The position numbers and the translations under genes were made by a program. From Polynucleobacter acidiphobus (lineage in GTDB: Bacteria > Pseudomonadota > Gammaproteobacteria > Burkholderiales > Burkholderiaceae): 64,000 nucleotides of DNA. Location of the stretch: the NCBI RefSeq assembly GCF_003065385.1, contig NZ_CP023277.1, positions 574,044-638,043 on the forward strand. The letters are read 5' to 3'. Within the stretch, counting starts at the first letter, position 1. The number at the start of each line of letters is the position of its first letter. The notes beneath the pieces were generated by a model. That model had not been told where the DNA came from and did not search any database. It was given only the letters and a program-made list of their open reading frames with translations. Below are positions 1 through 64,000 of the stretch, one piece after another.

Positions 1-228
1 CCTGATTTATTCATTCGGACCGGTGGTGAGCAGCGGGTGAGTAATTTCCTCTTGTGGCAATTGGCATATACCGAACTCTATTTCACGGATATTCTTTGGC
101 CAGACTTTAATGCGACTGAGTTGCAAAAAGCATTTCTTTGGTACGCCCAGCGGGAGCGTCGCTTTGGTCGCACTAGTGCCCAGCTGGTAGAAGAGTCCAA
201 CCCCATTCCCTTCTCTGATGCCGTCTAA
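1..228 (+). CDS. uppS: Undecaprenyl diphosphate synthase, C-terminal part
   Basis: The reading frame is open from the first base, so the 5' part lies outside the window; 75 codons remain. The residues [15 protein letters not shown] followed by YTELYF are the conserved C-terminal block of cis-prenyltransferases, where the RxG...R residues bind the diphosphate of isopentenyl diphosphate. The enzyme makes the C55 lipid carrier for peptidoglycan and O-antigen. The next gene, cdsA, starts five bases after the stop, which is the usual proteobacterial order. Confidence 0.93.
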
Positions 229-233
229 TTGGC

Positions 234-1067
234 ATGCTTAAAACTCGGATCGTAACTGCCGTCATCATGCTGGCCATTTTGTTGCCAGTATTGTTTTTGT
301 TACCCCCGATCTATCTCTCAGGATTATTTTTACTAATCCTAGTAACGGCCGCTTGGGAGTGGAGTCGCTTGATTGCCCCCAATGCATCGTATGCAGCCTA
401 TTTTTATGCGCTGATCTGCGCCATGGTCGTTCTTTTCCTCTGGCTCTTTGCAATTCCAACGGTGGAAATCGCTTTACTGAGTATCGCGCTTGCGTTTTGG
501 ATCATTGGTATGCCAATGATCCTATCTCAAGGGATTCATCTTTCCTTGTTACGGTGGCGATTTATTTTTAGCGTCCTTGGCTTCATTATTTTGCCAACCG
601 CGTGGCTATCTCTGGATGTGCTTCGTGAAATCGGCTTATGGTGGTTATTAAGCGCTTTGATATTGGTTTGGCTCGCTGATATTGGCGCCTATTTTGTTGG
701 TAAGTCTTTTGGTCGACGAAAGCTCGCTAGCCAAATTAGTCCAGGTAAGTCTGTGGAAGGGGCTCTCGGTGGCTTAGCCCTCTGTTTGGTGTACGCCATC
801 GGCTGCGCACACTATTTACCAGCGGGCGATACCCTATTTGGATCGTTCCAGTCGAAATGGGGCTGGGGATGGATGCTTCTCATGACTGCAGTTTTGGCGG
901 CTTACAGCATTATGGGAGATCTATTTGAGTCGCAACTCAAGCGGATCGCAAAAGTGAAGGACAGTAGCCATTTATTGCCGGGGCATGGAGGGTTCTTGGA
1001 TCGTGTCGATGCTTTATTGCCGGTCATGCCAATCGCTGCATTATTCTCGATAATGGTGAGAAGTTAA
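234..1067 (+). CDS. cdsA: Phosphatidate cytidylyltransferase
   Basis: Integral membrane enzyme making CDP-diacylglycerol from CTP and phosphatidic acid, the branch point of phospholipid synthesis. The 277-residue protein is a run of hydrophobic segments and ends with the family signature SQLKRIAKVKDSSHLLPGHG followed by GFLDRVD, which carries the conserved Lys, Asp and His-Gly-Gly residues. Length is normal for the family. It lies between uppS and dxr with short gaps, so it is probably co-transcribed. No strong ribosome site precedes the ATG, consistent with translation following uppS. Confidence 0.96.
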   Translation: MLKTRIVTAVIMLAILLPVLFLLPPIYLSGLFLLILVTAAWEWSRLIAPNASYAAYFYALICAMVVLFLWLFAIPTVEIALLSIALAFWIIGMPMILSQGIHLSLLRWRFIFSVLGFIILPTAWLSLDVLREIGLWWLLSALILVWLADIGAYFVGKSFGRRKLASQISPGKSVEGALGGLALCLVYAIGCAHYLPAGDTLFGSFQSKWGWGWMLLMTAVLAAYSIMGDLFESQLKRIAKVKDSSHLLPGHGGFLDRVDALLPVMPIAALFSIMVRS

Positions 1068-1082
1068 AAACGACCCCCCCTT

Positions 1083-2291
1083 ATGCACGATCTCATCACC
1101 CGAAATCTCTGTATCTTAGGATCCACCGGATCGATCGGCATGAATACGCTTGATGTGGTGCGCGCTCATCGAGATCAATTTAAGGTAAGTGCACTCACTG
1201 CCGGTCGGCAAATCGAACGTTTGGCTGAGCAATGTTTGGAGTTCAGACCCAAGATCGCAGTGGTTCACTCTGCGACTGACGCAAAAACGCTAAAGGAACT
1301 CCTAGAAGGCAAGGGTCTATCGATTGCTGTGCATCATGGCGAGGCGGGTCTCATTGCCGCAGTCTCAGAAAGTGACTGCGATACCGTGATGGCAGCCATT
1401 GTTGGTGCCGCTGGTCTGTTGCCCACCTTACGCGCGGCCGAACTTGGTAAGCGCGTATTGCTTGCGAATAAAGAGTCTCTAGTGATGTCTGGAGATATTT
1501 TTATGAGTGCCGCAATCCGAGGTGGCGCAGAGTTATTGCCAATCGATAGTGAACACAATGCAATTTTTCAGTGCTTACCACCGCACTTCACGAGTCCCAA
1601 AAATACCTCGCGGATGAAAGAGCATTTGGGGGTTGAGGAAATTTGGTTAACGGCTTCTGGGGGCCCTTTCCGGAATACTCCAATCGATCAACTGGCCAAT
1701 ATCACACCAGATCAGGCATGTGCTCATCCGAATTGGGTGATGGGTCGCAAAATTTCAGTTGATTCTGCAACCATGATGAACAAGGGGCTTGAAGTAATCG
1801 AGGCGCATTGGTTATTTGGTTTGCCGCTCGACCAAATTAAGGTGCTCATTCATCCGGAGAGCGTGGTGCACTCCATGGTGCGCTATCGAGATGGTTCGGT
1901 CATGGCTCAGCTCGGACAGCCAGATATGCGCACACCCATCGCATTTGGCTTGGCTTGGCCCAATCGCATTGATGCTGGTGTTGCGCCTCTCAATTTGACT
2001 CAGTTATCCGGTTTGCACTTTACCGAGCCCGATCTTTTGCGTTTTCCATGTTTAGGTCTTGCCTTTGCTGCTGCGAGGCAAGGGGGGACAAGCCCCACGG
2101 TTCTAAATGCTGCCAATGAGATTGCCGTCGCTGCATTTTTAGAAGGCCGCTTGCCATACTTGAAAATTGCGCAGGCCGTTGAGTTCGCGCTCAATCAGCT
2201 TCCTAACCAAAAGGCGGGATCTTTGGATGAGGTTCTATCGGTTGATCGAGAGGCCCGCCTCAAAACCAGTGATTGGATTACACGCCAATAA
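1083..2291 (+). CDS. dxr: 1-deoxy-D-xylulose 5-phosphate reductoisomerase
   Basis: Second step of the MEP isoprenoid pathway, NADPH-dependent conversion of DXP to MEP, which feeds the UppS reaction. The 402-residue protein has the N-terminal dinucleotide motif GSTGSIGMNTLDVV (about residues 13-26), the metal-binding segment DSEHNAIFQCL, and the loop DSATMMNKGLEVIEAHWLF. Length is typical. Seven cytosines lie just before the start (1073-1079) and no good Shine-Dalgarno is visible. The rseP start lies directly after its stop. Confidence 0.96.
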   Translation: MHDLITRNLCILGSTGSIGMNTLDVVRAHRDQFKVSALTAGRQIERLAEQCLEFRPKIAVVHSATDAKTLKELLEGKGLSIAVHHGEAGLIAAVSESDCDTVMAAIVGAAGLLPTLRAAELGKRVLLANKESLVMSGDIFMSAAIRGGAELLPIDSEHNAIFQCLPPHFTSPKNTSRMKEHLGVEEIWLTASGGPFRNTPIDQLANITPDQACAHPNWVMGRKISVDSATMMNKGLEVIEAHWLFGLPLDQIKVLIHPESVVHSMVRYRDGSVMAQLGQPDMRTPIAFGLAWPNRIDAGVAPLNLTQLSGLHFTEPDLLRFPCLGLAFAAARQGGTSPTVLNAANEIAVAAFLEGRLPYLKIAQAVEFALNQLPNQKAGSLDEVLSVDREARLKTSDWITRQ

Positions 2292-2293
2292 GC

Positions 2294-3418
2294 ATGGAAG
2301 CGATTTCAACACTTCTTTATTTCTTAATCACCATTGGGATCTTGGTGAGTTTTCATGAGTTTGGTCATTACAGCGCCGCTCGGATGTGCGGGGTGAAGGT
2401 ATTGCGGTTTGCTGTTGGTTTTGGCAAACCACTCCTAACCCTGAAATCAAAATCTGGAACCGAATGGGTCATTGCTGCGATTCCTTTGGGCGGTTATGTG
2501 AAGCTTTTGGATGGGCGAGATTCCGAGCAGCAGATATCGGCAGAGGAGCAAGCGGTTGCCTTTGATACTCAGCCCTTATGGCAGCGCTCATTGATTGTGG
2601 CTGCCGGTCCACTAGCTAACTTCTTGTTAGCCATTGTTCTGTTGGCGTTCATCTATATCAATGGCGTACCTCAATTGCCTGCACAAATACAGGCGCCTGC
2701 TGAGCAAACCATTGCAGCCCAGTTGAATATGGAAAAGGGCGATGAGATCTTGGCCTGGAAGTCTGCTGGGGATTCTCAATTTATACCGATTGTGAGTTGG
2801 AATGATCTACGCTGGCGTTTATTGGATGCAATCACCGCGGAGCGCGGCTTCTCCCTGGAGCTTGAGGCGGAGTCTGGTAAGCGCCATATTGTGGAATTTA
2901 AGGGCGATGCATTGCCTCGCCTGTCACCGGGGACGGACCCCTTTGCACGTTTGGGCATCCTACCCATTCCAGGTAAAGATTCCGAGGGAGAATCTACATG
3001 GTTTGAGCTCCAGCTCGGTCCAATTGACTCTCTGGTTTATGCCAGTGAACGGGTTTGGTTGATTACCAAGGTCTCGACCCGAATGATGATCGGCTTAATT
3101 ACTGGGGAGACCTCCTTAAAACAGCTAAGTGGCCCGATTAGCATTGCCGATATGGCGGGTAAATCTGCCCAGTTTGGCTGGCAATCCTTCGTTTCTTTTC
3201 TGGCACTTCTTAGCATTAGCATTGGATTACTAAACCTCATCCCTTTGCCAATGTTAGATGGCGGTCAGCTCCTGTATGATGCATGGGAGTTGGTCTCTGG
3301 AAAGCGCTTATCCACTCAGTTGCAGGCAGTTTTTCAGCGATTTGGCTTTATATTGATTATTGCGCTCACACTATTTGCTGTATTTAACGATCTACAACGC
3401 TTATTTCTGTCTTCATGA
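2294..3418 (+). CDS. rseP: Site-2 intramembrane metalloprotease RseP
   Basis: Membrane zinc protease that cleaves anti-sigma factors in the envelope stress response. I chose the ATG giving MEAISTLLYFLITIG, which places the HEFGH zinc site (about residue 21) at the usual distance from the N-terminus; an in-frame ATG 21 bases upstream would overlap dxr. The second conserved motif, NLIPLPMLDGG, is near residue 315. The protein is about 374 residues against about 450 in E. coli. Only one PDZ-like segment (about 120-205) lies between the second membrane helix and the LDGG domain, so the second PDZ appears to be absent. The stop overlaps the bamA start (ATGA). Confidence 0.95.
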   Translation: MEAISTLLYFLITIGILVSFHEFGHYSAARMCGVKVLRFAVGFGKPLLTLKSKSGTEWVIAAIPLGGYVKLLDGRDSEQQISAEEQAVAFDTQPLWQRSLIVAAGPLANFLLAIVLLAFIYINGVPQLPAQIQAPAEQTIAAQLNMEKGDEILAWKSAGDSQFIPIVSWNDLRWRLLDAITAERGFSLELEAESGKRHIVEFKGDALPRLSPGTDPFARLGILPIPGKDSEGESTWFELQLGPIDSLVYASERVWLITKVSTRMMIGLITGETSLKQLSGPISIADMAGKSAQFGWQSFVSFLALLSISIGLLNLIPLPMLDGGQLLYDAWELVSGKRLSTQLQAVFQRFGFILIIALTLFAVFNDLQRLFLSS

Positions 3419-5760
3419 TCCGTTTTTCGTCACTTCCTAATCGCCTGATGCAATATTTAGCCTCGTGCTTTTGCATCATTCTGTTGGCCATTGCTGGATT
3501 CAATCAGCCGGCTCTTGCTGCGGACTCATTTATTGTCAAAGATATTCGGATTGAAGGTTTGCAGCGGGTTGAGCCTGGCACCGTATTTAGTTATCTACCT
3601 GTTCAAGTCGGTGAGCGGTTTACCCCTGAAAAGGCGGCTGACTCAATTAAAGCTTTATATGCCACCGGATTTTTTCGGGATGTTCAGATTCAGGCGCAGG
3701 GGGATGTCTTAATTGTGATTGTGGACGAGCGTCCCACAATCTCGCGGATTGAGTTCACCGGCATGAAGGAATTTGATCCTGAAGTGGTTCGCAAATCATT
3801 ACGAAGCGTCGGGGTAGCAGACGCACGTTTTTATGACAAGGCCTTAATTGATAAAGCAGAGCAGGAGCTCAAGCGTCAATATGTGAGTAAAGGATTGTTT
3901 GCCGCTGAGGTGGTTACAACGGTTACTCCAGGAGCTCGCAATCAGGTGGCGATCTTCTTTAATATTGATGAAGGACCAGTAGCCAAGATTAAAGAGATTA
4001 ATTTCATTGGCAACCAAGTATTTAGTGAAAGTACTTTGCGCAGTCAGATGCAGCTACAAACCGGTGGTTGGTTATCGTGGTACTCCAAAGATAATTTGTA
4101 CTCAAAGCAAAAGCTAACTGCTGACCTCGAGACCATTCGTTCGTATTACCTCAATCGGGGCTATCTCGAGTTTGTGATCGAGTCCACCCAGGTTTCAATT
4201 ACTCCTGATAAGCGCGACATCTATTTAACGATCAGTATTCGTGAGGGTAATAAATTTACCGTGAAGAATATTAGCCTCGCCGGGGAATTGCTGGGTAAAG
4301 AAAAAGAGTTTCAGTCACTCTTGACGATTAAAGCGGGTGATACTTTCTCATCGGCAAAGTTAGCGGAAAGTACCAAGGCTATTGCTGAGAAGTTAGGTTC
4401 GTATGGCTACGCCTTTGCGGTGATTAATCCGCAACCCGATATCCGGCGCGATTTGAATGAGGTCGATATCACGCTGGTGATTGATGCGGGTCGGCGCGTG
4501 TATGTGCGTAAAGTCGAAATTACGGGGAACTCAAAGACTCGCGATCTGGTGATTCGGCGTGAAATGCGACAGTTTGAGAGTGCCTGGTTTGATAGTGAAA
4601 AGATCCGCATTTCTAAGGAGCGGATTGGTCGAACTGGTTATGTGAAGGATAGTGAAATCACTACTGCCGATGTTCCTGGCTCACCCGATCAGGTGGATGT
4701 GAACGTGAAGGTTGAGGAAAAGCCAACCGGCGCGATCTCGATTGGTGCTGGATTTTCTTCTACTGAAAAATTGATCCTGACCGCTGGTATTAATCAAGAG
4801 AATGCGTTTGGAACCGGAACCAGTATTGGTCTTAATTTCTCGCTCGGTAAGATTAATCAATCCTTAGCGCTTTCGCAGTACGACCCTTACTTTACCGAAG
4901 ATGGCATTAGTCGCTATACCGACTTTTTCTATCGTTCCAATAAGCCGCTGTATTACGTGGGAGATCCTGATTATCAGATTAAGTCTTTTGGTACCAACTT
5001 AAAGTTTGGAGTGCCTTACACCGAAGTGGATCGGGTATTTTTTGGAACCGGCCTCGAGTTTTTTGATATTTACGTGACTCAAAATACTCCGCAACCCTAT
5101 CAGACCTATGTGCAAGACTGGGGCCAAACCATCCCAAGTCGATTGCAAACTTATAACATTCCAATTACGGTTGGCTGGGCACGCGATGGCCGTGATAGTG
5201 CACTGATTCCATCGAAAGGATCTTTACAGCGTTTATCAGGAGAGGTTGGAACGCCTTTGGGTAATTTGCTGTTCTACCAATTGAATGCTCAATATCAGCA
5301 ATACCACTCATTCTCCAAGGGCAATATCTTGTCTTTCAATGGTGAAATTGGCTATGGTGAAGGCTACGGTAACAAGCCATACCCGATTACCAAGAACTAC
5401 TTTGTGGGCGGCATTGGTTCGGTTAGGGGCTACGCACCGGGATCGCTTGGGCCGAAGTATTTCAACACTACCACGGGTACTTTCTTGCCTACCGGTGGCC
5501 AGTCGAAGATCGTCACCAATATTGAATACACCTTCCCAGTTCCTGGCTCGGGGGCAGACAAGACCTTGCGCCTCTTCACCTTTGCGGATGGCGGTAATGC
5601 CTTCCAGGACATTAACTTAGTACTACGGTATTCCTACGGGGTCGGTTTATCATGGATATCCCCATTGGGTCCGTTAAAATTTAGCTACGGTATTCCAATC
5701 AATGCACAGCCGACGGATAATATCCAAAGACTGCAGTTTCAGGTGGGTACAGCGTTTTAA
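3415..5760 (+). CDS. bamA: Outer membrane protein assembly factor BamA
   Basis: Omp85 core of the BAM machine that folds beta-barrel proteins into the outer membrane. A hydrophobic signal peptide ends around QPALAADSF. Five POTRA repeats follow (about residues 35-430, beginning IKDIRIEGLQRVEPGTVF) and then a C-terminal 16-strand barrel with the family VRGY motif in GSVRGYAPGSLGP. The last residue is Phe in FQVGTAF, the usual barrel-end signal. The 781-residue length is normal. The start overlaps the rseP stop and skp follows, the common rseP-bamA-skp-lpxD order. Confidence 0.97.
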   Translation: MIRFSSLPNRLMQYLASCFCIILLAIAGFNQPALAADSFIVKDIRIEGLQRVEPGTVFSYLPVQVGERFTPEKAADSIKALYATGFFRDVQIQAQGDVLIVIVDERPTISRIEFTGMKEFDPEVVRKSLRSVGVADARFYDKALIDKAEQELKRQYVSKGLFAAEVVTTVTPGARNQVAIFFNIDEGPVAKIKEINFIGNQVFSESTLRSQMQLQTGGWLSWYSKDNLYSKQKLTADLETIRSYYLNRGYLEFVIESTQVSITPDKRDIYLTISIREGNKFTVKNISLAGELLGKEKEFQSLLTIKAGDTFSSAKLAESTKAIAEKLGSYGYAFAVINPQPDIRRDLNEVDITLVIDAGRRVYVRKVEITGNSKTRDLVIRREMRQFESAWFDSEKIRISKERIGRTGYVKDSEITTADVPGSPDQVDVNVKVEEKPTGAISIGAGFSSTEKLILTAGINQENAFGTGTSIGLNFSLGKINQSLALSQYDPYFTEDGISRYTDFFYRSNKPLYYVGDPDYQIKSFGTNLKFGVPYTEVDRVFFGTGLEFFDIYVTQNTPQPYQTYVQDWGQTIPSRLQTYNIPITVGWARDGRDSALIPSKGSLQRLSGEVGTPLGNLLFYQLNAQYQQYHSFSKGNILSFNGEIGYGEGYGNKPYPITKNYFVGGIGSVRGYAPGSLGPKYFNTTTGTFLPTGGQSKIVTNIEYTFPVPGSGADKTLRLFTFADGGNAFQDINLVLRYSYGVGLSWISPLGPLKFSYGIPINAQPTDNIQRLQFQVGTAF

Positions 5761-5771
5761 TCGTAAGGAAA

Positions 5772-6305
5772 ATGATGATGATTCAGGGATTAATGACCAA
5801 AGGGTCTAAATTAGTTATAACCGCATTCTTGACGGGTGTTTGTTCCGTCGCTTTTGCTCAAGAAGCTGCACCTCGTATTGCGTTTGTGAATGCCGAGAAG
5901 ATTTTTGTTGAGTCCAATATGGCAAAAGCAGCTCAATCGCGTTTGCAAAATGAGTTTGCAAAACGTCAAAATGAAATTCGGGATGGCGCACAGAAAATTA
6001 AGGCCGCGGCTGAGAAGTTGGATAAAGAGGCTGCCGTAATGCCTGAGGCTGAGAGAATTCGAAAGCAGAGAGAGTTGGCTGACTTTGATCGTGAGTTGCA
6101 ACGTAAGAATCGTGAGCTAAACGATGATGCCAATCAACGTAATGCTGAAGAGCGAGCAAAAATTGCTGAAAAGGCAAATATTGCAATTCGACAAGTGGCT
6201 GAACAGCGTAAGATCGACGTGATTTTTCAAGAACCCCCAGCGTACCTCAATCCAAGACTTGATGTGACCGATGAGGTTATCAGGGTGTTAAATAACCTCA
6301 AGTAA
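5772..6305 (+). CDS. skp: OmpH/Skp-family periplasmic chaperone
   Basis: Periplasmic chaperone that holds unfolded outer-membrane proteins on their way to BamA. A signal peptide ends at about SVAFAQEAAP. The body starts with RIAFVNAEKIF, typical of OmpH/Skp, and continues as a charged coiled-coil rich in Lys, Glu, Arg and Ala (about 50-150). Three consecutive ATG codons (5772, 5775, 5778) follow an AAGGA at 5765-5769; spacing favours the second or third, so the true start may be one or two codons later. The gene sits between bamA and lpxD as expected. Confidence 0.93.
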   Translation: MMMIQGLMTKGSKLVITAFLTGVCSVAFAQEAAPRIAFVNAEKIFVESNMAKAAQSRLQNEFAKRQNEIRDGAQKIKAAAEKLDKEAAVMPEAERIRKQRELADFDRELQRKNRELNDDANQRNAEERAKIAEKANIAIRQVAEQRKIDVIFQEPPAYLNPRLDVTDEVIRVLNNLK

Positions 6306-6310
6306 TTCAG

Positions 6311-7384
6311 ATGCCAACCGCCATCGAGCTAGCCGAACAATTTCAAGTTAGCTTGGTGGGGGATGGTTCACGATTATTACGAGGGCTTGCTCCGCTTGAG
6401 CGAGCCCAGTCGGACGAGATCTCCTTTTTATCGAATCCCCTCTATCGCCAACAGGCGCTTGATAGTGATGCGGGTGCATTAATTGTCAGTGAAGCGGATT
6501 TAAAGTTCTTGCAAGGCCATTCTCAGTCAGCAAAGACAAGTTATCTGGTATCAAAAAATCCCTACGCCAGCTTCGCTAAGATGGCACAGTGGTTTGCAAA
6601 GCAAAGTGCCCCAATCTACCCCCCGGGAATTAGTCCTATGGCAGTCGTGGATACTACTGCTGTGATCCCCGCCTCATGCCATATTGGACCCTTTGTTCAG
6701 ATTGGCCCTGGAGTTCGCTTGGGAGAGCGTACAGTTCTTCTGGGTCAAATTAGTATTGGTGAGGGCACCACCTTAGGCGATGATTGCCTCATTTACCCCA
6801 ACGTGACGATTTATCACGATTGTTTAGTGGGCGATCGTTGCATTATTCATAGCGGTGCCGTGATAGGGGCTGATGGCTTTGGCTTTGCCCCTGACTTTTC
6901 ATCGCAAGGCGGCCAATGGCTCAAAATCCCACAAACGGGTGGAGTGCGGATTGGTCAGGATGTTGAAGTGGGAGCCTGTACGACGATTGATCGGGGAGCA
7001 ATGGCGAATACCGCCATTGGCGATGGTTGCAAGATCGATAACCAAGTACAAATTGCACACAATGTGGTGATTGGTGTTCATACCGTGATTGCTGGTTGTG
7101 CTGCCATCGCTGGTAGCACGACCATTGGTAATTACTGTGTGATTGGTGGCAATGCCAATTTCGCGGGCCATCTTCAGATTGCAGACTGTACCACCGTATC
7201 GGGCGGCACCCCTGTAATTCGTTCTATAACAGAGCCTGGTACGCACATTACCGGTGTTTTTCCTTCCATGCCCCATTCCGCCTGGGAGCGAAATGCAGCC
7301 ATTTTGCGCGGACTGGATAAAATACGGGAGCGGATTCGGGGTCTTGAAAGCAAATCATCCGATTCGGTTGGTAAACCCGATTAG
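6311..7384 (+). CDS. lpxD: UDP-3-O-(3-hydroxyacyl)glucosamine N-acyltransferase
   Basis: Third step of lipid A synthesis, transferring a hydroxyacyl chain from acyl carrier protein. The N-terminal domain (about 1-100) binds the nucleotide. The rest is a left-handed beta helix of hexapeptide repeats such as CHIGPFVQIGPGVRLG. The expected catalytic His is H250 in VQIAHNVVIG, at the site equivalent to H239 of the E. coli enzyme. Length of 357 residues is somewhat above E. coli and normal for betaproteobacteria. It is followed by fabZ, lpxA and lpxB. Confidence 0.97.
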   Translation: MPTAIELAEQFQVSLVGDGSRLLRGLAPLERAQSDEISFLSNPLYRQQALDSDAGALIVSEADLKFLQGHSQSAKTSYLVSKNPYASFAKMAQWFAKQSAPIYPPGISPMAVVDTTAVIPASCHIGPFVQIGPGVRLGERTVLLGQISIGEGTTLGDDCLIYPNVTIYHDCLVGDRCIIHSGAVIGADGFGFAPDFSSQGGQWLKIPQTGGVRIGQDVEVGACTTIDRGAMANTAIGDGCKIDNQVQIAHNVVIGVHTVIAGCAAIAGSTTIGNYCVIGGNANFAGHLQIADCTTVSGGTPVIRSITEPGTHITGVFPSMPHSAWERNAAILRGLDKIRERIRGLESKSSDSVGKPD

Positions 7385-7405
7385 TAACTTTTTTATGGAT
7401 ACGCT

Positions 7406-7852
7406 ATGAGTCAAGCAGTGATTGATATTCACAGGATTCTGAAACTACTACCCCATCGATATCCATTTTTATTGGTCGATCGGGTCATTGAGTTGGATCC
7501 TGGAAAAACCATCAAGGCATTGAAAAATGTCACGATGAATGAGCCATTCTTCCAAGGTCATTTCCCTGACTTTCCGGTCATGCCAGGTGTTCTCATTATT
7601 GAAGCCCTAGCTCAAACCGCAGCACTCTTAACATTTTCTGAGGAGCACGACCCCGAGGATGTGTATTACTTTGCCGGAATCGATGGCGCACGTTTTAAAC
7701 GGATCGTATTACCTGGTGACCAGCTCATCATGCACGCTACATTTGAGCGCGGTAAGGCGGGAATTTATAAGTTTCAGGTCAAGGCGACCGTCCAAGATGA
7801 ATTAGCGGCTGAGGCATCGATTACCTGTGCGGTTCGAAAGAAGAGTGCGTAA
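7406..7852 (+). CDS. fabZ: 3-hydroxyacyl-ACP dehydratase FabZ
   Basis: Hot-dog-fold dehydratase of type II fatty acid synthesis, sharing the hydroxyacyl-ACP pool with the neighbouring lipid A enzymes. Motifs are [14 protein letters not shown] near the N-terminus, the catalytic His in [18 protein letters not shown], and the Glu in the same helix. The length of 148 residues is typical. The TAA stop shares its last base with the lpxA ATG, indicating translational coupling. Confidence 0.97.
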
Positions 7853-8646
7853 TGGCCACAATTCATGCAAGTGCCATCGTTGATTCCAAGGCCCAACTAG
7901 CCGATAGCGTCGTTATTGGTCCCTATGCTGTGATTGGGCCTCATGTCACCATGAGTTCAGGTTGTACGGTTGGTTCACACAGCGTGATTGAGGGGCACAC
8001 AACGCTCGGACAAGATAACCGGATTGGTCACTTTGCAGCCATCGGCGGCGAACCGCAGGACATGAAATACCGTGGTGAGCCCACCCAATTGATCATTGGT
8101 GACCGAAATACGATTCGGGAGTTCACCACCATTCATACGGGTACTGCCCAAGATCGGGGAATCACTCGAATCGGTAATGACAATTGGATCATGGCCTATG
8201 TGCATATTGCGCATGATTGCCAAATTGGTAATCACACCATCTTCTCAAGCAATGCCCAGATTGCAGGGCATGTTGAAGTAGGGGATTGGGCGATTCTTGG
8301 TGGAATGTCCGGCGTTCATCAGTTTGTGCGCATTGGTGCGCATGCCATGTTAGGTGGGGCCTCGGCGCTCGTGCAAGATATCCCCCCCTTTGTGATGGCG
8401 GCGGGTGATAAAGCTGGACCGCATGGAATCAATGTCGAGGGCCTAAAGCGACGTGGTTATTTACCGGAGGCGATTATGGAGCTTCGTAATGCCTATAAGG
8501 TTTTATATAAAGATGGGCTAAGTTTTGAAGAGGCGAAAGTCGCTATCGATGCCATGGCAAAGCAACAAACTGATCCCAAAACCCAAGGGGCCTTGGTTCA
8601 GTTCTATCAATTCTTAGCCGCCTCCAGTCGCGGCATCATCCGGTAA
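7852..8646 (+). CDS. lpxA: UDP-N-acetylglucosamine acyltransferase
   Basis: First step of lipid A synthesis. The protein is a beta-helix acyltransferase built of hexapeptide repeats from the first residues ([20 protein letters not shown]), with the catalytic His in [13 protein letters not shown] and a C-terminal helical domain (about 190-264). The 264 residues match the family. The start overlaps the fabZ stop in TAATG, a strong argument for this ATG. Confidence 0.97.
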
Positions 8647-8652
8647 CTGATT

Positions 8653-9813
8653 TTGCCGAGTCTGGCTTGTGTTGCAGGAGAGCCGTCTGGGGATTTAATC
8701 GCAGCCCCTGCGCTTTCAGCCCTAAAGCAAATACCGTACACCCGTGATCTTAGGATGTTTGGGATTGGCGGGCCAGCGATGCAAGCAGAAGGTTTTAATT
8801 CCCGTTGGCCGATGGAGACCTTAAGTGTGCGGGGATACGTCGAAGCGCTTGCGCAACTACCTGCCATTTTGCGATTACGCTCTGAGTTATTGCACTACCT
8901 TTTAAAGGTCGAGCGGCCCGATGTCTTTTTAGGTGTTGATGCGCCTGACTTTAATTTGGGGGTCGAGACCCGCTTAAAGCAGCATGGAGTCCCAACGCTT
9001 CATTTAGTCTCCCCATCCATTTGGGCCTGGCGTGGTGGCCGCATTCATAAGATTGCTCGCGCGGTCGATCGGGTTCTGTGTTTATTTCCATTTGAGCCGG
9101 AGATTTATGAGAAGGCTGGGATTGCTGCAAGTTATGTTGGTCACCCCTTAGCAAGTGAGATCCCAGAAATCGTGGATCAGACTGCAGCGAAGAACAGTTT
9201 GGGCATTGATGGCATCGCGATTGCGGTGTTACCTGGCAGTCGTCAGTCGGAAATTGAACTAATCGGCCCACTATTTTTTGAGACTATTGCCATTCTTGCA
9301 AAACAATTGAAGGGGCAAAAGCTTCATTTTGTGCTTCCTATTGCCGCACCTCATTTACGACCTGCCGTTGAACGTTTACAGCAACAATTAGTAGCCAACA
9401 ATCCCGATATTCAATTAATCTTATTGGATGGAGATGCCAATCTGGCCTTAGCCGCTGCCGATGTGGTCTTGATCGCAAGTGGAACCGCAACCTTACAGGC
9501 GGCCCTTTGGAAAAAACCCATGGTGATTTCATATAAGGTGCCTTGGCTAACGGCCCAGATTATGAAACGACAGGGGTATTTGCCATACGTGGGTTTGCCC
9601 AATATTCTGTGTGGCGAGTTTGTGGTGCCCGAGCTTTTACAAGATGCAGCCAAGCCCGAGGTCTTGGTTCGCGAAGTGATGCATTGGTTGAATCACCCCG
9701 CCGCGGTTCAAAAACTCCAAAAGCGCTTTGAAGAGCTGCATCGAATACTGAAACGGCCAACTGGGCTTTTAGTAGCCCAAGCAATTGAGCAAACCTTGCG
9801 TGAGAGAGCCTAG
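8653..9813 (+). CDS. lpxB: Lipid-A-disaccharide synthase
   Basis: GT19 glycosyltransferase joining UDP-diacylglucosamine and lipid X. A TTG start is chosen because the conserved N-terminal block CVAGEPSGDLIAA begins six codons later and no ATG is available upstream. Other conserved segments are PSIWAWRGGRIHKI and LPGSRQSEIE, and ASGTATLQAALWKKPMVI near the C-terminus forms the UDP-binding site. The 386 residues match the family. It lies six bases after lpxA. Confidence 0.95.
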   Translation: MPSLACVAGEPSGDLIAAPALSALKQIPYTRDLRMFGIGGPAMQAEGFNSRWPMETLSVRGYVEALAQLPAILRLRSELLHYLLKVERPDVFLGVDAPDFNLGVETRLKQHGVPTLHLVSPSIWAWRGGRIHKIARAVDRVLCLFPFEPEIYEKAGIAASYVGHPLASEIPEIVDQTAAKNSLGIDGIAIAVLPGSRQSEIELIGPLFFETIAILAKQLKGQKLHFVLPIAAPHLRPAVERLQQQLVANNPDIQLILLDGDANLALAAADVVLIASGTATLQAALWKKPMVISYKVPWLTAQIMKRQGYLPYVGLPNILCGEFVVPELLQDAAKPEVLVREVMHWLNHPAAVQKLQKRFEELHRILKRPTGLLVAQAIEQTLRERA

Positions 9814-9819
9814 TTCACC

Positions 9820-10401
9820 ATGAGTATTTGGATATGCGGGGTTGATGAGGCGGGGCGCGGTCCATTGGTTGGTGCAGTCGTCGCAGGAGCGGTCGTACTA
9901 GATTCTCAGCAACCCATTGTTGGATTAAAAGACTCAAAAAAGTTGAGTCCTGCCAAGCGCGAAGCACTTTATGCTGAAATTACGTCAAAGGCGAAGGCCT
10001 GGGGTATTGGTGAGGCATCCCCTGGGGAGATCGATAAGCTCAATATCTTGCAAGCGACCATGTTGGCGATGCAACGAGCGATACAGTCCTTAGTTGATCA
10101 GATGGGTGAGTGGCCAGGCGAAGCCCTGATCGATGGCAATCGTTGCCCATCCCTGCCTATTCCAGCGCGCGCAATTATTCAGGGGGACGCAAAAGAGCCA
10201 GCTATCTCAGCTGCATCGATCTTGGCTAAGGTACATCGCGATCGACAGATGCAAATCCTGCATGAACAGTTTCCTCAATATGGCTTTAATCAGCACATGG
10301 GCTATCCAACCGAGGCCCATATTGCCGCTCTTAAGCACTATGGCCCATGTGCGGAGCATCGGCGCTCATTTGCGCCAGTGCGGGAGCTCATCAATGCATA
10401 A
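9820..10401 (+). CDS. rnhB: Ribonuclease HII
   Basis: Cleaves RNA in RNA-DNA hybrids, including single misincorporated ribonucleotides. The acidic catalytic residues are seen in [12 protein letters not shown] near the N-terminus (Asp-Glu) and in the [11 protein letters not shown] region, with the typical [13 protein letters not shown] near the C-terminus. The length of 193 residues is normal. Linkage to lpxB is common in proteobacteria. The end overlaps the following methyltransferase start by eight bases. Confidence 0.96.
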
Positions 10402-11221
10402 CTCCAAGGGTGTCATTTCATCGAAAGAAAATAATTTACTCAAGCGCATTCGTCAGCTTCAGCAAGCCGGTAGTAAAGGGCAGAAGGCTCGCCAGGAGTC
10501 TCAGCTTGCGGTCATGGAAGGCATCCATTTATTGCAAGTCTGGCAAGGCGACCCGCGTTTGCAGAGCATCTTGATTACTCCAGCAGCACTCACGAATGCG
10601 GAGATTGCAGCGATTATTGATAGCCATTGTGAACAATGTCCGGAGGTTGAGATTCAGTTGGTTGATGAGTCTTTATGGTCTTCCATCACTGAGCTAGAGC
10701 GTGCTCCGCAAATCATGGGCTTGGTTCGCCTAGAGCCTCCAAAAAATACCTCGAAGAATCTACTGGGGGACACTATTGTTTTGGATGCCATTCAGGATGC
10801 TGGGAATGTCGGAACGATTTTGCGTACCGCCTTGGCCTGTCATTTCAATCAGATTGTGTGTACGGCAGGAACTGCCCATATTTGGTCGCCGAAGGTGCTT
10901 CGTGCGGCCATGGGAGCGCATCGTTACCTGACTTTTTATGAGGCACAAAGCATCGATGCCGTGACCAGTAATATTGAGGCACCCTTATTGGCAACGACCA
11001 TGAGCGCGGAGCACTCACTGTATTCAATCGAAGCAAGTCTACAAAAGCCGGTTGCTTGGGTATTTGGTAATGAGGGGCAAGGAGTGTCTCCAAAGCTCTT
11101 GGGGCAAGCTACCCTGATTCGGGTTCCTCAAAATCCGAAGCTGGAGTCTTTAAATGTGGCGAGCACCGCCGCGGTTTGTTTGTACGAGACTCTGCGTGCG
11201 CGAGGGCAATTTAATTCCTAG
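10394..11221 (+). CDS. TrmH/SpoU-family RNA 2'-O-methyltransferase
   Basis: SPOUT-class RNA ribose methyltransferase using SAM. All three family motifs are present: [23 protein letters not shown] and [15 protein letters not shown], the last two forming the trefoil-knot cofactor site. The N-terminal part (about 1-100) resembles the substrate-binding domain of RlmB/TsnR enzymes. I start at the ATG giving [11 protein letters not shown], which overlaps rnhB by eight bases; a longer upstream frame exists but runs through rnhB. The exact target nucleotide cannot be read from sequence. Confidence 0.9.
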
Positions 11222-11227
11222 GCATCC

Positions 11228-12064
11228 CTAGCCAAGGATGGTTTTATCGGAGCGAATGGCCTGAAGAATGGTGGTTGCAATCTCTTCAATCGATTTGCTA
11301 GTGGTCGAGACCCATGGAATAGACTCGCGTCGCATCATGGCAGTGGCTTCATTAATCTCATATCGACAGTTTTCTAGCTTGGCATAGTTACTTCCCGGCC
11401 GGCGTTCGTTTCTGATCTCAGAGAGGCGTTCGGGGTCGATCGTTAAACCAAAAATCTTTTGTTTATGAGAGAGAAGATCCTTGGGCAACTGGCCGCGCTC
11501 AAAATCTTCGGGGATTAAGGGGTAATTGGCTGCCTTTAATCCATACTGCATCGCCAGGTAAAGGCTGGTTGGTGTTTTGCCAACTCGAGATACGCCCACC
11601 AAAATCACATTCGCATCGACTAGATTTTGATTAGACTGGCCGTCGTCATGGGCTAAGGAATAGTTAATCGCTTCAATGCGATTTTTATAGGCATCGGTAT
11701 CGGCATTGTGATGCAGGCGATTAATCGCATGGGTTGAGCGCATTCCTAGAGTTTGTTCAAGGGGCGCCACAAAGGTTTGGAACATATCAAGTACCAGGGC
11801 CTTGGCTTGGCCAACGATCTGATTCACCTCTGGATTGACGAGGGTGGTAAAGACAATCGCTTGGCCATACTTGGGATCGGTGCCATTGATTTGAGATACC
11901 GCGTCATGCGCTTTATCCACAGTATCCACAAAAGGAATGCGAACCTGTCGAAAGCTGGTCTCGAACTGCGCCAGGATCGATTGACTAAAGTTTTCAGCGG
12001 TAATACCTGTTCCATCCGAGACGATGTAAACAATGCGAGGTAGGGTATTGGCGGAAAGAGTCAT
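11228..12064 (-). CDS. ppsR: PEP synthase regulatory kinase/pyrophosphorylase
   Basis: DUF299-family protein that switches PEP synthase off by ADP-dependent phosphorylation of a Thr and on by Pi-dependent dephosphorylation. The start IVYIVSDGTGITAENFSQSI and the P-loop-like GVSRVGKTPTSLYLA (about residues 155-169) are family hallmarks. The length of 278 residues is standard. It is transcribed away from ppsA, its known target, from a shared 131-base gap, which supports the assignment. Confidence 0.95.
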   Translation of the reverse strand: MTLSANTLPRIVYIVSDGTGITAENFSQSILAQFETSFRQVRIPFVDTVDKAHDAVSQINGTDPKYGQAIVFTTLVNPEVNQIVGQAKALVLDMFQTFVAPLEQTLGMRSTHAINRLHHNADTDAYKNRIEAINYSLAHDDGQSNQNLVDANVILVGVSRVGKTPTSLYLAMQYGLKAANYPLIPEDFERGQLPKDLLSHKQKIFGLTIDPERLSEIRNERRPGSNYAKLENCRYEINEATAMMRRESIPWVSTTSKSIEEIATTILQAIRSDKTILG

Positions 12065-12195
12065 GGTGTTTAGCGAGACAAAGATTGATTAAAAAATAGG
12101 CAAATTAGGGTCCAGTAATACAATAATGTTTATTCAAGTATGCCCGATTTTAGGAGCAACGCTTTACCCAGTTTTTTAACTTTACGAGAGTCTTT
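12065..12195. promoter_or_regulatory. Divergent ppsR/ppsA promoter region
   Basis: This 131-base gap must hold the promoters for both divergent genes. It is AT-rich. A TACAAT at 12119-12124 could be a -10 for ppsA, but I see no convincing -35 at 17 bases, so the exact promoter is unassigned. A GAGAG at about 12186 precedes the ppsA ATG. Confidence 0.45.
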
Positions 12196-14583
12196 ATGTC
12201 TATGCAAAATAAGCAAAACGCCTATGTTTTGCCTTTTGAGGAGCTGCGTGTCGGCGATGTTGAGTCGGTAGGCGGTAAAAATTCCTCACTAGGTGAAATG
12301 ATTTCACAATTGGCATCTGCAGGGGTGCGTGTTCCAACCGGTTTTGCCACTACATCGATCGCATTTCGGGATTTCTTAAAACATAATCAACTGGATCAAA
12401 AGATTTCAGAGCGGCTTGCTAAGCTCAATGTTGATGATGTTCGCGCTTTAGCAGAAGCGGGTGCGCAGATTCGTTCATGGATCGAGGGAGCCAATTTTCA
12501 ACCTCAATTAGAAGCCGATATACGAGAGGCGTTTCAAAAACTCGATGCATCGGGCAAGGGATCCTTCGCGGTCCGCTCCTCAGCAACGGCTGAGGATCTG
12601 CCAGATGCCTCTTTTGCTGGTCAGCAAGAAACCTTTTTGAACGTATCGGGTATCGATGATGTGCTAAAAAAGATACGGGAGGTATTTGCATCCCTGTATA
12701 ACGATCGCGCGATTTCCTATCGCGTTCACAAAGGATTTGCCCACGCCGATGTGGCGCTTTCTGCGGGTGTGCAACGCATGGTACGCTCAGATCTTGGAGC
12801 AGCAGGCGTGATGTTCACGCTCGATACCGAGTCTGGTTTTCCTGGGGTGGTCTTTATTACCTCAAGCTATGGTTTGGGCGAGACCGTGGTGCAGGGCGCA
12901 GTCAACCCCGATGAGTTTTATGTCTTCAAAGAAACCTTAGCAAAAGGCAAAAAAGCCATCATCAGGAAGTCATTGGGATCGAAATTAATTCAGATGCAAT
13001 TTGCTCCCCAAGGTTCTGCAGAGCGCGTACAAACCGTTGAGGTAGCCCCCGAAGAGCGCAATCGTTTCTCAATTAGCGATGAAGATGTCACAGAACTTGC
13101 CAAGTATGCGGTCATTATCGAGAAACACTATGGTCGACCCATGGATATCGAATGGGGCAAAGACGGTGTGGATGGCAAGATCTACATCCTTCAAGCCCGT
13201 CCAGAGACCGTGAAGAGCCAAGCGGCCGATCAAGTGGAACTGCGGTATCACTTAAAGGGAAATTCAAAAGTCATTACAACGGGCCGAGCCATTGGTCAAA
13301 AAATTGGAGGTGGCCCGGTTCGTGTGATTCGGGACGCCAGCGAAATGGATCGGGTTCAGCCTGGTGATGTGTTGGTAGCCGACATGACCGACCCGAATTG
13401 GGAGCCCGTGATGAAGCGTGCCGCGGCGATTGTTACCAATCGAGGTGGGAGAACCTGTCATGCCGCCATCATTGCGCGTGAACTTGGTGTTCCTGCAGTT
13501 GTGGGTTGCAGTAATGCAACCGATGTCTTACAAGATGGTGCGGTAGTTACCGTTTCCTGCGCTGAGGGTGATGAAGGACGTATTTATGACGGCCTGATTG
13601 AAACCGAGGTTACTGAGGTGAAGCGCGGTGTTTTGCCAGAGATACCAGTCAAAATCACCATGAACATCGGCAACCCTCAGTTAGCGTTTGACTTCTGCCA
13701 ACTGCCCAATGCAGGGGTTGGCTTAGCTCGCTTGGAATTTATTATCAATAACTACATTGGCGTGCATCCACGAGCTGTGTTGGAGTATCCCAATATTGAT
13801 GCTGATCTAAAGCGGGCGGTAGAGAGTGTGGCCCGCGGCTATTCTAGTCCTCGAGCATTTTATGAGGATAAATTGGTCGAAGGCGTAGCAACCATTGCAG
13901 CGGCTTTTTATCCCAAGCCAGTGATTGTGCGCTTATCTGACTTTAAGTCCAATGAGTATAAAAAGTTGATCGGTGGATCGCGTTACGAACCAGATGAAGA
14001 AAATCCGATGCTCGGTTTTCGGGGGGCATCGCGGTATGTGTCGGAGGATTTTGGCGAGGCCTTTGCTCTCGAATGCGCTGCGATGAAGCGGGTGCGCGAG
14101 GAAATGGGCTTAGATAATGTCGAGATCATGGTGCCGTTTGTGCGTACGATTGCACAAGCAAAGCGTGTGATTGACATGATGGCCAAGTTTGGTCTACAAC
14201 GTGGAGTGAATGGCCTGAAATTGATCATGATGTGTGAGATTCCATCGAATGCTATTCTGGCCGATCAATTCCTGGAATACTTTGATGGCTTCTCAATCGG
14301 TTCAAACGACATGACCCAGTTAACCCTGGGACTTGATCGCGACTCTGGCATGGAACTCTTAGCAATTGATTTCGATGAGCGCGATCCTGCTGTGGAGTTC
14401 ATGATTGAGCGCTCGATCGATGCCTGCGTCAAACAAGGGAAGTACGTTGGTATTTGTGGACAGGGCCCATCGGACCACCCAGACTTTGCCAAGTGGCTAG
14501 TAAGAAAGGGAATTACCTCAATCTCACTAAACCCAGATAGTGTCGTACAAACCTGGGAGTTTTTGGCCAAGAACGGATCGTAG
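12196..14583 (+). CDS. ppsA: Phosphoenolpyruvate synthase
   Basis: Makes PEP from pyruvate, ATP and water for gluconeogenesis. Domain order is an N-terminal ATP-grasp domain (about 15-350; [12 protein letters not shown] at the start), the swivelling phosphohistidine domain with catalytic H422 in [14 protein letters not shown], and the C-terminal PEP-binding barrel with the conserved Cys at about 754 in [13 protein letters not shown]. The segment around T420 before the histidine is the expected PpsR target. The length of 795 residues is typical. A strong hairpin follows the stop. Confidence 0.97.
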
Positions 14584-14601
14584 GTCTAATCCAGAACGAC
14601 C

Positions 14602-14628
14602 AATAAGGCGGGCAAGACCCGCCTTATT
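14602..14628 (+). terminator. Intrinsic terminator of ppsA
   Basis: A perfect 11-bp stem (14602-14612 with 14618-14628) encloses the loop CAAGA and is followed by TATTTATTTG. It lies 19 bases after the ppsA stop and abuts the stop of the convergent Anbu gene, so it may also serve the minus strand, although no T run follows on that side. Confidence 0.85.
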
Positions 14629-15464
14629 TATTTGCTTCTTGGTCGTTTTACTTGTCTTGAAGATTTGCCTTTGGGCTTATGAATAGGCACCGTACCCAGT
14701 TTCTTTGAAGGCGATTGAATGGAAATACTTTTCTTGGAGCCATTCCAACTGGGCTCTGGAATGCTGAGCGCCACTTCCTTGAGTTTCTCTCCCCAAATTC
14801 GGTGCATCATCTCAAAGTAGGGATTATCTTCATCAATCGTGATTAACTTATCTAAATTGAAAGAGTCTTTCTCATAGACCAAAAGATCGAGTGGTAAGCC
14901 AACGGAGATATTACTTTTGATGGTTGAGTCCATCGAGATCAGGACACATTTAGTGGCTAAATTCAGTGGCGTATTAAAACGAATCACTCGATCGAGAATA
15001 GGTTTACCGTATTTAGATTCGCCAATTTGAAAGTAGGGAGTCTCTGGTGTGGTTTCAATGAAGTTACCGGCAGCATAAATATTGAATAAACGGGGTTTCT
15101 CACCCTGGATTTGTCCACCAAAAATTAAGTTGCAATTGAACTCAATCCCTGACTTTTGCAGATCCTCAAAATCGCGCTCCCGTACTTTTTTAACGGCTGA
15201 ACCAACCACTGTCGCTGCCTCGTGACAGCTTTTGGCATTCCAAAGATTGATGCCATCAAACATTTCGCCCTGGAGGAGGATCTCTTTGACTGCTTGGGTA
15301 ATGGCTAAGTTACCCGAGCTCATGAGAACAAAAAAGCGCTCGTGATCTTGATGAAAGAGGGCCATCTTACGAAAGGTGCCAATTTGATCAACTCCCGCAT
15401 TGGTCCGAGTATCGGCCAAGAACACCAGGCCCTCATTTAGGCAAAGGGCAACGCAATAGGTCAT
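14628..15464 (-). CDS. Anbu-type proteasome-like protease
   Basis: Ntn hydrolase of the ancestral beta-subunit (Anbu, COG3484) family, related to HslV and proteasome beta subunits. The start MTYCVALCLNEGLVFLADTR places Thr2 as the predicted N-terminal nucleophile after Met removal, with the conserved Asp of ADTRTNAGVD and Lys of FRKM. The 278 residues match the family; the Lys/Arg-rich tail (about 255-278) is low complexity. It is the last gene of a tight four-gene operon with transglutaminase, alpha-E and ATP-grasp proteins, the conserved Anbu neighbourhood. Substrate and cofactor are not established. Confidence 0.9.
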   Translation of the reverse strand: MTYCVALCLNEGLVFLADTRTNAGVDQIGTFRKMALFHQDHERFFVLMSSGNLAITQAVKEILLQGEMFDGINLWNAKSCHEAATVVGSAVKKVRERDFEDLQKSGIEFNCNLIFGGQIQGEKPRLFNIYAAGNFIETTPETPYFQIGESKYGKPILDRVIRFNTPLNLATKCVLISMDSTIKSNISVGLPLDLLVYEKDSFNLDKLITIDEDNPYFEMMHRIWGEKLKEVALSIPEPSWNGSKKSISIQSPSKKLGTVPIHKPKGKSSRQVKRPRSK

Positions 15465-15466
15465 GG

Positions 15467-16279
15467 TTAAAGCACTTTCACTTGTTGGATGGCAATGCGA
15501 GCCTGAAGCTCTTCTTGGCCACCACCGGAACGGATTCCTTTGATGGGCGCAGCTGAATAATAATCCCTTCCAGTTGCCAAACGAATATGCCGTTGATCCG
15601 TCAGGCAGGCATGGGTTACATCAATGCTAATCCAGCGACCTTGATTTGCATTCAAACAAACATCCACCCAGGCGTGACTCGCTAGGTTTGGGGATTCTTC
15701 GGCAAAAAAGTAGCCGCTGACATAGCGCGCAGGAATATTGGCATACCGACATAGGCTCAGCATGATGTGGCTATGGTCTTGGCATACCCCAGTTTGCATC
15801 GCAAATGATTGGGCCGCGGTCGTTGCAAAGGTTGTGACACCCGCTTGATAGCGAATGCCTACACGAATCGCATCGGCTAAAGCCAAAACGGAGTCAATGT
15901 CACGTTTTTTTGGAAGTGCCGATTCAAAATACGATTGCATTGGTTCCGATATTTGTGTCAGGGTAGTGGGCTGCAAAAGATAGTACGGGGATACTGCATG
16001 GGCATCATCCTGGTACTCATAGCATCCAAAGCTTTTAACTTCTCCTTTGGCAGTAATGCTCATTGATTTATAGGGCGTGTCGAGCACTAATGTTTGGCAG
16101 GTATTCCCAAAAGTATCTTGAGTGGATTTTGCTTTCACGGGCGACTGAATTTGCCATTTCACAATCGTTTGCCCTTTGCTATCGAGAGGGCTTAGTCTTA
16201 ACTCCTGAATCGAATAGCGAACTAGATTGTCATATTGGTATTCGGTACGGTGCTCAATTTGTAAGTGCATAGATTTCAT
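15467..16279 (-). CDS. Transglutaminase-like cysteine protease
   Basis: Papain-fold transglutaminase-like protein of the Anbu locus. The N-terminal beta domain begins HLQIEHRTEYQYDN, and the catalytic triad is visible as Cys in TGVCQDHSHIM, His in LASHAWVDV and Asp in WISIDVTHAC. The start chosen, MKSMHLQIEH, lies one base after the alpha-E stop; a second Met is three codons further in, and a longer frame would overlap alpha-E. It is thought to cleave or form an isopeptide or peptide bond on a product of the companion ATP-grasp enzyme, but this is inference from gene linkage. Confidence 0.88.
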   Translation of the reverse strand: MKSMHLQIEHRTEYQYDNLVRYSIQELRLSPLDSKGQTIVKWQIQSPVKAKSTQDTFGNTCQTLVLDTPYKSMSITAKGEVKSFGCYEYQDDAHAVSPYYLLQPTTLTQISEPMQSYFESALPKKRDIDSVLALADAIRVGIRYQAGVTTFATTAAQSFAMQTGVCQDHSHIMLSLCRYANIPARYVSGYFFAEESPNLASHAWVDVCLNANQGRWISIDVTHACLTDQRHIRLATGRDYYSAAPIKGIRSGGGQEELQARIAIQQVKVL

Positions 16280-16280
16280 C

Positions 16281-17258
16281 TTAGGCAACGGCAAGGGGGA
16301 TGAGATATGCATTACTGAGCTCGTCACCGATGTGGTTAATTCGTTTTAAAAACTGCTTGGTGAACTCTTCAAGACCCACATGAAAGACTTCATTGATATC
16401 CGAGTAATCAAGGTCTGCTTGGAGTTTGCCAATAAGACGTTCTATCTCTTTAGAATTCTGATTTCGAACTTCACCCAGCAGCACAATTAAATCCCCCACG
16501 CAATAGCGCAATGAGCGGGGCATTTGTTGATTAAAGATTAGGAGTTCTGCTGCCTTTTGAGGAGTAATTTGGTCTGAGTAAATCTGCCGATAGATCTCAA
16601 AAGCAGATACAGAACGCAACAGGGCAGCCCAATGATAGAAATCAAAGAATGCTGAATCCGCCTCCTCATGGACATCTTGAATGGGTTTTAGTTGACGCAA
16701 GCTGGCTGGATCTTGGTACTTGGTTTCTAAGATGCGAGCAGTATTATCGGCGCGCTCCAGTAGGGTGCCAATTCGCATGAAGTAGTAAGCCTCATTTTTT
16801 AGCATGGTGCCATGCATGACCCCCCGTGAGAGGTGGCAGCGATATTTAACCCAATCTAAGAGGCTGCTAGGATCCGCATAATCCTGTCTAGCAAGTAATT
16901 GCGATAATTCAAGCCAGGTAGTGTTCTGAGTTTCCCACAGCTCAGAGGTAATCCGTCCACGAATCGCCCGGGCATTCTCGCGAGCGGCGCGCAAGCAAGA
17001 CACAATGCTCGATGGATTATTCGCATCCGCGATCATGAACCGCAAAATGGATTCCTGGTTCATCTGAGAATGGCTCGCTAGGAACGCCGGTTCCAGTTTG
17101 GAGATGGTGAGTAATTTACGCCAACTTTGGTCTCGATATTCAGAGGGCTGCGGCAGCAACGAGGTTTGATAGTTCACATCGAGCATACGCGCGGTATTCT
17201 CAGCCCGCTCGGTATAACGAGCCATCCAATAGAGGCAATCGGCGGTGCGGCTTAACAT
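16281..17258 (-). CDS. Alpha-E domain protein
   Basis: DUF403 all-helical protein, named for its conserved Glu in the N-terminal helix; here MLSRTADCLYWMARYTERAE. The whole 325 residues form one helical domain without signal peptide or membrane segments. The family nearly always occurs next to or fused with the circularly permuted ATP-grasp enzyme encoded just upstream (three-base gap). Biochemical function is unknown; a partner or regulator of the ATP-grasp enzyme is the usual proposal. Confidence 0.9.
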   Translation of the reverse strand: MLSRTADCLYWMARYTERAENTARMLDVNYQTSLLPQPSEYRDQSWRKLLTISKLEPAFLASHSQMNQESILRFMIADANNPSSIVSCLRAARENARAIRGRITSELWETQNTTWLELSQLLARQDYADPSSLLDWVKYRCHLSRGVMHGTMLKNEAYYFMRIGTLLERADNTARILETKYQDPASLRQLKPIQDVHEEADSAFFDFYHWAALLRSVSAFEIYRQIYSDQITPQKAAELLIFNQQMPRSLRYCVGDLIVLLGEVRNQNSKEIERLIGKLQADLDYSDINEVFHVGLEEFTKQFLKRINHIGDELSNAYLIPLAVA

Positions 17259-17261
17259 GAA

Positions 17262-18674
17262 CTAGTCCTCCAATACCCAAGTATCTTTAGTACCACCGCC
17301 TTGTGAAGAGTTCACAACCAAGGAGCCCTCCTTGAGGGCAACGCGAGTTAGTCCTCCTGGAACCATCTTGATGGTTTCGCCAGAGAGCACAAAGGGTCTA
17401 AGATCAATATGGCGCGGAGCTATCCCAGATTCAACAAAGGTTGGGCAGGTTGATAGGGAGAGGGTGGGTTGGGCGATGTACTGGTCGGGGTGTTGGATTA
17501 AGTTTGCTCGAAAGCGCTCAATCTCCTCTTTGGTGGATGCTGGGCCTACCAGCATGCCATAGCCACCGGCGCCATGGGTCTCTTTGACGACCAGCTCATT
17601 AAGATGAGCTAGCGTGTACGCCAGATCTTCAGCCTTGCGGCATTGATAAGTGGGCACGTTGTTAAGGATAGGCTTTTCACCTAAGTAGAACTCAATCATT
17701 TGCGGTACATAAGGATAAATGGATTTGTCGTCCGCAATTCCAGTGCCAATCACGTTGGCTAGGGTGACATTGCCCGCACGGTAAGCATTGAGTAGACCCG
17801 CTACGCCCAATGCAGAATCCGCCCGAAACGCTAGAGGATCTAAGAAGTCATCGTCAATGCGTCGATAGATCACATCGACCCGCTGAGGCCCTTGGGTGGT
17901 TCGCATGAACACTTCTTCATCTTTGACATAAAGGTCCTTACCTTCGACTAGTTCGACACCCATTTGTTGAGCAAGGTAAGTATGTTCAAAGTAGGCCGAG
18001 TTAAACATGCCTGGTGTGAGTACAACCACATTTGGTTTTTTCACTCCCTCAGGTTTAACGGACTTGAGGCACTCTAAAAGAAGGTCAGGGTAGTGCTCAA
18101 CAGGGGCAACTCGATAGCGCTGGAATAGATCGGGAAAGAGTCGCATCATCATCTTGCGATCTTCGACCATATAGGACACGCCAGATGGAACGCGCAGATT
18201 GTCTTCTAAAACATAAAACTCACCGGCACCCGCACGCACAATATCAATCCCTGCGATTTGGGCATAAATATTGCGTGGGACCTCCACATATCGCATTTCA
18301 GGGCGATATTGGGCATTATTAAAAATCTGCTCCCCGGGAATAATCCCGGCTTTGATGATTGCCTCGTCGTGATAGATATCATGAATAAAGTGATTGAGTG
18401 CGGTCACGCGTTGCCGCAGACCTGCCTCAAGTGTTGACCACTCTTGGGCCGTAAATATCCGCGGTACTTGATCAAATGGAATGGTGCGTTCAGTCCCTAA
18501 GTCGTCACCATAGACCGCAAAGGTGATGCCAACCCGCCGAAAGATGAGATCGGCCTCAGCCCGTTTAAGGGCCATCAGAGCATCACTTTGCTCAGTCAAC
18601 CATTGCTGAAAGATGGCATAGTGGGGTCTAGCCGCACCATGTGCATCCAACATTTCGTCATACGGGGTTTTCAT
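17262..18674 (-). CDS. Circularly permuted ATP-grasp protein
   Basis: About 470 residues of the type-2 circularly permuted ATP-grasp family (COG2308), predicted to ligate an amine to a carboxylate, perhaps making a peptide-like product. Conserved blocks include GIDIVRAGAGEFYVLEDNLR, YPYVPQMIEFYLGEKPIL, VVKETHGAGGYGMLVGP and LRPFVLSGETIKMVPGGLTR. I start at MKTPYDEMLDAHG; an upstream in-frame ATG would add 23 unconserved residues and cover the operator-like repeats in the gap. It is the first gene of the Anbu operon, with a 91-base gap to smpB. Confidence 0.9.
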   Translation of the reverse strand: MKTPYDEMLDAHGAARPHYAIFQQWLTEQSDALMALKRAEADLIFRRVGITFAVYGDDLGTERTIPFDQVPRIFTAQEWSTLEAGLRQRVTALNHFIHDIYHDEAIIKAGIIPGEQIFNNAQYRPEMRYVEVPRNIYAQIAGIDIVRAGAGEFYVLEDNLRVPSGVSYMVEDRKMMMRLFPDLFQRYRVAPVEHYPDLLLECLKSVKPEGVKKPNVVVLTPGMFNSAYFEHTYLAQQMGVELVEGKDLYVKDEEVFMRTTQGPQRVDVIYRRIDDDFLDPLAFRADSALGVAGLLNAYRAGNVTLANVIGTGIADDKSIYPYVPQMIEFYLGEKPILNNVPTYQCRKAEDLAYTLAHLNELVVKETHGAGGYGMLVGPASTKEEIERFRANLIQHPDQYIAQPTLSLSTCPTFVESGIAPRHIDLRPFVLSGETIKMVPGGLTRVALKEGSLVVNSSQGGGTKDTWVLED

Positions 18675-18728
18675 AGCCTTTACGGTATTACGCCAGCATG
18701 ACAAATCAACCGGAAATTGGCATGCCTT

Positions 18729-18755
18729 GGTGCAAATATGCACCTAAATGGTGCA
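18729..18755. promoter_or_regulatory. Triple GGTGCA half-site operator, NtrC-like
   Basis: Three half-sites are arranged GGTGCA-AATA-TGCACC-TAAAT-GGTGCA. The last two form TGCAC-N7-GTGCA, the classical enteric NtrC site pattern. The first two repeat the inverted repeat found ahead of the cyanate operon (55957-55976). The site lies 55-81 bases upstream of the ATP-grasp start. I found no sigma-54 promoter between it and the gene, so an activator role is unproven. Confidence 0.65.
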
Positions 18756-18765
18756 AAAGAGAGGA

Positions 18766-19215
18766 TTATGATAATTGGCCACGCACGATTCTGGCCTTTT
18801 CTCGTTCCCAGTCGCGCTCTTTACTGGCTTCGCGCTTATCGTGCTGTTTCTTGCCGCGGGCAAGTCCAATTTCACATTTGACTCGACCTTTTGAGAAGTG
18901 CAAATTGAGTGGGACCAAGGTATAGCCCCGCTGCTCAACTTTACCAATTAGTTTCCGAATCTCGCTCTCATTTAAGAGGAGCTTGCGGGTTCGGGTGGGG
19001 TCAGCATGAATGTGAGTCGATATCGATGAGAGTGGGCTGATGTGAGAACCAATCAAATAAATCTCAGCATTTCGCACCACAACATATGCTTCTTTAATTT
19101 GCGCACGCCCAGCACGAATTGCCTTAACCTCCCACCCTTCGAGGACAAGGCCCGCTTCATAGCGTTCTTCAATAAAATAATCAAAGAACGCTTTTTTGTT
19201 ATCAACGATACTCAT
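18766..19215 (-). CDS. smpB: tmRNA-binding protein SmpB
   Basis: Binds tmRNA and brings it to stalled ribosomes in trans-translation. The 149-residue protein has the core [39 protein letters not shown], and the basic C-terminal tail that enters the mRNA channel ([19 protein letters not shown]). The ssrA gene itself is not in the window. It is divergent from ratA across 34 bases, a common betaproteobacterial pairing. Confidence 0.97.
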
Positions 19216-19249
19216 GGTTTAGAGTTTTTATAGGTTCCACGGTTTCATT

Positions 19250-19684
19250 ATGGCAGACGTCAATAAGACGGTTTTGATTGGTCAGTCCGCTGACCGCATG
19301 TACAGCCTAGTAACGGATGTTGCCCGCTATCCAGAGTTTTTACCCTGGTGCGGCGGTGTGGATATTTATGAGCAAACTGAGACGGTGCTCGATGCCAAAA
19401 TCAAGATTCACTTTAAAGGAATTGAGCAATTCTTTCACACCCGGAACACCAATCATCGCCCTGATTCAATTGACATGCAATTTGTCGATGGTCCCTTTAA
19501 AAAGTTCACTGGCCAGTGGCGCTTCATTCCCTTGCGTGATGATGCGTGCAAGATTGAGTTCAATTTGCACTGGGAGTTCAAAAGTGCCATATTGGATAAG
19601 ATTATTGGCCCGGTGTTTTCCTACATCGCCAGCACCTTTGTGGATTGTTTTGTAAAGCGTGCGGAGCAACTGTATGACCACTAA
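19250..19684 (+). CDS. ratA: RatA/Coq10-type START-domain protein
   Basis: The 144-residue protein is a single SRPBCC/START domain: VLIGQSADRMYSLVTDVARY at the start, FLPWCGG, then QFVDGPFKKFTGQWRF. In E. coli the family member RatA was described as an anti-association factor for ribosomal subunits, while mitochondrial Coq10 binds ubiquinone; sequence alone does not decide between these. It overlaps rnfH and is divergent from smpB. Confidence 0.9.
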   Translation: MADVNKTVLIGQSADRMYSLVTDVARYPEFLPWCGGVDIYEQTETVLDAKIKIHFKGIEQFFHTRNTNHRPDSIDMQFVDGPFKKFTGQWRFIPLRDDACKIEFNLHWEFKSAILDKIIGPVFSYIASTFVDCFVKRAEQLYDH

Positions 19685-20036
19685 AACCCAGTCTATTGAA
19701 ATACTCGTATGCGATGCGCGCCAGGATCCACCAGCGCTGCAGATTCATCATCTTCCTTTAAATGGTGTTCTAAAGCCTACGGTGGGGTGGGCGCTTCAAA
19801 TCTTGGGCATTGCCAAAGATCAAGATGATCCAGTAATTAGCCGTAAGGGCTGCTATGGGGTATTTGGTAAGCGCAAGGATTGGAGTAGTCCGCTATATGC
19901 CGGCGACCGTTTGGAGCTCTATGCGCCATTACGTATTGATCCAAAATTAGCCAGACGAAAGAAGGCCAATCGTGATAAAGATAGCCTTTTAAAGGCCAAA
20001 GCCCTGCGCCGTCAAGCTGCAAAACCGAGACCTTAA
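19674..20036 (+). CDS. rnfH: RnfH-family ubiquitin-fold protein
   Basis: UPF0125 protein with a beta-grasp fold: IEILVCDARQDPPALQIHHL at the N-terminus, VGWALQILGI, then VFGKRKDWSSPLYAGDRLEL and YAPLRIDPKLARR, the hallmark C-terminal segment. It starts inside the end of ratA (11-base overlap) at MTTKTQSIE. The family is conserved beside ratA and smpB but its role is unknown; despite the name there is no rnf operon here. Confidence 0.92.
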   Translation: MTTKTQSIEILVCDARQDPPALQIHHLPLNGVLKPTVGWALQILGIAKDQDDPVISRKGCYGVFGKRKDWSSPLYAGDRLELYAPLRIDPKLARRKKANRDKDSLLKAKALRRQAAKPRP

Positions 20037-20058
20037 AGGGCCCTCGACCCAGAACCTT

Positions 20059-20064
20059 TATAAT
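20059..20064 (+). promoter_or_regulatory. guaB: Possible -10 element of guaBA
   Basis: TATAAT lies 26 bases before the guaB ATG, in the 53-base gap after rnfH. No good -35 is present at the standard distance, so this is a candidate only. Confidence 0.35.
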
Positions 20065-20089
20065 CGGATTTTGCGACTAGGGGTTTTGC

Positions 20090-21556
20090 ATGCGACTCAT
20101 ACAAAAAGCACTGACCTTTGATGACGTGCTCCTTGTGCCGGCCTATTCGGCCGTCCTTCCTCGTGACACCAGTTTGGTCACCCAATTAACGCGCGATATT
20201 ACGATCAACATTCCCTTGGTATCGGCCGCGATGGATACGGTCACTGAGGGTAGGCTCGCGATCGCCATGGCAAGTGAGGGCGGTATTGGAATCATCCACA
20301 AAAATTTAAAGCCTGCCGAGCAGGCCAAAGAAGTGGCCAAAGTAAAACGCTTTGAGTCAGGGGTTCTGCGTGACCCCATCACCATTCCTCCAGAAATGAC
20401 CGTCCGTCAGGTGATTGCTCTATCGAGGGAGCATGGTTTTTCAGGATTCCCCGTGCTTCAAGGAAAAACGGTGGTTGGCATCATTACCAATCGCGATCTT
20501 CGGTTCGAAGAAGATTTAGATGCAAGCGTGAAGACCAAGATGACCCCGCGTGAGCGCCTTATCACCGTGAAGGAGGGCGCCAGTCTTGAAGAGGCCAAGC
20601 GCTTGATGAGTAAGCATCGCTTAGAGCGCGTACTTGTTGTGAACGATGCCTTCGAGTTACGCGGCTTAGTAACCGTTAAGGATATTTTGAAGGCGACCGA
20701 GCATCCTAATGCTGCTAAAGATAGTGAAGGAAAGTTGCGCGTTGGCGCTGCCGTTGGTGTGGGTCCAGACAACGATGAACGTGTAGAGCTGCTGGTAAAG
20801 GCCGGCGTTGATGTCATTGTGGTCGACACCGCGCATGGCCATAGCCAAGGCGTTCTTGATCGCGTGAAATGGGTCAAGAAGCACTACCCTCAGGTTCAAG
20901 TGATTGGCGGCAATATTGCGACTGGCGATGCTGCAAAAGCACTCGCAGACCATGGCGCTGATGGTGTGAAAGTTGGCATTGGTCCAGGCTCGATTTGTAC
21001 CACCCGCATCGTGGCAGGTGTCGGTGTTCCGCAAATCACCGCCGTGGTGAATGTTGCTAATGCGCTTAAGGGAAGCGGTATTCCATTAATTGCAGACGGA
21101 GGTGTGCGCTACTCAGGAGATGTTGCAAAAGCCCTTGCAGCGGGCGCCAATAGCGTCATGATGGGCGGCATGTTTGCTGGGACGGAAGAAGCCCCGGGTG
21201 AGGTCTTTTTATATCAAGGACGATCGTACAAGAGTTATCGTGGCATGGGTTCATTAGGCGCCATGGCCGATGGTGCTGCTGATCGTTACTTCCAAGAAGA
21301 TATCAGCGCAGCGAATGCCGAGAAATTAGTCCCCGAGGGGATTGAGGGGCAGGTGCCTTACAAAGGAAGTGTCCTGAGTATCTTGCATCAACTGAGTGGT
21401 GGTATTCGTTCGTCGATGGGTTATTGTGGTTGCAAAACCATTGCGGAATTACATGAGAAGGCCAGTTTTGTGGAGATTACTTCTGCAGGCGTGCGTGAGT
21501 CGCATGTCCATGATGTGAAGATCACGAAGGAAGCCCCTAACTATCACGTTGACTAA
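20090..21556 (+). CDS. guaB: IMP dehydrogenase
   Basis: Rate-limiting step of GMP synthesis, NAD-dependent oxidation of IMP to XMP. The 488-residue protein has the TIM barrel beginning [18 protein letters not shown], two CBS domains inserted at about 95-205, and the catalytic loop [11 protein letters not shown] with C303 as nucleophile. The Arg-containing flap is [17 protein letters not shown]. The gene runs straight into guaA with overlapping or nearly overlapping ends. Confidence 0.98.
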
Positions 21557-21575
21557 GAGTCGCTTGGGCAAAACT

Positions 21576-23183
21576 GTGCACGATACGATTCTGATTCTGG
21601 ATTTTGGTTCGCAAGTTACTCAATTGATTGCTCGCCGTGTGCGGGACTCAAAAGTCTATTCCGAGATCTGGCCGTATGACTCGGATCCGGAGCGAATCAA
21701 AACATTTATTCAAGAGCGTCGCTGCAAAGGAATCATTCTTTCGGGTGGACCAAGTTCGGTGACGGAGCCCAATAGCCCCAGGGCCCCTGAGATTGTTTTT
21801 CAACTGAATGTTCCAGTTCTAGGTATTTGTTACGGCATGCAAACGATGGCCACCCAACTGGGCGGTCAGGTTGCCTCGGCAGAGTCCTTGGGCAAAGCGC
21901 GTGAGTTTGGGTATGCCGAGGTACGCGCCCGTGGCCATACCGATTTGCTAAAGGATATTGAGGACCATCGCACCGCCGAGGGACATGGAATTCTCAAAGT
22001 GTGGATGAGTCACGGTGACTCGGTGACCGAGTTGCCACCCGGATTTAAATTAATGGCCTCGACGCCATCATGCCCGATTGCGGGAATGGCTAATGAAGAG
22101 AAGCATTTTTATGGTGTCCAATTTCATCCTGAGGTCACTCACACCTTAAAGGGCAAAGAGATCTTAAATCGTTTTGTACATGAAATTTGCCAATGCCGAG
22201 CTGACTGGGTAATGGGTGACTACATTGCGGAAGCAGTAGCCAAAATTAAGGAGCAAGTCGGTAATGATGAAGTCATTTTGGGATTATCGGGCGGTGTCGA
22301 CTCCAGCGTGGCTGCAGCCCTTATTCATCGAGCGATTGGACCTCAGCTAACGTGCGTATTTGTCGATCATGGCTTGCTGCGCCTTCATGAAGGCAAGATG
22401 GTCATGGATATGTTTGCCCGGAACTTAGGGGTCAAAGTGATTCATGTGGACGCCGCTCATGAGTTCCTATCCCGATTAAAGGGTGTGACCGATCCCGAGC
22501 AAAAGCGCAAGATTATCGGTAAAGAGTTTGTTGAGGTATTTCAGAGCGAGTCTGGCAAGATCAAAAACGCGAAGTGGCTTGCACAGGGCACGATTTATCC
22601 GGATGTCATTGAGTCAGCAGGTAAGGGTAAAAATAGTGCCCATACCATCAAGAGCCATCACAATGTTGGTGGATTGCCTGAGGATATGCACCTCAAACTT
22701 CTTGAGCCATTACGAGAGTTATTTAAAGATGAAGTGCGAGCCTTGGGCGTTGAACTGGGCTTACCAAAAGAGATGGTCGATCGCCATCCCTTCCCAGGTC
22801 CAGGACTGGGCGTCCGAATTTTAGGAGAGGTCAAACCTGAGTTTGCCGATCTTTTGCGCAGAGCAGATGCCATCTTTATCGAAGAACTTCGTAATACGAT
22901 TGATCCAAGCACCAAGCAATCCTGGTACGCATTGACGAGTCAGGCATTTGCAGTCTTTCTGCCCGTGAAATCGGTTGGGGTCATGGGCGATGGACGTACC
23001 TATGAATACGTCGTCGCACTGCGTGCAGTGCAAACCCAAGACTTCATGACTGCGCATTGGGCGCATCTGCCACACGAACTGCTAGGTAAGGTATCGAATC
23101 GCATCATTAATGAAGTGCGCGGTATCAATCGTGTGGTCTTTGATATCAGTGGTAAACCACCCTCCACAATCGAGTGGGAATAG
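21576..23183 (+). CDS. guaA: GMP synthase (glutamine-hydrolysing)
   Basis: Converts XMP to GMP with glutamine as nitrogen source. The N-terminal class I glutaminase has Cys in GICYGMQ and His-Glu in [10 protein letters not shown]; the ATP-pyrophosphatase domain carries [15 protein letters not shown]; the C-terminal dimerisation domain ends [12 protein letters not shown] use the GTG that gives [13 protein letters not shown], the family's normal N-terminus (535 residues); TTG codons at 21549 and 21564 are alternatives, the first overlapping guaB. Confidence 0.95.
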
Positions 23184-23205
23184 CTATTTGTCTTTAGGAG
23201 TTTCT

Positions 23206-23904
23206 ATGAACCCCCTACGTCGCCTTGTGATTAGTTCGGCTGCTTTAGCCCCTTTGGGGTGCGCAACCGCTACCTTTGACCGCGGAATTCCGGTAGCCGC
23301 TCCTAAAAAAATCCCCAGTGTGCGTTCACCCCAATTGGGCCAGGAGTGGACTTATCTGCAGTTCGATACATTCTCAAGTAAGTTACTCGATGTGGTGACC
23401 GAGCGTGTTGAGATTGTGGGGCCAGGAGTCACGATCTCCCGCAGCAATCGTGACGGCGCAAATCTTGCCAGTGAGATTCAATCTTCGTGGGGAATGATTG
23501 CAACCGATCCGCACTGGGGTCGTATTCAGAACTATAGCCCTCCAATTCCTCTTTGGCCTGAGCAAATGCAGGCCAATTGGAGTAAGCAATTCACAACACG
23601 CTATTCGATTGCAGGATATTCAGATAACTCCTTTGGTTGGCAGCAGTATATGTATTGTGCTGGATGGGAAAAGCTCAAGGTTCCAGCAGGAGAGTTCACC
23701 TGTTTGCGCTATCAGAACCTAATTAATTTTCAGAGTGATGATGCCAATAAGGTGGATTGCATTCGCCATGAAATCATTTGGTTTGCGCCAGAAATTGGCC
23801 GCTGGGTCGCACACGAATCCTCTGGTTCCTATCAGATCCAAGGCCAAATCGGCCCAGTGCTACTTGAGAACAGCACGGCTTGGCAACTACGCTCCTGGAA
23901 GTAG
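23206..23904 (+). CDS. Putative lipoprotein, paralogue of the next gene
   Basis: I do not recognise a named family. The ATG follows AGGAG at a good distance and is clear of guaA; the N-terminus RRLVISSAALAPLGC resembles a lipoprotein signal, though Pro at -3 of the Cys is atypical. The mature part (about 232 residues in total) contains SPQLGQEWTYLQFD, SSWGMIATDPHWG and a C-terminal WFAPEIGRWVAHESSG. It aligns over most of its length with the following gene, so the two arose by tandem duplication. Probably a periplasm-facing protein. Confidence 0.75.
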   Translation: MNPLRRLVISSAALAPLGCATATFDRGIPVAAPKKIPSVRSPQLGQEWTYLQFDTFSSKLLDVVTERVEIVGPGVTISRSNRDGANLASEIQSSWGMIATDPHWGRIQNYSPPIPLWPEQMQANWSKQFTTRYSIAGYSDNSFGWQQYMYCAGWEKLKVPAGEFTCLRYQNLINFQSDDANKVDCIRHEIIWFAPEIGRWVAHESSGSYQIQGQIGPVLLENSTAWQLRSWK

Positions 23905-23909
23905 TCCAG

Positions 23910-24632
23910 ATGCTATTTAGATACCTTTCTTGGCGAAGCGCAGCCACGGTTACGGCTAGTTTGTTATTGACCGCATGCCTGGGTTCCGTGTCGCATATTC
24001 CAAAGACTGAGATTGCACCCCCTCAATCAATCCCCATGGTTCGAGCACCAGCGGTTGGTCAGCAGTGGGTCTATGAGGTTCGCAATGTTTTTAATGGTGA
24101 GTTGGTTGATATTTTGACCGAGACAGTGGTCTCAGTGGGCCCCAAAGTACAGATTGCCAGAGAGGGTAAAAAACTAGGGAAGTTACCTGATGAGATTCAA
24201 GAGCCTTGGGGAATGATTTTGCAAGATCCCCACTGGACCCCGCCGCAACGGTTTACTATGGTTGTACGACTCTGGCCACAAGAAATGAAGCCTGGCTGGT
24301 CTGGGTTTTACCGGACCCGCTATCAAGTACTGGGAGTTCCAGACAATGATTTTTATTGGGGCCTAACCATTCAAGCAAATGCTTGGAATCGGATTAAAAC
24401 GCAGGCCGGTGAGTTTGATGCTCTCTACTATGTGAGTACGGCGGATAATTTTGAGAGTGACGATTGGTTTAGATTGGCCAGTAATCGCCGCGATCGTGTT
24501 TGGTTCGTCCCACAAATTGGACGCTGGGTGGTGCGCGAGAGTTTTGGCGAGTACCTCTGGTTAGGTATGACCGGCTGGTCCCAATCCATCAAGGAGGACT
24601 ATCTACGCTGGGAACTAATTTCTTGGAAGTAA
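23910..24632 (+). CDS. Putative lipoprotein, paralogue of the previous gene
   Basis: No named family recognised. The start MLFRYLSWRSAATVTASLLL leads to a good lipobox, LLTAC. Shared landmarks with its neighbour are VGQQWVYEVRNVFNGELVDI against LGQEWTYLQFD, PWGMILQDPHW against SWGMIATDPHW, and WFVPQIGRWVVRESFGEY near the end. It lies five bases after its paralogue and nine bases before queE. Trp and Tyr are abundant, as in many beta-sheet envelope proteins. Confidence 0.8.
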   Translation: MLFRYLSWRSAATVTASLLLTACLGSVSHIPKTEIAPPQSIPMVRAPAVGQQWVYEVRNVFNGELVDILTETVVSVGPKVQIAREGKKLGKLPDEIQEPWGMILQDPHWTPPQRFTMVVRLWPQEMKPGWSGFYRTRYQVLGVPDNDFYWGLTIQANAWNRIKTQAGEFDALYYVSTADNFESDDWFRLASNRRDRVWFVPQIGRWVVRESFGEYLWLGMTGWSQSIKEDYLRWELISWK

Positions 24633-24641
24633 GTCTGGTTT

Positions 24642-25295
24642 ATGTATTCCGTTAAAGAGATCTTTGCAACCTTGCAAGGTGAGGGCGCACAGGCTGGGCG
24701 CGCCGCAGTATTTTGCCGATTTGCAGGTTGCAATCTGTGGTCTGGGCGCGAGGAGGATCGATCATCCGCCATTTGCCAGTTTTGTGACACGGATTTTGTC
24801 GGAACCGATGGCATCGGGGGTGGTAAGTTCGCTAGTCCCGAAGAGCTTGCGCAGGCCATTGAAAACGCCTGGATTGATACGATGCGAACCCGTCGTTATC
24901 GCTATGTAGTCATGACCGGGGGAGAGCCCTTGTTACAGCTCGACGAACCTTTAATCAAAGCCTTGCATGCCAAGCAGTTTGAGATCGCGATTGAATCGAA
25001 TGGCACGATTGCGGTTCCCAAGGGGATTGACTGGGTTTGCTTAAGCCCTAAGGCTGGGGCTGAATTGGTTGTGAAGCAGGCCCATGAAATTAAGTTAGTC
25101 GTTCCGCAAGCGGGGCATCAGCCAATTGAATCGGTTTTGCAACGCTTTGAGGCCATGGACTTTCGCCACCGTTATATCCAAGCGATGGACGGGCCAAATC
25201 TAAGCGACAATATGGCCTTTGCGGTTCAACTGTGCCAAAAGCACCCACTATGGCGCTTAAGTGTGCAAACCCACAAAATGATTGGAATTCGGTAA
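24642..25295 (+). CDS. queE: 7-carboxy-7-deazaguanine synthase
   Basis: Radical SAM enzyme of queuosine synthesis that contracts the ring of 6-carboxytetrahydropterin. The start YSVKEIFATLQGEGAQAGRA is characteristic. The iron-sulfur Cys residues have the spacing C-X14-C-X2-C (Cys at GCNLW and CQFCD), a variant described for Burkholderia QueE, instead of CX3CX2C. TGGEPLLQLDEPL follows. Length of 217 residues is normal, and queD follows with TAATG overlap. Confidence 0.95.
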   Translation: MYSVKEIFATLQGEGAQAGRAAVFCRFAGCNLWSGREEDRSSAICQFCDTDFVGTDGIGGGKFASPEELAQAIENAWIDTMRTRRYRYVVMTGGEPLLQLDEPLIKALHAKQFEIAIESNGTIAVPKGIDWVCLSPKAGAELVVKQAHEIKLVVPQAGHQPIESVLQRFEAMDFRHRYIQAMDGPNLSDNMAFAVQLCQKHPLWRLSVQTHKMIGIR

Positions 25296-25753
25296 TGCAG
25301 CAACTCACGATTACACGCCGCCTCGAATTTGATGCGGGACATCGCATTCCCAATCATGGCGGGCAATGCCGCCACTTGCACGGTCATCGTTATGCAATTG
25401 AGTTAACCGTTCAAGGCCCTGTCCATGAAAGTCGCGGGCAGGCAGATGATGGCATGGTGATTGACTTTGGTGAAATTAAGCGTATTGCATTGACCCATTT
25501 GGTTGAGCCTTGGGATCATGCATTTTTGGTGGCCAAGCAAGATACTTTATTAGTTCAATTCTTGGAAAGCCTGCCTAACCATAAAACCGTGGTGTTAGAT
25601 GATGTGCCAACGGTTGAGAACTTAGTCAAGTTTGCCTTTGATCGTCTGGCACCAATTTTTGCAGCCGAGACCCAAGGAAAACTTTCGCTCTTTAGTGTGC
25701 GGCTCTACGAGACCCCTAATTGCTGGGCTGATTATCCTGTTCGAGTGGCTTAA
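25295..25753 (+). CDS. queD: 6-carboxy-5,6,7,8-tetrahydropterin synthase
   Basis: Makes the QueE substrate from dihydroneopterin triphosphate. Zinc-binding His residues are in FDAGHRIPNHGGQC and RHLHGHRYAIEL; the catalytic Cys is in GGQCRH. The start MQQLTITRRLEFDAGH overlaps the queE stop by one base; an earlier in-frame ATG would overlap queE by 60 bases and is not needed. About 152 residues. Confidence 0.95.
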   Translation: MQQLTITRRLEFDAGHRIPNHGGQCRHLHGHRYAIELTVQGPVHESRGQADDGMVIDFGEIKRIALTHLVEPWDHAFLVAKQDTLLVQFLESLPNHKTVVLDDVPTVENLVKFAFDRLAPIFAAETQGKLSLFSVRLYETPNCWADYPVRVA

Positions 25754-25759
25754 GGACTA

Positions 25760-26218
25760 ATGGTATTGCCACAAGACGAATCCTTTATGCGTCTTGCCAT
25801 TTTGCAAGCTCAAAAGGCAGCAGCATGTAACGAGGTTCCGGTGGGCGCGGTCCTGGTATTTGACGATCAGGTCATTGGTCAAGGTTACAACCAGCCAATT
25901 GGATTGCACGATCCCAGCGCTCATGCTGAGATGATGGCGATTCGGGAGGCGGCAAAATCCCTTCAGAACTACCGAATTCCACAATCAACCCTATATGTGA
26001 CATTGGAACCCTGCGCAATGTGCTGTGGAGCTATTCTTCATGCTAGAGTCAAACGTGTGGTGTTTGGAGCAACTGATCCAAAAACTGGAATGGCTGGTAG
26101 CGTCGCCAACCTCTTTGACCTGAAAGCGATTAATCATCAAACTGACATTGAGGGTGGTGTTCTGGCGGATGAATGTGGCAACTTATTAAGAGAGTTTTTT
26201 AAACAACGACGTTCATGA
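25760..26218 (+). CDS. tadA: tRNA-specific adenosine deaminase
   Basis: Converts A34 of tRNA-Arg(ACG) to inosine. The zinc site is complete: SAHAEMMAI with the proton-shuttle Glu, and EPCAMCCGAILHARVKRVVF with the two Cys ligands. VPVGAVLVFDDQVIGQGYN precedes it. The 152-residue length and the TGM turn in DPKTGMAGS are typical. The TGA overlaps the next ATG (ATGA). Confidence 0.95.
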   Translation: MVLPQDESFMRLAILQAQKAAACNEVPVGAVLVFDDQVIGQGYNQPIGLHDPSAHAEMMAIREAAKSLQNYRIPQSTLYVTLEPCAMCCGAILHARVKRVVFGATDPKTGMAGSVANLFDLKAINHQTDIEGGVLADECGNLLREFFKQRRS

Positions 26219-27159
26219 AGATTCATTTAATTGCTCCGTCTGGCGCAAGCCCCGATATGCGTAGCCCAGAAGCTGGCTTGCGCTGGCTCAAAGAGCAGGG
26301 CGTTGTGGTGCATAACGCGGGCTGCACTGAGCGGGTGTTTGAGCGTTTTGCGGGGACCGATCACGAGCGATTAGCAGAGATGAATGCGATTCCCACAATT
26401 GATCCAAATGAGGTCGTCATGGCGGTTCGGGGTGGTTACGGCCTACATCGCCTGCTTGATGCAATTGCCTGGAAAGAAATTGCGATCTCAGTAAAGCAAG
26501 GTTTGCAGATTTGTGGACATAGTGATTTTACGGGATTTCATTTGGGACTGCTTGCTAAAACTGGGGCGATGAGTTTGGCTGGACCGATGCTGAATTATGA
26601 TTTTGGACCGCTGAACGAGTATGGTGAGCCTCAGACCCCAAGTGCTTTCACCTGGCGCCACTTTCAAACTGCGATTCAGTCGCGCCGCATGAGTGTTGCG
26701 GTACCCGATCTTCAGCACTTTGCTGGCGAAGTCGATCTCTCCCAAAATATTCAGGGGATGCTGTGGGGCGGCAATCTCAGTATTCTGACTACGCTATTAG
26801 GAACTGCCTATTTTCCGAATGCGAAGCAGATTCAGGGTGGCATCTTATTCCTTGAAGATGTGAATGAGCATCCCTATCGCATTGAACGAATGCTCTTGCA
26901 ACTGCATGAGGCTGGGGTACTTGCTAGTCAACAAGCCATTATTTTGGGACACTTTAATCAATATCGCTTATACGAAGTGGATCGTGGTTATCAATTAGAC
27001 AGTGCGATTCGATACATTCGGGAGCGTTTGCCAAAGAAGATCCCAATTCTTACGGGCCTGCCATTTGGTCATGTGACCGATAAATTAACCTTACCTGTAG
27101 GTGCCCAAGTGAGCCTACAAGCAAGCTTAAAAGGATTTGTATTGGAAGGAAAATGGTAA
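26215..27159 (+). CDS. ldcA: Muramoyltetrapeptide (LD-) carboxypeptidase
   Basis: S66 serine peptidase that removes the terminal D-Ala from tetrapeptides in peptidoglycan recycling; cytoplasmic, no signal peptide. The nucleophile Ser is in ICGHSDFTGFHLG, the Glu is in GGILFLEDVNEHPYRIERM and the His near GLPFGHVTDK. GGYGLHRLLD matches the family. The 314 residues are normal. It overlaps both tadA and the SOUL gene by a few bases. Confidence 0.93.
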   Translation: MKIHLIAPSGASPDMRSPEAGLRWLKEQGVVVHNAGCTERVFERFAGTDHERLAEMNAIPTIDPNEVVMAVRGGYGLHRLLDAIAWKEIAISVKQGLQICGHSDFTGFHLGLLAKTGAMSLAGPMLNYDFGPLNEYGEPQTPSAFTWRHFQTAIQSRRMSVAVPDLQHFAGEVDLSQNIQGMLWGGNLSILTTLLGTAYFPNAKQIQGGILFLEDVNEHPYRIERMLLQLHEAGVLASQQAIILGHFNQYRLYEVDRGYQLDSAIRYIRERLPKKIPILTGLPFGHVTDKLTLPVGAQVSLQASLKGFVLEGKW

Positions 27160-27803
27160 AACGTGCATTGCAAGCAATTATCCCTAGCCTGATTTTTTTG
27201 GTATCCACACCACTCATGGCACTCGAAGAACCCAAATACACCGTGATCGAAAGTGCTGCTCCATTTGAGTTACGCCAATATGCGCCCATGATCATCGCTG
27301 AGGTCACTGTCGATGGGGATATGAGTGATGCGGGAAGCAAGGGGTTTCGCTTAATTGCTGGATATATTTTTGGTAAGAATCAAACCAAAGCCAATCGATC
27401 GGACGACGCCAAATCAAATGAAAAGATTGCAATGACCGTTCCAGTGACCATGGAGCCTGCCAGTGAGAAGATTGCCATGACCGCACCAGTCACGATGGAA
27501 AATCAAGCGGGTCCCAATCAATGGCGTATGTTCTTTGTCATGCCTAGTCAGTACACCTTAGCCACCTTACCAACACCGCTAAGCCCAGAGGTTAAGCTCA
27601 AGGAGATTCCGGCGCAGCGTAAAGCCGTGATTAGTTTTACTGGGTTTAACTCAGAAGAAAAGACCCAAGAGAAAACTGCGGAACTCAGGGCTTGGATGAA
27701 ATCGAAGAATCTTACCCCATTGGGTGAGCCACAATTGGCACGTTACAACCCGCCTTGGAGTATTCCCTTTTTGCGACGCAATGAGGTTATGCTGGACTAC
27801 TAG
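27153..27803 (+). CDS. SOUL heme-binding family protein
   Basis: The N-terminal hydrophobic segment ending LVSTPLMALEEP is a signal peptide, so the protein is exported. The SOUL domain begins YTVIESAAPFELRQYAP and runs to WSIPFLRRNEVML, a typical ending. An internal repeat is clear: EKIAMTVPVTME is followed two residues later by EKIAMTAPVTME. Family members bind heme or tetrapyrrole in eukaryotes; the bacterial role is unknown. The 3' end overlaps the convergent rlmJ by 17 bases. Confidence 0.88.
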   Translation: MVKRALQAIIPSLIFLVSTPLMALEEPKYTVIESAAPFELRQYAPMIIAEVTVDGDMSDAGSKGFRLIAGYIFGKNQTKANRSDDAKSNEKIAMTVPVTMEPASEKIAMTAPVTMENQAGPNQWRMFFVMPSQYTLATLPTPLSPEVKLKEIPAQRKAVISFTGFNSEEKTQEKTAELRAWMKSKNLTPLGEPQLARYNPPWSIPFLRRNEVMLDY

Positions 27804-28650
27804 TTTCCAAGACAAAAGTTGCGCTAGTATCTTCACCCAAGACCCTTTGCAAAATCGGTAAGGTCCTTTCTAGGAAGGGCGCTAAGGTCCAAACTGGATT
27901 AATGACCCATACCCCGCTCGCTTGGAGTCGCCTCTCACCAAGCGAATGAGCGATACGCAGCTCGGCTCTTAACCATGGACGTTGAAATTCCTCAGATAAA
28001 GCACGTAAGCGTTTGATGAGTTGCTTGGACTCTGGGCGTTGTAAGACCGGATACCAAATGAGATACGTGCCAGTTGCAAATCGGTCTAAGGCCTCACGCA
28101 CACTCTCTTCAACCGCTTGGTAATCGGTCTTGAGCTCATACGATGGATCCATTAGGATCAAGCCCCGCCGGCTTGGCGGTGGTAGCAAGGACTTTAAGAA
28201 GGCAAAACCATCCTGTTGGCGTATGTCAATCTGGGAGCGCTTGTCTAAGCTTGCAATATTGGTTTGCAAAATACCAGTATCACTTGGGTGAAGCTCAAAT
28301 AGTCTGAGGCGATCTTGAGGGCGCAGGAGATGCGCCATGATAAATGGAGAACCGGGATACACATCCAGCACACCTTTGGGATTGAACTGACCAATTGCCT
28401 CTCGATACGGCCCGAAGTCGGGCTCATCAAACTCCTGGCTTGACCATAGACGATCGATTCCACCTTGGCATTCTTGGCTAATTGCCGCATAACCATCGCG
28501 CAGTGAATAGATACCTGCACCCGCATGGGTATCAATAAACATTACTGCCCCATCCTTTTCTTGCAGGTATTGAATGCTATGAATCAGTACCAAGTGTTTT
28601 ATAACATCGGCATGATTACCCGCATGAAATGCGTGGCGGTAACTAAACAT
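27787..28650 (-). CDS. rlmJ: 23S rRNA (adenine2030-N6)-methyltransferase
   Basis: The start FSYRHAFHAGNHADVIKHLV is diagnostic of RlmJ. The Rossmann fold motif is FIDTHAGAGIYSL, and the catalytic motif reads MDPSYELK, where most relatives have DPPY. The 287 residues match the family. The start overlaps the end of the PAP2 gene by eight bases, so it is probably last in that operon. Confidence 0.93.
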   Translation of the reverse strand: MFSYRHAFHAGNHADVIKHLVLIHSIQYLQEKDGAVMFIDTHAGAGIYSLRDGYAAISQECQGGIDRLWSSQEFDEPDFGPYREAIGQFNPKGVLDVYPGSPFIMAHLLRPQDRLRLFELHPSDTGILQTNIASLDKRSQIDIRQQDGFAFLKSLLPPPSRRGLILMDPSYELKTDYQAVEESVREALDRFATGTYLIWYPVLQRPESKQLIKRLRALSEEFQRPWLRAELRIAHSLGERRLQASGVWVINPVWTLAPFLERTLPILQRVLGEDTSATFVLETSSPA

Positions 28651-29422
28651 TGGATTGCGGTTTATTCTGGCGCATCACAAACGCCAGCAACGTGATGAGA
28701 ACGAGTGCACTGCCGAGGTATTGCAAGACTTGGTTGTGCGGAAAATCCAAGACCGTGGTTTGTAAGATATAGAGCTCTAAGATTCCAGCGACGGCAATGA
28801 TTCGAGGAATGAGGCTCGTTGGGGTGAGCTGTTGATTCTTCACATAACTGATGAGGCGACTGGCAATCAGGCCACACCAGATACCGAGGGCCGACCCCAC
28901 CAAAATATCCCCGGGCCAATGAGCACCAACAGCACTACGTGAGATACCGGTTAGAGTGGCAATCACAAATAACACCAGTAATAAATTACGACGTGCCGGG
29001 GTGGTGGCAAAAAATATGGCGCTCGCTACCGAGAACACCGTGAGGGTATGACCAGAAGGGAGCGCATGTTGAAGTAAGGGGTTGCCCAAAATCGTAAAAC
29101 TGTTCTCGGCTAGTACACCGGCGGGTCTGGGTAAATTAATCAAGGGTTTTAGAATGAGGCTGATGATGGCGGCAAAGCCGCCTGCAAGCAGAGCCGCACA
29201 GAGCTGCCGGGGGGCAATTAAGAGCAGGGGGAAGCACAAGGCAAACACTCCCCAGCCATTGCCTAAGAATGTAAACCATGCCCAAACCCAGTTTGGTAGG
29301 ATTTGCGCTGCTTGATTCATCCACAAAAAGAGTTCAACTTCGTGCCCACTCAATACCAAAGCGAGCCAGAGGATGAGTGGCAGAAGTGGAACTGCCCAAG
29401 CACGACCCAGCGACATGGGCAT
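28643..29422 (-). CDS. PAP2-family membrane phosphatase
   Basis: Type 2 phosphatidic acid phosphatase-like enzyme. All three motifs are present: LKPLINLPRPAG, PSGHTL and SRSAVGAHWPGDILVG, with the His-containing catalytic loops. Six hydrophobic segments fit the fold. The substrate could be a lipid or polyprenyl diphosphate; location beside glycosyltransferases and a flippase favours a lipid-linked sugar pathway. AAGG abuts the first ATG, so the third codon (also Met, 29416) is better spaced. Confidence 0.88.
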   Translation of the reverse strand: MPMSLGRAWAVPLLPLILWLALVLSGHEVELFLWMNQAAQILPNWVWAWFTFLGNGWGVFALCFPLLLIAPRQLCAALLAGGFAAIISLILKPLINLPRPAGVLAENSFTILGNPLLQHALPSGHTLTVFSVASAIFFATTPARRNLLLVLFVIATLTGISRSAVGAHWPGDILVGSALGIWCGLIASRLISYVKNQQLTPTSLIPRIIAVAGILELYILQTTVLDFPHNQVLQYLGSALVLITLLAFVMRQNKPQSNV

Positions 29423-29424
29423 CC

Positions 29425-30681
29425 TTATGACGCGCGGACGCGATCAGCCGCAGTAATTTGCACGGCCAACTGCTCCATCACCTGCGACACCGAAATGGAT
29501 TTCATGCAAACATTATCCTGACAGGGTGTCTTGCGATGGTTAGCGGCACTGACGCACGGTGAGCAGGCGAGATTTGCGGTAATCGGAATGGAGTTACCGA
29601 GTGAGCCATATAGAGCCGGGGTCTCTGGTCCAAATAAGACGACCGTATGCAATGCAGTAACGGATGAGAAATGCCCAGGACCAGAATCATTGGTGACCAT
29701 GGCATGTGCAAGCGAATAGAGGGCAGGGAGCTCAGAGAAGCGAACATGGCCCGCAAAATTAAGAGCACGTTTGACGTTGGCTGCTAGGCGTACACCCTCA
29801 ACATAGGTGTGCTCCGCGGGCGACCCAGTAATCAGAATTAAATCTTCCGGATAGCGCTGATGAACTGCCATGATTAGTTCTGAAAAACGTTCAGGAGCCC
29901 AACGCCGCTGGGGTAATAAATCACTTGCGTTTGGATTGATCAAAATGATGCGTTGCTGACCTACTTTAAATGGAATGAGGGCTTGCTGAGCCAAATTCTC
30001 AATCCGGATTTGCAAGTTTTGTTTGACACTCGGATCGATGACCGCTTGGGCTAGCCGGATCTCATCATCAGCAATCGCAATTTTGCTAAATGGCAACTCT
30101 TCCTGCTCAGCAAAGGCTGCGTACACCAAGGAAATAAAATTCTTGGCAATATGAATATGGGGGTTGTAATGCACCTTGCGTGTGAGCATGGTGCCACGCC
30201 ATAAACCTTCACCATGAAAAATATCGTATCCCACTCGCCGTCTTGCGCCGCATAAACCAGTTAATAGGGCGGTAAAGCGTGAGAAGAGTTCCAGGTCAAT
30301 GACTGTATCGATACGATGAAAGCGGGCTTTGATCAAAAATCCCAAGGTATCGAGTGCTAATTTCCAAAGACTCGATGAGTCAATCGTAAAAATATGCTTG
30401 GGGTTCACGGTGTTGAGTAAACCCAAGCTTGCCGCATTGCTTTTAAAGATTAAGAAGTAAATCTCCGCGCCATTTGCTTGTGCTTTACGCATGGCAGGAT
30501 CCACCAAAATTGCACTGCCCATCTCAGAGAGTTCAATGAAGAGGAGTCGCTTGGGCGGGCCTGGCTTTCTGAATGGTTTTGCAATCAAATCGAATAAAGC
30601 CACGATTGGACTGGCAAGTGCGCAAAGCGGTATACCCACCCAGTGATCAATGGTTCGCATTGCGTTAACGCTGATTGCCAT
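29425..30681 (-). CDS. Glycosyltransferase family 9 protein
   Basis: Heptosyltransferase-like GT-B enzyme of 418 residues. RLLFIELSEMGSAILVDPAM is the N-terminal Rossmann start with an acidic residue in place of the usual RxGDxV, and GHVRFSELPALYSLAHAMVT followed by NDSGPGHF and VVLFGPETPALYG form the donor site. A cluster of Cys residues (ACSPCVS... PCQDNVCM, about 385-402) near the C-terminus is seen in several GT9 proteins. A hydrophobic N-terminal segment may tether it to the membrane. It lies between the flippase-like and PAP2 genes. Confidence 0.88.
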   Translation of the reverse strand: MAISVNAMRTIDHWVGIPLCALASPIVALFDLIAKPFRKPGPPKRLLFIELSEMGSAILVDPAMRKAQANGAEIYFLIFKSNAASLGLLNTVNPKHIFTIDSSSLWKLALDTLGFLIKARFHRIDTVIDLELFSRFTALLTGLCGARRRVGYDIFHGEGLWRGTMLTRKVHYNPHIHIAKNFISLVYAAFAEQEELPFSKIAIADDEIRLAQAVIDPSVKQNLQIRIENLAQQALIPFKVGQQRIILINPNASDLLPQRRWAPERFSELIMAVHQRYPEDLILITGSPAEHTYVEGVRLAANVKRALNFAGHVRFSELPALYSLAHAMVTNDSGPGHFSSVTALHTVVLFGPETPALYGSLGNSIPITANLACSPCVSAANHRKTPCQDNVCMKSISVSQVMEQLAVQITAADRVRAS

Positions 30682-30693
30682 TCTATTTTCCTA

Positions 30694-30708
30694 ACAGTCG
30701 AAGACTGT
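30694..30708 (-). other. Small hairpin in the flippase-GT9 gap
   Basis: ACAGTC and GACTGT arms flank three bases; on the transcribed minus strand this gives a stem with a UUC loop just upstream of the AGGAAAA ribosome site of the GT9 gene. It could be an mRNA processing or stabilising hairpin. No T run of terminator type follows. Confidence 0.4.
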
Positions 30709-30727
30709 ATTTTATGCTGAGAGGGGC

Positions 30728-31741
30728 CTACTTCCGTTTGAGGAGTTGATAGGCGCCCGGAAGAACGCATAACAGGGTAATGGCGCCATAACTAATTGAC
30801 CCTAAAACAGTCAATGATGGGCTCACGCCCCAGAGGGCCAACACTGATGCCAAGGTGGCCTCACGCAGACCCCAACCAGAAATACTAATGGGTAGCATTA
30901 ATAGCAAACTCAAGGCTGGTAAACCGATCATAAGAGCTTCAGTGGGAACATCCGCTCCATAGGCTTTTAAACAGAACCCAAGCGCCAGAATATTAAAACA
31001 ATGAATGCCTACGGCAAAAATAGCCTGCCCAATATTGGTTGGCCAAGCAAAGGCAAACCGAATTCCAGGTAAGGCATGATCCAAAGAAAAGCGTGTTAGT
31101 AGCGAACGAATCATGGTCATTAATGGTTGATAGGTCAGCGCAAAGGCTAATACAACGCCGCCCCCCAGCATCAGTGCCAAGACCCAATAGCCTAATTCAG
31201 TTCCCCAGGAGGCCAGGGTAGCCCCACCCAATACCAAACCAATCCCACCCAAAATGTTATTACCCATGAGGCCGACCACGCGATCCAAGAGGGTCATTGC
31301 AAAGCCTAGCCGTAATTTTGGGTTCTGCTTAGCAAGGTCATCAGCATGAGAAAGCTCTTTTGTAAGCTCTTGTTGTTGACTGAGCTGGCCGCTAGGAGTT
31401 AAGTGCGTACCGGCAATGGCTCGGTAACTATCACCACCTAAAGTGCTTGGTAAGCCCTGATTAATTAATCCCCCCGAGAAATACAGTCCAATGTATCCCA
31501 TTAGACTCCCCTGGAACCCTGCTCGTCGCATGAACAATCCCCAACGCAGGCCACCGCATATAAAGGCGGCAGTGATGCACAGCGCACCAGCAATCAACCA
31601 TTGGGCTTCTAGTTGCAACTCGGATTCAAAAAGGGTTTTCCAATCAATCCCACTCGTCGCTTTCCACAACAATGCAATCGATAGAACAATCCGAATCGTG
31701 GGCCAACTCTTCTTTAGTACGGTTTTCCATGAGGCGCTCAT
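30728..31741 (-). CDS. Flippase-like membrane protein (LPG synthase TM family)
   Basis: UPF0104/AglD-type polytopic membrane protein of about 337 residues with eight or more hydrophobic segments. The motif GLPSTLGGDSYRAIAG is typical of the lysylphosphatidylglycerol synthase N-terminal region, and LLLMLPISISGWGLREATL is the conserved C-terminal block. The soluble aminoacyltransferase domain is absent, so it does not make lysyl-PG; related proteins are proposed lipid flippases. The start overlaps the upstream gene in ATGA; a longer in-frame start exists but would overlap it by about 50 bases. Confidence 0.85.
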   Translation of the reverse strand: MSASWKTVLKKSWPTIRIVLSIALLWKATSGIDWKTLFESELQLEAQWLIAGALCITAAFICGGLRWGLFMRRAGFQGSLMGYIGLYFSGGLINQGLPSTLGGDSYRAIAGTHLTPSGQLSQQQELTKELSHADDLAKQNPKLRLGFAMTLLDRVVGLMGNNILGGIGLVLGGATLASWGTELGYWVLALMLGGGVVLAFALTYQPLMTMIRSLLTRFSLDHALPGIRFAFAWPTNIGQAIFAVGIHCFNILALGFCLKAYGADVPTEALMIGLPALSLLLMLPISISGWGLREATLASVLALWGVSPSLTVLGSISYGAITLLCVLPGAYQLLKRK

Positions 31742-33255
31742 GGGCGTAAGGATAATGCCTCTCGTTGTGGGTTTGCCTTTCCACCCCAACCCTGACAGTA
31801 ACTCAGTTCAAATTGGCTTAGTGCTTCACCCATATGCCCAATACTGAGTCGATCCAAGGGGCGGCAGGTCCGAAATTGACCTTCCCCCACCGGAGGCTTA
31901 AAGGACATTTGCGACCAATTGAGCAAAATAACATTCGATCCCTCGGGCAGTGACCCAAACCATAGATCAAATTGATCAAATCGATCATCCAATACAAAAA
32001 CAGAGGTTGGTCTGGCATACCATGCGACTCGGCTTGCCAAGGTCCAGTTCTGGACTGCAATACCACTTGCCTTGAGTTCTTTCACTAAGAGATTAGCAAG
32101 CGTCGATGCGGAGCGCCAGCCGTATAAATCAGCTAGCGGATTTGATTTCATCTGATTAGCAATCGGATAGCCAGCAGTCATTACGAGTGTTAGTCCGACT
32201 GCAACCAGCGTCCCTTGTATGGCCAAAAATAAACTGATTAACCAATGCTTACCTTGCTCCCACCATAGTGCGAGACCAACACCCGCCAAGGGGGCTAAGC
32301 AAAACCATGCCGGTGTAGTCCAATGAGGCAAGCCGCCACCTCCGGATAATGCAGCAAACACTGTAAAGGGGAGGGCAAAGAAAATAAATAACACCACCAA
32401 CTTCTTGGAAGATTGGGCTAATGACCAGCGCAGTACACTCCATGAGCCCAGCAAGGGCAGAAATCCAAAGACACCAATCTGAATTCCAATAAAGGCAGCC
32501 ACTCGGCGCCATTTCCATTCACCACCGGCACCATGATCCATTTGATATCGAAATGAGATCCAGTCATGGGTGGCATTCCACAGAAGTACGGGACTAATGA
32601 GGAGCAGTGCAAACAGAATAGCAATATAAAACCCTGGCTCCCTTAAGGCGCTCCACCGTGGGACGCTCAAGCATGCGATGCAAAAGGCCAGTGCATATAA
32701 AACAGCTGTGTATTTACTTAGTCCAGCCAATCCAAACAACGCCCCTAATAAAATCCATTGGCTAAAACGATATTGCCCATCTTGCACAATCCACCGCAGG
32801 GCCATCCACACAATACCGAGGGCAAGGGGCGTTAATAGGGAGTCCGGAACCAATCCCACCGCAAGGACATGCGGTAGGGGAGCAAAAACAACCACAGTAA
32901 CTGCAAACAATCCCGCACGTGAGAACGATTGTGTCTCTGATTGTGGGTGATAAAGATTCCATACTTGCTCGGCAATTTGATAGACCATTACGCAGGAAAT
33001 GATCCACAGCACAATCGGGATGAGACGCAAAATACCATCAGGTGCATTGATCGCTACCAGTGGCCACTGTATCCACCCTACCAGTGGTGGATGATCAAAA
33101 TAACTCCAGGCAAGACGATCCGCATAGAGGGCGTAATGCGCCTCATCAACCGATAGCTCGGTCGTAAAGCCCAATGCCAAATGAATAATTGTGCCGATCG
33201 CAACCAGAATAAATGCCCAAGCATAGGGTGTTTGCTTGGTAATTAGCGTCGACAT
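31738..33255 (-). CDS. ArnT-like membrane glycosyltransferase
   Basis: Polytopic GT39/GT83-type transferase (505 residues) using a polyprenyl-phosphate sugar. The first periplasmic loop holds the catalytic acidic pair in LSVDEAHYALYADRLAW and DHPPLVGW. About eleven hydrophobic segments follow, then a soluble C-terminal part (about 380-505). The acceptor could be lipid A or another glycolipid. It is the first gene of the minus-strand module with the flippase-like, GT9 and PAP2 genes. Confidence 0.86.
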   Translation of the reverse strand: MSTLITKQTPYAWAFILVAIGTIIHLALGFTTELSVDEAHYALYADRLAWSYFDHPPLVGWIQWPLVAINAPDGILRLIPIVLWIISCVMVYQIAEQVWNLYHPQSETQSFSRAGLFAVTVVVFAPLPHVLAVGLVPDSLLTPLALGIVWMALRWIVQDGQYRFSQWILLGALFGLAGLSKYTAVLYALAFCIACLSVPRWSALREPGFYIAILFALLLISPVLLWNATHDWISFRYQMDHGAGGEWKWRRVAAFIGIQIGVFGFLPLLGSWSVLRWSLAQSSKKLVVLFIFFALPFTVFAALSGGGGLPHWTTPAWFCLAPLAGVGLALWWEQGKHWLISLFLAIQGTLVAVGLTLVMTAGYPIANQMKSNPLADLYGWRSASTLANLLVKELKASGIAVQNWTLASRVAWYARPTSVFVLDDRFDQFDLWFGSLPEGSNVILLNWSQMSFKPPVGEGQFRTCRPLDRLSIGHMGEALSQFELSYCQGWGGKANPQREALSLRP

Positions 33256-33261
33256 AGAACG

Positions 33262-34155
33262 TCAGACTTTATTAGCTATGTAAAGTTGGTAAAGAGCGTG
33301 ATAGCCATCCCGTGCCATGCCGTCATCGAGCATCAGTTGGTAGAGACGCTTCGCTTGCTCCAAGCCTGGCAAACGAAGCCCCATCTGCTCTGCAGACTCA
33401 ATGGCTAAACCAATATCCTTCATAAAGTGCTCAGCCATGAATCCCGGGGCAAAGTCGCCTTTAATCATGCGCGGTCCTTGCACATTCAGTTGGGTACCGC
33501 CTGCCGCACCACTTCCAATGACTTTGAGGACCGCCGAGGCATCAAGCCCCGCCGCTTGGGCATAGCGAATGCCCTCACAGACCCCCATGATGGTGGAGGC
33601 AATCACAATCTGATTACAGAGTTTGGCATGCTGACCAGATCCAGCAGGACCCAGGAGCGCGATGTTATTGCCCATGCATTGCAAGATAGGTAAAGCGCAT
33701 TCATAAGCGCTTGGAACACCACCGACCATGATTGAAAGACGCGCATCGCGTGCACCAATATCACCACCGGATACCGGTGCATCTAGAACAAAGACTTGAC
33801 GCTCATCAGCGAGTTTTGCAATACGCACAGCCAATGCCGGACTTGAGGTGGTCATATCGATGGCAATGCAGTTTGGCTTTGCGCCAGCCAAAATACCATT
33901 TGTGCCTAGATAAACCTCCTCAACATCTTTGGGATAGCCAATAATAGTGATGACCACATCACATTGAGCAGCCAACTCTTTTGGGGAAGAATGCCAAATA
34001 GCACCTTGCTCAAGTAATGCCGCTGCTTTCTCGGGAGAGCGGTTAAAAAGGTGCAATGGATAGCCCGCCTTTAATAGGTGCGAAGCCATGCTCTTGCCCA
34101 TAATGCCGGTGCCAATAAAGCCGATGGTAGGTAAGGATGTCACTGGAGAGTTCAT
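33262..34155 (-). CDS. NAD(P)-dependent beta-hydroxyacid dehydrogenase
   Basis: Member of the 3-hydroxyisobutyrate/tartronate-semialdehyde reductase family. The Rossmann motif GFIGTGIMGKSMASHLLKAG, the substrate motif DAPVSGGDIGARDARLSIMV, the Lys of GQHAKLCNQ and the helix DIGLAIESA are all present. The 297 residues fit 2-hydroxy-3-oxopropionate reductase (GlxR/GarR) as well as 3-hydroxyisobutyrate dehydrogenase; sequence alone does not choose. Seven bases separate it from the ArnT-like gene, and the MFS gene lies upstream. Confidence 0.88.
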   Translation of the reverse strand: MNSPVTSLPTIGFIGTGIMGKSMASHLLKAGYPLHLFNRSPEKAAALLEQGAIWHSSPKELAAQCDVVITIIGYPKDVEEVYLGTNGILAGAKPNCIAIDMTTSSPALAVRIAKLADERQVFVLDAPVSGGDIGARDARLSIMVGGVPSAYECALPILQCMGNNIALLGPAGSGQHAKLCNQIVIASTIMGVCEGIRYAQAAGLDASAVLKVIGSGAAGGTQLNVQGPRMIKGDFAPGFMAEHFMKDIGLAIESAEQMGLRLPGLEQAKRLYQLMLDDGMARDGYHALYQLYIANKV

Positions 34156-34164
34156 CGGCCTATT

Positions 34165-35340
34165 TTAAAGGGGCTGGGGCCGAACAGGTTTGCGCTGGAC
34201 CCCAAGCCAGATCAGGGCAAGGGCAATGATTGTGAGCGGAACAATTGATCCTAAATTAAGGAGGGTCCAGCCTTGCGTCGTGATTAGAACGCCGGAGCTC
34301 AATGCAGACAAAGCGGTGGCTAGAAACACAAAGAAATTAATGGCACCTTGAGCCTTATCACGCTCCGATGGGCGATAAGCCTCTAAGGCTAGGGTGGTAC
34401 TACTCGTAAATAGAAAGTTCCAACCCACCCCCAGTAAAAATAGTGCAGTCAAAAAATGGAAAAAAGTAATGCCTGATAGAGCAATCATGACGCAGGCGAT
34501 GTTGAGTACCACTCCCATTCGCAAGACCCACATCACGCCGATACGCTTAATGAGGGCGCCAGTAAAAAATCCAGGAGCAAACATGCCAATCACATGCCAC
34601 TCAAGAACCCATGCGGTTTTATCAAAACTAAATTGACAGGCTTCCATCGCTAAGGGTGTTGCCGCCATGAGTAGGTTCATTACACCGTAGGCGAGTGCGG
34701 CAGTAAGAGTGCAAACAATAAATAAGGGCTGGCGCATGATTTCGGAGAGAGGGCGACCTGGCTCTTGGTTTGGATCCACGCGTTTTTCAGGAAAGTGAAT
34801 CTGACTAATCACTGCAAATGCGATCACCGCAACACCAGCTAAGGTGATATAGGCACCCGCAAAGGGTTGCATGAACCAATCGCGTGTCCAGCTTGCCATA
34901 TTGGGCCCTAAAACAGCACCTAAAATGCCTCCAGCCAACACCCATGAGATCGCTTTCTCTTTGGCTGTTTTATCCGCGAGCTCAGCGGCCGCAAACCGAT
35001 AGAGTTGGGCATTAGCGTTATAAAACCCAGCAATCACCGTGCCAAAATTTAGTAGCCAAAATTGTTTCTCTAAGGTCGCAAAAGCACACAAGAGCGACGA
35101 GAATAGGGCCACGAGTAAGGCAATCTGAAAGGAGCGCTTTCGACCCAAGCGCTGTTGAACTTTAGCCACCAGGGTGGTTGCCATAGCACTGCCCACCACA
35201 TAGGCCATGACCGGTAGAGTTGCCAACCAAGGCTCTGGTGCCAGAGCAAAACCCACTAAGCCATTAATGGCGATAAAGGTAACGTTATTGGTGAGATAAA
35301 GCCCTTGTGCCAGGGTCAGAAACCAGAGATTTTTATTCAT
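34165..35340 (-). CDS. MFS transporter
   Basis: A 391-residue protein with about twelve hydrophobic segments and the loop motif QQRLGRKRSFQIALL between helices 2 and 3, matching the MFS motif A. The substrate is not evident. It is divergent from the DUF3047 lipoprotein gene across 28 bases and probably co-transcribed with the dehydrogenase gene that follows. Confidence 0.88.
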   Translation of the reverse strand: MNKNLWFLTLAQGLYLTNNVTFIAINGLVGFALAPEPWLATLPVMAYVVGSAMATTLVAKVQQRLGRKRSFQIALLVALFSSLLCAFATLEKQFWLLNFGTVIAGFYNANAQLYRFAAAELADKTAKEKAISWVLAGGILGAVLGPNMASWTRDWFMQPFAGAYITLAGVAVIAFAVISQIHFPEKRVDPNQEPGRPLSEIMRQPLFIVCTLTAALAYGVMNLLMAATPLAMEACQFSFDKTAWVLEWHVIGMFAPGFFTGALIKRIGVMWVLRMGVVLNIACVMIALSGITFFHFLTALFLLGVGWNFLFTSSTTLALEAYRPSERDKAQGAINFFVFLATALSALSSGVLITTQGWTLLNLGSIVPLTIIALALIWLGVQRKPVRPQPL

Positions 35341-35368
35341 TCTGCACAGTCATAAAAGCTCTACGATA

Positions 35369-36175
35369 ATGCATTGCATGATGCGCAGGCATATTGGTCT
35401 AATCCCTCTGTACCTCTTCCTAGGCTATCTGTTACAAGGTTGCGCCGGGTTTAGTGCTGACTCTAGTCAGTCCAGCGCAGATAAGCTCGACCCCTTGGTG
35501 GCGCGTGACGATATTAAGAAGTTTTCAGCACAACCTGCGAATGAACCCCTACGTGGCTGGAGTTTTTATCGCTTGGCACCCTATAAGAAGAATACCGCTT
35601 ATCGCCTTGAGAACTATCAGGGTCGAACGGTGCTCAGTGCGAATGCAAAAAAATCAGCATCCGGGTTAGCGGTGAAACTCAAACCCCGGCCATCGCAACA
35701 TCTTTGGCTGGAGTGGGAATGGAAAGCCACTGGTACTTTAGATCAGGCTAATAATTTAGATCGGTATGCGGATGATGCACCACTCCGAATCTTGGTTGCA
35801 TTTGATGGTGATCGATCAAAGTTAACTTTAAAAGACAAAATGGTCGGTGAGCTTGCTCAGATCATGAGTGGACAAGAAATGCCATACGCCACATTAATGT
35901 ATATCTGGTCGCCCAATGGTCAGCTCAATCAAATCAAGCCTAATTCACATACGAATCGGATCAAGATGATTGCAGTCGATGCCGGTAAAGAAAATCTTGG
36001 TCAATGGCGCAAGCACAGTAGAGACCTAACCGCTGACTATGAAGCGGCTTATGGTTACGCGCCAGGGAATTTGATTGGTATTGCGCTGTTGACCGATACG
36101 GACAATACCAACGCAGAGACCAAAGCGTATTACGGCGATATTGAGCTGAAATATAAGAACTACAAGCCCAATTAA
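35369..36175 (+). CDS. DUF3047 lipoprotein
   Basis: The N-terminus ends in a lipobox, YLLQGCAGF, so the protein is predicted to be a lipoprotein. The body matches DUF3047: GWSFYRLAPYKKNTAYRLEN, QHLWLEWEWKATGTLDQANN, RILVAFDGDRSKL and IGIALLTDTDNTNAETKAYY followed by GDIEL. Function is unknown. Start codons at 35369, 35378 and 35381 are all possible; the choice only alters the n-region. Confidence 0.85.
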   Translation: MHCMMRRHIGLIPLYLFLGYLLQGCAGFSADSSQSSADKLDPLVARDDIKKFSAQPANEPLRGWSFYRLAPYKKNTAYRLENYQGRTVLSANAKKSASGLAVKLKPRPSQHLWLEWEWKATGTLDQANNLDRYADDAPLRILVAFDGDRSKLTLKDKMVGELAQIMSGQEMPYATLMYIWSPNGQLNQIKPNSHTNRIKMIAVDAGKENLGQWRKHSRDLTADYEAAYGYAPGNLIGIALLTDTDNTNAETKAYYGDIELKYKNYKPN

Positions 36176-36264
36176 CTACTAGCTTGGGAAATTTCTGCTA
36201 GTTCCCGTTATGATCAGCTTTAAAGGACATATTTCTTGCATTAAAACGCTTTAAGGAGACAAAA

Positions 36265-37353
36265 TTGGCGGTTAGTACGGAACAGGTTCAGCAAGCCCTC
36301 AAAGGGGTAAAAGATCCAAATACCCAAATTGATTTTGTGAGCTCAAAATCAGTTCGTAATCTCAAAGTCAATGATGGAGATGTCTCCCTTGATATTGTTT
36401 TGGGTTATCCAGCCAAAAGCCAAATTGATCTGATTCGTCAATTGGTGGTCAGTGCGATTCGTGAGCTTCCAGGTATAAAAAATGTCAGCGTGGCGATTAC
36501 CACCGATATCGTTGCGCACGCAGTGCAACGCGGCGTGAAGTTGCTGCCTGGGGTAAAAAATATTATTGCGGTCGCCAGCGGTAAGGGTGGCGTTGGAAAA
36601 TCTACCACCGCAGTGAATCTCGCCTTGGCATTGGCTGCTGAGGGTGCCCAAGTTGGAATCTTGGATGCTGATATCTATGGCCCAAGTCAACCGATGATGC
36701 TGGGCATCACTGGGCGTCCCGAGTCGCTTGCTGAGAACACGATTGAACCAATGGAAGGGCATGGCTTGCAAGCAAGTTCAATTGGATTTCTGATTGAGCC
36801 CGATAACCCCATGGTTTGGCGAGGCCCTATGGTGACCTCGGCCTTAGAGCAACTGTTACGCCAAACACGTTGGCGCGATCTTGATTACCTGATTGTGGAT
36901 ATGCCACCAGGCACTGGTGATATTCAGTTAACACTCTCACAAAAAGTTCCGGTCACTGGATCCGTGATTGTCACCACACCTCAAGATATTGCATTACTTG
37001 ACGCTCGCAAGGGCCTCAAAATGTTTGAGAAAGTGGGGATACCCATCATCGGCATTATTGAGAACATGAGCACGTATGTGTGTCCCAAGTGCAATCATGA
37101 GGAACATATATTTGGTGAGGGCGGTGGCAAGAAAATGTGCCAGGACTATGGCGTTGACTTCCTTGGGGCCCTCCCATTAAATCTCTCCATTCGTGAGCAG
37201 GCGGACTCGGGAAGACCAACCGTTGTGGCTGATCCCGATAGTGCAATCAGCGCGATTTATAAAGGAATTGCGCGTCAAGTCGCCATTCGAATTGCGAACC
37301 TGAGCAAAGACATGACCAGTAAGTTCCCCAGCATTGTGGTGCAAAAGACCTAA
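36265..37353 (+). CDS. apbC: Iron-sulfur cluster carrier protein ApbC/Mrp
   Basis: P-loop NTPase that carries Fe-S clusters to apoproteins. TTG is the start: AAGGAG sits six bases ahead and the N-terminal MIP18-like domain (QVQQALKGVKDPNTQIDF) begins at once. The Walker A is ASGKGGVGKSTTAVNLA, DADIYGPSQPMM follows, and the CxxC in YVCPKCNHEEHIFGEGGG binds the cluster. The 362 residues are standard. It lies directly upstream of the formate dehydrogenase locus, which needs several clusters. Confidence 0.94.
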   Translation: MAVSTEQVQQALKGVKDPNTQIDFVSSKSVRNLKVNDGDVSLDIVLGYPAKSQIDLIRQLVVSAIRELPGIKNVSVAITTDIVAHAVQRGVKLLPGVKNIIAVASGKGGVGKSTTAVNLALALAAEGAQVGILDADIYGPSQPMMLGITGRPESLAENTIEPMEGHGLQASSIGFLIEPDNPMVWRGPMVTSALEQLLRQTRWRDLDYLIVDMPPGTGDIQLTLSQKVPVTGSVIVTTPQDIALLDARKGLKMFEKVGIPIIGIIENMSTYVCPKCNHEEHIFGEGGGKKMCQDYGVDFLGALPLNLSIREQADSGRPTVVADPDSAISAIYKGIARQVAIRIANLSKDMTSKFPSIVVQKT

Positions 37354-37366
37354 CCGGGCACATACC

Positions 37367-37927
37367 ATGCGGTTTGCCATCGTCATTCGAAAGCAAAAGA
37401 TTGATAATCCATGGCAAAACTATCGTTGGCGCTTGCTTGAAGTTGTTCCTGATATTGGGCAGTTTGGTAGCGCTTTGGAACAGGCTGGTACAGAGATCAA
37501 CCCTAAGGTGGTGGGGCGATTTCTGGAGCGGGACGATGATGGTGAGTCTTGGTTATTTGCAGGATTTGACTTCCAGTTCTTTCGGGATGAAGCTGAAGGC
37601 TACTATTTAAATTCCACCTCACCCGATCCATGTTGGTTTGTGATGTGGCGTCTTGAGACTGATTTCGAGTCTTATTTAGAGCCAAATTCAATTCCGATGG
37701 TAAGTAATGATGATGGGGCGGGGCTTGCAATACCTCATCGATTAATGTTGAGCTACAACGAGGCAGCCCGATTGATTGATGGGGGGGAGCAGGTCGATAC
37801 AAGCCCACTGCAAGACGAGATGAAAGTATTCTTAGCCCAATACGTTGGGGAAAATTACAAACCAGAACCAAAAAAACGTGCGAAGCCAGCCTCCTTTAAA
37901 GGGGCCAATCGACCGGCGGAGCCTTAA
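37367..37927 (+). CDS. DUF3305 protein of the formate dehydrogenase locus
   Basis: Starts MRFAIVIRKQKIDNPWQNYR, typical of DUF3305; 186 residues without signal peptide or membrane segments. WYVMWR-like and DGGEQVDTSPLQDEMKVFLA segments are conserved in the family. The family is found next to DUF3306 and formate dehydrogenase genes, so a role in assembly or regulation of the enzyme is likely but unproven. The start is taken 13 bases after apbC; the stop overlaps the DUF3306 ATG. Confidence 0.85.
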   Translation: MRFAIVIRKQKIDNPWQNYRWRLLEVVPDIGQFGSALEQAGTEINPKVVGRFLERDDDGESWLFAGFDFQFFRDEAEGYYLNSTSPDPCWFVMWRLETDFESYLEPNSIPMVSNDDGAGLAIPHRLMLSYNEAARLIDGGEQVDTSPLQDEMKVFLAQYVGENYKPEPKKRAKPASFKGANRPAEP

Positions 37928-38595
37928 TGGCTGAGAACAATTTTTTATCTCGCTGGTCTCGAAAAAAAGCTGGGCTTGCAGAAGAGGCCGCTCCAGTGCC
38001 ATCGACTGCTCCCATTATTAAAGCACCCGATGCACTATTAAAAGAAGTAAATGATGAAGTAAGTAATGAAGAAAAAAAAGAAACTTCTACCCCAGATCAG
38101 ACGCAGCAGCCCCCAGCTCCAACCATTGAGGATGTTGAAAAAATCGATGTGAAATCACCTGATTTCTCGGCCTTTATGCGTCCCGATGTCGATCCTGTCG
38201 TGCAGCAGGCCGCCCTTAAGAAAATGTTCAGTGATCCACATTTTAATGTGATGGATGGTTTGGATATTTACATTGACGATTACTCAAAACCCGATCCAAT
38301 TCCACTGGATATGCTCAAACGCATGCAGCAATCAGAGCTCTTGGGTATCTTCAAATCGACCGAGGAGCTCTATCCCGAGAGTAAGCAAGATGCCCTGGAT
38401 CAAGCGAATGCGATTCAGACACCGGCTGAAGAACCTACGCAAATTGAGGAATCATCACAAGCGGCTCCCATGGTCACCAAAGACAGTGCCCAACCAATGG
38501 ATATAGAATCAGAGTCATTAAAACCAAAAGTGGTTAATGAGAAACCGAGTGGAGAGAGACAAGCGAAACGCGATTTCGATTCATCAGAGTCTTAG
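37927..38595 (+). CDS. DUF3306 protein of the formate dehydrogenase locus
   Basis: The N-terminus NFLSRWSRKKAGLAEE is the DUF3306 signature, and the conserved central segment reads FSAFMRPDVDPVVQQAALKK followed by MFSDPHFNVMDGLDIYIDDY. Both flanks are acidic, Pro-rich and probably disordered (about 20-75 and 150-222). Cytoplasmic and of unknown function. It is translationally coupled to DUF3305 through TAATG. Confidence 0.85.
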   Translation: MAENNFLSRWSRKKAGLAEEAAPVPSTAPIIKAPDALLKEVNDEVSNEEKKETSTPDQTQQPPAPTIEDVEKIDVKSPDFSAFMRPDVDPVVQQAALKKMFSDPHFNVMDGLDIYIDDYSKPDPIPLDMLKRMQQSELLGIFKSTEELYPESKQDALDQANAIQTPAEEPTQIEESSQAAPMVTKDSAQPMDIESESLKPKVVNEKPSGERQAKRDFDSSES

Positions 38596-38614
38596 CGTAA
38601 AGCTTTAAAACAAA

Positions 38615-40708
38615 ATGAGTAAAAAATTAGTCTGCGATTGTAATCGCAGCATGCCGCTTGACCCAAAAGAAATGGGTATGCCCATTCATACATCCTTATG
38701 TCGCCAAGAGGTGGGACAGTTTTTGAATGCCTTAAATGAGTCCGAGCCCATTGTGGTCGCTTGTACCCAAGAGCGTGCTCTGTTCTCTGAGCTTGCAAGT
38801 CAGGTAGAAAAGCCACTGATTGCGCCTCTTAAGTTTGTCAACATTCGCGAGATGGCTGGTTGGTCTAGGGATGCGAAGGAGTCCCACCCAAAGATCAAAG
38901 CTTTACTTTCAGTAAGTGATTTGCCCGAGCCCGATGCGGTACCGATTGTTGACTATCACAGCGATGGACGTGTACTGATCATTGGACCGGGAGATCAAGC
39001 CATCTATTGGGCACAAAGGCTTGGCCAGTCATTAGAAGTGAGTGTCTTGTTAACGGAGGCTAGTACCTTGCCTACTGGGCGTAGCTACCCAGTATTTACT
39101 GGAAACATCACAAGTCTCGAGGGCTATCTGGGGCGCTTTATCGCCAAATGGGAGCTTAACAATCCAATTGATCCTGAGATGTGTACGCGGTGCGGAGCAT
39201 GCGTTACCGTATGCCCTGAAAATGCGATCGATTTATCGTTTCAGATTGATTTGGATAAATGTAAGTCCCACCGTGCCTGTGTCAACGCGTGCGCTGGTAT
39301 CGGTGCAATTAATTTTGAGCGAGCTGAACGTTCTCGTGAGGGTGAGTTTGATCTAATTCTTGATCTGCAAACGAATCCTAGTATTCAAATTAGTCAAAAA
39401 CCTCAGGGATATTTTGCGCCTGGCCCAGACCGATTTGAGCAATCTTTGGCAGCCAGTCAATTGCTCGGAATGGTTGGTGAGTTTGAGAAGCCAAAATATT
39501 TTGTCTATACCGAAAAAATTTGTGCACATGGACGTAATGGCAAGGTCGGTTGCTCCGCATGTATTGATGTGTGTTCAACAAAAGCAATTCAGTCGGTGTT
39601 TAAGGATGGACAGGGTAAGGTAGAAGTCAATCCAAACCTCTGTATGGGATGCGGTGCTTGTGCGACGGTTTGTCCATCAGGTGCGATGCGTTATAACTTT
39701 CCAAGCGTCCCGTATCAGGGGCGGCAGATCAAAACACTGGCACAAACCTACTTGAACGGAATTGTTAGCTCAAAGCCTGGTCAGAATGCTCCAAGCTTAT
39801 TGATTCATAGCCAGCAGGCTGGCACCACTCTTTTGGAGAATCTCGGGCGTGCCGCTCGCACAAAAGCGAAAGAAGTAATTGGGCTGCCTGCATTTGTGAT
39901 TCCGTTTGCTGTTGAGCATATCGCCTCAACTGGAATTGATTTATGGGTTGGTGCAATGTCTTATGGTTTTGGTGAGGTCATATTGCTGCTGAGTGGTGAC
40001 GAAGACCCTGGATACCGAAGTGCGCTTGCCGAGCAGGTCGACTTAGCGAATTCCATTTCTCAAGCATTAGGCTATGGCCAGCGTGTGCGCTGCATCATGG
40101 CCTCTTCAAGCTCAGACGTGGATACAGTCAATCAGGTCATGGCTGAATTGCTCACTCGCAAAGCCCAAAAATTGATGGCACCTCCAGCCAGCTTTGCGTT
40201 AGCGATGCAAAAGCGCGAGACCCTTGAAATGAGTTTGGAGCATTTATTGCAATTTGCTCCACAGGCTTTACCTGCCGAGGGTGTGCCATTGCCAGCGCAC
40301 TCACCTTTGGGGGCAATTGCGGTGAATAAAGACGCGTGCACGCTTTGCATGTCCTGTGTGGGAGCATGCCCTGAGGGTGCTTTATTAGATAACCCCGATG
40401 AGCCACAGCTCTCGTTTATTGAGAAACAATGCGTGCAATGCGGACTTTGTGAACAAACCTGCCCTGAGAACGCAATCACTTTAAGCCCCCGTTTGAGTTC
40501 GATTGAACAGCGAAAGCAAAAGGTCTTGCTCAATAAAACCGAGCCATTCCATTGCATCAGCTGTGGCAAGGCATTTGGAACCCTGAAGATGGTTGAGCTG
40601 ATGCTGGGTCGAATTGGCACCCATCACGCCTTCTCAGGTGAGGCCTTGAATCGCCTGAAAATGTGTAGTGATTGCCGGGTCGTGGATATGATGAAAAAAG
40701 AACTGTGA
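38615..40708 (+). CDS. Polyferredoxin-like 4Fe-4S protein
   Basis: A 697-residue soluble protein. Ferredoxin-type clusters appear in three groups: CTRCGACVTVCPENAI and CKSHRACVNAC (about 185-230), CSACIDVCSTKAI and CMGCGACATVCPSGAM (about 310-355), CTLCMSCVGACPEGAL and CVQCGLCEQTCPENAI (about 572-625). Two CxxC pairs (CISCGKAF, CSDCRVVDM) end the chain. A segment at about 105-150 (LIIGPGDQAIYWAQRLGQSL) resembles a nucleotide-binding fold. It probably relays electrons or assists cluster insertion for formate dehydrogenase. Confidence 0.85.
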   Translation: MSKKLVCDCNRSMPLDPKEMGMPIHTSLCRQEVGQFLNALNESEPIVVACTQERALFSELASQVEKPLIAPLKFVNIREMAGWSRDAKESHPKIKALLSVSDLPEPDAVPIVDYHSDGRVLIIGPGDQAIYWAQRLGQSLEVSVLLTEASTLPTGRSYPVFTGNITSLEGYLGRFIAKWELNNPIDPEMCTRCGACVTVCPENAIDLSFQIDLDKCKSHRACVNACAGIGAINFERAERSREGEFDLILDLQTNPSIQISQKPQGYFAPGPDRFEQSLAASQLLGMVGEFEKPKYFVYTEKICAHGRNGKVGCSACIDVCSTKAIQSVFKDGQGKVEVNPNLCMGCGACATVCPSGAMRYNFPSVPYQGRQIKTLAQTYLNGIVSSKPGQNAPSLLIHSQQAGTTLLENLGRAARTKAKEVIGLPAFVIPFAVEHIASTGIDLWVGAMSYGFGEVILLLSGDEDPGYRSALAEQVDLANSISQALGYGQRVRCIMASSSSDVDTVNQVMAELLTRKAQKLMAPPASFALAMQKRETLEMSLEHLLQFAPQALPAEGVPLPAHSPLGAIAVNKDACTLCMSCVGACPEGALLDNPDEPQLSFIEKQCVQCGLCEQTCPENAITLSPRLSSIEQRKQKVLLNKTEPFHCISCGKAFGTLKMVELMLGRIGTHHAFSGEALNRLKMCSDCRVVDMMKKEL

Positions 40709-40717
40709 ACAACATTC

Positions 40718-41353
40718 ATGAGCGAAGCAAATATTCCCCAGACACCAGAACTTAGCCAAGAGGGCTTAGCTGAAGACTTGGCACGTGCCGATTTGTACGG
40801 CCTCCTTGCGAACTTATTTTTTCAACCCCCGGATCAGGTATTGCTTGATCAAATTAGTGCATCAGGAAATACAGATGCTCCAGATAATCAGGCACCATTG
40901 GCAAGTGTTTGGACCGACTTGGTTGAGGCAGCCAAGCATAGTAAGGCATCGGATTGGAAGGCTGAATACGACAGTAGTTTTTTGGGAGTTGGCAAACCCA
41001 ATGTGTTTTTATATGGCTCCTACTATCTCGCTGGGCATTTGCATGAAAAGCCGCTCCTAGACATTAGGCGCTCACTTTTGCAATTTGGACTGGAGGCCTC
41101 TGATTCAGTTGCCGAAACCGAGGACCATATTGCAGCCTTATTTGAGGTCATGCGTTACCTTATCGCAGGGGAGGATGTGGAGGTAGCAAATTTGACCAAT
41201 CAGCGAATATTCTTCAACGATCATATTCGCCCTTGGTATGAGGAATTGTGCGATGCAATCGACGCCGATCCGGAAACCCATTTGTACAAAGCCGTCTCGG
41301 CGCTGACCCGAGAGTTTTTGGCGATTGAGGGTCAAAGTTTTGATATGGTTTAG
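40718..41353 (+). CDS. TorD/DmsD-family molybdoenzyme chaperone
   Basis: All-helical redox enzyme maturation protein (211 residues) that would bind the Tat signal of the formate dehydrogenase catalytic subunit and hold it until its cofactor is inserted. Landmarks are ARADLYGLLANLFFQPPDQV at the N-terminus, YDSSFLGVGKPNVFLYGSYY and the C-terminal ALTREFLAIE. Its place between the polyferredoxin and the Tat-exported subunits supports this role. Confidence 0.88.
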   Translation: MSEANIPQTPELSQEGLAEDLARADLYGLLANLFFQPPDQVLLDQISASGNTDAPDNQAPLASVWTDLVEAAKHSKASDWKAEYDSSFLGVGKPNVFLYGSYYLAGHLHEKPLLDIRRSLLQFGLEASDSVAETEDHIAALFEVMRYLIAGEDVEVANLTNQRIFFNDHIRPWYEELCDAIDADPETHLYKAVSALTREFLAIEGQSFDMV

Positions 41354-41495
41354 TCAAATTCAATTGACACCATAGTTCTTGCATTTAAGGGTAAATCCTA
41401 GCGTATAAAACATGCAAAAACTTACATAAATATTTCAATTCTTCTACACTCAAAGTGTTGATATGCATCAACTATATTCGTGTAAAGGAATATTT
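41354..41495 (+). promoter_or_regulatory. Probable promoter region of the fdh structural genes
   Basis: This 142-base AT-rich gap separates the accessory genes from the structural genes. It contains TATAAA near 41405, and a 6-bp inverted repeat GTTGAT-ATGC-ATCAAC at 41457-41472, just ahead of the AAAGGAAT ribosome site. I cannot assign a -35/-10 pair and there is no sigma-54 signature. Confidence 0.45.
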
Positions 41496-41717
41496 ATGGA
41501 TAGCAAAAAAGTTGTAGACGCTCAAGAAAAATCCAAACCATCTCGTCGTAAATTTTTCATTGGCGCGGGAGTCACAGTTGGTGCCGCTGCTGTTGCTTCT
41601 CAAACACCGCTTGGTCAGGCAATTGTTCAGGATGTTGCTGAGGCAGTTACCAGTAAGCCTGATGGCTATCATCTGACTGCTCATATTAAGAAGTATTACC
41701 AAACAACGCTCGTTTAA
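41496..41717 (+). CDS. Small Tat-signal protein of the formate dehydrogenase locus
   Basis: A 73-residue protein starting MDSKKVVDAQEKSKPSRRKF; the twin-arginine motif SRRKFFIGAGVTVGAAAVA is followed by about 35 residues ending HIKKYYQTTLV. Such proteins recur ahead of formate dehydrogenase alpha subunits. Either the helix stays as a membrane anchor or a short peptide is released. AAAGGAA lies ahead of the ATG at good spacing. A 33-base upstream extension to another ATG is less likely, as it lacks a ribosome site. Confidence 0.82.
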   Translation: MDSKKVVDAQEKSKPSRRKFFIGAGVTVGAAAVASQTPLGQAIVQDVAEAVTSKPDGYHLTAHIKKYYQTTLV

Positions 41718-41730
41718 TCGAGCGTTTTTT
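41705..41730 (+). terminator. Hairpin-T terminator over the small Tat gene stop
   Basis: AACGCTCG (41705-41712) pairs with CGAGCGTT (41719-41726) around the loop TTTAAT, followed by T to 41730. The stop codon TAA (41715-41717) lies in the loop. It stands between the small Tat gene and fdhA and may act as a partial terminator or an mRNA processing site. Confidence 0.75.
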
Positions 41731-41771
41731 ATTGAACAAAACTATTTATTGCTTATCGCAGGAGTCTCATC

Positions 41772-44750
41772 ATGAGCCTAACTCGCAAATCAACCTCAAC
41801 CTCTAGCCGGGTTTCTTCCCAACTGATTGGTAGCCTATCCCGCGGATTGCGTTCAGCAGTTCCGACTATGGACCGCCGTACGTTCCTAAAACGTTCCGGT
41901 ATTGGTGTTGGTGCTGGTATTGCCGCCACTCAATTAAATATGCTCCAAAAAGCGAATGCGGCTGAGACCAAAGCGATGCTTGATGGCAAAGGCAAGATTG
42001 AAGTGAAGCGCACAGTTTGCACCCATTGCTCAGTAGGGTGCTCGTTTGATGCAACCGTTGAAAATGGGGTTTGGGTTCGTCAAGATCCCGTGTTTGAATC
42101 GCCTATCAATATGGGTGGCGCATGCGCAAAGGGTGCTGCATTACGTGAGCATGGGCATGGCGACTATCGTTTGCGCACTCCCATGAAGTTAGTGGATGGC
42201 AAATACCAGAAAATTTCTTGGGATCAGGCGCTTGATGAGATTACCACCAAGATGAAAGATCTGCGTTCAAAGTACACGCCAGACTCCATCTTCTTTATTG
42301 GCTCATCAAAGTACAACAACGAGCAAGCCTATTTGCTCCGTAAGTTTGTGTCGTTCTACGGCACCAATAATACCGACCACCAAGCGCGTATTTGCCACTC
42401 GACTACCGTTGCAGGTGTAGCAAATACCTGGGGTTATGGTGCAATGACCAATAGCTACAACGACATGATGAATTCGAAGGCTGCGTTGTACATCGGCTCG
42501 AATGCCGCTGAAGCGCATCCCGTATCCATGTTGCATATGTTGCATGCGAAAGAGAATGGCTGCAAAGTGATCGTGGTTGATCCACGCTATACGCGAACCG
42601 CTGCAAAATCGGATCAGTACGTACGGATTCGTTCTGGCACTGACATCCCATTCCTCTTTGGTGTGCTGTATCACATTTTCCAAAACGGTTGGGAAGATAA
42701 GAAATATATCAACGATCGCGTCTTTGGGATGGATGACATTCGCAAAGAGGTCATGGAAAAGTGGACTCCAGCCAATGTCGAAGCGGCTTGCGGAGTGCCA
42801 GAGGCACAAGTGAAGAAGGTTGCAGAAACTATGGCCAAGAATCGTCCAGGAACGATTGTTTGGTGTATGGGACAAACGCAGCACACGATTGGTAATGCCA
42901 TGGTTCGTGCATCTTGCATCTTGCAATTAGCACTCGGTAATATCGGTGTATCTGGTGGTGGCGCAAATATCTTCCGCGGCCACGATAACGTTCAGGGCGC
43001 AACGGACGTTGGTCCAAACCCAGATTCTTTGCCAGGCTACTATGGTCTCGCCGCTGGTTCCTGGAAACACTACGCTGCTGTGTGGGGCGTTGACTATGAG
43101 TGGATCAAGGGTCGCTATGCCCCTGACATGATGGAGAAGTCAGGCACCACCGTTTCTCGTTGGGTTGACGCTGTCCTTGAAAAAGATGACATGGTCGATC
43201 AGGCAACCGCGGTCAAAGGCGTGTTCTTCTGGGGCCATGCACCAAACTCCCAAACCCGTGGCTTGGATATGAAGCGCGCCATGGACAAATTAGACCTTTT
43301 AGTAGTGGTGGATCCCTATCCAAGCGCAACGGCCGCAATGGCAGCAATGCCACCTGCTCCTGGCGGTACAGTCAATAAAAACCGTGCTGTGTATTTGCTA
43401 CCAACAACCACTCAGTTTGAGTGCGCAGGTTCCGCAACCGCATCCAATCGTTCAGTGCAGTGGCGCGAGAAGGTCATCGACCCGCTCTTCGAGTCTGTGC
43501 CTGACCATGTACTCATGCAGGCTTTTGCTGACCGCTTGGGCTTTGGTAAAGAGCTCTCGAAGAACTACAAGATGCTTGATTCCAAGTTTGCTGGCAAAAA
43601 CTGGAAAGAGCCTGAAGTTGAATCCATTCTGCGCGAAATTAATCAAGCGGTTTGGACCATTGGTTACACAGGTCATACCCCAGAGCGCTTAAAGGCGCAT
43701 ATGCGCATGATGAGTGTCTTTGATCCAAAGACCTTGCGTTCACGTGGCGGTAAAGATCCAGTGAGTGGCTACGATACCGCAGGGGATTATTTTGGATTGC
43801 CATGGCCTTGCTTTGGTAACGCTGCCCTCAAGCACCCTGGTTCACCCAACCTCTATGACACCAGTAAGCATGTGATGGATGGTGGCGGTAATTTCCGAGC
43901 CAACTTTGGTGTCGAGAAGGATGGTAAGTCCCTCTTAGCGGCGGATGGCTCGTTCTCGAAAGGCGCTGACATCAAGACCGGCTACCCCGAGGTCGATCAT
44001 ATTTTCTTGAAGAAGTTAGGTTGGTGGAATGAGCTAACCGAGGATGAGAAAAAAGCTGCCGAAGGAAAGAACTGGAAGACAGACCTTTCGGGTGGAATCA
44101 TCCGAGTCACCATGAAAAACCATGGCTGCCACCCATTTGGAAATGCGAAGGCGCGTGCTGTGGTGTGGAACTTCCCAGATGCAATTCCGATTCACCGTGA
44201 AGCGCTTTATAGCACTCGTCCAGACATGGTTGCGAAGTATCCAACCCACGATGACGTGAAGACTTTCTGGCGCTTACCGACTCTGTTTAAGACAGTTCAG
44301 GACAAAGCAATTGAAGATAAGCTCTATGAAAAGTTCCCCATCATTCTGACTTCGGGTCGTTTAGTGGAGTACGAGGGCGGTGGTGAGGAAACTCGCTCGA
44401 ACCCATGGCTTGCTGAGTTGCAGCAAGAGAACTTCGTGGAGATTAATCCAAGTGCAGCAGCCCGGCGCGGTATCAAAAACTGGGACTTTGTTTGGGTGAA
44501 ATCGCCAACTGGTGCCAAGATCAAGGTGCGCGCATTGGTGACCGAACGGGTTGCGCCAGATACTGCCTTTGTGCCTTTCCATTTCTCGGGATGGTGGGAA
44601 GGAAAAGATCTGCTCGATTTTTATCCAAAAGGAGCCTATCCGATTGTTCGTGGTGAGGCCGTTAATACAGGCACTACTTATGGATATGACCGCGTCACCA
44701 TGATGCAAGAGACCAAGACCACGATCTGTCAGATCGAAAAGGCTGCTTAA
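41772..44750 (+). CDS. fdhA: Formate dehydrogenase catalytic subunit, Tat-exported
   Basis: Molybdopterin (Mo or W) oxidoreductase oxidising formate, 992 residues. GGAG lies eight bases before the ATG. The twin-arginine motif DRRTFLKRSG is at residues 34-43, after an unusually long n-region. A 4Fe-4S cluster is bound by C83, C86, C90 and C118. The active-site segment RICHSTTVAG has C208-His209, so it is a cysteine and not a selenocysteine enzyme. The cofactor domains run to the end (QETKTTICQIEKAA). The C-terminal dinucleotide-binding domain contains TSGRLVEYEGGGEETRSNPW. It forms the periplasmic head of an FdnGHI-like complex. Confidence 0.94.
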   Translation: MSLTRKSTSTSSRVSSQLIGSLSRGLRSAVPTMDRRTFLKRSGIGVGAGIAATQLNMLQKANAAETKAMLDGKGKIEVKRTVCTHCSVGCSFDATVENGVWVRQDPVFESPINMGGACAKGAALREHGHGDYRLRTPMKLVDGKYQKISWDQALDEITTKMKDLRSKYTPDSIFFIGSSKYNNEQAYLLRKFVSFYGTNNTDHQARICHSTTVAGVANTWGYGAMTNSYNDMMNSKAALYIGSNAAEAHPVSMLHMLHAKENGCKVIVVDPRYTRTAAKSDQYVRIRSGTDIPFLFGVLYHIFQNGWEDKKYINDRVFGMDDIRKEVMEKWTPANVEAACGVPEAQVKKVAETMAKNRPGTIVWCMGQTQHTIGNAMVRASCILQLALGNIGVSGGGANIFRGHDNVQGATDVGPNPDSLPGYYGLAAGSWKHYAAVWGVDYEWIKGRYAPDMMEKSGTTVSRWVDAVLEKDDMVDQATAVKGVFFWGHAPNSQTRGLDMKRAMDKLDLLVVVDPYPSATAAMAAMPPAPGGTVNKNRAVYLLPTTTQFECAGSATASNRSVQWREKVIDPLFESVPDHVLMQAFADRLGFGKELSKNYKMLDSKFAGKNWKEPEVESILREINQAVWTIGYTGHTPERLKAHMRMMSVFDPKTLRSRGGKDPVSGYDTAGDYFGLPWPCFGNAALKHPGSPNLYDTSKHVMDGGGNFRANFGVEKDGKSLLAADGSFSKGADIKTGYPEVDHIFLKKLGWWNELTEDEKKAAEGKNWKTDLSGGIIRVTMKNHGCHPFGNAKARAVVWNFPDAIPIHREALYSTRPDMVAKYPTHDDVKTFWRLPTLFKTVQDKAIEDKLYEKFPIILTSGRLVEYEGGGEETRSNPWLAELQQENFVEINPSAAARRGIKNWDFVWVKSPTGAKIKVRALVTERVAPDTAFVPFHFSGWWEGKDLLDFYPKGAYPIVRGEAVNTGTTYGYDRVTMMQETKTTICQIEKAA

Positions 44751-44778
44751 CTAACACCGCAAAGTCAGGAGATTAACT

Positions 44779-45429
44779 ATGGCAAGAATGAAATTTATCT
44801 GCGACGCAGAACGGTGTATTGAATGCAACGGTTGCGTTACAGCATGTAAGAACGAGAATGAGGTACCTTGGGGTGTTAATCGCCGAAGGGTAGTTACCAT
44901 TAATGATGGTGTCGTTGGCGCTGAAAAATCCATCTCAGTAGCATGTATGCATTGTGCAGACGCACCATGTATGGCTGTTTGCCCAGTCGATTGCTTCTAT
45001 CGAACCGATGAGGGCGTGGTACTTCATAACAAGGACACTTGTATTGGATGTGGCTATTGTTCATATGCCTGTCCATTTGGCGCACCTCAGTTCCCAAGCT
45101 CTGGTGTATTTGGTTTGCGTGGCAAGATGGATAAGTGCACCTTCTGCAGCGGTGGTCCCGAGAAGAACGGTAGCGTCGCTGAGTTCGAGAAGTATGGCCG
45201 TAATCGTTTGGCCGAAGGCAAATTACCACTTTGCGCTGAGCTTTGCTCAACTAAAGCATTGATTGGTGGCGATGGCGATGTCATTGCGGATGTGTTCCGA
45301 ACCCGTGTGGTCAAGCGGATGGCTGCTGGTAAGAATGCTGGAGCCGATGTATTTGGTTGGGCAACTGCTTACGGCAAACCCAATACTCCCGCACCCGCTG
45401 CTAAACCAGCCGCTGGAGGTAAATCATGA
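44779..45429 (+). CDS. fdhB: Formate dehydrogenase iron-sulfur (beta) subunit
   Basis: Four-cluster ferredoxin of 216 residues relaying electrons from the catalytic subunit to the cytochrome. The clusters are visible as CIECNGCVTACKNEN, CMHCADAPCMAVCPVDC, CIGCGYCSYACPFGAPQF and CTFCSGG with later Cys in CAELCSTKAL. No C-terminal membrane anchor is present, so attachment must be through the cytochrome subunit. AGGAG precedes the ATG. The tail is Ala/Pro-rich. The stop overlaps the small lipoprotein start (ATGA). Confidence 0.93.
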   Translation: MARMKFICDAERCIECNGCVTACKNENEVPWGVNRRRVVTINDGVVGAEKSISVACMHCADAPCMAVCPVDCFYRTDEGVVLHNKDTCIGCGYCSYACPFGAPQFPSSGVFGLRGKMDKCTFCSGGPEKNGSVAEFEKYGRNRLAEGKLPLCAELCSTKALIGGDGDVIADVFRTRVVKRMAAGKNAGADVFGWATAYGKPNTPAPAAKPAAGGKS

Positions 45430-45650
45430 AACTCGCTATAACGAGCGCCTTAGTTGCAACCGCTTTATTGGCTGGCTGTAACGAGGCGAATGTAGGTACC
45501 TCGGCGTCTAAGCGACCCGATATGGCTCCTTACATGGGTGCTGATAATGGGTTTATGGCGAAAGGTTGGAAACCAGGTGATCAGGCGAGCTGGAATGCTG
45601 AGATTACGAAGCGGAATCAGTTTCAGTCTGAGTACAGCAGAATCAAATAA
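45426..45650 (+). CDS. Small lipoprotein in the formate dehydrogenase operon
   Basis: A 74-residue protein with a clear lipoprotein signal: KLAITSALVATALLAGC. The mature part contains MAPYMGADNGFMAKGWKPGD and a charged end. No family recognised. Translational coupling to fdhB and position ahead of the cytochrome gene suggest it belongs to the complex. Confidence 0.78.
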   Translation: MKLAITSALVATALLAGCNEANVGTSASKRPDMAPYMGADNGFMAKGWKPGDQASWNAEITKRNQFQSEYSRIK

Positions 45651-45677
45651 AAATTAGAATAATTTGGAGATGATCCG

Positions 45678-46736
45678 ATGAATGCATCATTTGGCTCTGT
45701 AATACGATCTATCCTGTTGGCAGCAGGTCTTGCTATCAGCTCTCTAAGTATTGCTCAACAAGGAACCGCCCAGTCGCCGACTCCTCAGAAGGTTGAGTCA
45801 GTCAATATTCTGGATGTTGGACGGTCATCGAATGCAACTACTCAAGCTGCCGTTGAGGCGGGTAAAAATCAACCAGGAAACAATGCACCAATCTGGAGAA
45901 TGGTGAATAGCGACGAGGTGCATTACACCTCGCTACCAGGAGCTGAAAATGGTGTATTGATCCAAAAGACCGGGCAAGAGTGGCGTTTAATTCGTAACGG
46001 CGTAATTACTGTTTATGGAGCCTGGCTTTTAACCCTTGCACTCTGTGGCGTAGTCGCGATGTATATCTTCAAGGGAACTATCAAGCTACATGAGCCGATG
46101 TCGGGACGTAAAATCCAGCGCTTTACCTTGTTAGAGCGAATTACCCATTGGACCATGGCGTTTACCTTTGTCGCACTTGCCTTTACCGGCATCATGATCT
46201 TATGGGGTAAGTACTTCTTATTACCATTAACAGGGCCAGCATTCTTTGGAACCTTCTTATTGGTATGCAAAAACGTGCATAACTTTGTGGGGCCGGCATT
46301 CACGGTAAGCATCGTGGTGTTCTTTATCCTGTTTGTCCGCAGAAACCTTCCAGAGAAGGGCGATATGGCCTGGGCGCTTGGCTTTGGTGGTTTGATCTCA
46401 GGCAAGCATATCCCTGCTGGATTTTTTAATTTCGGTGAGAAGTTCTGGTTTTGGGTTGGAATGGTGATTTTGGGATCAGCAGTGTCCGCTTCGGGTTGGG
46501 TGCTCGATATGATCGTGCCATTTATTCAAATTGAATACTGGCGCGGCACCATGCAGATTGCCAACATCATTCATGGCGTTGGAGCGATTTTGATGACTGC
46601 GCTCGCGCTTGGGCATATCTACATCGGCACGATTGGTATGCAAGGCTCAATCGATGCCATGAAAACGGGATATTGCGATGAGACTTGGGCTAAAGAACAC
46701 CATGAGCTTTGGTATAAAAAATTAGGAAAGGGGTAA
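45678..46736 (+). CDS. fdhC: Formate dehydrogenase cytochrome b556 (gamma) subunit
   Basis: Membrane cytochrome b passing electrons to quinone, 352 residues. It has an N-terminal signal-like segment, a periplasmic stretch (about 30-105) and four core helices. Candidate heme-ligand His residues are in LERITHWTMAFTFVALAFTG, CKNVHNFVGPAF and ANIIHGVGAILMTALALGHI. The C-terminal segment after helix 4 (CDETWAKEHHELWYKK) is family-typical. GGAG lies nine bases before the ATG. The long pre-domain is shared by betaproteobacterial relatives. Confidence 0.92.
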   Translation: MNASFGSVIRSILLAAGLAISSLSIAQQGTAQSPTPQKVESVNILDVGRSSNATTQAAVEAGKNQPGNNAPIWRMVNSDEVHYTSLPGAENGVLIQKTGQEWRLIRNGVITVYGAWLLTLALCGVVAMYIFKGTIKLHEPMSGRKIQRFTLLERITHWTMAFTFVALAFTGIMILWGKYFLLPLTGPAFFGTFLLVCKNVHNFVGPAFTVSIVVFFILFVRRNLPEKGDMAWALGFGGLISGKHIPAGFFNFGEKFWFWVGMVILGSAVSASGWVLDMIVPFIQIEYWRGTMQIANIIHGVGAILMTALALGHIYIGTIGMQGSIDAMKTGYCDETWAKEHHELWYKKLGKG

Positions 46737-46741
46737 TTCAC

Positions 46742-47029
46742 ATGAAACGTTTGCTTGTTGGTTCTGTCTGTTTAATCGGATCAACCGTCGCCTTAGCTGC
46801 ATTACCGCCCCCAACCCCACAGCAAGCCGAGGCGGCTGCTCTTGCTAAAGCAAAAACTGCTTATGCAGGAACCGTTGCCAGCTATCAGCTTTGCCAATCC
46901 ATAAATGCCATTGCGATGAAATATAAAACAGCAGGTACGCCCAATCCTGCTCCTTGTGTTGCGCCACCCCCATTTGTACCTCCGGCAACAGCCGCAGTCG
47001 CACCAGCGCCTGCACCTGCTAAAAAATAA
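46742..47029 (+). CDS. Small exported protein, end of the formate dehydrogenase operon
   Basis: A 95-residue protein with a signal peptide ending VALAALPPP, one helix-like segment (about 28-65) with a lone Cys in YQLCQSINAIAMKY, a second Cys in NPAPCVAPPP, and a Pro/Ala-rich tail. No family recognised. It lies five bases after fdhC and before a strong terminator, so it is co-transcribed with the complex. Confidence 0.75.
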   Translation: MKRLLVGSVCLIGSTVALAALPPPTPQQAEAAALAKAKTAYAGTVASYQLCQSINAIAMKYKTAGTPNPAPCVAPPPFVPPATAAVAPAPAPAKK

Positions 47030-47048
47030 CTCAATATTTCTTAATAGG

Positions 47049-47078
47049 AATCCCCAAGGCGCACCTTGGGGATTTTTT
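47049..47078 (+). terminator. Intrinsic terminator of the formate dehydrogenase operon
   Basis: A perfect 11-bp stem (47049-47059 with 47064-47074), loop CGCA, followed by T to 47078. It abuts the convergent PEBP stop and probably insulates both. Confidence 0.9.
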
Positions 47079-47703
47079 ATTTGACTGCTGGATTAAGGGT
47101 ATATCGCCCAGTGATCTGCGCACTTCCCAAAATATGACGCTGAAGAGCTGCTACAGCGGTTTTGCCATCAAAGGTAGTGCCTAAACCAAGTGATGGGGTA
47201 TCGAGAGCGTAAATCGTAAAAATATAGTGGTGCCAAATGCTGTCATTCCATGGCGGGCAAGGGCCATCGTAACCAAAGTAATTGCCCTTCATTTCAGCAT
47301 CACTTGAGAACCACGCGGTGTAATCATTGATCCCATGTAAGGCGCCATGGTGGGTTCCCGGTCCGGATTTACCTCGGGGCACCACCTCGGTTGAGTAGTG
47401 ACCAGCTGGGATCTCAGTGATCGTATTGGGAATATCGACCATCACCCAGTGAAAGAAATCAATGCGGGGTAGGGATGCGGGTACCGTTTTACCTTCTTGA
47501 TTGACGTCATCCGGTTTGGAGGGAACATCTGGATCATGGCAAATCAAAGCAAATGATTGCGTGCCAGCAGGAATATCCTCCCACCGTAAATGGGGATTGT
47601 GATTTGACCCAAGACATACATGTCCACGATCATTGGGAATGCAAAACGCATACTGTCCTGGAATCACTGCATCATCTTGAAAGCTTGAACTGGTGAGTCG
47701 CAT
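47077..47703 (-). CDS. YbhB/YbcL-type PEBP-family protein
   Basis: Phosphatidylethanolamine-binding-like protein (Raf kinase inhibitor-like), 208 residues, no signal peptide. Family motifs are NHNPHLRWEDIPAGTQSFAL, CHDPDVP, FHWVMVDIP and YDGPCPPWND. The ligand in bacteria is unknown. The ABC genes upstream point the same way. Confidence 0.9.
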   Translation of the reverse strand: MRLTSSSFQDDAVIPGQYAFCIPNDRGHVCLGSNHNPHLRWEDIPAGTQSFALICHDPDVPSKPDDVNQEGKTVPASLPRIDFFHWVMVDIPNTITEIPAGHYSTEVVPRGKSGPGTHHGALHGINDYTAWFSSDAEMKGNYFGYDGPCPPWNDSIWHHYIFTIYALDTPSLGLGTTFDGKTAVAALQRHILGSAQITGRYTLNPAVK

Positions 47704-47730
47704 AGGGTCTCCTAAAATTGAATAATTGAC

Positions 47731-48420
47731 TTATTGTGCAATAAATTCGCGAGCAAGAAACTGGGAACCCTCTTTGGTCTGAGGGTTTTTAAAGAAGGCA
47801 TCGGGGTGGGTAATTTCTAGGATTTTGCCGTCTTGCATGAAGATGAGATTGGACGCTAGGCGCTTCACCTGGGCCATATTATGAGAGGCAAATAAAACCG
47901 CCTTTCCATCTCTGGCTAACTCAGCAATCATCTGCTCTACATCATCGCTCGCGTTCGGGTCTAGATTGGCGGTGGGTTCATCGAGAAGTACTAATTTGGG
48001 GTTTTGCAAGCGAGCTCGGGCAAAGCAAAGCTTTTGGCGTTCCCCAGCAGAAAGGCGTTGAGCGGGATTATTGGCTAAATGTGCAATTCCAACAGATTGC
48101 AGGGCCTCATCAATTGCTTGATCGCTAATGGTTCGATGGGTATCCCTTAACAAGCTAAGGTGCTCTCTAACTGTGGCTTTGAGCATGGGGGTGTAATGAA
48201 ACACCAGTGCACTCTCATCGGACGTGAAGGGGCGCTGGCATTGACCCTGCGATGGCTCAATTAAGCCATGGATTAAGCGTAATAAGGTGGTTTTCCCAGC
48301 ACCATTGGGACCAATCAGGGCAGTAATACCCGCTAGGGGAACTTGAAGATCGCCAGATTGCAAAATAATGCGCCCATCACGGATGACTTCAACATTATGT
48401 AGACTAAGCAATTTATCCAT
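47731..48420 (-). CDS. tupC: Tungstate-type ABC transporter ATP-binding protein
   Basis: Small ABC ATPase (about 229 residues) with Walker A GPNGAGKTTLLRLIHG, signature LSAGERQKLCFARA and Walker B LVLLDEPTANLD. The start MDKLLSLHNVEV overlaps the permease by eight bases; an earlier in-frame ATG overlaps it by 38. Pairing with a TupB-like permease next to a formate dehydrogenase suggests tungstate or molybdate uptake. Confidence 0.82.
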   Translation of the reverse strand: MDKLLSLHNVEVIRDGRIILQSGDLQVPLAGITALIGPNGAGKTTLLRLIHGLIEPSQGQCQRPFTSDESALVFHYTPMLKATVREHLSLLRDTHRTISDQAIDEALQSVGIAHLANNPAQRLSAGERQKLCFARARLQNPKLVLLDEPTANLDPNASDDVEQMIAELARDGKAVLFASHNMAQVKRLASNLIFMQDGKILEITHPDAFFKNPQTKEGSQFLAREFIAQ

Positions 48421-49114
48421 AACGTCGCTCCGCAACTTGTCGAACGACAAATATGAATATATTTGCCACTATCACAATACCAAGAAGGACAATTCCCAAA
48501 GACAAGGCAAACGCAAGATCGCCTTTGCTGGTTTCTAGTGCAATCGCGGTGGTCATGGTGCGCGTTACCCGATCAATATTGCCGCCCACAATCATTACTG
48601 CCCCGACTTCTGAGATCGCCCGGGCAAAACCAGCCAGAATGGCGATCGTGAGTGAGAAACGACAATCCCAAATGAGCCACTTAAGACGAGCAAAGTAGGG
48701 TAGACGCAGAGCCATGAAGGTGTCGCGATGGATTTTCCAAGAATCTTCTAGTAATTGGCGGCTAAGCGCTGCAATTAAAGGGGTAGTGATAAAAAACTGA
48801 GCCACGATCATTCCCTTGACCGTAAATAACCAGCCCCACTCGCCAAAAGGACCGCTTCTTGACAGAATCAAGTACACCAAGACGCCCACGATCACCGTCG
48901 GAATCCCCATCATGCTATTCAGGATCACGATTGCAACGCGCTTACCCGCAAACTCTTCGGTGGCTAGCCAAGCCCCAAGCGGCAAGCCCACCAAGGTCCC
49001 CAATATTAGGGCCGTGATACTAACCTGCAAAGAGGTGATGACAATGCGCACAATTGCCGCATCGAGATGGGCTAGCAGTGCAAAGGCATCAAGAAAGGTG
49101 GAGCTCATGAGCAA
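48413..49114 (-). CDS. tupB: Tungstate-type ABC transporter permease
   Basis: Membrane permease of 233 residues with about five helices and an EAA-type cytoplasmic loop (ALRLPYFARLKWLIWDCRFS). RAISEVGAVMIVGGNID is shared by TupB and ModB proteins. Typical tupABC operons start with a binding protein, but here the upstream region is occupied by a LOG gene in the other direction, so the TupA partner must be encoded elsewhere. Confidence 0.8.
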   Translation of the reverse strand: MLMSSTFLDAFALLAHLDAAIVRIVITSLQVSITALILGTLVGLPLGAWLATEEFAGKRVAIVILNSMMGIPTVIVGVLVYLILSRSGPFGEWGWLFTVKGMIVAQFFITTPLIAALSRQLLEDSWKIHRDTFMALRLPYFARLKWLIWDCRFSLTIAILAGFARAISEVGAVMIVGGNIDRVTRTMTTAIALETSKGDLAFALSLGIVLLGIVIVANIFIFVVRQVAERRYG

Positions 49115-49181
49115 AAATCATTAAAAGATCATTGGATTCTAACAATCAATGCTCCCTAAGTCTCGGTGGCACAATGGTGTG

Positions 49182-49730
49182 ATGTCAATTACTGTTTGTG
49201 TCTTTTGTGGATCCCGACCTGGTTCTAATCCGAGCTGGTCGACTGCCAGTAGCCAATTGGGCTCTGAAATTGCTATGCATGGCTGGCGACTCGTGTTTGG
49301 GGGTGGCGGGGGAGGTTTAATGGGCGAGCTCGCACGGGGTGCGCTTGCGTCCCATGGGACGGTGATTGGGATCATCCCGAACTTTCTGACGGAAGCGGAG
49401 CCCGTCATTCAGGATCTATCCGAGCTGTATGTGGTTGAAAGCATGATTGAGCGCAAGGAGATGATGGTTGACGTCTCCGATATCTTTGTGGTGATGCCGG
49501 GTGGTATTGGGACCATTGAGGAGCTCTTTGAGGTATGGACCGGTAACCATGTCAAAGCCTACTCCAAGCCTATTCTGATCGTGAATCTCGACGGATTTTT
49601 TGATGAACTACTGACCTTTGCTAAGAAGCAATATGAGAATGGGTTTTTAATTGAACGTCATTTCAGCTATATCACAGTGGTGAACACAATCCCTGAGGCA
49701 ATTGCCTTTCTCCAATTGAAGGCGCGGTAA
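49182..49730 (+). CDS. LOG-family protein (cytokinin riboside 5'-monophosphate phosphoribohydrolase fold)
   Basis: Rossmann-fold protein of 182 residues. VCVFCGSRPGSNPSW at the start and the nucleotide motif PGGIGTIEELFEVWT are LOG hallmarks; GGGGGGLMGELARG follows the first strand. Relatives cleave nucleoside monophosphates to base and ribose 5-phosphate. I start at MSITVCVFCGS; a 33-base longer frame has no better ribosome site. Confidence 0.9.
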   Translation: MSITVCVFCGSRPGSNPSWSTASSQLGSEIAMHGWRLVFGGGGGGLMGELARGALASHGTVIGIIPNFLTEAEPVIQDLSELYVVESMIERKEMMVDVSDIFVVMPGGIGTIEELFEVWTGNHVKAYSKPILIVNLDGFFDELLTFAKKQYENGFLIERHFSYITVVNTIPEAIAFLQLKAR

Positions 49731-49739
49731 TTCAGTATC

Positions 49740-49943
49740 ATGATCGCTATGGCGGATGTCATTTGTTTATGTAACCAAATTTGGGACGAGGATTTGCGAG
49801 AGTACTTGGCAGCCCATGAAATTAACTCCATCGAGGAGTTGCGCCAAGAGGCATCGATTTGTAATAAGTGCATGCAATGCGAAGAGCTCGTTCAAACCGA
49901 AATTTATCATGCGCGCATTCGACGCCAGCAGCATTCATCCTAG
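49740..49943 (+). CDS. BFD-type [2Fe-2S]-binding small protein
   Basis: A 67-residue protein with Cys residues spaced as in bacterioferritin-associated ferredoxin: ICLCNQIW, then SICNKCMQCEELV. The start may be the first or fourth codon (both Met). It ends inside the next gene (35-base overlap). Bfd releases iron from bacterioferritin, but no bacterioferritin gene lies nearby, so the partner is unknown. Confidence 0.82.
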   Translation: MIAMADVICLCNQIWDEDLREYLAAHEINSIEELRQEASICNKCMQCEELVQTEIYHARIRRQQHSS

Positions 49944-50688
49944 TGCAATCCAGCCTGCCTCTGGTTTGCGGGTGGTCACGATTAATATGCATAAAGGGAT
50001 GTCTCCCCTCAAAATTGATTCGACCGTCTATCGTTTACGTCAGCGTTTGAGATCTCAACATCCCGATTTAATTTTCATTCAAGAGCTACAACAAGAGAAC
50101 ATCCGTCGACAGAAACGTTTATCCACCTGGCCGAAGCAAGAAATCACCCATTTTCTGGCTGATGGATTTTATGCAGATTGGCATTACGGCAAAAATGCCG
50201 AGTATCGACATGGTCATCACGGTAATGCCATTCTTTCTAAGTTTCCATTGCACAAAGGAGATAACTACGATATTTCAGCCTATCGGTTTGAGCGTCGCGG
50301 TCTCTTGCATTCCACCATTCAATTAGCAGAGGGACCGCCCATTCATTGCTTTTGTGTGCACCTCGCCTTATTGCAACGTGGACGTGAGCGCCAAGTCGAT
50401 ACCATCTTGCAGCATATTGAGACTCTATCAAAGCATGAGCCTAGCATCATTGCGGGCGACTTTAATGACTGGCGTAATTCTGCGAGTGAGCCGATGGGTG
50501 AGGCTGGCTTTGTGGATGCGTTTGAGAGTTTGTATGGTGCCCCGGCTAAAACCTTCCCAAGTGCGAAGCCGATGTTAGCGATGGATCGTATTTATGTGCG
50601 TGGCTTAAAGATTCAGAAGGCACAGGTATTAACCGAATGGTCGAAATTATCGGATCATTTGGCTGTATACGCAGAGTTGGATCACTAA
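49909..50688 (+). CDS. Endonuclease/exonuclease/phosphatase-fold protein
   Basis: EEP-superfamily metal-dependent hydrolase of about 259 residues. Motifs are RVVTINMHKG, FIQELQQENI with the metal Glu, GNAILSKFPL, IAGDFNDWRN and KLSDHLAVYAEL, covering the catalytic Glu, Asp-Asn and Ser-Asp-His. I start at MRAFDASSIHP; longer frames run through the ferredoxin. Linkage to cardiolipin synthase, one base downstream, is common. Confidence 0.88.
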   Translation: MRAFDASSIHPSAIQPASGLRVVTINMHKGMSPLKIDSTVYRLRQRLRSQHPDLIFIQELQQENIRRQKRLSTWPKQEITHFLADGFYADWHYGKNAEYRHGHHGNAILSKFPLHKGDNYDISAYRFERRGLLHSTIQLAEGPPIHCFCVHLALLQRGRERQVDTILQHIETLSKHEPSIIAGDFNDWRNSASEPMGEAGFVDAFESLYGAPAKTFPSAKPMLAMDRIYVRGLKIQKAQVLTEWSKLSDHLAVYAELDH

Positions 50689-50689
50689 T

Positions 50690-52159
50690 ATGATGCATCT
50701 GTTCACCGGCACGATTTTTGGTTATCACGTCCCGTGGTTTGTGATCCTGCACGTCGTGATTGCGATCTTATTTTTCCTGCGGATCATTTGGGTTCGACGC
50801 CCAGTAGGTGTAGCAGTCTCATGGCTACTGATTATTGTTTCCTTCCCAATTATTGGCTTGATTCTTTATTTGACCATTGGTGAGCGACCCGTTGGCCGAA
50901 CACTCACAAGCAAGATCATTCGCATGGAAAAGGAGTACGCCAAAATTAGTAAGGCGATGCGTCAGCTGCATGAGCCCGACCGAACCCTTCTACATCCCGA
51001 TGCGCATGCCATCAGTCTACTGGCGCAGGCCAAGAACGGCACACCAGTAGCCGCTGGTAACCAGATCGAACTGTTTACCAACTCGCTGGAGATCCTGCAG
51101 CACTTTATTGATGAGATCAATCGTGCCCAAAAATCCATTCATATGGAGTTTTATATTTGGTCGCTCGGTTGTGATGCTGACCGAGTGGGCGAGGCCCTGA
51201 TTGCGGCTTCCAAGCGCGGAGTGAAGTGCCGTGTTTTGCTTGATTCTTTGGGAAGTTCTAGCTGGTTTAAATCAGCTTGGCCAAAGCGCTTTGGAAAAGC
51301 CAAGATTGAGGTGACCGAAGCTCTACCAATTCAGTTTGGCCGTTTTCAGTTCCGGCGCGCCGATCTGCGTTTGCACCGCAAGATATTCATCATTGATGGT
51401 GAGACAGCATGGACTGGAAGTATGAACTTGGTTGATCCGCGAACCTTTAAACAGGACTCTGGAGTAGGGGAGTGGGTCGATGCCATGGTTCGTATTCAGG
51501 GACCCGTGGTGTCCCAGTTTGAGCTTACCTTTTCATACGATTGGAGTGTTGATAACCCAAGGGTGATGCACTTTAGTGATCGCGATGGCCTCAATAAGAA
51601 GCCCGCAGGAAATGCTTTGGCTCAGGAGTTCTCGTCTGGACCAGTTTATCGTGATGACATTCTTTATCAGGTCTTGCTCTCTGCGGTACTCGATGCGCGC
51701 CAGGAGCTCGTGATTACCACCCCGTACTTTGTTCCGGATGAGGGTCTGGTACAAGCCTTAATGGCCGCCGCTCACCGTGGAGTGAAGGTGAAGCTAATCG
51801 TACCGCGCTTGAATGATTCAACTTTGGTTGCTTGGAGCAGTCGAAGTTTTTATAGTACGTTGCTGGGTGCCGGAGTCGAAATCGCAGAATTCAAAGGCGG
51901 TTTACTACACACTAAGAGTCTCCTGATTGACGAGAGGATAGCTATTTTTGGTTCAGTTAATTTTGATCAGCGTAGCTTACGCCTTAATTTTGAAATCAGC
52001 CTTATTGTGTACGACCAAACCTTTTGTGCTCAACTTAAAGAATTAACCACTAGTTATCTAAAACGCTCACAAATTATTAATCGGATCGGCTGGGAACGAC
52101 GACCACGGTGGCGCAGACTGCTGGAGAACACAGCACATCTGGCATCGCCTTTACTTTAA
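50690..52159 (+). CDS. cls: Cardiolipin synthase (ClsA type)
   Basis: Membrane phospholipase-D-superfamily enzyme of 489 residues that joins two phosphatidylglycerols. Two N-terminal membrane helices (about 1-60) precede two HKD motifs: LHRKIFIIDGETAWTGSMN and LHTKSLLIDERIAIFGSVNF. The first or second Met can be the start. It is the last gene before a hairpin and the convergent cyanate operon. Confidence 0.93.
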   Translation: MMHLFTGTIFGYHVPWFVILHVVIAILFFLRIIWVRRPVGVAVSWLLIIVSFPIIGLILYLTIGERPVGRTLTSKIIRMEKEYAKISKAMRQLHEPDRTLLHPDAHAISLLAQAKNGTPVAAGNQIELFTNSLEILQHFIDEINRAQKSIHMEFYIWSLGCDADRVGEALIAASKRGVKCRVLLDSLGSSSWFKSAWPKRFGKAKIEVTEALPIQFGRFQFRRADLRLHRKIFIIDGETAWTGSMNLVDPRTFKQDSGVGEWVDAMVRIQGPVVSQFELTFSYDWSVDNPRVMHFSDRDGLNKKPAGNALAQEFSSGPVYRDDILYQVLLSAVLDARQELVITTPYFVPDEGLVQALMAAAHRGVKVKLIVPRLNDSTLVAWSSRSFYSTLLGAGVEIAEFKGGLLHTKSLLIDERIAIFGSVNFDQRSLRLNFEISLIVYDQTFCAQLKELTTSYLKRSQIINRIGWERRPRWRRLLENTAHLASPLL

Positions 52160-52160
52160 G

Positions 52161-52188
52161 GCCCTGCCAAATAAATATTCAGCAGGGC
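52161..52188. terminator. Hairpin between cls and cynS
   Basis: GCCCTGC (52161-52167) pairs with GCAGGGC (52182-52188), and the 14-base interval contains a further AATA/TATT pair. It sits just after the cls stop and before the convergent cynS stop. No T run follows on either strand, so a terminator role is plausible but not certain. Confidence 0.5.
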
Positions 52189-52197
52189 ATACTCTAA

Positions 52198-52644
52198 TTA
52201 GTAGGTCTTATAGGCCAGATATTTCCCAGACAATACAACCTGAACTCGATCACCTTTTGGGTCGGGTTCGCGTTGAATATCCATTGAGAAGTCAATCGCA
52301 CTCATAATGCCATCCCCAAACTCTTCATGAATTAACTCTTTGATGGTTGTGCCGTACACGCTAACAATTTCATACCAGCGATAAATCAGTGGATCGGTTG
52401 GCACTGCTGTAGGAAGTGATCCTTTATAGGGAACGATTTGTAGCCATGCCATCTCTTCATCCGTTAGGTCAAATAATTTCCCGGCGGCTTCTGCCTGAGC
52501 CTTAGTAAAAGTCATTTGCCCCAAGCATCCAGCGGTAACCCATTCTTTGGATTCCCCAATGGATTTAGCAATATCAGCCCACTTTAATTTCTTTCTAACT
52601 TTTGCCTCAATAATTTTTTGAGTGACAACTTCACGATTCATCAT
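52198..52644 (-). CDS. cynS: Cyanase
   Basis: Decamer enzyme converting cyanate and bicarbonate to ammonia and CO2. The 148-residue protein has the N-terminal helical DNA-binding-like domain (LKWADIAKSIGESKEWVTAG) and the catalytic domain with the expected Arg and Glu in IYRWYEIVSVYG and Ser in GDGIMSAIDF. AAGGAG lies eight bases before the first of two Met codons and overlaps the cynD stop. It is the last gene of the transporter operon. Confidence 0.96.
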   Translation of the reverse strand: MMNREVVTQKIIEAKVRKKLKWADIAKSIGESKEWVTAGCLGQMTFTKAQAEAAGKLFDLTDEEMAWLQIVPYKGSLPTAVPTDPLIYRWYEIVSVYGTTIKELIHEEFGDGIMSAIDFSMDIQREPDPKGDRVQVVLSGKYLAYKTY

Positions 52645-52656
52645 TTCGAAAGCTCC

Positions 52657-53565
52657 TTAGTTGATTTGAGTTGATTGATTTGTAAGTATTTGATCTTTTC
52701 CAGGTCGAACAAGCCGCGGCTTTAAGCGCTGAGTGATATCCCGGACATTATTTTGATTCTGCGTGGCATGCGAGCTTTGTTGTACCAATTTTGAGCGATG
52801 CACTAGGAAATCAACGAGATGATTGCGCATGGGGTAGTACATAGGATCGTGGTGCATGGTGGCGCGCTCACGATTTTTGGGAAGCGTATTCTCAACAATT
52901 TCTGCAATTCGAGCATTTGGACCATTACTCATGAGCATGATTTTGTCGGACAGTAAAATTGCTTCATCTACATCATGCGTAATCATGAATACGGTTTGCT
53001 TGGTTGATGCACAGATTTTGAGTAGCTCATCTTGGATTACCCCACGGGTTAGGGCATCAAGTGCTCCAAAAGGCTCATCTAATAACAGCATTTTTGGTTC
53101 GATGGCGAAGGCGCGAGCGATGCCGACCCGTTGCTTCATGCCACCGGATAATTCAGATGGCTTTTTTTGCTTCGCAGCATCGAGGCCAACTAATTCAATG
53201 TATTTCTCTGAATGAGCCGTAATTTTTGCTTTGGACCAGTCTGGATATTTGGATTTCACTGCAAAATTGATGTTCTGCAATACCGTCATCCATGGCATTA
53301 AAGCATGCCCTTGAAATACCACACCACGTTCAAGGCTGGGCCCCTTAATTTCACGACCCAACATATACGCATACCCCGAGCTTGCCTCTTCTAAACCAGC
53401 TAAAACATTCAAAATAGTGGTTTTGCCACAACCCGAGTGACCAATAATGCAAACAAATTCACCTTGCTGAATATCGAAATTGACATTCTCAAATACGGGA
53501 GGGGATCCAGCGACATACGTTTTGGAGAGGTTTTCAACCTTCAAGAAATCAATATTAGTCTGCAT
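52657..53565 (-). CDS. cynD: Nitrate/cyanate-type ABC transporter ATPase
   Basis: ABC ATPase of 302 residues of the NrtD/CynD/SsuB group: Walker A GHSGCGKTTILNVLAG, signature LSGGMKQRVGIARA, Walker B MLLLDEPFGALD and MITHDVDEAILLSDKI. The C-terminal extension (about 235-302) carries HHDPMYYPMRNHLVDFLV, shared by NrtD relatives. The start overlaps the permease by 11 bases. Location beside cyanase argues for cyanate. Confidence 0.9.
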   Translation of the reverse strand: MQTNIDFLKVENLSKTYVAGSPPVFENVNFDIQQGEFVCIIGHSGCGKTTILNVLAGLEEASSGYAYMLGREIKGPSLERGVVFQGHALMPWMTVLQNINFAVKSKYPDWSKAKITAHSEKYIELVGLDAAKQKKPSELSGGMKQRVGIARAFAIEPKMLLLDEPFGALDALTRGVIQDELLKICASTKQTVFMITHDVDEAILLSDKIMLMSNGPNARIAEIVENTLPKNRERATMHHDPMYYPMRNHLVDFLVHRSKLVQQSSHATQNQNNVRDITQRLKPRLVRPGKDQILTNQSTQIN

Positions 53566-54439
53566 AAGTCACCATCTTTTGTAATTTGGCAAACAACATA
53601 TCGAGAAGCATTCCTACAAAACCAATTACCACGATGGCAAATAACACACTTGAGATTGCTAAGTTATTCCATTCGTTCCAAAGAAAGTAGCCAATTCCAG
53701 TCCCGCCAACTAACATTTCAGCGGCAACGATTACCAGCCAAGCAATTCCCATTGAAATCCGCATGCCCGTGAGAATAGTTGGTGCTGCCGCTGGCAGAAT
53801 TACTTTGAATGCCTTGCGGATCGGATTGACCTCTAGAGTCTTCGCAACGTTTAGAAGTTCTTTACGAACGCTTGCGACTCCAAAGGCTGTGTTAATTAAC
53901 ATCGGCCAGATTGAGCAGATGAAAATTACAAATACACCAGATACTGAAGAATCCTTAATCGTATAGAGAGCAATCGGCATCCAGGCGAGCGGTGAGATCG
54001 GTTTTAATATTTGAATAAATGGATTGAGTGCCGCCGAGAGTAGGGGGGACATGCCAATTAAAAAGCCAACTGGCAACGCTACTACGAGAGCCAATAAAAA
54101 TCCAAGGCTGACTCGAGCTAATGAGTAAGCCAGCTGAATCCCAATCCCTTTATCGTTTGGACCTTTGTCATAAAAGGGATCAGAAAGTTGTTTGTAAAAA
54201 GTCTCTCCCATTTGCGATAGGGTTGGAAATCCGGATTTTTGATCAGGGGCTACATCTTTACTCCCCTTGCCCATTAATAAGTCATATTCAGAATTTCCAC
54301 TCGATGCACTTGAAGTGGATACTCGGTCCGGTGAATTGCTCCCAGATTTGGGAGCCGTGGCAAGATGCCATACCGCCAACATCATTAAAAATAGAATGAC
54401 GGACAGTAGGGCACCTTTTAGCTTGATGGAATTCATCAT
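53555..54439 (-). CDS. cynB: Nitrate/cyanate-type ABC transporter permease
   Basis: Inner-membrane permease of 294 residues. One N-terminal helix is followed by a Ser/Lys-rich periplasmic stretch (about 30-90), then five helices and the EAA loop EVNPIRKAFKVILPAAAP. The long pre-domain occurs in NrtB/CmpB relatives. Five bases separate it from the binding-protein gene. Confidence 0.89.
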   Translation of the reverse strand: MMNSIKLKGALLSVILFLMMLAVWHLATAPKSGSNSPDRVSTSSASSGNSEYDLLMGKGSKDVAPDQKSGFPTLSQMGETFYKQLSDPFYDKGPNDKGIGIQLAYSLARVSLGFLLALVVALPVGFLIGMSPLLSAALNPFIQILKPISPLAWMPIALYTIKDSSVSGVFVIFICSIWPMLINTAFGVASVRKELLNVAKTLEVNPIRKAFKVILPAAAPTILTGMRISMGIAWLVIVAAEMLVGGTGIGYFLWNEWNNLAISSVLFAIVVIGFVGMLLDMLFAKLQKMVTYAD

Positions 54440-54444
54440 TAATC

Positions 54445-55824
54445 CTATGCCTTTGAAATCGCAAACGACTTACTGTAAGCGGCCGCATTCGCAGGATCAA
54501 ATTCACGACCCATAATCTTGAACTTTGGATTTCCAGTGCTGGCCTTGGCTTGCGCAGTCATCGGTGCATTGGTTTCTTGCATATACTTGCGCGCGTCAGT
54601 CAGCAGGAATACTTTCTCAGAAATGTCTTTATAGTTCACATCCCCTTTGACATATCCCCAGCGCTGCATTTGGGTGAGCATCCAAGTTGCCATGGAGTAC
54701 CAAGGAATGGGGTTGAAATCGATTCGATCCGGTACGTTTTGTACATTACCCAGTCCATCAGCAAACTTACCAGTCAATACTTGCATCACGACTGTCTCAG
54801 GTTGGTTGAGGTAGTTTTGTGGTGAGATCACTTTGGCAATCAATGGACGATTTTCAGGATTGCGAGCCATTGTTGATGCATTGATCACGGCGCGATAGAG
54901 CGCTGCAAAGGTATTGGGGTTCTTCCGAATAAATTCCTCAGAAGTGCCAAATGCACAGCAAGGATGGCCATCCCAGATATCTTTTGTCAGAATGGTGATA
55001 AACCCAACCTCATCGTAAACGGCACGTTGATTAAATGGATCGGGACCCAAGAAGCCATCGATATTACCGGCGCGCAAGTTGGCAACCATTTCAGGTGGCG
55101 GCGTTACCCGAATCTGGATATCTTTATCAGGATCGAGTCCTGCCTGGGCTACGTAATAGCGGAGTAAAAAGTTATGCATGGAGTACTCAAAAGGAACTGC
55201 AAACTTCATTCCTTTCCACATCTTTGGATCGCGCTTGTCTTTATGTTTATTGGCTAGGGTAATCGCTTGACCGTTGGTGTTTTGAATCGTGGCAACCCGC
55301 ATCTGACTGGGATCGGAGCCTAATCCCATCGACATCGCAATTGGCATTGGCGAGAGAAAATGCGAGGCATCATGTTCTTTGCTCAGCATTTTGTCGCGAA
55401 TCAAAGCCCAGCCAGCAGTCTTATTTAATGTGACGTTTAAGCCCTGTTTTTTATAAAAGCCTAGCGGGTCGGCCATGATGAGCGGTGTTGCGCAGGTAAT
55501 CGCAATAAATCCAATTTTGAGGTCTCTTTTTTCTAAAGGAGCCTTCTCTTGAGCCATCGCCTGCAAAGCGCCAACTGGAAGGAATCCTGAGAGGGCGCTC
55601 ATCGCACCACCTGTCCCTACCGCTCTTAAGAAGGCACGACGGCGTGCTTCTTGAGGGAAAAGAGCCTTTACAAGACTAGCCTCAATGAAATTGGCACTTT
55701 CTTGCTCTTCATTAATTTTTTGTAGATTAGCAGCCTCGTGTTCAGCAGCCGATGCATGCTTGCCACAACTGCAGCGATTGCTAAAGAGAGGACGATCAGG
55801 ATCAAACGGCTTATGAATACTCAT
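54445..55824 (-). CDS. cynA: NrtA/CmpA-type substrate-binding protein, Tat-exported
   Basis: Periplasmic binding protein of the nitrate/bicarbonate/cyanate family, 459 residues. The twin-arginine motif RRRAFLRAVG is at residues 61-70, so a 60-residue cytoplasmic extension precedes the signal. It contains C18, C20, H23 and H29 (NRCSCGKHASAAEHE). The binding domain begins KRDLKIGFIAITCATPLIMA. AAGGAG lies six bases before the ATG. The gene is first in the cyn operon, behind a sigma-54 promoter. The substrate is inferred from cynS. Confidence 0.88.
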   Translation of the reverse strand: MSIHKPFDPDRPLFSNRCSCGKHASAAEHEAANLQKINEEQESANFIEASLVKALFPQEARRRAFLRAVGTGGAMSALSGFLPVGALQAMAQEKAPLEKRDLKIGFIAITCATPLIMADPLGFYKKQGLNVTLNKTAGWALIRDKMLSKEHDASHFLSPMPIAMSMGLGSDPSQMRVATIQNTNGQAITLANKHKDKRDPKMWKGMKFAVPFEYSMHNFLLRYYVAQAGLDPDKDIQIRVTPPPEMVANLRAGNIDGFLGPDPFNQRAVYDEVGFITILTKDIWDGHPCCAFGTSEEFIRKNPNTFAALYRAVINASTMARNPENRPLIAKVISPQNYLNQPETVVMQVLTGKFADGLGNVQNVPDRIDFNPIPWYSMATWMLTQMQRWGYVKGDVNYKDISEKVFLLTDARKYMQETNAPMTAQAKASTGNPKFKIMGREFDPANAAAYSKSFAISKA

Positions 55825-55830
55825 TGCTGG

Positions 55831-55836
55831 CTCCTT
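55831..55836 (-). promoter_or_regulatory. cynA: Ribosome binding site of cynA
   Basis: AAGGAG on the minus strand, six bases before the ATG. Its first bases belong to the 3' arm of the palindrome at 55834-55854, so folding or a bound protein there could affect translation. Confidence 0.8.
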
Positions 55837-55854
55837 ATAGAAATGTTCTATAAG
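55834..55854. promoter_or_regulatory. 9-bp inverted repeat at the cyn transcription start
   Basis: CTTATAGAA-ATG-TTCTATAAG is a perfect inverted repeat. Relative to the start predicted from the sigma-54 promoter it spans about -4 to +17. It may be an operator or, in RNA, a hairpin next to the ribosome site. Confidence 0.65.
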
Positions 55855-55860
55855 TAACCC

Positions 55861-55876
55861 TGCAAGAATCGTGCCA
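55861..55876 (-). promoter_or_regulatory. Sigma-54 promoter of the cyn operon
   Basis: The minus strand reads TGGCACG-ATTC-TTGCA, identical to the -24/-12 consensus at every specified base, with GG and GC ten bases apart. The predicted transcription start is near 55850, 26 bases before the cynA ATG. Confidence 0.88.
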
Positions 55877-55939
55877 GTTCTAATGCGCCCGCTTAATAAG
55901 GGCGCAAATTAGTGCAATGCCTAATTTAGGTGCTTTATA

Positions 55940-55953
55940 GGGATTTAAATCCC
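55940..55953. promoter_or_regulatory. Perfect 14-bp palindrome in the cyn upstream region
   Basis: GGGATTTAAATCCC, next to the GGTGCA inverted repeat. It could be part of a composite activator site; the CoA-transferase gene ends 28 bases further upstream (minus-strand sense). Confidence 0.5.
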
Positions 55954-55956
55954 AAA

Positions 55957-55976
55957 TTGGTGCATCAATGCACCAA
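55957..55976. promoter_or_regulatory. Inverted repeat, likely activator site of the cyn operon
   Basis: TTGGTGCAT-CA-ATGCACCAA, centred about 115 bases upstream of the predicted start, a normal distance for a sigma-54 enhancer site. Its core TTGGTGCA-N4-TGCACC recurs ahead of the Anbu operon. The half-sites face the opposite way from the classical NtrC site, so the binding protein is not certain. Confidence 0.7.
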
Positions 55977-55980
55977 AGAA

Positions 55981-57159
55981 CTAAATACTCTGATCCTCTT
56001 TGAGATTTTGAATCTGCTCATCCGAATAGCCCAGCTCTCGCAAGATTCTCTCGGTATGTTCACCAACCGCTGGGATCTTGTCCATGCGATATTCATACGC
56101 AGTATTGATACCTGGTGGCAATAGGGCGGGGATTGGGCCATTGGGAGATTCCACCGAATGCCAGCGTCCGCGCGCGCGCAATTGTGGGTGATCCCAAAAC
56201 TGATGCATATCATTTAGAGAGGCGTTAGCAATCCGAGCCTCCTCGAGTTTGGCTAAAACCTGCTCGCTCGTCATCTCAGAGAAGATCTTCAAGATAATGG
56301 CATTGAGTTCCACACGGTTCTCATTGCGCTTAAAGTTCTTATCAAAACGTGGATCAGTCGCCAGTTCGGGTTGTGAGAGGACTTTCTCGCAAAATAATGC
56401 CCACTCCCGCTCATTCTGAAGGCCCAACATAATCGTTTTGCCATCGCCAGCTAAATAAGGACCGTAGGGAAAGATGGTGGCATGCGAAGCGCCGGTGCGC
56501 GGTGGAGGAGAGGCGCCATCCATGCTGTAATACATCGGGTAGCCCATCCACTCTCCAAGCGCCTCTAGCATGGAAATATCAATCACAGACCCTTTGCCCG
56601 TCTTTTGACGTTGCAGCAGCGCTGCCAAGATATTGGTATAGGTATACATACCTGCCGCAATGTCTGCAATGGAAATACCAACCTTGCTAGGAGTTTCAGG
56701 GGTGCCCGTAATGGATAAAAGTCCTGCTTCACTCTGAATCAGTAGATCATAGGCTTTTTTATCCCGATACGGCCCATTCTCACCATAGCCCGAGAGATTG
56801 CAATAAATTAATTTAGGATTACTTGCTTGTAATGCTTGGGCGTTGAGCCCCATCCGAGCTGCTGCACCGGGAGCGAGGTTTTGGACAAACACATCGGCGG
56901 TCTCTAGCAATTGACGCAGGATAGCAAGCGCAGAATCCTGTTTGAGATCAAGGGTCAAACTTTCTTTGGAGCGATTCACCCAGGTGAAATGCGAGGACAT
57001 CCCTTTGGCACGCTCATCGTAGTTACGTGCAAAGTCACCCGCACCGGGTCGCTCAATCTTAATCACGCGTGCGCCAAGATCGGCTAATTGACGCGTGGCA
57101 AAAGGTGCCGCAATGACGTGCTCGAGAGCAACGACTGTAATACCGTCTAAGGGTCGCAT
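55981..57159 (-). CDS. CaiB/BaiF CoA-transferase family protein
   Basis: Class III CoA transferase of about 392 residues. The start MRPLDGITVVALEHVIAAPF is the family N-terminus; a longer frame runs back through the dehydrogenase gene and is not used. The catalytic Asp is in GISIADIAAGMYTYTN, GYGENGPYRDKKAYDL is the conserved loop, and ERPGAGDFARNYDERAKGMS holds the CoA contacts. The acyl donor and acceptor are unknown. It lies two bases after the acyl-CoA dehydrogenase gene. Confidence 0.9.
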   Translation of the reverse strand: MRPLDGITVVALEHVIAAPFATRQLADLGARVIKIERPGAGDFARNYDERAKGMSSHFTWVNRSKESLTLDLKQDSALAILRQLLETADVFVQNLAPGAAARMGLNAQALQASNPKLIYCNLSGYGENGPYRDKKAYDLLIQSEAGLLSITGTPETPSKVGISIADIAAGMYTYTNILAALLQRQKTGKGSVIDISMLEALGEWMGYPMYYSMDGASPPPRTGASHATIFPYGPYLAGDGKTIMLGLQNEREWALFCEKVLSQPELATDPRFDKNFKRNENRVELNAIILKIFSEMTSEQVLAKLEEARIANASLNDMHQFWDHPQLRARGRWHSVESPNGPIPALLPPGINTAYEYRMDKIPAVGEHTERILRELGYSDEQIQNLKEDQSI

Positions 57160-57161
57160 CA

Positions 57162-58331
57162 CTAGAAAGAGCGTGGTAAGCCTAGCAAGTGCTCGGCTAC
57201 ATAAGAGTAAATAAGGTTGGTCGAGATTGGGGCGACTTGATAGAGTCTCGTCTCTCTGAACTTGCGTTCGACATCGTATTCGCAGGCAAAACCAAAGCCA
57301 CCATGGGTTTGTAAGCAAACATTAGCAGCTTCCCAGGATGCCTTGGCTGCTAAATACTTCGCCATATTCGACTCAGCCCCACAGGGTTCTTGACGATCAA
57401 AAAGCTCGCAGGCCTTAAAGCGCATTAAGTTGGCCGCCTCGGTCTCGATGTAGCTATCTGCGATCGGAAACTGAATACCTTGGTTCATACCGATCGGACG
57501 ATCAAAGACTACGCGCTCAGTGGCGTAGCGACGCGCGCGCTCAATAAACCAATAGGCATCACCAATACATTCCGCAGCAATCAGAGTTCGTTCTGCATTT
57601 AAGCCATCCAATATGTACTTAAAACCCTGACCTTCGGCGCCGATTAGATTCTCTGTCGGGATTTCTAATTGATCAAAGAAAACCTCATTGGTTTCATGAT
57701 TGACCATATTCGCGATAGGGCGCACATCCATCCCCTTGCCAATCGCCTCATGGAGATTGACGATAAAGATCGACATCCCCTCAGACTTCTTTTTAACCTC
57801 TGTAAGGGGGGTGGTGCGCGCTAGCAAAATCATTAAATCCGAATGCTGAATTCGCGAGATCCAGACTTTCTGACCATTGATGATGTAGCGATCACCTTTT
57901 TTGGTCGCAGTAGTCTTTAACTTAGTCGTATCGGTTCCGGTGGTGGGCTCGGTGACCGCCATACTTTGCAGTCGCCATTCACCTGAGGCGATCTTCGGCA
58001 GATACTGTTGCTTCTGCTGCTCTGAACCGTGGCGCAGTAAAGTACCCATGTTGTACATCTGACCATGGCAAGAGCCAGCATTGCCTCCCGAGAGATTAAT
58101 TTCTTCCATGATGACGGAGGCCTCGGCAAGCCCTAGTCCTGAACCACCATATTCCTCTGGGATCAGTGCTGCCAACCAACCCGCATCGGTCATCGCTTTA
58201 ACAAACGCTTCAGGATAGCCGCGTTCATGATCAATTTTTTGCCAATAGGCAGAGTCATAACGCGAACAAAGATCTCGAAGCGCCTCGCGCATCTCCTGAT
58301 ATTGATCCGGTTTTGGAATCGTCAATGCCAT
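57162..58331 (-). CDS. Acyl-CoA dehydrogenase family protein
   Basis: FAD-dependent dehydrogenase of 389 residues. The FAD segment LQSMAVTEPTTGTDTTKLKT and the C-terminal TGGFGFA-like THGGFGFACEYDVERKFRE are clear. At the position where many relatives have YEGT with the catalytic Glu, this protein reads LYQVAPISTNLIYSYVAEH, so the catalytic base must be elsewhere or the reaction differs. It sits between a CoA transferase and an Ntn hydrolase gene, suggesting one catabolic operon. Confidence 0.88.
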   Translation of the reverse strand: MALTIPKPDQYQEMREALRDLCSRYDSAYWQKIDHERGYPEAFVKAMTDAGWLAALIPEEYGGSGLGLAEASVIMEEINLSGGNAGSCHGQMYNMGTLLRHGSEQQKQQYLPKIASGEWRLQSMAVTEPTTGTDTTKLKTTATKKGDRYIINGQKVWISRIQHSDLMILLARTTPLTEVKKKSEGMSIFIVNLHEAIGKGMDVRPIANMVNHETNEVFFDQLEIPTENLIGAEGQGFKYILDGLNAERTLIAAECIGDAYWFIERARRYATERVVFDRPIGMNQGIQFPIADSYIETEAANLMRFKACELFDRQEPCGAESNMAKYLAAKASWEAANVCLQTHGGFGFACEYDVERKFRETRLYQVAPISTNLIYSYVAEHLLGLPRSF

Positions 58332-58333
58332 AA

Positions 58334-59428
58334 TTAGTTTAGGATTTTGTTGGTGATATCGATGCTTTGATAGGGGAGTTGGTCGACTGGCCAGGCCCCT
58401 GATTTATTACTCTCAAAAATCTTTTTTAGATCCAAGGTGACATAGCTGGTGCGATTTGCATAATTAGAAATATGCCATTGCTGATTATTGAGATCCTTGA
58501 TGTTCACCCACTGGGTGTAATCAGAAATCACTTTATCACCATCTTTTGAGGCAGCCACACCCACTGGAATATCGACATTGTTCAAAATATGACCAGTGAG
58601 TTGTACGCCCTCAGCTCGATTGTTGGGTGGTGTAGCAAGTTGGCGCAAGTAGGCTGCCCGAATAAATCGGGAGGGCGGGGTGTAATCCGCAGGCAAGCCC
58701 ATCAGCCCACCACCTTGACCAATCTCAGTGACATTTTGGCCATTCACGGTGACTGAGCTTCTAGCAAAGTTTGTTAGGTTTAAGTAATTTCTGGCATTCA
58801 GAATATGCCAATCGTAGGTGGGTGCGTTGGTTAATACCTGCGCAACATTGTCATGAATGCGCATTTGGCCCTTTACAAATTCCACCACAATGCTGGCGCC
58901 AGTGCGATCGGTGAATACAAAATGTAACCAGGGGGGTGTTGGGCCTGCAGGTAAGCTCGAGTCATACCAAACCTTGTAACGGGGCAAGTCTTTGCGTAAT
59001 TCGGCGACATTAGCAAACATGCCTAAAGCAAGTGTCCCAAAATCCAGAATCGAGACATAGTCCAAATCTTTAGCGGTGACGGTTTGGTACTCGGTAAATC
59101 CTGGTAAGAAATTACCACTCATTGCTAGCCCGGCGCTATTCTGACCCTCAAGAAGAGCAGGTGCACCTGGCAAGATTCCTGGGGAAATTCCGAGAACAGC
59201 ATATTTAGTGATGAACTGGATTGGAGGCAATTTGAGATTCTCGGGGGCCGTGGTGCGAAATTTGGTTCCTTGCGGGATGCTATTGATAGTCCATTTCATA
59301 TCAAAGGCCCACTCCATCGTGCGACCGGCGATGACTGTGCCGTCTTTAGCCTGAATATTCACGGCAGTGCAAGCAAATGAACTATGAAAAAAACTCAGCA
59401 GCGTGAGACCAACCAACCATTGTTTCAT
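58334..59428 (-). CDS. Choloylglycine-hydrolase-family linear amide C-N hydrolase
   Basis: Ntn hydrolase (C59 peptidase group), 364 residues, exported. The signal peptide ends SFFHSSFA and the next residue, Cys20, would be the N-terminal nucleophile (CTAVNIQAKDGTVIAGRTME). Other conserved blocks are PGILPGAPALLEGQNSAGLA and the NLTNFARSSVTVNG region. Substrates in this family are bile salts, penicillin V or acyl-homoserine lactones; none can be chosen here. Two bases separate it from the dehydrogenase. Confidence 0.88.
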   Translation of the reverse strand: MKQWLVGLTLLSFFHSSFACTAVNIQAKDGTVIAGRTMEWAFDMKWTINSIPQGTKFRTTAPENLKLPPIQFITKYAVLGISPGILPGAPALLEGQNSAGLAMSGNFLPGFTEYQTVTAKDLDYVSILDFGTLALGMFANVAELRKDLPRYKVWYDSSLPAGPTPPWLHFVFTDRTGASIVVEFVKGQMRIHDNVAQVLTNAPTYDWHILNARNYLNLTNFARSSVTVNGQNVTEIGQGGGLMGLPADYTPPSRFIRAAYLRQLATPPNNRAEGVQLTGHILNNVDIPVGVAASKDGDKVISDYTQWVNIKDLNNQQWHISNYANRTSYVTLDLKKIFESNKSGAWPVDQLPYQSIDITNKILN

Positions 59429-59503
59429 TGTGATTCTCCAACTCAGGATTCGGAATCTTGTAGTTTAATCTAGATACTTTCTTGATTGATGGGGCTGATT
59501 GCC

Positions 59504-60697
59504 ATGCAACAAATCCTCTCCGGTATTCGTGTTCTAGAGCTTGGCCAATTAATTGCAGGACCTTTTGCTGCCAAGACCTTGGCGGACTTTGGGGCAGAGA
59601 TTATTAAAGTTGAATCACCTCAAGAGGGTGATCCATTGCGTAAGTGGCGCATGCTGCATGAGGGAACCTCGGTCTGGTGGCAAGCGCAGTCACGTAATAA
59701 GCAGTCGATTTGCATCGATTTGCGCCAACCCGAGGGTCAGGAGATTGTGCGACATTTAGCCCAAGACGCTGATGTTCTGATTGAAAACTTTCGACCCGGT
59801 ACTATGGAGAAATGGGGCATGGGTTGGGATGCGTTGCATGCGCTTAATCCGAAATTGATTATGTTGCGCGTTTCTGGCTATGGACAAGATGGACCGCGTC
59901 GGGATGAGCCTGGCTTTGCCGCCATTGCAGAAGCGACCGCTGGATTACGTTATTTAACAGGGCATCCTGGACAGGTGCCTGCGCGTGCGGGCTTATCGCT
60001 CGGTGACACGATTGCTGGTTTGCATGGCGCTCTGGGCGTCTTGCTTGCACTATACGAGCGTGACGCGAGGGGTGGTCAAGGGCAGATGATCGATGTGGCA
60101 CTCTATGAAGCGGTCTTTAATTTGACCGAGAGCCTCTTGCCGGAGTACCACGTCTTTGGTGCAATCCGTCAACCAGCAGGGGGTGCATTGCCAGGAATTG
60201 CTCCCTCGAATGCTTACCCTTGTATTGATGGCCAGTACGTATTAATTGCTGCCAATGGAGATTCTTTATTTAAGCGATTGATGGATCTGATCGGTCGTAA
60301 CGATTTAGGCAACGATCCTGAATTGGCGCGTAACGATGGGCGGGCTAAACGTGCTGACGCCATTGATGAAGCAATTGGGCAATGGACGAGCCAACGAACC
60401 CTTGAAGAGATTCTGGCTGCTTTGCAGAGTATTGCTGTTCCTGCTGGACGTATCTATAGTGCGAAAGATATTGCGGAGGATCCTCACTACCGTGCGCGCG
60501 GTGTGATTGAAACCATTGAGAGTGCAGACGGTTTGAAAGTAGAGATGCCAGGCATCATTCCAAGGCTCTCTCAAAATCCTGGGCAAATTCGGCATCGCGC
60601 ACCGACCCTTGGCGAACATACTGAATCCATTCTCATGCAACATGGATTTACTGCCGAGCAGATTCAGACCTTGAGGGACGCTGGCGTACTACAGTAA
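59504..60697 (+). CDS. CaiB/BaiF CoA-transferase family protein
   Basis: Class III CoA transferase of about 397 residues, more like formyl-CoA/succinyl-CoA-dependent members than the minus-strand paralogue. The start MQQILSGIRVLELGQLIAGP is the family N-terminus (GGGG nearby); ATG at 59489 is an alternative. The catalytic Asp is in LSLGDTIAGLHGALGV. RVSGYGQDGPRRDEPGFAAI is the conserved loop. The stop overlaps the next ATG. Divergent from the Ntn hydrolase gene. Confidence 0.9.
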   Translation: MQQILSGIRVLELGQLIAGPFAAKTLADFGAEIIKVESPQEGDPLRKWRMLHEGTSVWWQAQSRNKQSICIDLRQPEGQEIVRHLAQDADVLIENFRPGTMEKWGMGWDALHALNPKLIMLRVSGYGQDGPRRDEPGFAAIAEATAGLRYLTGHPGQVPARAGLSLGDTIAGLHGALGVLLALYERDARGGQGQMIDVALYEAVFNLTESLLPEYHVFGAIRQPAGGALPGIAPSNAYPCIDGQYVLIAANGDSLFKRLMDLIGRNDLGNDPELARNDGRAKRADAIDEAIGQWTSQRTLEEILAALQSIAVPAGRIYSAKDIAEDPHYRARGVIETIESADGLKVEMPGIIPRLSQNPGQIRHRAPTLGEHTESILMQHGFTAEQIQTLRDAGVLQ

Positions 60698-61197
60698 TGG
60701 AAGCGCTTATTCATTCGGTAATGGATTGGTTTGGTATGCCCACCGTGGGTCTACCGGCAGTATTTATTGTGGCAGCAGTATCCGCCACGCTAATCCCGAT
60801 GGGCTCAGAACCCGTTTTGTTTGCATACGTCAGCTTAAATCCAGAGGATTATTGGTTGGCGATTGGCGTGGCAACCCTGGGCAATACCTTGGGTGGGATG
60901 GTTAACTGGTGGTTGGGATTGCTCGCTCGAAATACCTATGAGTCATTGCGGGGAGAAACCCATTCACGCGCCCAAGCGTGGCTAGAAAAACGAGGGCCAC
61001 CGATGTTGTTACTCTCGTGGCTGCCAATCATTGGCGACCCTTTGTGTTTGGTAGCGGGTTGGCTACGTCTGAAATGGTTACCGTGCATGATTTACATGGC
61101 GATTGGTAAGTTACTGCGGTACATCACTCTCACATGGCTGCTAACCTCGATACCCAAGTCCTTTTGGCAAGAATTAGGCCGACTCATAGGTCTATGA
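60697..61197 (+). CDS. YqaA-type VTT/DedA-like membrane protein
   Basis: A 166-residue membrane protein with four hydrophobic segments; SATLIPMGSEPVLFAY and GNTLGGMVNWWLGL are conserved in YqaA relatives, and LLLSWLPIIGDPLCLVAGWL is the second re-entrant-type block. DedA/VTT proteins are membrane transporters or lipid-handling proteins. Translationally coupled to the CoA transferase by TAATG. Confidence 0.88.
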   Translation: MEALIHSVMDWFGMPTVGLPAVFIVAAVSATLIPMGSEPVLFAYVSLNPEDYWLAIGVATLGNTLGGMVNWWLGLLARNTYESLRGETHSRAQAWLEKRGPPMLLLSWLPIIGDPLCLVAGWLRLKWLPCMIYMAIGKLLRYITLTWLLTSIPKSFWQELGRLIGL

Positions 61198-61236
61198 GAA
61201 GATAGTTGTTTTATTGGTTTAAACGAGGGCTTCAGG

Positions 61237-62010
61237 ATGCTTTTAAAAGGGAAAACCGCTTTAGTGACGGGATCAACAAGCGGTATTGGACTGGCGATGG
61301 CTAAGGCCATGGCAGGCCAAGGCGCCAATGTGATGGTGAATGGGTTTGGTGAGAAAGATGCGGCGATCGCCGAGGTCAAGGCTTATGGCGTTGAAGTGGA
61401 TTATCACGGTGCCGACATGAGTAAGCCCGATGAAATCGCGCAGATGATTGCTGCCACTGAAAAACGCTTTGGTGCAATTGATGTGCTCATTAATAATGCC
61501 GGGATTCAGCATGTCGCAAGCGTGGAAGATTTTCCAGCAGAGCGCTGGGATGCAGTGATTGCGATTAACTTGAGTTCGGCGTTTCATGCCACGCGCTTGG
61601 CACTTCCGGGAATGAAAGAACGTAATTGGGGCCGCATTATTAATATTGCCTCGGTCCATGGTCTTGTGGCCTCAATGCAAAAAGCAGCATACGTGGCGGC
61701 AAAACATGGCATCGTTGGTTTAACCAAAGTCGTTGCTTTAGAAACTGCGCGCACGGGAGTGACTTGTAATGCTATTTGCCCAGGTTGGGTGTTAACCCCG
61801 CTCGTTCAAAAGCAAGTCGATGCACGCGCGGAACGCGAGAAGATTTCCAATGATGCGGCTAAATTAGCGTTGGTCTCCGAGAAGCAGCCCTCTGGCGAGT
61901 TTGTGAAACCCGAGCAACTCGCTGCATTAGCCGTATTTTTGTGCGGACCCGATGCATCAGAGGTTCGTGGTGTCGCATGGAATATGGATGGCGGTTGGAC
62001 TGCACAATAA
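61237..62010 (+). CDS. bdhA: 3-hydroxybutyrate dehydrogenase
   Basis: SDR enzyme of 257 residues that oxidises 3-hydroxybutyrate, the monomer of PHB storage polymer. The nucleotide motif is TGSTSGIGLAMAKAM, NNAG is in VLINNAGIQHVASV, and the catalytic Ser, Tyr and Lys are in INIASVHGLVAS and AAYVAAKHGI. IQHV and the C-terminal GVAWNMDGGWTAQ match 3-hydroxybutyrate dehydrogenases. TTCAGG precedes the ATG. Confidence 0.93.
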   Translation: MLLKGKTALVTGSTSGIGLAMAKAMAGQGANVMVNGFGEKDAAIAEVKAYGVEVDYHGADMSKPDEIAQMIAATEKRFGAIDVLINNAGIQHVASVEDFPAERWDAVIAINLSSAFHATRLALPGMKERNWGRIINIASVHGLVASMQKAAYVAAKHGIVGLTKVVALETARTGVTCNAICPGWVLTPLVQKQVDARAEREKISNDAAKLALVSEKQPSGEFVKPEQLAALAVFLCGPDASEVRGVAWNMDGGWTAQ

Positions 62011-62045
62011 ATCATTAGTCAAATTAGAATAAGAAGAACTTCGTC

Positions 62046-63374
62046 ATGCATCGAATTGTCATCGTAGGTGGTGGAGCAGGAGGGTTGGAGCTAGCAACTC
62101 GTCTAGGCGATCGATTTGGTCCTCGCAAAGGTAAATCGGGAAAACTATCCATTACTCTGATTGATAAGAATCGTACGCATATTTGGAAACCAAAACTCCA
62201 TGAGATTGCGGCTGGCAGTATGGATTTGGGTGACCATGAAGTTGATTACATTGCACAGGCCCACTGGCATCACTTTACTTATCGCATTGGTGAGATGATT
62301 GGCTTGGATCGCGATCGCAAAGAGGTGATTGTTGCGCCGTATAAGGATCATCTGGGCACCGAAATTACTCCGCAGCGTTCAGTACCGTATGACATCTTAG
62401 TGATGAGCATTGGAAGTCTCAGTAATGATTTTGCGACCCCTGGCGTTGAGGAATACGCCTTACGCTTAGAGTCTCAGGACGATGCCAAAAACTTTCATCA
62501 TCAAATGCTCAATGCGATTATTCGGGCACAGGCACAAAGCAATCCACTCTCGCCCGACCAATTACACGTGGCCATTATTGGTGCAGGGGCAACCGGTGTT
62601 GAGCTTGCTGCCGAACTGCATCGCACCACGCGCGAAGTTGTTTCGTACGGTCTTGATCGGGTAGACCCCAATAAAGATTTAAAGGTAAGCGTGATTGAGG
62701 CGGCCCCCCGAATCTTGCCAGCCTTACCGGCGCGACTCTCAAATGCAACCGAAGCCTTATTGCAAAAGATGGGTGTTGAGGTCATTACGAATAAGAAAGT
62801 GGCGCGGGTGTTTCCCAAAGAGGTGCAGTTTAGTGACAACACGAGTCTGCCCGCTGAATTGATTGTTTGGGCAGCTGGAGTCAAGGCGCCTGATTTTCTC
62901 AAAGACATCGGGGGCTTGGAGACGAATCGAATTAATCAGCTGGTGGTGCTGCCGACCTTACAAACGACACGTGACCCCGACATCTTTGCCATGGGCGACT
63001 GCGCGGCCTGTCCTTGGCCAGAAGCAAACGAGGGGCAGGGCGGCTTTGTACCGCCGCGAGCCCAAGCAGCCCATCAACAAGCCTCTCATTTGTTTAAACA
63101 AATCCAATTGCATCTAGAAAACAAGCCCCTGAAACCATACCGCTACCGTGATTTTGGTTCTTTAGTATCTTTAGGAAAGTACAGCACCGTTGGCAATATG
63201 ATGGGCGGCCTGATTGGTGGCAACCTCATGATCGAAGGCGTCTTTGCCAAGCTAATGTATTTGTCTTTGTACAAAATGCATGAGCTGGCATTGCATGGCT
63301 GGGCCAAAGTGAGCCTTGATACCTTGGCGCGCATGATAACGCGCCGCACCGAGCCCCACGTCAAATTGCACTAA
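62046..63374 (+). CDS. ndh: Type II NADH dehydrogenase-like flavoprotein
   Basis: Two-dinucleotide-binding flavoprotein of 442 residues: VGGGAGGLELATRLG for FAD, IIGAGATGVELAAELHRTTR for NAD, and DIFAMGDCAACPWPEANEGQ. A hydrophobic C-terminal region (about 380-415) with GGLIGGNLMIEGVFAKLMYL should attach it to the membrane. It would oxidise NADH and reduce quinone without pumping protons. Overlaps the convergent dioxygenase gene by four bases. Confidence 0.9.
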   Translation: MHRIVIVGGGAGGLELATRLGDRFGPRKGKSGKLSITLIDKNRTHIWKPKLHEIAAGSMDLGDHEVDYIAQAHWHHFTYRIGEMIGLDRDRKEVIVAPYKDHLGTEITPQRSVPYDILVMSIGSLSNDFATPGVEEYALRLESQDDAKNFHHQMLNAIIRAQAQSNPLSPDQLHVAIIGAGATGVELAAELHRTTREVVSYGLDRVDPNKDLKVSVIEAAPRILPALPARLSNATEALLQKMGVEVITNKKVARVFPKEVQFSDNTSLPAELIVWAAGVKAPDFLKDIGGLETNRINQLVVLPTLQTTRDPDIFAMGDCAACPWPEANEGQGGFVPPRAQAAHQQASHLFKQIQLHLENKPLKPYRYRDFGSLVSLGKYSTVGNMMGGLIGGNLMIEGVFAKLMYLSLYKMHELALHGWAKVSLDTLARMITRRTEPHVKLH

Positions 63375-63997
63375 CTAAGTTCGGAGCGAACTTGAGCAGA
63401 GCGATCCCAAAGATTAGGGATCTGCGACGAGGAGTAACCCGAAACAAAGTTTTTGACAGACCCTGTTTGCGGGTCGTAGACATGGCGCTTCACTGCCCCA
63501 ATATTGCCTCCATAGACATGGATGCTAATTGATGGCTTGTCGTCAAAGGCATTCTTCACAATATGAATATCCCCAATGCTCGGGCTGACCTCATCCACAT
63601 CACCAGGCAATAAGGTTTCTTCATGACCGACAGCTTCTAATTGGCCAGCTGAATTACGGATATAGCGTTGACCTTTTTCAGAGCCCCGCAGCATGCCAAT
63701 TAGACCCCAAACCATGTGATCATGAATTGGAGTGGCTTGGCCTGGTCCCCAAACAAAACTGACGACCGAGAATCGCTCCAGTGGGTCGGCGTGCAATAAA
63801 TACTGCTGGTAATACTGAGGGTGAGGAACTGCGCAGAAATCCGGTAACCAATCATCGGTCTTAATTAAATCCTGTAATAAAGCCTTGGCTTTTGGACGAA
63901 CAATATCTTCAGCTTGACTCTGGCCAACCAATTGGGTCATTTGAGCCACAAAATGCCGTAAAGGGGCGATTTGATCGATTACAGCAGGATTTGTCAT
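63371..63997 (-). CDS. Cysteine dioxygenase-family thiol dioxygenase
   Basis: Cupin enzyme of 208 residues, complete with its ATG at the window edge. The iron ligands are H and H in TPIHDHMVWGLIGM and H in IGDIHIVKNAF. Bacterial members either act on cysteine or on 3-mercaptopropionate; the residue that forms the Cys-Tyr crosslink in mammalian enzymes is not a Cys here (GLIGMLRG), as in other bacterial relatives. The natural substrate is undetermined. Confidence 0.9.
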   Translation of the reverse strand: MTNPAVIDQIAPLRHFVAQMTQLVGQSQAEDIVRPKAKALLQDLIKTDDWLPDFCAVPHPQYYQQYLLHADPLERFSVVSFVWGPGQATPIHDHMVWGLIGMLRGSEKGQRYIRNSAGQLEAVGHEETLLPGDVDEVSPSIGDIHIVKNAFDDKPSISIHVYGGNIGAVKRHVYDPQTGSVKNFVSGYSSSQIPNLWDRSAQVRSELS

Positions 63998-64000
63998 ATG

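Follow-up and report, generated by a model that had tools for sequence, protein, structure and literature searches.

A putative NtrC operator shared by the Anbu and cyanate operons of Polynucleobacter acidiphobus

The closest described counterpart of the Anbu operon analysed here is PP_2685-PP_2688 of Pseudomonas putida KT2440, an Anbu-type operon with genes for a CP-ATP-grasp protein (PP_2688), a transglutaminase (PP_2686) and a proteasome-beta-like protein (PP_2685), for which induction under nitrogen limitation is on record (Hervas et al. 2008, 2009, as cited in later papers). Two later papers cite Hervas et al. 2008 for the induction of Anbu in nitrogen-limited P. putida (PMC5666114, PMC6376114), and a third treats PP_2685 and PP_2688 as nitrogen-responsive, with the upstream sequences of both cloned and a log2 change of 4.44 for PP_2685 on nitrate versus ammonium (PMC8050072). 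The preliminary description of the present DNA knew of no described regulator of the Anbu cluster, a view that the published record does not support: one study gives NtrB/NtrC as the likely regulator of PP_2685-2688 (PMC7801951), and another reports the dependence of a related Burkholderia cenocepacia cluster on NtrC and sigma-54 (PMC5491218). Among the papers searched, none has Anbu and NtrC together as whole words; the connection has been published with locus tags in place of the name Anbu.

The B. cenocepacia H111 cluster, I35_5080-5083, shares the DUF404/407, DUF403 and transglutaminase genes; its genes were 6 to 9-fold lower in an ntrC mutant and count among the common NtrC and sigma-54 targets, and it differs in having two transglutaminase-domain genes and no Anbu named among the listed genes (PMC5491218). 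A simple sigma-54 scheme for P. putida is disfavoured by Table 2 of PMC7801951, because the Anbu gene PP_2685 changed only 1.12-fold in the wild type and PP_2686-2688, likewise urtA, were still induced in an rpoN mutant (14 to 20-fold for PP_2686-2688). Among the named loci that we compared (the best 80 of 596), four come from Pseudomonas (L338, L341-L343) and gave no Anbu; in these a sigma-54 match lies 50 nt 5' of the gene, and an NtrC-type dyad with two mismatches is at -118. Polynucleobacter differs from these four in that its dyad, at about -80, is near-perfect and that no sigma-54 promoter is recognised. A connection between Anbu and nitrogen is already known from Pseudomonas; the form that the promoter takes in these freshwater Polynucleobacter bacteria is unusual.

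Two operons preceded by a common word

The window, that is, the whole stretch of 64,000 nucleotides analysed, had been described as carrying the 14-base pattern TTGGTGCA-N4-TGCACC at 18727-18744 and 55957-55974, in intergenic gaps ahead of two operons. Re-reading of the window confirmed both positions, with the core GGTGCA-N4-TGCACC at 18729-18744 and 55959-55974, and the gaps are indeed intergenic, the first (18675-18765) extending from the start of the CP-ATP-grasp gene to the end of smpB and the second (55825-55980) from the start of the binding-protein gene to the end of a CoA-transferase gene. The features around the first gap are as follows.

14628..15464, minus strand: Anbu peptidase (proteasome-like), matching 5 distinct PDB Anbu/peptidase sequences (best E 1.6e-82)
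15467..16327, minus strand: transglutaminase-like protein (Pfam PF08379, PF01841)
16281..17258, minus strand: alpha-E protein (Pfam PF04168)
17262..18674, minus strand: CP-ATP-grasp protein, first gene of the Anbu operon (Pfam PF14403, PF04174; ATG at 18674 by alignment with relatives)
18675..18696, minus strand: putative promoter/start region, the operon strand reading CTGGCGTAATACCGTAAAGGCT immediately 5' of the ATG
18729..18744, unstranded: GGTGCA-N4-TGCACC palindrome, made of one half of site 1 and a third half-site at 18729-18734
18739..18755, minus strand: NtrC-type site 1, an exact TGCACC-N5-GGTGCA, conserved in the genus

All four genes read in the same direction, as an Anbu operon, with the Pfam Proteasome score of the Anbu peptidase slightly below its cut-off, and the listed open reading frame of the CP-ATP-grasp gene extends to a GTG at 18743, inside the operator. 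Since smpB on the other side reads the same way, the element precedes the ATP-grasp gene. Adjoining the operon, at 11228-14583, are a PpsR-type regulator gene and a PEP-synthase-like gene. The junction of the Anbu copy with TGCAC-N7-GTGCA, also part of the preliminary description, stands (18739-18755), its actual form being TGCACC-N5-GGTGCA; this dyad, centred 73 bp 5' of the CP-ATP-grasp ATG, overlaps the N4 palindrome, one half-site being common to both.

The second gap precedes a cyanate operon.

52198..52644, minus strand: cyanase CynS (TIGR00673, over cut-off)
52657..53565, minus strand: ABC ATPase of the nitrate NtrCD type (TIGR01184, over cut-off)
53555..54439, minus strand: ABC permease of the nitrate NtrB type (TIGR01183, over cut-off)
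54445..55824, minus strand: first gene of the cyanate operon, for an NMT1-like binding protein of an ABC transporter (Pfam PF13379)
55861..55876, minus strand: sigma-54 promoter TGGCACGATTCTTGCA of the cyanate operon, an exact TGGCACNNNNNTTGCW match
55957..55976, unstranded: palindrome TTGGTGCA-N4-TGCACCAA ahead of the cyanate operon

Here the shared word is longer, forming a 20-bp palindrome, and a -24/-12 promoter lies about 80 bp from it, downstream of the operator; this promoter is one of 5 exact TGGCACNNNNNTTGCW matches in the genome among the matches listed. A second exact sigma-54 consensus in the window, TGGCACGGTGATTGCT at 35029-35044 on the minus strand, falls within the open reading frame 34165-35340 and is probably due to chance.

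In the window alone, only exact matches are informative, because loose ones do not rise above shuffled sequence: the 14-base pattern with up to three mismatches gave 9 matches against a shuffle mean of 8.1, no excess, and TGCAC-N7-GTGCA with up to one mismatch gave 2, below the shuffle mean of 2.8. Across the genome (1,851,737 bases), the claim that the word exceeds chance held, GGTGCA-N4-TGCACC matching twice, both times in the window, against no match to the reversed control, and the many copies in unrelated places that had been named as a refutation did not turn up in the genome-wide motif search. The shorter core GTGCA-N4-TGCAC has four genome matches against none reversed, namely the Anbu, cyanate and glnA copies and an intragenic one within a gamma-carbonic-anhydrase-like gene. 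Exact TGCAC-N7-GTGCA likewise has four, against one reversed, at Anbu, glnA, the ammonium-transporter gene and in one open frame. Among the matches listed, TGCACC-N5-GGTGCA is exact at Anbu only, with 64 genome matches against 28 in the control when up to two mismatches are allowed.

The NtrC operator consensus is TGCAC-N7-GTGCA, and NtrC dimers bind TGCACY-N5-RGTGCA. The genome encodes NtrC (G000:C1:1007912-1009348, near glnA, over the curated cut-off and with GAFTGA kept) as well as sigma-54 (RpoN), and NtrC is over the cut-off in 113 of the 121 genus genomes, this one included. The exact dyad at the ammonium transporter, a gene named by similarity because its score of 310 bits falls short of the subfamily cut-off (343), lies in the divergent gap ahead of it. 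The promoter region of the genome's own glnA resembles that of Anbu in combining TGCACATAATTAGTGCA with GTGCA-N4-TGCAC in one region, and differs in that its sites are farther from the ATG (-176 to -97) and more numerous. As a genus control, the best 30 glnA loci of 57 matching genomes (61 searched) all have a dyad within one mismatch, mostly paired and 52 bp apart, and 1 of the 30 has the shorter N4 core. The rare words common to Anbu, glnA, the ammonium transporter and cyanate are the strongest local evidence. Directly 5' of rpoN itself there is an NtrC-like TGCACCATTTTGGTGAA (G000:C1:1713034-1713050, L012:1501-1517, among the matches listed), which could let NtrC feed back on the supply of sigma-54.

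Taken with the conservation in the genus described below, the presence of NtrC and RpoN and the words shared with glnA and the ammonium-transporter gene support the suspected link to nitrogen control, and the element is very probably the NtrC operator of two nitrogen-controlled operons, Anbu and cyanate, induced under nitrogen limitation. Phosphorylated NtrC would then be bound at both operators when nitrogen is limiting, raising transcription of cyanate uptake and cyanase genes through the sigma-54 promoter at 55861-55876, and transcription of the operon for the CP-ATP-grasp, alpha-E, transglutaminase and Anbu proteins.

Putative operator and promoter of the Anbu operon in Polynucleobacter

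The ATP-grasp gene was matched in 95 of the 121 genus genomes; those with fragments or a distant paralogue only (G017, G025, G093, G103, G105, G107) were excluded, which left 90 Anbu loci from 89 genomes. All of these loci but one were scored (89); the exception, L071, had been missed by automatic placement and was read on its own. The dyad TGCAC-N7-GTGCA is exact in 68 of the 89 scored loci and within one mismatch in 9 more, against 0.3 in shuffles, so that the absence of conservation in relatives, the other refutation named beforehand, did not occur (77/89). It starts 78-82 nt before the ATG in 76 of these 77 and 90 nt before it in the remaining one. In 70 of the 77 there is also a third half-site, GCAC[CT]A, at a distance of 21-22 nt from where site 1 starts. 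In 55 dereplicated rows the dyad stands out from poorly conserved flanks, its invariant GCAC-N7-GTGC letters being so by construction because the rows were selected for them, and some 22 nt away, counted from where the dyad starts, is a weaker element, GCACCAAGC.

No dyad within one mismatch was present in 12 of the 89 scored loci, and these fall into two kinds. L027, L061, L062, L064, L102 and L107 have one at two or three mismatches. L065-L070 have a different upstream sequence without the operator right before the ATP-grasp gene (positions approximate, because the start used is not ATG); since most of them show an open frame, about 100 codons long, that enters from the edge of the stretch, the ATP-grasp gene there probably follows another gene. 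In these same loci a GCAC-N7-GTGC occurs about 290 nt upstream, probably in coding sequence. L057-L060 and L062 keep the dyad (at two mismatches in L062) with no recognisable third half-site.

Additional copies of the ATP-grasp gene were also encountered. G063 has two, about 22 kb apart (C1:1112387-1113796 and 1134793-1136202), both 91% identical to the one in the window and with the dyad at -80. About 26 of the 121 genus genomes encode a second homologue (e.g. G029:C15:9888-11303), which is about 31-35% identical and mostly belongs to an open frame 860-882 codons long. The complete genomes G103 and G105 combine a broken ATP-grasp gene with no NtrC match at the threshold used; a co-loss of the two genes was considered and rejected, as G017 and G107 have a split ATP-grasp gene yet keep NtrC, and general decay explains G103 and G105 equally well.

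The textbook layout of NtrC and sigma-54 fails at the scored Anbu promoters of the genus, because no sigma-54 promoter is recognised there. Within one mismatch, no -24/-12 element was recognised at the Anbu operon of this genome or at any of the 89 scored promoters (0/89), strict and relaxed rules both having been applied. Two candidates picked by eye were discarded, GGCACC-AAG-CTGC for a spacer one base short and AGGCAT-N5-TTGT at -19 because the transcription start would fall inside the open reading frame. In the most divergent full-length orthologue in the genus, L071 (65% identical), a perfect TGGCACACAACTTGCT lies 54 nt 5' of the ATG, and the best dyad has two mismatches. It was unexpected that the Anbu promoters of Polynucleobacter should retain the NtrC site and yet show no recognisable sigma-54 promoter; they may use relaxed sigma-54 sites or a different class of promoter.

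We consider it unlikely that NtrC acts at this operator without sigma-54, either by repression or by contacting a different holoenzyme directly, from an operator rigidly phased to a conserved -10-like TAGTTT before a leaderless ATG. The lack of a -24/-12 element in all 89 loci, though divergent L071 has a perfect one, would fit such an arrangement, as would the spacing: of the 51 loci in which a third half-site and a GGCATTAG-like motif just 5' of the ATG could both be placed, 45 have the two 41 nt apart, with a median spacer identity of 0.48, so that the length of the spacer is kept and its sequence is not. However, the motif could not be placed in 26 of the 77 loci. A leaderless start would likewise agree with the near absence of SD-like tetramers, which occur at -15 to -4 in 1 of 83 genus Anbu loci and, in a slightly wider stretch, in 5 of 83, compared with 38 of the 78 named loci outside Polynucleobacter (from the best 80 of 596) and all 30 cyanate loci (the best 30 of 38). 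Nevertheless, a missing SD word is common, because only 15 of the 47 ATG-start open reading frames in the window (starts uncurated) have one. Two further observations weigh against action without sigma-54, namely that the genome's own NtrC keeps GAFTGA and that glnA promoters of the genus are themselves weak in, or without, a sigma-54 match: one of the best 30 loci of 57 matches within one mismatch and 20 with two, and the genome's own glnA promoter has three mismatches to the consensus. Because glnA matches are also weak, the sigma-54 consensus may be relaxed in the genus. A fuller version, which we doubt, would have the ancestral sigma-54 promoter lost in Polynucleobacter and NtrC driving or repressing the operon via a non-sigma-54 polymerase, by direct contact and with a leaderless start. 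If true, the operon would have changed its class of promoter while its regulator stayed the same and would be, if sigma-54 is truly missing, a natural test of an enhancer-binding protein changing its partner.

The N4 palindrome and its occurrence in the genus

GGTGCA-N4-TGCACC has 22 occurrences, spread over 19 of the 121 genus genomes, whereas the reversed word has 4. It lies at Anbu in five genomes, at cyanate in three and at a glnA-like promoter in one (G115, where the gene was read as glnA from the likeness of its start to that of the genome's own glnA); seven further sites are in transporter/NlpC gaps, four are within open frames and two are unassigned. As a stand-alone, genus-wide operator the palindrome was rejected, being found in only 19 of the 121 genomes. 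In the seven gaps (L215, L218, L219, L225, L226, L227 and L232, position 1501) it stands between peptide-transporter-like ATPase and NlpC/P60-like genes, the gaps having been matched by frame lengths and letters and the genes family-tested in L215 only.

The simplest reading is that of two NtrC dimer sites 21 bp, or two helical turns, apart, with their inner halves facing away from each other, which would make the inner half-sites read GGTGCA-N4-TGCACC in both gaps of the window. At Anbu the third half-site (18729-18734) would open a second, weak site, which lies at a distance of 21 bp from the first. The palindrome, judged from its letters, is probably the inner halves of two adjacent NtrC sites and not an operator class of its own.

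That it is instead the operator of another regulator, for instance a LysR-type protein of nitrogen or cyanate control, overlapping the NtrC site at Anbu by chance, seems quite improbable. This reading draws on the cyanate gap, which has only the everted pair of half-sites without a good canonical dyad partner, and on the spacing there: in the cyanate set (the best 30 loci of 38 matching genomes, 121 genus genomes searched), GGTGCA-N4/5-TGCACC is kept at the genome's own locus and the four closest to it and is absent from the other 25 of the 30. It accounts poorly for the shorter core in the genome's own glnA promoter region, the full palindrome ahead of the glnA-like start in G115, and the fact that conservation at Anbu is stronger for the 17-bp dyad. 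Mere chance recurrence of short words in two gaps, which would suit the lack of excess at loose settings in the window, has next to no likelihood, as the whole-genome counts exceed the reversed control and the footprint in the genus, measured against shuffles, already contradicts it.

Loci outside Polynucleobacter

Among 20 family loci from other genera, the four-gene order is kept in 17, a sigma-54 match within one mismatch precedes 10 (0.08 in shuffles) and a dyad 4 (0.33 in shuffles). In the named set (best 80 of 596), the strict sigma-54 rule is satisfied at 56 of 80 loci against 1.3 in shuffles, and an NtrC-type dyad lies within one mismatch at 23 against 1.7, with none in the other 57. 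Restricted to the 44 loci of this set with Anbu downstream, the counts are 29 against 0.5 for sigma-54 and 15 against 1.0 for dyads; no Anbu was found in 35 of the 80, some of them on short contigs. At 29 loci beyond the family, sigma-54 was matched within one mismatch in 8, against 0.26, a set not used as the main test because it mixes clusters with and without Anbu.

Signals of the sigma-54/NtrC type occur in many genera of beta- and gammaproteobacteria, and clusters that gave no Anbu have them too. This points to the ATP-grasp/alpha-E/transglutaminase core as a likely part of the response to nitrogen starvation and shows where to seek its phenotype. Judging by these loci, nitrogen may control a unit of three core genes, to which Anbu is an addition.

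A relaxed count with its own shuffles was added, because GC fixed at -12 had missed the TTGA form of the Oxalobacteraceae type: TGGCAY-N5-TTGC with up to one mismatch is present at 67 of the 78 named non-Polynucleobacter loci (from the best 80 of 596); the shuffles gave 3.0 and the opposite strand 3. In Achromobacter kerstersii (L327), TGCACCAATCTGGTGCA lies ahead of TGGCATGCGGGTTGCT. Oxalobacteraceae-type loci share a sigma-54-like TGGCAC/T-N5-TTGA ahead of the operon, with A/T replacing the usual C; the form was seen in L272, L276 (TTGT), L282, L284-L286 (GGGCAC in L285), L291, L296, L301 and L307.
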